Positions 1-30,383 of a DNA stretch of 30,383 nt are shown piece by piece (positions within the stretch are counted from its first letter, which is position 1; every line of letters starts with the position of its first letter). The translations under genes were made by a program, and so were the position numbers. Location of the stretch: positions 1 through 30,383 of the IMG/VR virus record IMGVR_UViG_3300044492_000031; one strand, written 5' to 3'. This DNA comes from a virus. Under the pieces are notes generated by a model, which had not been told where the DNA came from, ran no database searches, and worked only from the letters and a program-made list of their open reading frames with translations.

Positions 1-2
1 TA

Positions 3-353
3 GACATCCGTGACCCTAACGGCAAGAAGTTGGGCATCATCATCAAGGTGGCCGGGCCTGACAGCCTGCGCCAGCGCAAGGCCGTTGAGAAGATGGCGGC
101 TGAGCGTTTGGCGTCTGATGACCCCAGCCCGCTGAGCCCGGCGGAATTGTTTGACCGGCAGACACGTGGTCTGGCCGTGGCCACCATTAGCTGGAATGAG
201 TTCAAGCTTGACGGCGGCATCTATGAACTGACTGAGGATAACGCCTTCAACCTTTACCAGCGCTTTCCATTCATACGTGATCAGGTGGCGGAAAGGGCTG
301 GACGGCGCTCAGCTTTTTTCGGGTTCTGGAATACAGAAGCCGTAGAGGAATAG
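3..353 (+). CDS. Tail assembly chaperone, G-like (5' end cut by window)
   Basis: The reading frame is open from the first bases of the window, so the true start lies upstream. The TTG at 30 is only an internal codon, and the residues before it (DIRDPNGKK) look coding. I infer a lambda gpG-type tail assembly chaperone from three things: it is a short ORF directly before a second short ORF and the tape measure gene; it has a C-terminal segment rich in Phe and Arg (FPFIRDQVAERAG) of the kind seen in these chaperones; and it has a slippery heptamer near its 3' end that would fuse it to the next ORF. Such chaperones coat the tape measure and recruit tail tube subunits. Family membership rests on context and general resemblance, not on a catalytic motif. 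Confidence 0.7.
   Translation, partial: DIRDPNGKKLGIIIKVAGPDSLRQRKAVEKMAAERLASDDPSPLSPAELFDRQTRGLAVATISWNEFKLDGGIYELTEDNAFNLYQRFPFIRDQVAERAGRRSAFFGFWNTEAVEE
314..320 (+). other. Candidate -1 programmed ribosomal frameshift site (T TTT TTC)
   Basis: In the frame of the upstream chaperone the codons read GCT TTT TTC, giving the canonical X XXY YYZ heptamer T TTT TTC. A -1 slip enters the frame of the downstream ORF, which is open without a stop from 320 through 715. The fusion would read through 21 linker codons (beginning RVLEYRSR) before the ATG at 383. This matches the lambda G/GT arrangement. No downstream stimulatory structure was established. Confidence 0.65.
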
Positions 354-382
354 AAGCGTGGGTTGCTGGCCGCAAGCCAGTA

Positions 383-715
383 ATGCCGGAAGCGGCTGAT
401 CATGTGTTCGGGTATTTCCGGGAATTGTGTTGGACCCGGCGACCCGGTTTCTCAGGGCCCTTGGGCCTTGAGTATGCTGAGATAGAGGCGTGGTGCCGCC
501 TGACGCAGCGCACGTTGGGCCAGCCGGAGCTTAGACTGCTTATGGAAATGGACAAAGCCTATATCCGGGCCGTCAACAAGAAGCAGGATGAGCCAGAAGA
601 AACCGATAGTGAAGTCAGCAGCCTGCCCCTGACCGCTGAACTGTTTGACGCGCTATTCGGCGGCGTCAATGACAATCGTAGTGAGCCAACTGACAGGATA
701 AGCACCTATGCCTGA
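383..715 (+). CDS. Tail assembly chaperone, T-like extension
   Basis: This encodes 110 residues from the ATG at 383, but no good ribosome binding site precedes that ATG and the frame is open upstream to the slippery site at 314-320. It is therefore more likely made as the C-terminal half of a G-T fusion by -1 frameshifting than on its own. The central sequence (YAEIEAWCRLTQRTLGQPELRLL, about residues 31-53, then a MDKAY segment) resembles the small T-position chaperone domain found beside tape measure genes in many siphophages. The C-terminus is acidic. Its stop overlaps the tape measure start by 8 bases, so translation is probably coupled. Confidence 0.7.
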   Translation: MPEAADHVFGYFRELCWTRRPGFSGPLGLEYAEIEAWCRLTQRTLGQPELRLLMEMDKAYIRAVNKKQDEPEETDSEVSSLPLTAELFDALFGGVNDNRSEPTDRISTYA

Positions 716-3700
716 ACTTGGCATTACTATCAACACCAGCAACATCCCCGCTGCCGTTGCAGACCTTGACAAGATTGCACCGGCAGCGGCGCGGGCTGAA
801 CAGGCCGTCACCAAGCTCACCCAGACTACCAACACCCAACTGCAACAGGCGGGCAACACTGCTACGGAGTATGCTCGCAAAATTGAACAGGCCGTGCAGC
901 GTCAGAGCGGCGGTGGGGCTTTGGGACCAAGCTTTGACTTTGACAAGATGCGGCAGGCCATCCCCGGTATTGAGAAGCTGGGGCGTGAGCTAGATCAGCT
1001 GCGCATGAAGTACGTGCCGCTGGCGGCGGCTGAGGCGCAGCATGCACAGGCGCTGGCTGAGATACAGCGGGCCAACGCTTTGGGGGCGCTTAGCACTGTT
1101 GAAATGGCTGCGGCCATAGACAAGCAGACGGCAGCCTATAGGCGCTTGCAGGCGCAGGCGGCAGCGTCAGGGCAGACAGGCGGTGCAGCCAACCAAAGCG
1201 GTGGCAACCGCGCCATGCAGAACAACATGATGTACCAATTTCAGGACATCGCTGTTACCGCTGCCATGGGCATGAGCCCGGCCATGATCGCCCTACAGCA
1301 GGGCAGCCAGATGGCTATGAACTTTCAGGGGGCCGGGGGCATTGGTGCGGGCCTGAAGGGCATGGCCAGCGGCCTTATGGCCATGGTGCAGCCTGCAACG
1401 TTGCTACCCATGCTGATAGTAGGTGTGGGCGCGGCCATGTACCAGTGGCTGACCGGTGCTGAGAAGGGCACCAAAACCCTTGACGAGGCCATGAAACAGC
1501 ATACCGAGTCGGTCAAGCTGCTCGGTGAAGCCTACGGTTCGGCTGGTGAAAAGTCCAAGGTGCTATTTTCATCAGGCGGTCAGGACTTTGCCAAGGCCAT
1601 GATCAGCATGGACATCAAGGGCATACAGCAGCAAATAGAAAATTTGACCAAATCAACCATAGGCGGCTTGCGCTCAGAAGATGGTTGGATGACTAGCATC
1701 ATGGGTGGTGCTGGCCCCAATCCGGCAACCATGAAAGCGATGGGTGAGGGTTTCGCGGTATTTAAGCCCGCCATAGATAAGTTGATAGAGGCATCGCGCC
1801 AAGGCCGTACTGAACTTGAGCAATTCAGTGAAGATGTGGAGCGCATTTTCCAGCAAGAATTACCTAAGGCGCTGGACCCGGCAGCATTTTCAAATCTACG
1901 CGACTCCATACTTCTCTTGGGCAACGAGGCCATGACTGTAACGGGCAAGTTTGCACCGTTCCAAGAGTCCATCAACAAACTGACTTTGGCATTTGCCGAG
2001 GGCAAACTCACGCCTGACCTGTTGCGCCAGATCAATAATGAAATACGCCTGACCGGGGAGCTGAACGGCTATCAGCAGGCAGCCAATGAAGCCATTGCGC
2101 TTGAGAAAGAACTCGTCAACCTGCTGAACCTGCTGGAACAGATCCGCATAGCCCAGTTCAGGGCCACTGAGGCTATCCGTGACAGGCTTGCTTCTGAGCG
2201 CATGTCTGACAGTGAGGTGAAGGGCTTCAATGAGCGGCGTGAGCGAGATTGGAAACGGGAAGATGACCGCATAGCCGCTGAGCGCCAGCGCCAGCGGGCG
2301 CGCACTGATGAGGAGCGTTTGGCGGCGGCGCGGGCTGAAGCTGAGGCAAATAACCTAGTTAAAGGCCCTGATCGTGACCGCGCCATCAGTCAGGCGGTTC
2401 AGCGTGAGCGCGACAAGATCAATCAGGAAGAAGCCGACGCCCTGCGCAAGCGCACTGAGGGTCTGGATGACCTGTTGGGCAAGCAGGCACTTGAGTTTGA
2501 ACTGTTGGGCAAGACAGCTGGTCAGCAGGCTGCGCTGCGTGAGGAATATCAGCGTACTGAGGAATACCGCAAATTTGCTCAGGAGCGCGGTATTGAAATG
2601 GATCAAAAGGAGCTTGACCTGATCCATGAAAAGACCAAGGCATACGGTGAACTGCTTGATCAGCTGAACAACCAGAAGCTTATGCAGGATCTGCTGTTTG
2701 AGCAAAGCTTGGTCACCATGAACGCCACTGAGGCGGGCATAGCGCGGCGGCTGCGTGGCACCGGGCTGGGTATGGATAGCCCACAGGCTGGGGTCATGCG
2801 TGACACTGCCGCTCAAACCGAGCTAGTCAGCTTTGCCCGTGGCACGGCCAAAGACTTCCTAGGCAGCTTTGCTGACGTGCTGACGGCGGGCGGCGATGAC
2901 ATGGGCAAGAAGCTAGTTGAGGCGCTGGTGGGCTCAGCCCAGCGCACGCTAGACAAGATACTGGACCGCCTGCTGGATGACATCATCAACACCATCCTGT
3001 TTGGGCAGGGCGGTCAGGGCGGTGGCGGTGGCGGTCTGCTCGGGGCCTTCTTGGGCGGTGGCGGCGGCGCGGCCAACCAGAATTTCCCGGCAGGCAATGG
3101 TGTGCTGGCTGAAATACTGGGCGTGGGTGTGGATTCGCTGAAGACCGGTGGCACTGGCGGTAGCGGTGCGGCGGTGGCCATGGGCGACCTGTCACAGGCA
3201 GCGGCGGCCATCCGCAAGATTGAGAGCGGTAGCTATGCGGGCAATTATAACGCGCTAGGCCCGTTGACCAAGGGTGACCGCGCCTATGGCGCGTACCAGA
3301 TGATGGGCAACAATATCCCCGGTTGGTCAAAACAGGCGCTGGGCGTCAGCATGACACCGCAGGAATTATTGGGCGATAAAGCTGCACAGGACACTATTTT
3401 CAAGGATATCTTTGGCGGCTATACCAAGAAATATGGCCTGAGTGGAGCGGCCAATACGTGGTTTACGGGTTCGCCAAGAGGTGGTGGTAGTGATGTGCTG
3501 GGCACCACGGCAGGGGGCTACGTAGGCAAATTCAATGACGCCATGAAGAATGCGCCTGTGGATGACTTGACAAAAAGCGTCACCAAGGCGACTGAAGCCG
3601 TTGACAAGATACCTGAAAGCTCGCAGAAGATCATTGAAGGCTTTACCGACCTCAACGGCATTTCAAAGCAGACAGCTAGCAGCCTAGGCAATCTGGCAGG

Positions 3701-4265
3701 TGGCATGAGTGAACTGGGCAAGACGCTCAGCAGCTTCATGAGTAGCGCGCAGGGCGGCGGCAGCGGCTGGTTCGGCGGGTTGATGAACATGTTTGGCGGC
3801 AGCGGCGGCGCGCTTGATTTCATGACCAACATCAGCCCCGGCGCAACCATGAGCATACTGGGCGCTGGCGGCGGCTTCACCGGGCTCTACCACGGCGGCA
3901 ACGTGGGCGTCAGCAGCCGCGTCAGCCGCCACTTCAGCAGCATGGCCCCATGGGGCAGCGCGCCGCGCCTGCACGGTGGCAACATGTTTGCCGCTGACGA
4001 ATACCCCGCCGTGCTGCGGCAGGGTGAGCCGGTGTTCCCGTCTATGGCGGCGGCGCAGGCCACGCTGGGCGGCAAGACCACGGTGAACGTGCACAACTAC
4101 GTGGGCGCGCAGGTAAAGACAGAAGAAAAGCGCGACAAGAGCGGCATGACGTTGGAAGTCATCATAGACCGCATGCAGGCCAACAACATGGACCAGCGCG
4201 GCACCGCCACCAACAACGCGATGCGCAGCAAGTTCGGCTTGCAAGAGCGCATGAAGATGAGGTGA
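708..4265 (+). CDS. Tail tape measure protein with embedded lytic transglycosylase-like domain
   Basis: At 1185 aa this is the longest gene of the core tail module and follows the chaperone pair. Residues ~170-250 hold a typical tape measure segment (FQDIAVTAAMGMSP, then QQGSQMAMNF) and a hydrophobic stretch. The middle (~430-690) is Lys/Glu/Arg-rich and coiled-coil-like. After a Gly-rich linker, residues ~832-955 look like a lysozyme/transglycosylase domain: IRKIESGSY with a candidate catalytic Glu839, then AYGAYQMM and ANTWFTGS. Such a domain would open peptidoglycan during DNA entry. The C-terminus (LHGGNMFAADEYPAVLRQGE) is the usual end of this family. At about 0.15 nm per residue the length suggests a tail near 180 nm, if unprocessed. 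Confidence 0.93.
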   Translation: MPELGITINTSNIPAAVADLDKIAPAAARAEQAVTKLTQTTNTQLQQAGNTATEYARKIEQAVQRQSGGGALGPSFDFDKMRQAIPGIEKLGRELDQLRMKYVPLAAAEAQHAQALAEIQRANALGALSTVEMAAAIDKQTAAYRRLQAQAAASGQTGGAANQSGGNRAMQNNMMYQFQDIAVTAAMGMSPAMIALQQGSQMAMNFQGAGGIGAGLKGMASGLMAMVQPATLLPMLIVGVGAAMYQWLTGAEKGTKTLDEAMKQHTESVKLLGEAYGSAGEKSKVLFSSGGQDFAKAMISMDIKGIQQQIENLTKSTIGGLRSEDGWMTSIMGGAGPNPATMKAMGEGFAVFKPAIDKLIEASRQGRTELEQFSEDVERIFQQELPKALDPAAFSNLRDSILLLGNEAMTVTGKFAPFQESINKLTLAFAEGKLTPDLLRQINNEIRLTGELNGYQQAANEAIALEKELVNLLNLLEQIRIAQFRATEAIRDRLASERMSDSEVKGFNERRERDWKREDDRIAAERQRQRARTDEERLAAARAEAEANNLVKGPDRDRAISQAVQRERDKINQEEADALRKRTEGLDDLLGKQALEFELLGKTAGQQAALREEYQRTEEYRKFAQERGIEMDQKELDLIHEKTKAYGELLDQLNNQKLMQDLLFEQSLVTMNATEAGIARRLRGTGLGMDSPQAGVMRDTAAQTELVSFARGTAKDFLGSFADVLTAGGDDMGKKLVEALVGSAQRTLDKILDRLLDDIINTILFGQGGQGGGGGGLLGAFLGGGGGAANQNFPAGNGVLAEILGVGVDSLKTGGTGGSGAAVAMGDLSQAAAAIRKIESGSYAGNYNALGPLTKGDRAYGAYQMMGNNIPGWSKQALGVSMTPQELLGDKAAQDTIFKDIFGGYTKKYGLSGAANTWFTGSPRGGGSDVLGTTAGGYVGKFNDAMKNAPVDDLTKSVTKATEAVDKIPESSQKIIEGFTDLNGISKQTASSLGNLAGGMSELGKTLSSFMSSAQGGGSGWFGGLMNMFGGSGGALDFMTNISPGATMSILGAGGGFTGLYHGGNVGVSSRVSRHFSSMAPWGSAPRLHGGNMFAADEYPAVLRQGEPVFPSMAAAQATLGGKTTVNVHNYVGAQVKTEEKRDKSGMTLEVIIDRMQANNMDQRGTATNNAMRSKFGLQERMKMR

Positions 4266-4269
4266 CGCC

Positions 4270-5196
4270 ATGGCGTTGATCTGGCCCCAGTCACTGCCGC
4301 AACAGTTCAGCAGCCAAGGCTATTCTGACAACTTTGCGGATAACCGCCTCAGCACCAATACTGAACTTGGTCCGGCGCTGGTGCGCAGCCGCATCAGCAG
4401 CATGCCGCGCCGGGTGTCTGGCGTCATGGTGATGAAGAAAACCCAGCTGGATACGCTGCGCACCTTCTGGCGCACCAGCACGCTTGACGGCAAGCTGCCG
4501 TTTGAGTTCCCTGACCCGGTGTTCGGCTACGGTTACCGCCGCAACTGGGTGCCCAACAGCAGCACGGCAGGCGCGGTTGAGGGCAACCCCGGCACCCTGC
4601 CCAGCGGCTGGGGGCCCATAGGCGTACAGAACGGCATTGCCAAGCGGGTAGCTGAAGTAGGCGTTGAGGGCGGCCTTGCCTATGTGGATGTGAACTTTTC
4701 AGGGTCGGCCACCGGCAACACCTACATCTACTTTCACAACCCATCCATTGTGGCAGCATCCGGGGAGATATGGACGCAGAGCCTCTATTGCCGCTATCTG
4801 GCGGGTGACCTGTCATGGATCAGCGGCATCTACCTGCTGATGCAGAACAATCCGGTTACTATCAACAAGCTGACCGACTTCAAACCGCTGCTGACCACCG
4901 CTGCGCTGAACACCCAGCGTTACGAACACACTTGGCAGCCCGTGGCCACCGGCATGAACGGCATATGGGCCTATATCTACCTTGGCGTCACGCCGGGCCA
5001 CTTCATTGACGTAACGCTGCGCATCAGCAGTCCGCAGATGGAAAAGACCAAGGCCGCCACCGCCTACATGACCACGCCCAACACCGCCAATCCGCTGTCA
5101 CGCTTTGCGCCTGACGGCAGGCCACCCGCACCCAACTTTCTGGGCGGCAATGCGTGGTCGGTAGCCATGGAACTTGAGTTGTTTGAAACCTCATGA
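4270..5196 (+). CDS. Minor/distal tail protein with carbohydrate-binding-like insertion
   Basis: This 308-aa protein directly follows the tape measure (lambda M position). The N-terminal ~90 residues (MALIWPQSLPQ, then GYSDN, then GPALVRSR) match the start of a family of phage minor tail proteins encoded at this position. Residues ~92-265 look like an inserted beta-sandwich module. It opens with NWVPNSSTAGAVEG and closes with PQMEKTKAATAYMTT, the Q-E-x-x-x-A-x-x-Y pattern common at the end of carbohydrate-binding modules in fibre proteins. The last ~25 residues return to the tail domain (AWSVAMELELF). I infer a distal tail component with a glycan-binding arm. The next gene overlaps its stop by 4 bases. 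Confidence 0.75.
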   Translation: MALIWPQSLPQQFSSQGYSDNFADNRLSTNTELGPALVRSRISSMPRRVSGVMVMKKTQLDTLRTFWRTSTLDGKLPFEFPDPVFGYGYRRNWVPNSSTAGAVEGNPGTLPSGWGPIGVQNGIAKRVAEVGVEGGLAYVDVNFSGSATGNTYIYFHNPSIVAASGEIWTQSLYCRYLAGDLSWISGIYLLMQNNPVTINKLTDFKPLLTTAALNTQRYEHTWQPVATGMNGIWAYIYLGVTPGHFIDVTLRISSPQMEKTKAATAYMTTPNTANPLSRFAPDGRPPAPNFLGGNAWSVAMELELFETS

Positions 5197-5705
5197 GCAA
5201 GACCACCATCAGCCTCAACTTCAGGCAGCAATTCCAAGCACAGCAGTCTGATGAAGTGCCCATCATGCTGGTTGAGCTACGCCACCCTGACACTACCGAA
5301 GTGCTGTACCTCAGTGGCGACAACACCACCCTCTTGGACACCACCCCTGAAATGGTCTGGGGCACGGTCAGCCGGGGCCGCACATATGCCTATCGCCCGC
5401 TGAGCCTGCGCCTGCCCACAGACATGTCTGACCGGCCTCCCCGGATGCAGCTGATGGTGGAAAACGTCAGCGGGGCCATGGTCAGCTTTGTGTCAACCAT
5501 GATCCAGCGCGGCACCTGCAACCTAGATATCGTTACTGCGTCTGCGCCCAGCACGGTGCAGATACCGTTCCCGCTGATGGACGTGCGCGGTTTCACGCGC
5601 AACAGCGACATCATCACCTTTGACATAGGGCTTGACGCCGCTGAGGATGAGCCCATCCCAGCCGGGCTGTTCACGCCTTCAGGTTTTCCGGGGGCGTTTG
5701 CGTGA
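5193..5705 (+). CDS. DUF1833-type minor tail protein (lambda L position)
   Basis: This encodes 170 aa. The sequence has the layout of DUF1833 phage proteins: an opening beta region about ligand- or tail-plane assembly (VPIMLVELRHPDTTEVLYLS), a middle RPLSLRLP, then PPRMQLMVENVSGAMVSFVSTM and a closing series of strands (FTRNSDIITFDIG). It lies between the M-like and NlpC/P60 genes, where lambda has L. I therefore infer a structural role in the tail tip. Its stop overlaps the GTG start of the next gene (GTGA). No metal-binding Cys cluster like that of lambda gpL is visible. Confidence 0.72.
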   Translation: MSKTTISLNFRQQFQAQQSDEVPIMLVELRHPDTTEVLYLSGDNTTLLDTTPEMVWGTVSRGRTYAYRPLSLRLPTDMSDRPPRMQLMVENVSGAMVSFVSTMIQRGTCNLDIVTASAPSTVQIPFPLMDVRGFTRNSDIITFDIGLDAAEDEPIPAGLFTPSGFPGAFA

Positions 5706-6115
5706 AAAGGCCGGTCACCGCGCGGGACTTTGAGCACTTTGTGGGCGTACCGTGGCTTGACGGTGGCCGCACGCTGGCAGGGGCGGACTGCTGGGGGCTT
5801 TTCAGGCTGGTCTATGCAGAAGTGCTGGGCATACCCTTGCCAAGCTACAGCGGGGCCTACGGCAGCGCCCTAGACCGCATCATCATCAAGCGGCTGATAG
5901 AAGGCAGGCCAGACCACTGGGTGCGCGTGGCTGAGCCCGCCGTGGGTGACGGGGTGCTGCTTGAGTTCATCAACCGTCCGCACATTGGCGTGGCTGTGGG
6001 TGGCGGGCGCATGCTGCACATTGAACACGGATACGGTGCCGTGATTGAAAGCTACGAAACCCTGAAATACCAGAACGCCTTGGAAGGATACTACCACTAC
6101 CATGAAGCCGCTTGA
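5702..6115 (+). CDS. NlpC/P60-family tail tip peptidase (lambda K-like)
   Basis: This encodes 137 aa from a GTG start that overlaps the previous stop. The NlpC/P60 signature is clear: catalytic Cys30 in GADCWGLFR, followed by a helix (LVYAEVLGI), a VGDGVLL strand at ~81-87, and candidate His94 in RPHIGVAVGGGRMLH. These enzymes cleave peptide bonds in peptidoglycan stem peptides. In lambda-like phages the protein acts in tail tip assembly and cell-wall passage. The domain is about the full expected length and all key residues seem present. The tail-tip gene begins inside its 3' end at 6102. Confidence 0.88.
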   Translation: MKRPVTARDFEHFVGVPWLDGGRTLAGADCWGLFRLVYAEVLGIPLPSYSGAYGSALDRIIIKRLIEGRPDHWVRVAEPAVGDGVLLEFINRPHIGVAVGGGRMLHIEHGYGAVIESYETLKYQNALEGYYHYHEAA

Positions 6116-9100
6116 GCCCCTTGACGGTGAGGTGTACGCACCTAGCGAGGTGGCGCGGTTCTTTCTATTTGAGCATGCACTGCGCAGCACGCGCCATATC
6201 TGTGACGTGCCTGCGGGTCTCAGCATTACCGAAGCACTTGATCTAAGCCTAGAGGATAGCGGCTGGCGCAACAAGTACCGGCACAACTTCACCATATTCC
6301 TGCAAGACGGCACCGCCGTGCCTGAGCATATGTGGGACCGCGTGCGCCTCAAGGCAGGCACCACGGCGGTGGCCCGCCCGGTGGCTGAGGGGCCATTGTT
6401 TGCGCTGATACCGCTGCTGGGCACCTTCAGCACGTTCATCACTAGTCTGGGCTTCTTTGGCCAGCTGCTGATGGCCGGTATCACCATGGGTCTGAAGTTT
6501 CTGCTGAGCAAGCTGTTCGCGCCCAAGCAGCCCAAGCCTGATGTCAGTGACCGCAAGGCGGTCTACTCAATCGTAGGCAGCCGTAACGAGATCAGCCAGT
6601 GGCAGCCCATACCGCTGGTGCTGGGCAGGCATCGCATGACGCCACCGCTGGCCGCCAGCCCCTATACTGAAACCGTGGGTGACGAGCAGTACCTGCGCCA
6701 GCTGTTCTGCAACGGCTATGGCCCGCTTGATATTGAGGAAAACACTGCCAAGATCGGTGAAACGCTGGTCAGCACTTTTACCGAGGCTGAGATACAGCAT
6801 CGTGAAGGTTATGTCACCGATACTGACACCACGCTGTATCCCAAGAGCGTCATTGACCGGCCATTCGCCAAAGACCTCAAGTTGCCTGACCCGCCTTTGG
6901 TTGAAGCCACCGCTACCGACACCGTGTCAGTAGCGCTGGACTTCATGTGGCCGCAGGGTCTTTGCAATATTGACGAAGAAGGCAAGCGCCTTGAGCGCGG
7001 CGTCAACATCATCATGAACTGGCGCAAAGCAGCCGGTGAAGGCAACGTGCCGCCTGCGGGCGCGTGGTCAGGCAACCTCAGTCTGAACTTCAAGGCCAGA
7101 ACGCAGAAGACTATCCGTAAAACCCATGTCATCAACCTGCCTGCGGCAGGGTCATATGAGGTGCGTGTCCACAAGGCTAGCGAAGAGCCTGACGTTGACA
7201 AGTGGGCTGAGTTCAACTGGACTGGCCTTGATGAAGTGCAGTGGACTGCCATCCGCAGCTTCCGCACGGGTGAACCGGTGACGTTCAGTGACGCGCCGCT
7301 GAGTTTCACGGCCATCAGGGTGCGCGCCTCTGGCCGCCTCAATCAGGTGGTGGACACCTACAACGTGGTGGTGCAGTCAAGGGTCACTGCCTTCAACGGC
7401 ACCACATGGGTGGCCAACACGCCCTCACGGCGGCCTCCAGACCTGTTCAGGCACGTGCTGACGTGCAAGGCCAACAGGCGGCCCTATGCCATCACCCAGA
7501 TTGATCTGCCCGCGCTTCAGAAGTGGTGGACCTACTGCGTGGCGCAGGACTGGCGCTATGACAAGATTTTGCTCAGCCAGATGAGCGTCTATGACCTGAT
7601 CACTGAAATCTGCGCGGCGGGCCGCGCCATGCCGGTGTTCAAGGATGGCAAGTGGTCTGTGGTCTGGGATGAACAGGACGTACCTATCAGCCAGTTGTTC
7701 ACGCCGCGCAATTCATGGAACTTTGAGGAGCAGCGTGACCTTGAGCCCATACCGCACGCGTACCGGATACGATTTCCTGATGAACTGACTGGCTGGCGTG
7801 AGAATGAGCGTGTCGTCTACAATGACGGCTACGACAAGACCAACGCCACGCTGCTTGAGGGCTTTGAGATACCCGGCGTGACCCACACTAACCGGGTGTG
7901 GAAGCACGGGCGCTTCCATCTGGCGCAGCGCATACTGCGCCCCGGCATCTACACCCTGATGACCAGCTGGGATGCGCTGCCGCTGATAAGGGGTGATCGT
8001 GTCAGGGTCAACTTTGACAGCTTCCAGTACGGGCTGTACGCGGGCCGCGTGACCGGCGTTGACGCGGCTACGCAGACATTCAGCGCTGACGTGGGCATGC
8101 TGTTGGCGGGTGCGACCAACTACATGGTCAGGTTCAGGCTGGTCAACGGCACGTTTCTTGAGCGCACCATAGACCCCGGCTATGTGGGGGAGTTCACCAC
8201 CATAGGGCTGGTGGGCACCGCCATGCCCATGCCTGCCGTGGGTGACCTGTTCAGCCTTGGCACCGCTACCAAGGATAGCCGCATATTCCGCGTCACCGGC
8301 ATTGAGCCTGAAGATAATCTGGTGCACCGCCTGACCATGGTGGCTGATGCGCCTGAGATTGCTGACGCTGACGTTGGCCAGATCCCTGACTATGCTGAAG
8401 GCATCACCGCCCCCATAGACCCGTTCTTGATGCCGCCCACCAACCTGCGGGTGACTGACGGCGCATATGCTGACGGCGGCGGCCAGTATTGGGCCAACCT
8501 GTTGCTGACGTGGCAGCCCCCGGCCTACGGGCGGGTGGCGCAGTTCCAGATACAGTACCGCGAAGAAAGTGATGAGGATGACGTGTGGACCTCAGGCGGT
8601 TCACTGGGCCCCAACGTCACCACCTCAGAAATCAGGCGGCTTGAGAGCGGCGTCTATCGCGTGCGGGTGCGCTGCGTGTTTGACAACGGCAAGTTCAGCA
8701 ACTGGGTCTATGCACCCGCCCATGCCACCACTGAACTGGTCACACCGCCCCCCAACGTGACCGGGTTCCGCATCAGCGTTATGGGTGACATTTCCATCTT
8801 TAGGTGGGACGAGGTAGAAGGCACAGGCGTCACCTACGAGCTGCGCTGGGCCTCTGAACTGGTGGCCATCCCCAGCTGGAATGCGTCAATAGCGCTGGTC
8901 AACAGCGCTGTGAACAGCGTGCAGACAGGCACGCGCACTGGTACGTTCTTCATCAAGGCCAAGAAGCCATGGGGCCTGACCAGCAAAAACGCCGCATCAA
9001 TCAGCAGCCTGACGGCCAGCTTCAACGCGCTCAACTTTGTGGCCCAGATCACCGAGAACCCCGGTTGGACCGGCGTCAAGGATGGTGTCTTGAAGCAAGA

Positions 9101-9794
9101 TACCGATGAACTGCGCCTGATACCCAACGCCACTAATACCGACTACAACGTGGTCGGCACATACTACTTTGCCAACCGCATTGATTTCGGTGAGAAGATT
9201 TCATCGCGCATGACCATTATCATGGACGCCTACGGCTTCAACCCGCTGCAAGCCATGAGCAACTGGCTGGCATTGTCACGGGTCAACCCGTTGGACACCA
9301 CTGATCAATCACAATGGACGGTCAACCCAGAGTTCCGCGTCAGCATGATAGGCTCGCCTTTTGCGTGGGGGCCGTGGCTGCCCTTCAGCCTAAGCGATAT
9401 ACTGGCGTGGGCCATTGAGTTCCGGCTTGTACTGCGAGGCAAAGCAGATATAGATGCGGAAACTGATGACATACGGTCAGCCACCACGCCATCAGTCAAG
9501 GTGCTGACGGTCAGGGTTGATATGCAGGACCGTATTGAGAAAGGTAATGACGTGGTGTGCCCGGCCACCGCCGCAGGTGTGACGGTGACATATCCGGGCG
9601 GCAGATACCGTGTGAAACCCGCCGTGGTGATCACGGCGCAGGGCCTGTCACCCGGTGATTATTGGACTGTGGACACCATCACCACCACGTCGTTCAGGGT
9701 GCGTTTCGGCAATCAAGATCCGGTCACTAATGCCATAACGATTGTCTCACGTACATTTGACTGGATGGCCAAAGGCTGGGGACGCACGCAATGA
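6102..9794 (+). CDS. Tail tip / host specificity protein (gpJ-like, with gpI-like N-terminus)
   Basis: This encodes 1230 aa. Residues 1-95 are a ubiquitin-like/assembly-type domain, followed at ~96-140 by a Gly-rich hydrophobic segment (LFALIPLLGTFSTFITSLGF) as in lambda gpI, so I- and J-type parts appear fused. Residues ~150-770 carry the tail-hub features (PIPLVLGRHRMTPPLA, YLRQLFCNGYGPL, AGRAMPVFKDGKWSVVWDE). Two fibronectin type III-like domains follow at ~778-880 and ~882-965. The last ~90 residues (VTVTYPGGRYRVKPAVVITAQ, then TSFRVRF) resemble a small H-type lectin-like sandwich often found at tip C-termini. It probably forms the central tail spike and a receptor contact. It is coupled to its neighbours by 14-bp and 4-bp overlaps. 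Confidence 0.9.
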   Translation: MKPLEPLDGEVYAPSEVARFFLFEHALRSTRHICDVPAGLSITEALDLSLEDSGWRNKYRHNFTIFLQDGTAVPEHMWDRVRLKAGTTAVARPVAEGPLFALIPLLGTFSTFITSLGFFGQLLMAGITMGLKFLLSKLFAPKQPKPDVSDRKAVYSIVGSRNEISQWQPIPLVLGRHRMTPPLAASPYTETVGDEQYLRQLFCNGYGPLDIEENTAKIGETLVSTFTEAEIQHREGYVTDTDTTLYPKSVIDRPFAKDLKLPDPPLVEATATDTVSVALDFMWPQGLCNIDEEGKRLERGVNIIMNWRKAAGEGNVPPAGAWSGNLSLNFKARTQKTIRKTHVINLPAAGSYEVRVHKASEEPDVDKWAEFNWTGLDEVQWTAIRSFRTGEPVTFSDAPLSFTAIRVRASGRLNQVVDTYNVVVQSRVTAFNGTTWVANTPSRRPPDLFRHVLTCKANRRPYAITQIDLPALQKWWTYCVAQDWRYDKILLSQMSVYDLITEICAAGRAMPVFKDGKWSVVWDEQDVPISQLFTPRNSWNFEEQRDLEPIPHAYRIRFPDELTGWRENERVVYNDGYDKTNATLLEGFEIPGVTHTNRVWKHGRFHLAQRILRPGIYTLMTSWDALPLIRGDRVRVNFDSFQYGLYAGRVTGVDAATQTFSADVGMLLAGATNYMVRFRLVNGTFLERTIDPGYVGEFTTIGLVGTAMPMPAVGDLFSLGTATKDSRIFRVTGIEPEDNLVHRLTMVADAPEIADADVGQIPDYAEGITAPIDPFLMPPTNLRVTDGAYADGGGQYWANLLLTWQPPAYGRVAQFQIQYREESDEDDVWTSGGSLGPNVTTSEIRRLESGVYRVRVRCVFDNGKFSNWVYAPAHATTELVTPPPNVTGFRISVMGDISIFRWDEVEGTGVTYELRWASELVAIPSWNASIALVNSAVNSVQTGTRTGTFFIKAKKPWGLTSKNAASISSLTASFNALNFVAQITENPGWTGVKDGVLKQDTDELRLIPNATNTDYNVVGTYYFANRIDFGEKISSRMTIIMDAYGFNPLQAMSNWLALSRVNPLDTTDQSQWTVNPEFRVSMIGSPFAWGPWLPFSLSDILAWAIEFRLVLRGKADIDAETDDIRSATTPSVKVLTVRVDMQDRIEKGNDVVCPATAAGVTVTYPGGRYRVKPAVVITAQGLSPGDYWTVDTITTTSFRVRFGNQDPVTNAITIVSRTFDWMAKGWGRTQ

Positions 9795-10954
9795 CGCAAT
9801 CTAATTTCGGCACAATCGTTGCCACCACCAAGTCAGGCGCTGGTCTGGCATCTGACCTGAACGCGTGGCGTGATGCCGTGCATTCAAACCACAAGGGGCC
9901 TGCGGTGCCCACCTACAAGGTGGCGGGCTTGCAGTGGATCAACGATGTCAACGTGCCATGGGAAGATTATGTCTGGGATGGTGTTGTCAGCACGCTGAGG
10001 GGCTTCATTGACCCGGTGGCGCACCGCTACAGCTCGGCGGGCAACTTTGCCAAGTCAGTCACCGCAGGCGCAGTGGCGCACCTGTCTGACTGGGGCACGC
10101 TGTTCAATCTGGCGGGCGCGGCGGCGCAGACGGTGGCCATAGACCCCATCAGCAGCTTGCTGCCGGGCTGGTGGGTACGCGTGGTGGCCCGCAACGTGGC
10201 CGCCACCATCAACCCGTTTGGCGCTGAACTTATTGACGGCGCAACCGTCAAGACAATGAGCGCCGGTAGCAGCTGTACCATTTTCTACGATGGAGCACAG
10301 TTATATACGGACCAGAACAGCGGTGGCCTCTCAGACTTCCCGGTAGGGGGCGTGGTCTACGTGCCTGCCGTCAACCCACCTGCCGGGTTCATACGGTTGA
10401 ACGGCGGCCTGCTTGACCGCACCTTCTACAGCGGCCTGTGGGGCTTTGCTCAGGTCAGCGGCAACATGGTCACTGAGAGCGCATGGACTGAGGGCAAATT
10501 CTCAAGCGGCGATGGCCTCAACACGTTCCGCGTGCCTGACGGGCGCGGGCGCTTCATCCGCGCGTGGGACAACAGCCACAACATTGACGTGGGCCGCACC
10601 ATTGGCAGCTTGCAGGATGATGACTTCCAGAGCCACGGCCACACGGCATCAAGCGCCATCGGCGGCAGCGCTCACAGCCACACTTTCAGCGATACCTCAA
10701 ACAGCGCGGGCAGCCACGCGCACACCGTGCCCGGCAGGGTGCCTAACCTGATAGACACCTATGCCTTTGGGCTGGGTCAGGGCGCGGGCTACGCCACCAA
10801 CCCGCCCACCAGCGCGGCAGGCGCGCACACCCACGCCATTGGCGGCACCACCAGCAGCCATACCGGCCACACCCACCCCATCACGGTCACGGCTGCGGGC
10901 GGCACTGAGACGCGCCCCAAGAACGTGGCCCTGTTGGCCTGCATCAAGTATTAA
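9791..10954 (+). CDS. Tail fibre with phage tail collar domain and His-X-His tip
   Basis: This encodes 387 aa. The N-terminal ~180 residues are probably the attachment and shaft part. Residues ~183-260 show a tail collar domain (GGVVYVPAVNPPAGFIRLNGG, then FRVPDGRGRFIRAWD). The C-terminal ~120 residues contain five His-X-His motifs (HGH, HSH, HAH, HTH, HTH) in Gly/Ser-rich sequence and end in TRPKNVALLACIKY, the usual terminus of collar/gp12/gp37-like fibre tips. By analogy with T4 long tail fibre tips, the His pairs could bind a metal ion chain in a trimer. It starts 4 bases inside the tail-tip gene and ends just before a strong AAGGAG site. Confidence 0.85.
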   Translation: MTQSNFGTIVATTKSGAGLASDLNAWRDAVHSNHKGPAVPTYKVAGLQWINDVNVPWEDYVWDGVVSTLRGFIDPVAHRYSSAGNFAKSVTAGAVAHLSDWGTLFNLAGAAAQTVAIDPISSLLPGWWVRVVARNVAATINPFGAELIDGATVKTMSAGSSCTIFYDGAQLYTDQNSGGLSDFPVGGVVYVPAVNPPAGFIRLNGGLLDRTFYSGLWGFAQVSGNMVTESAWTEGKFSSGDGLNTFRVPDGRGRFIRAWDNSHNIDVGRTIGSLQDDDFQSHGHTASSAIGGSAHSHTFSDTSNSAGSHAHTVPGRVPNLIDTYAFGLGQGAGYATNPPTSAAGAHTHAIGGTTSSHTGHTHPITVTAAGGTETRPKNVALLACIKY

Positions 10955-10963
10955 GGAGCCACC

Positions 10964-11248
10964 ATGGTCGCGCCACTCAGGGTCTACAGCTACAACCGGG
11001 TAACCGGGGGGTTGATTGGTGAAGACCGGGCTGACGTGGACCCGCTTCAGCCAGACAAGTGGATACTGCCCGCCCACAGCACGCCCAAGGCCCCGCCTGA
11101 AGACATACCGCCCGGCCAGCGGGCCATCTTTGACCCTGAGGCCGACCAGTGGAACCTTGAGCCCATACCTGCGGCGGCGGCACCAGAGCCGGTGTTTGAA
11201 CTGACCGGCGCTGAAACCATAGAGGATATATTCCATGACCAGCAGTGA
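10964..11248 (+). CDS. Small fibre-associated protein, possible tail fibre chaperone
   Basis: This encodes 94 aa with a strong AAGGAG upstream. The N-terminus (YSYNRVTGGLIGEDRADVDPL) and the following LPAHSTPKAPPEDIP and ADQWNLEPIP form a pattern common to short proteins encoded right after tail fibres. There the first half describes a conserved Y-x-x-x-T-G motif and a Pro-rich centre. Some of these act as fibre assembly chaperones or fibre caps. I infer an accessory role from position only. The C-terminus overlaps the next gene by 14 bases. Confidence 0.6.
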   Translation: MVAPLRVYSYNRVTGGLIGEDRADVDPLQPDKWILPAHSTPKAPPEDIPPGQRAIFDPEADQWNLEPIPAAAAPEPVFELTGAETIEDIFHDQQ

Positions 11249-11684
11249 CCTGATTATCAAGCTCAGCAACCGCGTGTTCTGCCAGCGGGTGGCCTTCATG
11301 GCCATGAAGGTGGCACAACAGAAGGCCAGTGACTCCCCGGAAGACCTGAACGCCATGGCCTATGCTGAACACATCTTCAGGGGCGGTGAGAACGCCAGCC
11401 TGCTGGCGCTGCACGTGGCGGCGGCCAGCCAGCCGGTCACCACCGCGCTTGAGGAGAGCGTGGATGCTGTGCGTGATGAGGATATTGAAGCCGCCCTGTT
11501 GTCCATCTGGGGCAAGCGCGCGGCGGCGTTTGGCGCAACCAGCATGCAGGTGCGCAAAGTGCAGGAGCTTGTGGCTGAGGTGACCAGATCAGCTGAAACT
11601 GCGCAGGCCGCCGTGACTGAGGCACGCAACCTGATGCCCAAGATTGGCGGAGCATCCAAGGATGGTGGAAAACCCAAGACCTGA
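11235..11684 (+). CDS. Hypothetical phage protein
   Basis: This encodes 149 aa, largely helical and rich in Ala. I do not recognise a domain. The first half (NRVFCQRVAFMAMKVAQQKA) recalls small proteins encoded between fibre and lysis genes in other siphophages. The second half is Ala/Glu/Val-rich and could form a coiled coil. It overlaps both neighbours, so it belongs to the same late transcript. Confidence 0.55.
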   Translation: MTSSDLIIKLSNRVFCQRVAFMAMKVAQQKASDSPEDLNAMAYAEHIFRGGENASLLALHVAAASQPVTTALEESVDAVRDEDIEAALLSIWGKRAAAFGATSMQVRKVQELVAEVTRSAETAQAAVTEARNLMPKIGGASKDGGKPKT

Positions 11685-11955
11685 AAGTGGTACCAGTTGG
11701 CTCAGGGAAAATTCAACGCTGATCTATTTTTTGCTGGCGCAGCTGATTGCGTTCAGCACGGCGGGTGCCAGCATTCTGGCCTACATGGTCAAGCTGGAAA
11801 CGCGCGTGTCAATCATGGAAACTAGAGGCGCTGAGTACACCGTGGCCCGGATGGATGAAATGAAGCAGCGCATCACCGTAATAGAGGAAAAGATTGATAA
11901 AAACTCCGCCCAGATTGACCGGCTCATTGACCAGTATCTGAAAAAACCGCAATGA
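11662..11955 (+). CDS. Small membrane protein with coiled coil, lysis cassette
   Basis: This encodes 97 aa if started at the ATG at 11662, which follows GGAG at a good distance. A TTG six codons earlier is possible but lacks a site. Residues ~14-36 (STLIYFLLAQLIAFSTAGASILAYMV) form one transmembrane helix. The remainder is a charged heptad-like helix (VARMDEMKQRITVIEEKIDKNSAQIDRLI) likely to be a coiled coil. Position immediately before a holin-like gene and the endolysin suggests a lysis or superinfection role, but no Rz/spanin features such as a lipobox or Pro-rich region are visible. Confidence 0.6.
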   Translation: MVENPRPESGTSWLRENSTLIYFLLAQLIAFSTAGASILAYMVKLETRVSIMETRGAEYTVARMDEMKQRITVIEEKIDKNSAQIDRLIDQYLKKPQ

Positions 11956-12161
11956 TGAGGTTCTGGCGCGATCACTCATTGACTATAGTGCTGGCGGCGG
12001 TGGGCACAGCGCTGAGTGTGATTGCGTTCGTGTTTGATGAAGGCAAGTGGTGCGACCTGTTCATGGGCTTGGGCCAAAGCTGTCTGGGCGTGGCGCTGTT
12101 CTACTACCTGTCAGTGTATTTCGTGGAAAAGGCTAAGCCGGAAGATCCGCCCCAATGCTGA
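11952..12161 (+). CDS. Holin-like small membrane protein
   Basis: This encodes 69 aa with two hydrophobic segments (LTIVLAAVGTALSVIAFVF at ~10-28 and FMGLGQSCLGVALFYYLSVYFV at ~37-58) separated by a short charged loop, and a charged C-terminus. Size, two-helix topology and overlap with the endolysin start support a class II-like holin that would release the endolysin. The identification is by topology and position; holins lack a shared sequence signature. Confidence 0.6.
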   Translation: MMRFWRDHSLTIVLAAVGTALSVIAFVFDEGKWCDLFMGLGQSCLGVALFYYLSVYFVEKAKPEDPPQC

Positions 12162-12919
12162 TGTTCAGCCGCAAGGTCTACTTTGACACCGTTAGGGAAG
12201 ACTTGTTCTCCGGCAAGATGAGCCAAGATCAGGTCAACGGTCAGGAGTTCATCATAGACACGTGGGAGGACACCCGCCACACCCAAGACTTCCGGTACCT
12301 TGCCTATGAACTGGCCACCACCATGCATGAGACGGCCAGCACTATGATGCCTATAGAGGAATACGGCAAGGGCAAGGGCATGCCCTATGGCGTACCAGAT
12401 AGAATAACCGGGGAGACCTACTACGGCAGGGGCTTCGTGCAGCTGACGTGGAAAGATAATTACGAGAAAATGACGCCGCTGGTTGATCCGTTGTTCCCCA
12501 GCACAGCAGTTGACCTTGCCAAGAGCGCCAAGCAGGCGCTGGTGCCTGAGATTGCCGCCGCCATCATGTTTGAGGGCATGGAGCGCGGCATGTTCCGCAA
12601 AGACAAGCAGGGGCCGCAGACGCTGGCCCGCTACTTCAGCGCCACTGCCGATGACCCCTATGAGGCGCGCGAAATCATCAATGGCGACAAGAAGAAAGTG
12701 CCCAATTGGTCACACGGTGTCAGCATAGGCAACCTGATAGCCGGGTACCACCAGACGTTTCTCAGAGCCCTGACGCTGGCAGCTGCGGCGCACGTGCCGC
12801 CACCGGCTGTTGTGCCGGGGCCACCAGCCACCGCCGTCACGCAGGTGGCCTTCACGGTGCCTGAGGGGCAGAGCATGGATATCACCGTCAATGGCACACT
12901 CGTGGCGCAGGTGAGGTAG
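12155..12919 (+). CDS. Endolysin, glycoside hydrolase family 19-like
   Basis: This encodes 254 aa. The GH19-type pattern is visible: MHETAST with candidate catalytic Glu59, a second acidic pair at 68-69 in PIEEYGKGK, and YYGRGFVQLTWKDNY at ~89-103, the typical Gly-Arg-Gly-x-x-Gln-Leu-Thr motif. Phage members of this family cut the glycan strands of peptidoglycan. No signal peptide is seen, which fits holin-dependent release. The catalytic part ends around residue 205, followed by a Pro-rich linker and a short beta-rich tail (FTVPEGQSMDITVNG) of unknown use. The start at 12155 overlaps the holin-like stop; a second ATG lies two codons on. Confidence 0.85.
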   Translation: MLMFSRKVYFDTVREDLFSGKMSQDQVNGQEFIIDTWEDTRHTQDFRYLAYELATTMHETASTMMPIEEYGKGKGMPYGVPDRITGETYYGRGFVQLTWKDNYEKMTPLVDPLFPSTAVDLAKSAKQALVPEIAAAIMFEGMERGMFRKDKQGPQTLARYFSATADDPYEAREIINGDKKKVPNWSHGVSIGNLIAGYHQTFLRALTLAAAAHVPPPAVVPGPPATAVTQVAFTVPEGQSMDITVNGTLVAQVR

Positions 12920-12921
12920 TC

Positions 12922-13266
12922 ATGGCAATACCCGGCATATTCCCCATGACCATCTACAAGGGTGACAGCACACGCTGGCAGTTCAAGCTGTGGATGGATG
13001 CTGAGAAGACTGACCCGGCTGACCTGACCGGGGTGACGGTCAAGGCTGAGATACGCGACAAGCCCAAGGGCAGCAAGGTGACACCCATTGAGTGCACCAT
13101 CGTACAGCCCAATATCGTCAACGGTTACCTGTCAGCAATGGCCAGCAAGGCCATGACCATCACCAAGGGCCAGTGGGATCTTCAGCTGACCCACAGCGGC
13201 GGTGACGTGACTACGGTGCTGTCAGGTGAGGTAGAGGTGCTGCTAGACATCACGGACTCGGTGTAA
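12922..13266 (+). CDS. Small beta-rich structural protein (baseplate/fibre-associated)
   Basis: This encodes 114 aa. The sequence has the look of short phage baseplate or fibre adaptor proteins. An opening [18 protein letters not shown] is followed by [15 protein letters not shown] and a closing [32 protein letters not shown]. This is the same order of strands seen in BppU-N-like and related Ig-like adaptor domains. Its stop overlaps the collagen-like fibre start by one base, which suggests it docks or caps that fibre. The function is inferred. Confidence 0.6.
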
Positions 13267-14033
13267 TGGACGCCATCAACGTAACGGATATTGAGGTAAC
13301 CACCTACTTTGTAGATGTGGTGATGCCACAGGCCGTTGCCTTGGTTGAGGTTGAAGTAATCGACCTGTTCAAACCCATCATGGTTGACATCCCAGCGGGT
13401 GGGCCACCGGGACCACAGGGTGAACAGGGTGAGGTTGGGCCTACCGGGCCCAAGGGTGACAAAGGCGACACCGGCCCGCAAGGGCCGCAGGGTGACAAGG
13501 GCGACACCGGGGCAGAAGGCCCGGTTGGTGAGCCCGGCCAGAGCTTCACCACCTTTGAATACATGTTCAGCGCCACCGCAACCGAACCGCCCACCGGCAG
13601 TCAGGTGCGCTTCAACAACGCCAGCTATCCACTGGTCACCAAGGTCTGGGTAAACAACAGTTCGTCACTAGGCAAAGACAACGCCAACAGCTTCAGCCTC
13701 GTTGACGCGGGCAACCGCATCTTTGTGCAAGATAAGGATGACGCCACCCGATGGGTCAGCTTTGACTGCACCGCAGCGGGCGTCAACAAAGGGAATTACT
13801 ATGAGTTCCCCGTTATGTTCAGGGACACCGGCCTGCCGCTGTCAGCGCAGCGCATCTTGCTCAACATAGCCACCCACGGCGGCATAGGTGAAGCACCGCT
13901 TGACGGCAAGGTCTACGGGCGGCAAAGCTCCGGGTGGGCCGCACTGGGCTCAGCCGCGCTGGTTGACATCCATGTAGGCACTGCGCCGCCAGCAAGTCCA
14001 ACAATAGGTGATATATGGATAGACACGAACTAG
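13266..14033 (+). CDS. Collagen-like tail fibre
   Basis: This encodes 255 aa. Residues 46-93 are 16 uninterrupted Gly-X-Y triplets, rich in GDK, GDT and GPQ, as in bacterial and phage collagen-like stalks that trimerise. Before this is a short acidic N-terminal domain. After it, a C-terminal head ([21 protein letters not shown], then [13 protein letters not shown]) resembles a beta-sandwich frequently found after phage collagen repeats. The end ([18 protein letters not shown]) is also a common phage fibre terminus. The role is probably a trimeric fibre displaying a binding head. The next gene starts 19 bases before its stop. Confidence 0.8.
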
Positions 14034-14323
14034 GTCAATCAAGCGACACGGCGCTGGGCGCATACCGCGTTGACACCACCAGCAATGGCGGCCACCCGGT
14101 TGATTTCTGGGTGGATATGACCATTGACCAGCTGATCTTTGTGTCAGACACGGCTCCCCCGGTTATACGCGATCAGGCCCGCGCCTACCGGGAGGCCATG
14201 GGGCAGGCGGTCAGACACGGCATGCACAGTGCCGTGATGAGCCACCACACCACGCTGCTTTACCAACTGAAAAAGGCGGGGATGCACGAAGCCGCCGCCC
14301 TCATAGAAACCATAAGGAGCTAA
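14015..14323 (+). CDS. Hypothetical phage protein, fibre region
   Basis: This encodes 102 aa. I recognise the general type but no named function. A beta-rich first part is followed by a helical C-terminus with [18 protein letters not shown] and [18 protein letters not shown]. Proteins with this RxQAxAYR helix are common in fibre regions of proteobacterial phages. It overlaps the collagen-like fibre gene and precedes a strong AAGGAG site, so it is co-translated in the late operon. Confidence 0.55.
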
Positions 14324-14326
14324 CCC

Positions 14327-14755
14327 ATGGCCATCACCGCAGGCGTCAATCACCAGTTCAAGATGGATGTCTTGCTGGCACTGCACAACTTCACGCTGGC
14401 TGCCAACGTCTTCAACATGGCGCTGTACCCAACGGCGGCCACGCTTGGGCCCACCACGGCCACCTACAGCAGCACGGGTGAGTGCCCGGCCACCGGCACC
14501 TACACCACGGGCGGCAAGGCGTTGACCAATATCACGCCTGTGTTGAACGGTAACGAAGGCTGCGTCAGTTTCCAGCCGCTGACATGGCTGGCCAGCACCA
14601 TCACCGCAGGCGGCGCGCAAATCTACAACGTCACCAACAGCAACAAGAACGTGGCGGTGCTGAGCTTTGGTGGTGACAAGATCAGCAGCGCGGGTGACTT
14701 CACGGTGAGCTTTCCGGCGCAGACGGCGGGCAACGCCATCATCAGGATCACCTGA
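14327..14755 (+). CDS. Phage structural/decoration protein
   Basis: This encodes 142 aa with AAGGAG upstream. The pattern (NHQFKMDVLLALHNF, then FNMALYPTAATLGPTTATYSS, then AVLSFGGDKISSAGDFTVSF, ending AIIRIT) is that of a widespread small phage structural protein, probably a decoration or fibre component. It ends in TGA followed by CCT. The next ORF is in the same frame immediately after. Family members usually end at AIIRI, so termination here is expected. Confidence 0.65.
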   Translation: MAITAGVNHQFKMDVLLALHNFTLAANVFNMALYPTAATLGPTTATYSSTGECPATGTYTTGGKALTNITPVLNGNEGCVSFQPLTWLASTITAGGAQIYNVTNSNKNVAVLSFGGDKISSAGDFTVSFPAQTAGNAIIRIT

Positions 14756-14758
14756 CCT

Positions 14759-15847
14759 TTGGGCAATCTTGCCAACAACCACTATACGGGACTGCGGTTT
14801 CCGTCCGGCAACTATGGCACGTCGGGCGGGCGTACCAATGTGGCGCTCAACGCTGCGCTAGTCTTCGGCACGTCGGGCAATGCTATGTCAATTCGCTATC
14901 AGGCGCGTTCAGCTGACCCCATCACTGACTTATATGTGATGGCGGATACTGCAATCGGCAACAGCAGCAACATCACGCTGCGCTGCAACATCCGTAATGA
15001 ACACGCCACCAGCGCGACGCAGCCGGGGACCACAATACGCGCTACTTCCGCTGACGCGGCCTACGGCATCGCGGCACCGCCCAAGTGGATTAGGTTCAAC
15101 TTCCCGACGCCTTACACGCCAACCATTGGTGAGACCCTGTGGTTTGTGGTTGAGAATGTTGCAGTTGCGCCAGCTACCGATTATTGCAACATACTCTGCT
15201 CGTTCAACGCGGGACCGGCATACCTCACCCTTCAGGGCAACCAAGCCGGGTACTCCACAGTGAACGGTTATTCCACGGCTGGCACGGCGCAGACCCGACC
15301 TCCGTTCGTGGTCATGCAGGGCGGCAAAAGTTTTGGCTTTGCCGCCAGCCTATTGAACGCCGCTGTGCTTGCGGCCACTGCTTCATTGAAAGGCTTTCAA
15401 ATCAGGCCGCCTGTGGATATTGAGGTGTGCGGCTGGATGACCGCCGTCCCCAACGGCGTGATGACCGGCATCCGCATCTATGACAATGCGACGCCGCCGA
15501 ACGGCACGCCGCTCTACACGTTGCCGCTTGGAACTCAGACTAACCAGAGCCGTGACGAATTGATTGGTGCCAAGTATTTTGCGCCCTTCATTTTGAACGG
15601 CGGCACCACCTACAACGTGGTCACATCATGGGCCACCACGGGCGGGCTTGGCGGTGCCACCATTGAGGATTATGCCAGCTTCCCGTCGGTATTTGATGAC
15701 TTGGTAGATGGCTTTACCAACTGCTGGCCAGTCCAAGATGTCGGCAATGTCTGGACGCTGACCAAGAACGGCTACCTCAACCAGAACCTGATCGTCAGTG
15801 ATATTTTGAAATCTGGCAGCCGCGCCAGCTACGCATTGGGGGCCTGA
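14759..15847 (+). CDS. Beta-rich fibre/decoration protein (TTG start)
   Basis: This encodes 362 aa starting at TTG 14759, four bases after the previous TGA and in the same frame; an AGGA lies about 11 bases upstream. The next internal ATG (14885) would cut off sequence that looks coding (NNHYTGLRFPSGNYGTSGGRTN). The protein has two similar halves of beta-sandwich type, each with a region on low-intensity hydrophobic strands (ITDLYVMADTAIG, then TLWFVVENVAV; and VCGWMTAVPNG, then FILNGGTTYNVVTSW). I infer a virion surface or fibre protein from position and composition. Readthrough of the TGA is an alternative way to make it. Confidence 0.65.
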   Translation: MGNLANNHYTGLRFPSGNYGTSGGRTNVALNAALVFGTSGNAMSIRYQARSADPITDLYVMADTAIGNSSNITLRCNIRNEHATSATQPGTTIRATSADAAYGIAAPPKWIRFNFPTPYTPTIGETLWFVVENVAVAPATDYCNILCSFNAGPAYLTLQGNQAGYSTVNGYSTAGTAQTRPPFVVMQGGKSFGFAASLLNAAVLAATASLKGFQIRPPVDIEVCGWMTAVPNGVMTGIRIYDNATPPNGTPLYTLPLGTQTNQSRDELIGAKYFAPFILNGGTTYNVVTSWATTGGLGGATIEDYASFPSVFDDLVDGFTNCWPVQDVGNVWTLTKNGYLNQNLIVSDILKSGSRASYALGA

Positions 15848-15848
15848 C

Positions 15849-16163
15849 ATGGCAGCACCGTACAATCCCCCAGTGAAGGGTGAAGATTTCGTCATGCGCA
15901 TTGCGCTGACTGACTATGCCACCAGCGGCACTTTGCGAATAAGTCCCACCATTGCAGCCGGTGACTTCAAGATCAGCAAAGACGGCGGCGCGCTGGCTGA
16001 TCTGGCCGTGCTGCCGGTGATTGAGCCCGCAGGCAGCATGTGGGTGAAGGTGGCGCTCAGTGCCTCTGAAATGACCGCAGACACCGTGGCCGTGCAGGCC
16101 GTGGACCAGACCGCCGTCAAGGAGTGGGCTGACTGGGCAATCTGCCTGCTGACCACGGCATGA
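15849..16163 (+). CDS. Small fibre-associated structural protein
   Basis: This encodes 104 aa. It begins MAAPYNPPVKGEDFVMRIALTDY and contains GDFKISKDGGALADLAVLPV, then VKVALSASEMTADTVAVQAVD. This is a compact Ig-like family that recurs in fibre regions of metagenomic phages, often upstream of very long repetitive fibres as here. It probably forms an adaptor or small decoration domain. Function is inferred from context. The ATG at 15849 lies just after the preceding TGA. Confidence 0.6.
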   Translation: MAAPYNPPVKGEDFVMRIALTDYATSGTLRISPTIAAGDFKISKDGGALADLAVLPVIEPAGSMWVKVALSASEMTADTVAVQAVDQTAVKEWADWAICLLTTA

Positions 16164-16167
16164 GCCC

Positions 16168-16683
16168 ATGGCGCTGTACCGCCTATTCTTTGGCGCTCAA
16201 CAGGCAGGCCCGCCTACGGGCAACGTCACCGTCTACCCCACGGGCGTTGCCGCTGGCGCGGCGCTGGGCACGGCGCTGTATGTTGAGCCACCGGTTGGTT
16301 GGGATAGCACCATCAACTACTTCGGCAAAATCACGTTCAGCGATAACAACAAGATAGCGACGGCGGCAGCCAACTCCGGCAGCAACGAACTTTGGTCGGT
16401 GGTCACGCACAACAACGGCAAGTATTTTGCGGAGGTGAAATTCAACGGCGGCGTGGCCCCGGCAGTGGGTCTGCTGTCACCCATATTCAACGGCCCCTAC
16501 ATCACCCAGAATGGGGATGTCTATGTCTCACGCGCCGCAGGCACCACGCCCTATGTGGGCCTGTTTGCGCCGTTGGTGCAGGGTGACGTGATAGGCATGG
16601 CCGTAGACATAGATGCGGGCAAGGCATGGTTCCGCGTCAACGGCGGGCCGTGGAACAATGACCCGGCGCAGGGGCCTGTCTGA
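16168..16683 (+). CDS. SPRY-like fibre protein, apparently truncated
   Basis: This encodes 171 aa. Residues ~20-37 (VTVYPTGVAAGAALGTA) are one copy of the ~24-residue repeat that recurs in the next gene. Residues ~47-170 resemble a SPRY/concanavalin-like sandwich (GKYFAEVKFNGGVAPAVGLL, then GDVIGMAVDIDAGKAWFRVNGGPWNN). The matching domain in the next gene runs ~35 residues further past the WNN position. Here the protein stops shortly after, so the domain seems to lack its last strands. It could be a remnant from recombination or a real short form. Its stop overlaps the next start (TGATG). Confidence 0.6.
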   Translation: MALYRLFFGAQQAGPPTGNVTVYPTGVAAGAALGTALYVEPPVGWDSTINYFGKITFSDNNKIATAAANSGSNELWSVVTHNNGKYFAEVKFNGGVAPAVGLLSPIFNGPYITQNGDVYVSRAAGTTPYVGLFAPLVQGDVIGMAVDIDAGKAWFRVNGGPWNNDPAQGPV

Positions 16684-19600
16684 TGTCGGTTTACCTTGCT
16701 CCAATTGTCCCAACTTCTGACAAGGCCGCTGAAACATCCATCGGCACCTACGCGACAATTAGAAATGAGACGGGGCCAACCGCAACGCCGGGAGCTACAA
16801 CCCGGCTTGGTCAGCGCGGTGTCGCTGGCCCATACGCTTGTGCTCAGTATTTTTTGACAATTGATACACGGGCAATCCCGGTAGGGACTAATGCTACATT
16901 AACTCTCAGTGCAACTGCCGCAAACGCAGCAAATGCGGATACCCTAGAAGTTCGTGAGGTTTCATCAGCAGCGAACCTGATAGCTGGCGATAGTCTTGCA
17001 TCGTTCCCTTTATTGGGCACAGCAGCGGGCCCAACCGCAACCGGCAGTTTCTCGATTCCCATCAATACGACTTCTATGTCGAGGAGCAGCGCGACCATCC
17101 TGCTGGTCCATTCACAAAAGCAGCGAACGGCAGTTGCTCCACCTTCTACGGATGGGATTACCATTTCCACAATGGCCGCAGCGGCGGCGAGCAGGCCACA
17201 GCTTGTCTTGGCCGGGCCGTGGTCCCTCGTTGGCGTAGGTGCCGTTGCTGAGACCGCCACCACAACGCTGACGTTGACCGAACCGGCGGGCGTCCAGGCC
17301 GGTGATCTGCTGGTGGCCTGTATCGCCGGTCGAGGTTTAAGCGCGACAAACGGAGTTTTGACCGCACCGCCTACTGGGTGGACGTTTGTCGGCAACAAAG
17401 GTCAAGGCAACACGTCGACGAACACCTCTGCACTTGCAGACGGTTGTATGTGCTATGCAATACGGGGAGCGTCAGCGCCGAGCTTGGTATTTAATCCAAC
17501 GTTCGCGAGTTTGGCTCTGGGACGGATTGTCGCTTATCGCGGCAACGCGCAGACTTCGCCGCTCGATGCTTCAACCACGGTTGCCACGGCCAGCGCCATC
17601 ACGGCAGTCAGCGTCACCGGCCTGACGACGACACAGGATGATGACCTCATCGTCGCCATGTGCGCTGGCGGGCAAGAAGCTGCGTGGTCGTCTTTCGGGG
17701 CGAATATTCCGGGGTTCCCCAGCGGTGCGACCGACACCACAACCGCGCCGAAGACGGATACATGGACCGAACGCGCCGACAGCAACACCGTTACTGGCGC
17801 TGACACGTCGCTGGCCATCTTCGATGCAGTCAAGGCGGCTGCTGGCGCAACAGGCAACCTGAGCGCCACTGCCTCGCTTGCTGCCGGTCATGTCGTTATC
17901 GCCGGGGCGTTCAAGCTCGCGCCGCCGTCAACGGCGGATGCGTGGAATGCCAACGACCTGTCGGCCGGTGTCACGCTTTCAAACAGTGACAAGACCGCCA
18001 CACATGCGGCGGGTGCCGTTTCTCACGTTAAATCAACATCGTATCAGACCACAGGGAAGTGCTATGTAGAGATATCGTTAACCACAGCCGCCCCAACTAC
18101 GGTTTTCGTTGGTATTTGTAAGAGCACTGCGGTTACATCCGCAGCGGTTATTACAAGTGCTAACAATGGAATACGCTATGCAAATGCTGGCGATGCCTAT
18201 GGTAACGCGGGCTATATAAATTCGATAGGGACATATACGTCTGGCGATATCATAAGCATTGCTGCGGACCTTGATAATGATCTGTTTTGGATAAGGAAGA
18301 ACAGCGGAAACTGGAACAACAGCGGCACCGCCAACCCGGCGACCGGCGTTGGCGGGATGAGTTCCGCGACAAGCGGCGCGCAGGCGGTCTTCATGTATAC
18401 GGACGCCGCCGGGGCGTTCAACGCCACCATTCGCACGGAAGCTGCCGAACTCACGCAGACCACACCGTCAGGGTTCCTGTCATGGATGGGCGAAGCGCTC
18501 ACCGTTGACCCCAACGTCACCGTCACGCCAACGGGCGTCAGCGCGGCAACAGCGGTAGGCACGGCCAGCGTCACCGCTGCGCAGAACGTCAGCATTGATG
18601 CCACGGGTGTTGCAGCAACCACGGCGCTGGGCACGGCCACGGCAAGCGTCAAGGTCAGCACCAGCGCCACCGGCCAGACGGCAGCCACGGCTCTGGGCAC
18701 ACCAACAGTCAGCGGCAAAGCCAACATCACGGGCACTGGCGTCAGCGCTAGCGCACAGGCGGGCACCGCCACGGCCACGGGCGTTACCAACGTCAGCACC
18801 ACACCTGCGGGCGTCAGCGCTGCAACGGCTGCGGGTGCGGTCACCGTCACCACCAGTACAGTTGTCAACGTCAGCGTCACACCAGCGGGCGTCAGCGCCG
18901 CCATGGCTCTAGGCACTGCCACGGCCACGGGCGTCACCAACGTCAGCACCACGCCTGCGAGCGTGGCCGCAGCCACAGCGCTGGGCACCGCTACGGCCAC
19001 CGGCAAGACCAACATCAGCACTACGCCTGCGAGCGTGGCGGCAGCCACGGCGCTAGGCACCGTCAGCGCCTCAGCTGGCGGCAGTGTCAGCACAACGCCA
19101 GCGGGCGTCAGCGCTGGCACGTCTCTAGGCACCGCCACGGCCACCGGCAAAACCAACATCAGCACCACGCCGAGCAGTGTCAGCGCGGCTACGGCGCTGG
19201 GCACCGCCACAGCCACGGGCGCTAGTGCACCCAACGGCTTCAGCCTTGACCCCGGTCTCAACTACGCAGTCTATGCCGAAATCAACAACAGCGATGTCGT
19301 ACGCATCAACACGGCTCCCCCGGATAACCCTGCCGGTTACGACAACTGGTACGGTGAAGACGCGGCTGTACCGGTCAACGTCACTGTCAGCCCAACCGGG
19401 GAGGCCGCTGGGGCTCTGCTGGGCGCGGTCACCGTCACGGGTGGCCTCAGTGCCAGCGTCACGCCAGCGGGCGTCAGCGCCGCTGGGGCTCTGGGCACGG
19501 TCACGGCCACGGCAGGCATCGGCATTGTTGACCAGATCATGGAGATCGGCGGCAAGACGCTGGCCAGTGCGGGTGATTGGCGGCCTCTGGACACTCTTGA

Positions 19601-22346
19601 CGCTGAGGTTGCTGTCACCAGCATCGTCAGCCAAGTTGGCTGCACGCGCACGTGGACCGCGCCCGGTGGCAAGATCGTTGCCAATGGTGCGCCGCTTGCA
19701 GACCACAACAAGGTGCTGTCAGTTGCTACGGCTCTGGGCACAATCAACGTCACCATCAAGTCAAGCGGCCTTGACGCTGACGGCAATGACCTTGCGGTGT
19801 CGTATTCAGCCTCAGACATAGCAGAGGTTGCCGCAGCGTACCGCAGACCGGAACTGGCGTTTGGTGACAATATCCTGTTGCGTACCGGCGACGGCCCGTA
19901 CAACCCGCTGCAAAACGTGGATATCTTCCGCGCCGCAGCTGAGGGTGCGATTGACGGTACATGGGTGCCGCCATCACTCTATAACCCCGACCAGCCTGAT
20001 CAAGGCTATGATCTGGATACCGGCAGCTTCATCACGATCACCAAGCACGCCGGTGCCAACCCGGTCGCCAGTAAAATCCGCATTCGCGGCAATGGCGGTA
20101 GCGTCCACGGCGGCGCGATGTACATCCGCGTCAAGGGTTTGAAAATCGTATTCACGCCGCTGACCACATTTGTCTACCCCGGCTCAACGGCATTCAACCT
20201 ATGCGGCCTTGTATGTGATCTGGGCGGTCACACGGTTGCTTTTGATGAAAATGATGTATCCAGCCAGTATGACGAAGCCCTTGCTGATGGGATGCAGCAG
20301 TATTCCGGCATTTATTCAGCTACCGGCCCGGCATGGATACAGGATAATGACATTCACCATGTCGCGTGCGGCATCTCGCTCGGTGCCGGTCTCGTAACGT
20401 CAAGGTCTACCGATACGGCAGTCGTAGGTAACAACCTTTATCATTGGTATGCCGATTGCATCGGAGTGAACCCAGCCGACCGTCAGCTAATTGCCTACAA
20501 CCACATCTACGACATACGCATCCATACGCCCGGACTGTTCGGACCCAACAACGATTTGCATCCTGACTGCTGTCAGTTTGCAAACGCATCTATGACCGCC
20601 ACCAACGTCCGGGTCATCGGCAATCGCCTCCAGCAGGGCGATTATGTGATCGACCCGGCGAACTCCAGCCACGGCGCGCAGGGCATCCCGTTTGGTGGCC
20701 CCAACCCGGCGACGTGGATCATTGGCTCGATCACCGACACAACGCTGACGGTCACTGATCGCGGCACTATTGCCAACAGCGGCGGGCGCGCGGTTGCCAT
20801 CACTGATGGCATGATGGTCTACGGTGCGGGCGTTGCGCCCGGCACGCAGATCGTGTTCCCGCTTCTGAGCGGCACGGCGACGGGCACCTTTACCGTTGCC
20901 GTCTCAATACCGCAGAACGTTGCCGCTGGGCCGCAGATGGCGATCCACGAAGTCCGTGACGCCGTGATCGCCGGCAACTTGGTCGTCATGGCCGAGCAGG
21001 CCAACCTGATCAACCCCGGTGGGTGGGTCAATGCAATCATCCGTAACAACACTGCCGTTCAAGACACGCAGGGCGCACTGGGCAACGGCACGATCTACCC
21101 GGTGAACCCAAGCGGACATGATATCCAGTATAATGTTGCCAACATGGTTGGCCCTGACGTTAACCAGATCGGCACAATAGTCAGGACACCATCAACAGGC
21201 TACGCGCAAAATAAGCTCGTATCACAAGCCAACTACGCAACCGTCTTCGCAGCCCCGGCCAGCGGCACTGCCGTCACCAACCTCGCAGAGCAATTTGACA
21301 TTCTGCCCGGCGTCACCACGCCCGGTGCCCCTGACATCATACCCGGTGCCAACTCAACCTACATTCAGCATGGTGAGCGCCTGCCCGGCCAGAAGTGGGA
21401 TCGCACGGGCCGCGAGCATTACTTCCCGTGGGAAGTCATCACCAACGTAAACGTCACGCCAGCAGGGGTCAGCGCGTCTGCCACAACCGGGGGAGTGAGC
21501 GTAGCAGTCGGCGGTGGGGTCAGCACACAGCCAACTGGATTGGCATTGACCGCCACTACCGGTACCGCTACGGCTACCGGCCAGCAGAACGTGTCAACAC
21601 CCGCCAGCGGCAACAGCGCTGCCACGCAGGTGGGGACACCATCTGTCAGTGTCAGCACGTCGGTGACGCCTAACGGCCTTACAGCAGCGTCTGCACTGGG
21701 TGCCGCCACGGCTCTGGGCAAGCAAACCGTAGCTGTGGCGGTCACCGGGGTCAGCGCCGCAGCGGCGTTGGGCGGGGCCAGCGCTTCAGCTGGCGGCAGC
21801 ATTAGCATCACACCAGCTGGCGTCACCGCCAGCGCGCAGGCAGGCACGCCAGCGGCCACCGCCAAGCAGAATGTCACTGTCACGCCTGTGGGCGTTGCTG
21901 CGGCCAGCCAGCTGGGTGTATCCACAGCCAGCGCCAAGATCAACATCAGCACCATGCCTGCGGGCACGGTGGTCACCACGGCGCTGGGCGCGGTCACCGT
22001 CACCGCCAAGATCAACGTCAACGTCATGCCGGTGGGCGTGGCGGCGGCCACGGCTCTGGGTGGGGCCAGCGTCTCAGCCGGTGGCAGCATCACGGCAGCA
22101 CCTGTGGCCGTCACGGCGCAGGCGCAGCTGGGCACGGTCACCGTCACCACCAAGCAGGCCGTCACTGTCACCCCTGCGGGCGTGTGGACCGCAGCGGTGA
22201 CCGGCACGGCCACGGCGGTGGGTACTACAGGTGGCATAGGTGTCTGGATGGGCACCGCATGGCAACAGAAACCGGTCAAGGTATGGACTGGCAGCGCATG
22301 GGCAACCAAGCCGCCCAAGACGTGGACTGGTAGCGCTTGGGTTTAA
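16683..22346 (+). CDS. Giant modular tail fibre/spike with beta-helix domain
   Basis: This encodes 1887 aa. Domains in order are: two beta-sandwich N-terminal modules (1-~175; ~176-418, with PPTGWTFVG and a repeated AGDLLVA/DDDLIVA pattern); a SPRY-like domain (~419-600); ten copies of a ~24-residue repeat (611-848); a unique 50-residue spacer; two more copies (899-945); a right-handed parallel beta-helix region (~946-1587, with short turns such as IQDNDIHHVACGISLG and NDLHPDCCQF); eleven more repeats (1588-1849); and a Trp-rich C-terminus with three GxAW units (1850-1887). The beta-helix suggests a polysaccharide-binding or depolymerising spike; Asp/His in DLHPD are candidate active-site residues. 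No enzymatic activity can be claimed from sequence alone. Confidence 0.82.
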   Translation: MSVYLAPIVPTSDKAAETSIGTYATIRNETGPTATPGATTRLGQRGVAGPYACAQYFLTIDTRAIPVGTNATLTLSATAANAANADTLEVREVSSAANLIAGDSLASFPLLGTAAGPTATGSFSIPINTTSMSRSSATILLVHSQKQRTAVAPPSTDGITISTMAAAAASRPQLVLAGPWSLVGVGAVAETATTTLTLTEPAGVQAGDLLVACIAGRGLSATNGVLTAPPTGWTFVGNKGQGNTSTNTSALADGCMCYAIRGASAPSLVFNPTFASLALGRIVAYRGNAQTSPLDASTTVATASAITAVSVTGLTTTQDDDLIVAMCAGGQEAAWSSFGANIPGFPSGATDTTTAPKTDTWTERADSNTVTGADTSLAIFDAVKAAAGATGNLSATASLAAGHVVIAGAFKLAPPSTADAWNANDLSAGVTLSNSDKTATHAAGAVSHVKSTSYQTTGKCYVEISLTTAAPTTVFVGICKSTAVTSAAVITSANNGIRYANAGDAYGNAGYINSIGTYTSGDIISIAADLDNDLFWIRKNSGNWNNSGTANPATGVGGMSSATSGAQAVFMYTDAAGAFNATIRTEAAELTQTTPSGFLSWMGEALTVDPNVTVTPTGVSAATAVGTASVTAAQNVSIDATGVAATTALGTATASVKVSTSATGQTAATALGTPTVSGKANITGTGVSASAQAGTATATGVTNVSTTPAGVSAATAAGAVTVTTSTVVNVSVTPAGVSAAMALGTATATGVTNVSTTPASVAAATALGTATATGKTNISTTPASVAAATALGTVSASAGGSVSTTPAGVSAGTSLGTATATGKTNISTTPSSVSAATALGTATATGASAPNGFSLDPGLNYAVYAEINNSDVVRINTAPPDNPAGYDNWYGEDAAVPVNVTVSPTGEAAGALLGAVTVTGGLSASVTPAGVSAAGALGTVTATAGIGIVDQIMEIGGKTLASAGDWRPLDTLDAEVAVTSIVSQVGCTRTWTAPGGKIVANGAPLADHNKVLSVATALGTINVTIKSSGLDADGNDLAVSYSASDIAEVAAAYRRPELAFGDNILLRTGDGPYNPLQNVDIFRAAAEGAIDGTWVPPSLYNPDQPDQGYDLDTGSFITITKHAGANPVASKIRIRGNGGSVHGGAMYIRVKGLKIVFTPLTTFVYPGSTAFNLCGLVCDLGGHTVAFDENDVSSQYDEALADGMQQYSGIYSATGPAWIQDNDIHHVACGISLGAGLVTSRSTDTAVVGNNLYHWYADCIGVNPADRQLIAYNHIYDIRIHTPGLFGPNNDLHPDCCQFANASMTATNVRVIGNRLQQGDYVIDPANSSHGAQGIPFGGPNPATWIIGSITDTTLTVTDRGTIANSGGRAVAITDGMMVYGAGVAPGTQIVFPLLSGTATGTFTVAVSIPQNVAAGPQMAIHEVRDAVIAGNLVVMAEQANLINPGGWVNAIIRNNTAVQDTQGALGNGTIYPVNPSGHDIQYNVANMVGPDVNQIGTIVRTPSTGYAQNKLVSQANYATVFAAPASGTAVTNLAEQFDILPGVTTPGAPDIIPGANSTYIQHGERLPGQKWDRTGREHYFPWEVITNVNVTPAGVSASATTGGVSVAVGGGVSTQPTGLALTATTGTATATGQQNVSTPASGNSAATQVGTPSVSVSTSVTPNGLTAASALGAATALGKQTVAVAVTGVSAAAALGGASASAGGSISITPAGVTASAQAGTPAATAKQNVTVTPVGVAAASQLGVSTASAKINISTMPAGTVVTTALGAVTVTAKINVNVMPVGVAAATALGGASVSAGGSITAAPVAVTAQAQLGTVTVTTKQAVTVTPAGVWTAAVTGTATAVGTTGGIGVWMGTAWQQKPVKVWTGSAWATKPPKTWTGSAWV
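18513..19226 (+). repeat. Tandem ~72-bp coding repeats, block 1 (ten copies)
   Basis: Ten in-frame copies encode the consensus N-V-S-T-T-P-A-G-V-S-A-A-T-A-L-G-T-A-T-A-T-G. Copies 6-10 are the most alike at DNA level, which points to recent unequal recombination. Two further copies lie at 19377-19517. Confidence 0.9.
21444..22229 (+). repeat. Tandem ~72-bp coding repeats, block 2 (eleven copies)
   Basis: Eleven in-frame copies of the same ~24-residue unit follow the beta-helix. They are more diverged than block 1 but keep the T-P-x-G-V and L-G core. They probably form a repetitive beta stalk. Confidence 0.88.
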
Positions 22347-22356
22347 GGAGAACGTG

Positions 22357-22584
22357 ATGACCCTTACTGGTCTGGTACTTGGTCTGCTCAACATAGCTCT
22401 GGTGGTGGCCATCATGATGCTGGTGGGGGCTGTCATCGTGTGGGGGCTGTCACTGATGGCCATGCCGGTGCCAGCTACGGTACAAAAGGGGTACATGGTG
22501 GTGGTGGGGCTGGTCGCCCTGTACATGGTTGCGGCACTGCTTTTTGGCATACCAACCATTCATGTGATCACTAGCGGCATTTAG
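22357..22584 (+). CDS. Small two-helix membrane protein (holin-like)
   Basis: This encodes 75 aa from the ATG at 22357, with AAGGAG at 22345-22350; reading the frame from 22240 would be an overlap artefact inside the fibre gene. Two hydrophobic helices (LVLGLLNIALVVAIMMLVGAVIVWGL, residues ~6-31, and MVVVGLVALYMVAALLFGI, ~47-65) flank a short loop. It ends in PTIHVITSGI. Small proteins of this type are common in phage late operons. It may be a second holin or antiholin, or a membrane protein unrelated to lysis; sequence alone does not decide. Confidence 0.6.
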   Translation: MTLTGLVLGLLNIALVVAIMMLVGAVIVWGLSLMAMPVPATVQKGYMVVVGLVALYMVAALLFGIPTIHVITSGI

Positions 22585-22590
22585 CGTGCC

Positions 22591-22625
22591 CGCTGGGGTG
22601 CCTAGCAGCCCCGCCAGCGCGTTTT
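22591..22625 (+). terminator. Possible rho-independent terminator after the late operon
   Basis: CGCTGG (22591-22596) pairs with CCAGCG (22614-22619), with further GG/CC pairing inside after a bulge, followed by CGTTTTG. It lies just after the two-helix membrane gene. Confidence 0.5.
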
Positions 22626-22700
22626 GTAGGGCTGGGTGGTGTCTGTGGCCGGGGCACCGCTCAGAAACGTCTGCACGGCCCGTCTGTGAGGTTTTGAGAA

Positions 22701-22898
22701 ATGTCTGAAAACGCAGCTACCGCGATACCAACTGATTTCTACACTGACCAAGGCTTCGTGAAGTCATGCGGCATGAGTTCACACCCGCGTCAGGGCGACA
22801 CCGTGGTGATCGACGGCAAGATGTATGAGGTGGTCAAGCTGGCGTGGGACTTTGACGTGGGCGGCATACCGCTGCTGGTGCGCATCAACGTCAAGTAA
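22701..22898 (+). CDS. Small hypothetical protein
   Basis: This encodes 65 aa from an ATG preceded by GAG/GAGAA. The sequence is beta-rich in the second half (GDTVVIDGKMYEVVKLAWDFDVGGIPLLVRINVK) and has one Cys. I do not recognise a family. It stands between two terminator-like hairpins and is the last plus-strand gene before a convergent block, so it may be a small independent unit; no promoter is obvious in the 116 bases before it. Confidence 0.5.
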   Translation: MSENAATAIPTDFYTDQGFVKSCGMSSHPRQGDTVVIDGKMYEVVKLAWDFDVGGIPLLVRINVK

Positions 22899-22903
22899 GG
22901 GGA

Positions 22904-22943
22904 GGGACGGCCTCTCGGGGGTTAACAAAAGGCCGTCCCCTTT
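22904..22943 (+). terminator. Terminator hairpin between convergent gene blocks
   Basis: A perfect 10-bp stem, GGGACGGCCT (22904-22913) with AGGCCGTCCC (22930-22939), has a 16-base loop and is followed by CTTT. It sits between the end of plus-strand genes and the end of a minus-strand gene. The T-run is weak on both strands, so bidirectional use is possible but not strongly supported. Confidence 0.7.
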
Positions 22944-22970
22944 CACAAGCTACCCATTAGGCGGGGGCAG

Positions 22971-23540
22971 TTAGGCAGCCGTGAAGGCGTTGGCACCCTT
23001 GCGGGCGCGGTGCTTTTTCTTGAGCAGGAACAACCCACCAAGCGCGGTGCCAAACAGCGGCAGCGCTGCCGGGATTGGCACGGCGCTGACCGCGATGTTG
23101 CCACCATAGCCAGAGGTGCCGCCGCCCTGCCCGGTGAACTGGGCGTAGTAGTTGCCCGCAGGCAGAATGGCAGCCCCGGCTACAAACTGGCACATAGAGC
23201 CGCAGGGTGCTGCCCCTTCAGGGCCGAACAGCAGCGCATCGTCGCTGGTGCCGAACAGATTGTCAACTCCAAAGTTGTATATCGACGCCGCGAAGTTGCT
23301 GATGAAGTCGGTGGCCTTGGGGTAGACGTTGGTGACGCTGGCAATGGTCAGAAAGTTCTGGGCATTGGCCAGCTGGAACAGATACTGATCGGTGAAGCTG
23401 GTGCCGCCCACCGAGTTCTTGAAAGCGCCTTGGGCACTGGTGGGGTTGACGCCAAGGTCATTGATAACGGCGGCCTTGCCGGGTGAAGCCGCAAACGCCA
23501 ACACGGCGGCTGCGGCCACAGTTACAAGATATTTGCGCAT
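22971..23540 (-). CDS. Secreted PEP-CTERM sorting-domain protein
   Basis: This encodes 189 aa from the ATG at 23540, with TGAGG eight bases upstream; frames extended further upstream would include terminator sequence. A signal peptide (MRKYLVTVAAAAVLAFAASPGKA, cleavage near 23) is followed by a beta-rich body with a Cys pair (APCGSMCQF). Residues 154-189 form a PEP-CTERM signal: VPIPAALPLFGT, a hydrophobic helix (ALGGLFLL) and a basic cluster (KKKHRAR), then a short tail. In the known pathway an exosortase (EpsH-like) recognises this signal and the protein ends on or outside the outer surface. No exosortase is in the window, so a host enzyme would be needed. The body function is unknown. Confidence 0.8.
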   Translation of the reverse strand: MRKYLVTVAAAAVLAFAASPGKAAVINDLGVNPTSAQGAFKNSVGGTSFTDQYLFQLANAQNFLTIASVTNVYPKATDFISNFAASIYNFGVDNLFGTSDDALLFGPEGAAPCGSMCQFVAGAAILPAGNYYAQFTGQGGGTSGYGGNIAVSAVPIPAALPLFGTALGGLFLLKKKHRARKGANAFTAA

Positions 23541-23576
23541 TAGGTTAACCTCATGAGTTGGTAGTTGCAGGGTAGA

Positions 23577-23615
23577 AAATAGGGCGGCCATTCTGGACAT
23601 AAAGGGGGCCGCCCT
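23577..23615 (-). terminator. Rho-independent terminator downstream of second PEP-CTERM gene
   Basis: A 9-bp perfect stem, AGGGCGGCC (23581-23589) with GGCCGCCCT (23607-23615), is followed on the minus strand by ATTTTC. It lies after the stop at 23634 and only about 40 bases before the start of the next minus-strand gene. Confidence 0.75.
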
Positions 23616-23633
23616 TACCTCACTACGGCCTGA

Positions 23634-24398
23634 TCAAGCCGTGGTGAGATTGGTGTTGCGGCGGGCGCGACTACGCGCCTTGGCCTTGAAAGCGCCCAGA
23701 CCGGCAATTGCCGTGCCAAACAGCCACAGGCCCGCAGGCAGCGGCACTGCATTGGGCTGCGCTACGAGAAAGAAGCTGTCAGGCCCGTCATTTGCGCCGC
23801 TGATGCGTGAGTAGAACAGCAGCTGGTCACCCACGTTGATGCCCGCCAGCGACGCGCCGGTCAGCAGGTAGTCAGCATAGCCGGTGCCGTTGTGGATAGA
23901 TGGCAGCTCCGTGCCACCCGGCCCCGGTGAGTATGACGCCAACACGGTGTGCGTGGTCAGGTCCAGAAAGAAGAAACTTTCCAGCGTCTGCGCCTTGTTG
24001 GTGTCGTTCATGTCAACACCAATGCTGAAGGTCAGGTTGGGGTCGTTCATGCCCAGCAGGTAGTTGCTCAGCGTGCCAAACGTGTAGGCCGTGCCGATGG
24101 TGTCACCGGCAAGATGATCCTTGAAGATGCCCGACGAAAAGAACGCCAGATCACTGGCATTGCCGGTGTTGCCAAAGTCATTGTAGCCGAAATTGGCAGG
24201 CTGCTGTGGCTGAGCGCCACCGCAGATGAGGCACGGCGCATCTTTGGGCTGATTGGCGGTTGGCGTCGGCGTTGCCTCAAGCTGCAAGGCAGTACCGCCA
24301 AGCGTCCAAGCCTGACCGCCGAGTGTCACGGTGGCTGCGTTGGCCGCACCCATGCCCAGCAGAAGCAACAGGGCTGCTGTCCCCAATATGGTTTTCAT
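23634..24398 (-). CDS. Secreted PEP-CTERM sorting-domain protein
   Basis: This encodes 254 aa with AAGGGG about 10 bases before the ATG. A signal peptide (MKTILGTAALLLLLGMGAANA, cleavage near 21) precedes a body with a CxxC (CLIC, ~56-59) and a Ser/Thr-rich beta pattern. The body resembles typical PEP-CTERM exported proteins in composition. Residues 218-254 are a clear PEP-CTERM signal: VPLPAGLWLFGT, hydrophobic AIAGLGAF, and the basic cluster KAKARSRARR, then NTNLTTA. Membership is well supported by the signal; the enzymatic or structural role is unknown. It is the neighbour of another PEP-CTERM gene in the same orientation, both downstream of an XRE regulator. Confidence 0.85.
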   Translation of the reverse strand: MKTILGTAALLLLLGMGAANAATVTLGGQAWTLGGTALQLEATPTPTANQPKDAPCLICGGAQPQQPANFGYNDFGNTGNASDLAFFSSGIFKDHLAGDTIGTAYTFGTLSNYLLGMNDPNLTFSIGVDMNDTNKAQTLESFFFLDLTTHTVLASYSPGPGGTELPSIHNGTGYADYLLTGASLAGINVGDQLLFYSRISGANDGPDSFFLVAQPNAVPLPAGLWLFGTAIAGLGAFKAKARSRARRNTNLTTA

Positions 24399-24507
24399 GC
24401 GTTTATCCCCTTAACTGGGCAGCACACTATGCCAGCCGCCCACATGGCCCATGCTAGAACTCGTAAAGCGTCACAGTACACCGTTAAAAATTAGGCGACT
24501 AGCGCTA

Positions 24508-24783
24508 TTATTCAAACCGTACTGCGGTGAACCCTAACGCCTTGAACAGCATGATGCAGGTGAGCATGCGCGGGCTGCGCGTCTCACGGCTCATGATGCG
24601 TGACACCGTAGTGGGCGTCAGGTTGGCAAGACGGGCAAGATCCTTCAGCTTACGGCTCTTATCAGCCCGGTGCCATTGCTGGATCAGCTTGGCCAGCAGC
24701 TTGACGCCCTCAAAGCCCACAAGCTCATCCAGTGAGACGTGCAGACCACGCGTGGCGGTGATGGGTATGACTTTGGCGTTCAT
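24508..24783 (-). CDS. XRE-family helix-turn-helix regulator
   Basis: This encodes 91 aa. An HTH_3/XRE-type helix-turn-helix is visible at ~46-66 (LKDLARLANLTPTTVSRIMSR), followed by a short helical C-terminus (SPRMLTCIMLFKALGF). It is a small Cro- or antitoxin-sized regulator; no toxin partner is seen next to it. AGGGGG lies five bases before the start, and a strong promoter with an overlapping dyad sits upstream, consistent with autoregulation. It could control the PEP-CTERM genes downstream or the helicase gene upstream. Confidence 0.85.
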   Translation of the reverse strand: MNAKVIPITATRGLHVSLDELVGFEGVKLLAKLIQQWHRADKSRKLKDLARLANLTPTTVSRIMSRETRSPRMLTCIMLFKALGFTAVRFE

Positions 24784-24794
24784 GGTGCCCCCTG

Positions 24795-24828
24795 AGTAAA
24801 CGATATACTAGCAGTATTCTCGCTTACT
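24795..24828. promoter_or_regulatory. Nested dyad, candidate operator for the XRE regulator
   Basis: Outer arms AGTAAACGA (24795-24803) and TCGCTTACT (24820-24828) match as an inverted repeat with one mismatch. Inside, ATACT (24805-24809) and AGTAT (24813-24817) form a 5-bp inverted repeat around the same centre (~24811). The dyad covers the -10 region of the promoter, so a bound repressor would block it. Confidence 0.6.
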
Positions 24829-24840
24829 ACTGGATGTCAA
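24813..24840 (-). promoter_or_regulatory. Sigma-70-type promoter of the XRE regulator
   Basis: On the minus strand a perfect -35 TTGACA (24840-24835) is followed by a 16-base spacer and AATACT (24818-24813) as a -10 (4 of 6 matches). It precedes the ATG at 24783 by about 30 bases and overlaps the dyad above. Confidence 0.7.
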
Positions 24841-24841
24841 G

Positions 24842-26347
24842 CTATATCCATGCCGCCAACCCGTCTTGCACCACGGCGCGGGCAATGCTGCGCTTGGTGC
24901 GCAGGGCATTGATGATCTTCTCATCCACAGTACCGGGGGCTACGATGTCAACGTAGGTGACGGTGCCCACGGTGCCTATGCGATGGGTGCGGTCTTCAGA
25001 CTGATCCCGCACTTCCCAATCGTAACCGTTTGAGTAATAGATCACCAAGGTGGCTGCGGTCCACGTGCGGCCACGCGCCCCGGCTTGGTCGGTGGCCACC
25101 ATGAAGCGGCGGCGGCCCGCCTGAAAGTCGGCCTCATATTCTTCACGGTCGGGGGCACTGACGCCGCCGTGCCATGCGGCAACGGCATCTTCGCCATAAA
25201 GCTCACGCAGCCGCTTGATGACCAGCGCCACGTCTTCACGCCAATGGCACCAGATCACCACCTGCTCCTGCACGTCAGCGGCGCTGATGATATGCTCAAC
25301 GGCAGCCATGCGGTTGCTGTCAAGGCGGCGCACCACACCGTCATCCGTCTTGATGTGGCCGCAGATGACGCTGTGCATGCGCATCAGCTGGGTGACCACC
25401 AACTCGGTAGACACCGGTACAAATTCCATGCTGTCCTTGACGTTGACCGTGGCCAAGGCAAAGTCACGTAGCTCCTTGTAAACGGTCTGTTGCTGCTTGG
25501 TCAGTTCAACTTCCCAGCGCCTGTAAACCTTGGGCGGCAAGTCAAGGCAGTCCACCTTGCGCCGCCTGAAACTGTGCAGGCTGACAAGGTGCTGAAGCTC
25601 TTCCGTATTGAGCGGGCCACCCTCCTTCTTGAAGCTGAAGCCATGCCCCTGCATGATGAACATTTTGTTGAAGTGCGCCTGAAACATGACGAAGTGTTTG
25701 AACCCCAGCGGGTTAGCACCGGGCCGCAGGAACTCAAACTGCGCCCACAGGTCAGACTGTGAGCCGGTGGATGGTGAACCTGTCATGATGCGGCGCATTA
25801 CGGCCAGCTGAGCCAGCTTGTGCAGCAAGCGGGTGCGCTTGGCCTTGGGGTTCTTGATGACGGTTGACTCGTCAACCACCATCATGGTGCGGTGGGTCTG
25901 GCAGAACTGCCTGACAAGCTCAGCGGCATCCCCGGTTGAGGCCAGCGCCTCAACGTTGATCAGCAGTATCCGGGGGCTGGGTATGCTGGTGTTCAGCAGC
26001 TGGCGGCGCACATCATAGTCAGCTTTCTTGCGGCCTGCGCGATACATGTAGGTCTGCGCGGTGTCAGCGTACTTGGCCCACAGCCAGCGCTGCACCTCAC
26101 CGGGGTTCTCGCGGCTGATGCGGCCCCAGTTGGTGTAGACGCCCTTGGGCGCAATGATGATGAGGCCGTCAACGCGGTTATCCTCATAGTTCAGCAGGAA
26201 GTCATCAAGCGCCACGCGGCTCTTGCCCAGACCCATTTCAAGAAAGTAAGCGAAAAAGTCACGCCGCCAGCCAATGGCCAAAGCCTCTTGCTGATGGGCC
26301 AGCGGGGGTGACCGGGGGGTATAGGTGTCAGGGATGTCTTGAAGCAT
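24842..26347 (-). CDS. SNF2-type DEAD/DEAH-box helicase
   Basis: Residue numbers count from a possible TTG at 26395. I prefer the ATG at 26347 (residue 17, giving 501 aa), because the upstream codons overlap the TATCAC-type repeat region and no ribosome binding site serves the TTG. Motifs in order are a Q-like HQ (34-35), Walker A GLGKS (55-59), DEST motif II (175-178), TGSPSTG motif III (205-211), and QSEDRTHRIG motif VI (465-474), typical of SNF2/helicase superfamily 2 ATPases. It would translocate on double-stranded DNA. In phages such proteins act in replication, recombination or defence against host systems; which applies here is unknown. It is transcribed leftward, away from the origin-like region. 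Confidence 0.85.
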   Translation of the reverse strand: MLQDIPDTYTPRSPPLAHQQEALAIGWRRDFFAYFLEMGLGKSRVALDDFLLNYEDNRVDGLIIIAPKGVYTNWGRISRENPGEVQRWLWAKYADTAQTYMYRAGRKKADYDVRRQLLNTSIPSPRILLINVEALASTGDAAELVRQFCQTHRTMMVVDESTVIKNPKAKRTRLLHKLAQLAVMRRIMTGSPSTGSQSDLWAQFEFLRPGANPLGFKHFVMFQAHFNKMFIMQGHGFSFKKEGGPLNTEELQHLVSLHSFRRRKVDCLDLPPKVYRRWEVELTKQQQTVYKELRDFALATVNVKDSMEFVPVSTELVVTQLMRMHSVICGHIKTDDGVVRRLDSNRMAAVEHIISAADVQEQVVIWCHWREDVALVIKRLRELYGEDAVAAWHGGVSAPDREEYEADFQAGRRRFMVATDQAGARGRTWTAATLVIYYSNGYDWEVRDQSEDRTHRIGTVGTVTYVDIVAPGTVDEKIINALRTKRSIARAVVQDGLAAWI

Positions 26348-26396
26348 GGGTTTGAGTGTAACCTCGGTCAGCCGGGGGTGCAATTGATAGGGCAAA

Positions 26397-26494
26397 GTGA
26401 TAGAACTGCAAAAGTGATAAGCGCGTGATAACTAAGCAAAGCCATAGCCAGCAAGGGCGCGCGCGCGTAAGCTATCACTTTATCACTTTATCAG
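26397..26494. repeat. Inverted array of six TATCAC-type boxes, operator or origin-like
   Basis: GTGATA occurs at 26397-26402, 26414-26419 and 26425-26430. The reverse complement TATCAC occurs at 26473-26478 and 26481-26486, with TATCAG at 26489-26494, the last three at exact 8-base spacing. The two sets face each other across 42 bases containing an alternating (GC) run at 26457-26467. An AT-rich stretch (26503-26527) and the palindrome TACGCGTA (26533-26540) follow. The region lies between divergently transcribed genes. Confidence 0.75.
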
Positions 26495-26607
26495 CACGCA
26501 TGTGAAAATGGTAAAAATAAAATTTACCCCCTTACGCGTATAAAGAAATTGATGTGAGGCCCGGCGGACTGTACCCTCAACCGGGTAAGCAACTAGGACA
26601 AACCACC

Positions 26608-27150
26608 ATGACAGATACTGATCCCCCGGCTGGGCCAACGCTTGAGCGCATGCGGCAGCTGGCGGCTGAACTGAATGACATAGATGATCGCATTGCCAAG
26701 AATGAAATGCGCATTGCAGAACTCAAGGCCCGGCGCATGGCCATACTGACCACTGACCTTGTTGAACTGATGGATGATGCTGACGTGCCGCTGCTTCAGG
26801 TAGACGGGCGGCAGTTCAAGGCCATGCCCTACTACAAGGCGGCCATCCCGGTTGAGGACCAGAACCACCCCGGTCTTGCGTGGCTTGAGGCGCATGACGC
26901 GTCTGACCTGATCAAGAACCAGATTGTGGTTGAGTTTGCGCGCGGCAGCAATGAGGATGCTATACTGGCCGAGCGCCTGATCAAGACCCGGTTTCAGCAG
27001 GCTGAGGTGCTGCGCAGGCGTTCTGTGCATCATGCCACGTTGACGAAGTGGCTGAAGGAACTGCATGAAAGCGGTGAACAGCTGCCACCATTGGATTTGA
27101 TAGGTGGCACGGTTGGTCGCATAGTCAAGATAACCCAAGTGAAGGAGTGA
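26608..27150 (+). CDS. Coiled-coil phage protein (Gp157-like?)
   Basis: This encodes 180 aa from the ATG at 26608, with AGGA about 10 bases upstream; a GTG at 26554 is in frame but has no site. The N-terminus (ERMRQLAAELNDIDDRIAKNEMRIAELKARRMAIL) is a coiled coil. The centre (FKAMPYYKAAIPVEDQNHPGLAWLEAHDASDLIKNQIVVEF) holds the W-L-x-x-x-x-x-x-x-L-I-K-N signature of Gp157-like and related early phage proteins. The C-terminus (HHATLTKWLKEL) is helical. It is first in the rightward early operon; its role is probably in replication or recombination, but that is inferred. Confidence 0.6.
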   Translation: MTDTDPPAGPTLERMRQLAAELNDIDDRIAKNEMRIAELKARRMAILTTDLVELMDDADVPLLQVDGRQFKAMPYYKAAIPVEDQNHPGLAWLEAHDASDLIKNQIVVEFARGSNEDAILAERLIKTRFQQAEVLRRRSVHHATLTKWLKELHESGEQLPPLDLIGGTVGRIVKITQVKE

Positions 27151-27154
27151 GAGA

Positions 27155-28018
27155 ATGGCCAAGGACTTAGCTAAGAAGGAAAACGGCGGCGGTGACCTGA
27201 TCACCGCTGAAATGCTTCAGCAGATGTTGGATGACGCCGGGGCTGGCGTCAGCGGGGCATCTGAGGATAACATCCTGCCGTTTGTGGTGTTGCTTCAGGA
27301 TATGAGCCCTGAGGTCAAGAAGCGTGACGCCGAATACGTTGAAGGCGCTGAGCCGGGCATGTACCTGAACAAGGCGACCAAGACGCTGTACGCTGGCGAT
27401 GAAGTCACGGCCAAGCGCACCAAGCTGCCGCGCCTTGAGTTCCAGCACTGCATGCTCAGCAAGGAAATTGTTGAGTGGGTGCCACGCGAGCAGGGCGGTG
27501 GTTTGGTGGCTCGCCACCCCATTGAGGGCACGGTAGAGGACACCATGCGCAAGCTGGGCGGCAAGCAGGGCGCTGACCCGCAGAACCCAGCCAAGTGGAC
27601 CACCAGTCGGGGCACTGAACTGTTGGAGACCCGCTACCACTTTGGCCAGATCCTCACGGGTGAGGTGCCGCAGCCAGCGGTGATTGCCTTCAAGTCAACA
27701 GGCCACACCAGCAGCAAGCAGTGGAATACTTTGATGTCCGGCTTCAAGGTCATTGATCCGGCCACCCGCAAACCCATGATCATCAATGGTCAGGTGCGGC
27801 CCATGGCCAGCTGGTACCGCAAGTACATCATCGGCAGCAAGCCGCGTGAGAACAATAAGGGGTCATTCTACGTGACCACCGTTGATGACGGTGGCCGCAT
27901 TGAAGACCCCGGCCTGCTGGCGGCGGGCAAGAGCCTGCATGAGGGTGCCAAGGCAGGCATCATCAAGGCCAGCACTGATGAAGACAGCCACGGTGGCGGG
28001 GTGTCTGACGAAATCTGA
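27155..28018 (+). CDS. Putative single-stranded DNA-binding protein
   Basis: This encodes 287 aa with AAGGAG upstream. The layout (NILPFVVLLQDMSPEVKKRDAEYVEGAEPGMYLN, then EWVPREQGGGLVARHP, then AVIAFKSTGHTSSKQWNTLMSG) is that of a family of phage proteins encoded next to primases or recombinases. Some of these are annotated as ssDNA-binding proteins of gp2.5-like type. The C-terminus is acidic and Gly-rich (STDEDSHGGGVSDEI), as in many SSBs, where it recruits partners. It sits between the coiled-coil protein and the primase. SSB function is inferred from context and C-terminal acidity. Confidence 0.6.
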   Translation: MAKDLAKKENGGGDLITAEMLQQMLDDAGAGVSGASEDNILPFVVLLQDMSPEVKKRDAEYVEGAEPGMYLNKATKTLYAGDEVTAKRTKLPRLEFQHCMLSKEIVEWVPREQGGGLVARHPIEGTVEDTMRKLGGKQGADPQNPAKWTTSRGTELLETRYHFGQILTGEVPQPAVIAFKSTGHTSSKQWNTLMSGFKVIDPATRKPMIINGQVRPMASWYRKYIIGSKPRENNKGSFYVTTVDDGGRIEDPGLLAAGKSLHEGAKAGIIKASTDEDSHGGGVSDEI

Positions 28019-28049
28019 GCCCGCCAAGGTCTGGCATAGCCTGCTTGTA

Positions 28050-28066
28050 GCCGGGTCGCACCCGGC
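28050..28066. other. Perfect 7-bp hairpin in the intergenic region
   Basis: GCCGGGT and ACCCGGC flank a CGC loop. No T-run follows on either strand, so this is not a normal terminator. It may be an RNA processing or regulatory element before the primase gene. Confidence 0.45.
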
Positions 28067-28114
28067 CAGCGAACACCAAGTATGCCCCTTTTGGCCCCAT
28101 AAGGATGTGAATTG

Positions 28115-29689
28115 ATGATCAGCGAAAAATTGGTGAGCCGCTTTGCCAAGCGGTTTGAGGGCTTCCATGAAGCCTATGGCTTCTACAACAAGGATGCCGC
28201 AGTAGCGGAGATACTGGGGGGCAAAGTTGAGATTAAATCCTCAGCGGTTACCAAACGTGGCAAGGGTCTGAATTGGGATAATCTTTGGGGCACACATCTG
28301 GATGGTGAGACGCCATTAGGCGTTATTCCTATTGATGCTGAGAACAAGTGTTGTTTCGGGGCTATTGATATTGATGATTATAGCGTTGATATCAGTGCGT
28401 TGTACAAGAAACTTGATAAAGAAGGTGCGCAGGTAATCATCACGCGCTCAAAGTCAGATGGAGCCCACGTCTGGGCTTTTTTCAATAAGCGGATTACAGC
28501 CACGGCCATGCAGATGGGGCTACAGAGCCTGTCAGCCTTGGTGGGTTATGGCGGCTCTGAGATATTCCCCAAGCAGCGACAGGTGGCGGTTGAGCGTGGC
28601 GATTTAGGATCATGGATCAACATGCCATATTTTGGCGATACCCGCTGGGCCGTCAGACGTGATGGCAGCATGATGACGCCTGATGAATTTATAGATGAGT
28701 GTGACCGTTTGGCCGCCGTCCCGGCATGGTTGGGTCAAGGGCAGCATGCGGCACCCAAGAGTGAGAAGGTGACCAGCAAGGAAGCTGAGTTCAAAGATGG
28801 GCCACCCTGCTTACAGCACTTCAGCCGCGTAGGTTTGGTTCAAGGTTCACGTAACGAAGGCATGATGGCCTTTGGCGTATTTGCCAAGAAGAAATACCCC
28901 AACAGCTGGGAACAGGAGGTTGAGCGCTGGAACCGTGAGTTTGTAGATCCGCCCCTGAACAATGCTGAAATGGGTGATATCCTCAAGAGCCTTAGATCAA
29001 AGGAGTATTTCTACCCCTGCAAGAAGCAACCAATCGTAGCTGTCTGCCAGAGCGCCCTGTGCCGCACGCGCAAGCATGGTGTGGCTTCAGGCAGCAATGG
29101 CATGCCCGTCATAGGTGGGCTCAGCGTGCTGCCCACAGACCCGCCACTGTGGTTCATGGATGTTGGCGAACACCGCATTGAACTGACCACGCAGGAACTG
29201 GTCAATTATCGCAATTTCCAGACGGTATGCACCGACCGCTTCTACATGCGCTTTGAAGGCATGAAGCAACAGGCGTGGGATCTTGTTCTGGCTGAAGCCA
29301 TGCGGGAAGTGAACAAGATAGAGGTATCAGAGGAGGTAGGCTACGGCGGCCAGTTCATTGAGATACTGGATGATTTCATCAACAACCACAAGCAGAGCAA
29401 TTCACGTGAGGAGATACTGTTGGGTCTGCCGTGGCTTGATGATGAGGATGAGAAGGCTGAGCAGCATAAATACTGGTTCAGGTTAAAGGATTTGCAGAAG
29501 TTCTTAAACGACGCTAACTTCAAGATATACACGCGTGGCCAGATGGTTACGCGCTTACGCGCCATAGGCGGTGAGAGCGGCTTTTTCAACCTGAACGGCA
29601 AGGGCACACGCGTCTGGAGCATTCCTAGAGGGTTTGCAGCCAAGACCGTGACGCCTACGCCCAGACAACCCGCGCAGGACCCTATATGA
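28115..29689 (+). CDS. AEP-type DNA primase (TOTE-like primase domain)
   Basis: This encodes 524 aa from the ATG at 28115, nine bases after AAGGA. Archaeo-eukaryotic primase motifs are visible: motif I AIDIDDY with Asp85 and Asp87, motif II RSKSDGAHVWAFF with His118, and motif III EIFPKQ (149-154). A Cys pattern (C302, C311, C316 in PCKKQPIVAVC and LCRTRKHG) may bind zinc. The spacing matches the AEP primase branch found in TOTE-type conflict systems and in some phages. It would synthesise primers for phage replication, following the putative SSB. The remaining ~200 residues have no recognised domain. It overlaps the next gene (ATGA). Confidence 0.75.
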   Translation: MISEKLVSRFAKRFEGFHEAYGFYNKDAAVAEILGGKVEIKSSAVTKRGKGLNWDNLWGTHLDGETPLGVIPIDAENKCCFGAIDIDDYSVDISALYKKLDKEGAQVIITRSKSDGAHVWAFFNKRITATAMQMGLQSLSALVGYGGSEIFPKQRQVAVERGDLGSWINMPYFGDTRWAVRRDGSMMTPDEFIDECDRLAAVPAWLGQGQHAAPKSEKVTSKEAEFKDGPPCLQHFSRVGLVQGSRNEGMMAFGVFAKKKYPNSWEQEVERWNREFVDPPLNNAEMGDILKSLRSKEYFYPCKKQPIVAVCQSALCRTRKHGVASGSNGMPVIGGLSVLPTDPPLWFMDVGEHRIELTTQELVNYRNFQTVCTDRFYMRFEGMKQQAWDLVLAEAMREVNKIEVSEEVGYGGQFIEILDDFINNHKQSNSREEILLGLPWLDDEDEKAEQHKYWFRLKDLQKFLNDANFKIYTRGQMVTRLRAIGGESGFFNLNGKGTRVWSIPRGFAAKTVTPTPRQPAQDPI

Positions 29690-30111
29690 CCACAACTGAC
29701 GATAGCTATCTGACCGCTGACCGCGTGCACCACGTCTATGGCGCGTGCTGGCGGGCAGAGGGCACGCGCAACAGCCTGCAACGCATTGAGGTGGTGGGAT
29801 GGTTGCTGAGGCACACATTCTCAATCAAGAAGCTGCATGGCTACCGCGAAGAAATTATTCGCATGTTGTTGAGCCTGCCCGCAGGCTTTAGAAGCGACGT
29901 GGGTGAGGGCGGCAGCGTGGGCAACATGATTGAGCGCGGTGATGGTGTGATCTGGTCGGTAGATATGGCGGATATTGAGAAGCTGGTGGCGCTGGGCATT
30001 GCCAGCGGCCTGATGAACTTCTGCGCGCCGCGTGAGGTGTGGCACATGCTGCCGGGCGGCTTGCCCTATGTGCGGGTGGAGATTACGATGTTTGGCGTGA
30101 GTGTAAATTGA
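29686..30111 (+). CDS. Hypothetical early phage protein
   Basis: This encodes 141 aa with an ATGA overlap to the primase. A helical first part (HHVYGACWRAEG, then IEVVGWLLRHTF) and a second part with GNMIERGDGVIWSVDMADIEKLVALGI are visible. I recognise no domain. Its position after the primase suggests a replication-linked role, but this is only context. Confidence 0.55.
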   Translation: MTTTDDSYLTADRVHHVYGACWRAEGTRNSLQRIEVVGWLLRHTFSIKKLHGYREEIIRMLLSLPAGFRSDVGEGGSVGNMIERGDGVIWSVDMADIEKLVALGIASGLMNFCAPREVWHMLPGGLPYVRVEITMFGVSVN

Positions 30112-30383
30112 TCTCCAGATTTGATCTGCGGTATAGACCGCGTAATCCATCAGCATTGCCCACTGAGCAATGGTGCTTCAGGGTTAAACAATTTTGTAGC
30201 TACGCGTGCATCAGCAGTACGGAATATTCAGATATACGGCGACAGGGTTGGCAACCTAAGGAACTGCAATTTGGTGTCTCACGTACCAACATCAGTACAC
30301 TGCGTATATCGCGTGAGGCCATTAATGATTGGGAGATCACGCTTTCACCCGATTATGAACTCCCACCCGTCAAATTAATACCA
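30108..30383 (+). CDS. Unknown protein, 3' end cut by window
   Basis: The frame is open for 92 codons from the TTG at 30108, which overlaps the previous stop as TTGA. It runs past the window end, so it has no stop here. The predicted protein begins ISRFDLRYRPRNPSAL and contains EQWCFRVKQF and LRISREAINDWEITLS, which look like a real protein. The sequence is less GC-rich than its neighbours. A gene is plausible but not certain. Confidence 0.5.
   Translation, partial: MISRFDLRYRPRNPSALPTEQWCFRVKQFCSYACISSTEYSDIRRQGWQPKELQFGVSRTNISTLRISREAINDWEITLSPDYELPPVKLIP

Follow-up and report, generated by a model that had tools for sequence, protein, structure and literature searches.

Two neighbouring phage genes, here called gene A and gene B, probably encode substrates of a host exosortase that are sorted to the surface; we put the probability of this reading at about 0.72. 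Cleavage, surface location and function are inferred, with no experiment behind them. Established at the level of sequence are the signal peptide, the C-terminal tail, the presence of that tail throughout the families, the conserved core, the switching of tail class and the agreement in class between partners. The original prediction, that these are phage-delivered surface proteins using the host's exosortase, is supported. It is strengthened because there are hundreds of phage relatives with an ever-present, class-switching tail, partners agree in all 15 cases, and near-identical tails occur in Bradyrhizobium together with an exosortase-family gene. Exosortase processing itself, and the role also predicted in the envelope, exopolysaccharide (EPS) or superinfection, remain inferences.

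The window, i.e., the whole stretch of 30,383 bases that was analyzed, comes from an IMG/VR virus record and is a phage fragment, with genes for a tape measure protein, tail protein J, a tail fibre, an endolysin, a helicase and a primase. Tail, endolysin, helicase and primase genes lie on both sides of the gene A/gene B pair. The predicted location inside a phage genome thus held, and the finding that would have refuted it, a window of host chromosome, was not obtained. As also predicted, the two genes run opposite to the late genes of the window; they share the direction of the upstream genes for an Xre/Cro-like HTH regulator (24508..24783, minus strand; PF01381, 24.6 bits with a cut-off of 23) and a SNF2-type helicase (24842..26395, minus strand; PF00176, PF00271 and phrog_62), which heads this leftward run. 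Unlike in the window, the gene lies within the late operon and on the same strand in many gene-B relatives. The predicted absence of an exosortase was confirmed by searches of the window with PF09721 and TIGR04178.

A sister phage contig of 43 kb, IMGVR_UViG_3300020000_000032, on which a terminase is present, has the same leftward run of helicase, Xre-like regulator, gene B and start of gene A, with a few extra genes inserted. Its gene B is 96% identical; the start of gene A is about 98% identical, and the gene is then truncated by the contig end. On the sister contig both gene B, tail included, and the start of gene A are preserved, so the finding is not due to chance. An alphaproteobacterial host is conceivable since tail J is nearest to proteins of Rhizobium and Bradyrhizobium phages (32-33% over 95-99%), but this is a hint only and the host itself is unknown. 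Scanning for promoters and terminators around genes A and B gave no clear excess over shuffles, and no strict sigma-54 promoter, as in cellular PEP-CTERM genes, was found in 55 upstream regions. Elsewhere in the window, a 74-aa predicted membrane protein (22360..22584, plus strand) has homologues that recur close to phage PEP-CTERM genes, and in L202 and L221 such a homologue directly follows a gene-A relative. Positions 16683-22346 encode a 1,887-aa protein, probably a fibre-like structural protein, in which many short Thr/Ala-rich repeats (TPAGVSAATALGTATATG) flank a larger unique middle.

Gene B (23634..24398, minus strand) encodes a 254-aa PEP-CTERM protein of the 'NDGPDSFF' family, built from a signal peptide, a beta-rich ectodomain and a VPLPA-type tail. 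The Sec-type signal peptide (MKTILGTAALLLLLGMGAANAA; 24330..24398, minus strand) is hydrophobic and ends in ANA-A; it was read from the sequence without a predictor and its end is approximate. The sorting tail (23673..23747, minus strand, coordinates derived from residue numbers) comprises residues 218-242, with the VPLPA motif, a hydrophobic helix and the start of a basic cluster. Over these residues the C-terminus AVPLPAGLWLFGTAIAGLGAFKAKARSRARR matched the VPLPA-CTERM model TIGR03370 with 27.6 bits (E 2.1e-6, cut-off 25.35), by which gene B meets the membership test of a tail scoring above a curated PEP-CTERM-class model. The AlphaFold2 model has a helix at residues 223-247.

The ectodomain of gene B (23766..24332, minus strand) is strongly conserved among phages. 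Fifteen columns are invariant across all 61 aligned sequences, three distant cellular relatives included, and NDGPDSFF is kept in nearly all phage members of the family. For the core, AlphaFold2 gave a confident, compact beta-rich domain (pLDDT 90.3, pTM 0.89), and in the full-length model (pLDDT 76.7) the C-terminal helix follows this domain. Neither model had a PDB or BFVD match at E <= 0.001 in Foldseek, so the activity of the ectodomain is unknown and a structural annotation of it was rejected. The weak matches that were found, to a segment of an Akkermansia glycosidase (prob 0.91, E 0.04) and to concanavalin A, concern carbohydrate-binding beta-sandwiches; the likeness is faint and may serve as a lead only.

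Directly downstream of gene B lies gene A (22971..23540, minus strand), which encodes a 189-aa FxDxF-like PEP-CTERM protein. The original prediction had placed its start at 23600, an upstream ATG; we set it at 23540 because of the signal peptide and a Shine-Dalgarno-like GAGG. The signal peptides of both proteins have a basic start, a hydrophobic run and an AxA-type end, again as read without a predictor. Judged from sequence alone, the sorting tail of gene A (VPIPAALPLFGTALGGLFLLKKK..., 23010..23081, minus strand) is a borderline PEP-CTERM signal. With TIGR02595 (cut-off 16), the tail AVPIPAALPLFGTALGGLFLLKKKHRARK scored 16.7 bits at 23013-23081 in the window search against 14.3 on the whole protein, and with TIGR03370 it scored 19.2, under the cut-off of 25.35. 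The whole protein resembles NF038126, the 'FxDxF family PEP-CTERM protein' model (39.9 bits, E 4.7e-10), but it does not reach the curated cut-off of 50 and is regarded as similar, not as a member. The predicted combination of signal peptide and PEP-CTERM tail in both proteins therefore held clearly for gene B and is borderline for gene A. Its refutation by C-termini that do not score with the HMMs failed in the same graded way, gene B being clear and gene A at the margin. In two gene-A relatives, L012 (7422-7967) and L207 (4086-4649), the tail is aberrant, VPGPTxGSFxIASIxGLFK without an arginine cluster.

A search of phage genomes for other PEP-CTERM genes, which the original prediction had proposed, gave hundreds of relatives in uncultured phages, belonging to three families. 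In IMG/VR, relatives of gene B occur in 210 contigs (186 by single-protein query), those of gene A in 36 phage contigs, and a third family, F2, in 126 contigs; these counts partly overlap. With hundreds of relatives, a single stray acquisition by one phage can be rejected. None of the three families was found in 50,697 isolated phages (gene B by tblastn), and 84,980 prokaryote species genomes, scanned with the family profile of gene B, yielded no close relative. Distant relatives can escape the latter scan because it relies on conserved peptides that are short. One gene-B relative had no tblastn match in 72,556 plasmids. Three distant cellular PEP-CTERM relatives of gene B emerged from a profile search of 385 genomes of the class containing Bradyrhizobium, and the gene-B core had no hit in 399 Pseudomonadota genomes, from which no more than a rarity of relatives can be concluded.

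The relatives of gene B belong to real phages because the gene adjoins terminase and portal or capsid genes in many contigs, where cluster analysis and PHROGs placed it directly after the former and before the latter. TerL was detected in 16 of 51 records of the gene-B family (phrog_2 alone); for the other families the count was 8 of 34 (phrog_9). In other phages gene B stands beside tail fibre/endolysin genes, beside a DNA polymerase or, in the window, beside the helicase and regulator, and the occurrence in several distinct phage contexts suggests, again from sequence alone, that it behaves as a mobile accessory gene. Since a tyrosine integrase (PF00589) was found in 6 of the 32 records tested, both temperate and apparently non-integrating phages carry the gene. 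The 26 records without PF00589 include many fragments, and other integrase types fell outside this test.

Tail-bearing proteins were clustered by BLAST on their cores, as the shared tail merges families. Members of F2, which end in DFEHYRIDV (e.g., L154 3470-4111 and L185 3055-3705), have a signal peptide and PEP-CTERM-like tails and show no sequence relationship to either gene A or gene B. Family F3 (L166 3341-4114; L192; L201; L181 1326-2252) has the PGP tail and an ectodomain ending NDGxDSF-like, as that of gene B; it is possibly a distant gene-B relative. Outside the main families, the phage-contig proteins L178 (4238-4930), L224 (4175-4837), L241 (4187-4924) and L255 (4404-5132) combine a signal peptide with similar tails or tail-bearing neighbours.

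The tail is universal within families, and its class switches. Each of the 58 distinct gene-B proteins that contain NDGPDSF has a hydrophobic segment, a proline motif and three or more R/K, and tails were present in 59 of 59 distinct F2 members, which had been retrieved by core, not tail. In both families the tails fall mostly into the same three classes, PGP (AVPGPIVGAGLPGL...), VPLPA and PEPxxW; two F2 tails scored as 'other' by pattern are PEPxxW-like by eye. Tails of the phage families match the NCBIfam VPLPA-CTERM, PEPxxWA-CTERM and PEP-CTERM models, and no NCBIfam model covers the commonest class, PGP (PGP-GAGxPG). Purifying selection on the gene-B core is strong, with dN/dS mostly 0.01-0.1. 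In the pairs L054/L066 and L032/L057 the cores are 99% identical and the tails only 72-74%. The tree of gene-B cores requires no fewer than 10 changes of tail class, or 12 if 'other' is included; it is a quick tree with many weakly supported forks.

Tandem partners agree in tail class. On 15 distinct contigs, the window included, a gene of the gene-B, F2 or F3 family or another tail-bearing gene lies upstream of a gene-A-type gene. The ectodomains of the partners are unrelated, and every one of the 15 pairs has two tails of the same class (11 PGP, 2 PEPxxW, 2 VPLPA; permutation p 1.2e-4, or 1.5e-3 without similar or weak pairs). The pairs are not entirely independent of one another, the PGP tail itself served to find some of the PGP pairs, and the gene-A partners in L172 and L326 score low.

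A possible link to the host comes from the PGP tails. Their profile matched 141 IMG/VR contigs as against five loci in the genome collection, mainly in Bradyrhizobium MAGs, and phage PGP tails are up to 91% identical over 32 residues to tails of Bradyrhizobium secreted proteins. Strong PGP tails occur in exactly three of 61 Bradyrhizobium genomes (G051, G052 and G491), the same three that have a divergent exosortase/archaeosortase-family protein (26-28 bits, TIGR04178). Tails and exosortase-family gene share a contig in G051 and G491 and lie within about 50 kb of each other in G491. This divergent variant was chosen post hoc, which weakens the co-occurrence statistic; with all 11 genomes positive for TIGR04178 taken as the basis, the probability becomes 0.005. 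The gene is present in some Bradyrhizobium (L136 113-1096; L137 1468-2424), is missed by PF09721 and is barely detected by TIGR04178. With the latter (cut-off 23), L136 and L137 scored 28.5 and 26.2 bits in the genome search, and 24.7 and, just below the cut-off, 22.7 in a scan of whole proteins. Both have Cys, Arg and His in exosortase-like contexts and meet membership in the exosortase/archaeosortase family. Enzyme and PGP tail may be an unmodelled exosortase/substrate pair, a suggestion that rests on co-occurrence in three genomes only. Because PF09721 was negative on these Bradyrhizobium proteins, the absence of exosortases from phages was re-tested with TIGR04178; none was found in 49 phage records with PF09721 or in 50 with TIGR04178.

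According to the mechanism that we propose, Sec would export the gene A and gene B proteins via their signal peptides, and the C-terminal tail of P-motif, helix and basic residues would halt them in the inner membrane. A host exosortase would then cut the halted protein at the tail, and the released ectodomain would end up at the outer surface or within the EPS layer of the infected cell. The conserved ectodomain would do the phage's work, and the tail would act as an exchangeable address label, swapped when a phage lineage takes up a new host whose exosortase is of a different class. Action is likely to come late in infection where gene B lies in a late gene run; for the window, timing is unknown. 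EPS is held on cells by known PEP-CTERM proteins (PMC9850573), and bacteria that lose an exosortase no longer adhere to polysaccharide or form biofilm (PMC12188702); remodelling or masking of the EPS layer is therefore the most plausible effect of a phage version. Whether the effect is indeed remodelling or masking of the EPS or outer surface, against superinfection or re-adsorption of progeny, or else a loosening of the cell from its matrix, is a proposal for which the balance tips slightly to the doubtful side. Against the host-exosortase reading as such stand the borderline tail of gene A and a PGP-exosortase link that depends on co-occurrence in three genomes. Moreover, an uncleaved stop-transfer membrane anchor would look similar in sequence.

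Such an anchor is one rival. The uncleaved C-terminal helix would hold the proteins in the inner membrane, facing the periplasm, for instance to block injection by a second phage, and the PEP-CTERM likeness would be a legacy of cellular ancestors and unused. In its favour, a helix with a basic cluster is a stop-transfer signal by itself, and the inner membrane or periplasm is where many superinfection-exclusion proteins work. However, it leaves unexplained why the same three tail classes recur in three unrelated phage families, why tandem partners agree in class and why there is a match to a Bradyrhizobium tail at 91%, and we consider it unlikely. Lysogenic conversion, with exosortase-routed proteins altering the surface of lysogens and not of lytically infected cells, is compatible with the routing part of our main reading. 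Classic morons change the lysogen surface, and 6 of 32 tested records have the tyrosine integrase. It is also improbable, given that the other 26 lack PF00589 (with the reservations stated above), that the 84,980 species genomes, where prophages would show, hold no close relative, and that the gene sits inside the late packaging/capsid run in many relatives. Still less probable is a competitive decoy, in which abundant tails would occupy the host exosortase, leaving host PEP-CTERM proteins unsorted and EPS loosened so that phage or cells are freed, with the ectodomain secondary. Tail class does appear to track the host, and the position among packaging and capsid genes in many relatives makes late, high expression plausible, but a pure decoy should keep its tail better conserved than its ectodomain, and the reverse holds here by a wide margin. 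That the genes are host chromosomal, on a contig that was misbinned or chimeric, is all but excluded, and host DNA contamination was rejected: outside these phages, PEP-CTERM proteins are cellular, and the gene-B core has distant relatives in cells, but phage genes lie on both sides in the window and the sister contig, relatives are directly flanked by TerL, portal and capsid genes, and there is no close cellular relative.

The host-exosortase reading builds on the PEP-CTERM/exosortase (EpsH) system described by Haft et al. (2006; PMC1569441), whose substrates likewise start with a signal peptide and have a P-x-P-like motif, a hydrophobic helix and a basic cluster at their very C-terminal end. 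That work does not mention phage. Here, the proposed substrates are encoded by phages without an exosortase of their own, and their commonest tail class, PGP-GAGxPG, fits no NCBIfam model. Most of the length of gene A and of its L012 relative matches the cellular FxDxF PEP-CTERM proteins (NF038126), with 39.9 and 43.4 bits, but the two stay under the 50-bit cut-off, are phage-borne and stand in tandem with a second PEP-CTERM gene. The alphaproteobacterial PEP-CTERM proteins L140-L142 have PEP-CTERM tails and resemble gene B chiefly in the C-terminal half of its ectodomain, but they are only 26-31% identical to gene B over the ectodomain and lack the CxICG...NDGPDSFF signature. The Ltp lipoproteins of Streptococcus thermophilus phages (PMC3952083), which serve in superinfection exclusion, are likewise phage-encoded, exported and displayed on the host surface; they differ in being anchored by the general lipoprotein pathway in a Gram-positive host, with no host-specific C-terminal label. 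The open-licence literature that we searched contained no report of phage PEP-CTERM proteins, and within it the predicted lack of a described system of this kind held, but absence there is no proof. The sorting route and phage surface proteins are each already known, and it is their combination, with class-matched exchangeable labels, that is probably new.

The families provide a large gene set for phage ecology that is absent from isolate collections, and for uncultured phages tail class may give a clue to which host they infect. The surface role of PEP-CTERM proteins, a long-standing question, becomes approachable via viruses that select strongly for one ectodomain. If the host-exosortase reading is true, this would be the first description, in the open-licence literature, of phages using the exosortase route. 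A bolder reading, towards which we lean by a modest margin, is that diverse uncultured phages encode secreted proteins of several families that use the host exosortase to reach the cell surface, with labels swapped to match the class of the host; if true, it would amount to viral exploitation of a bacterial sortase-like sorting route.
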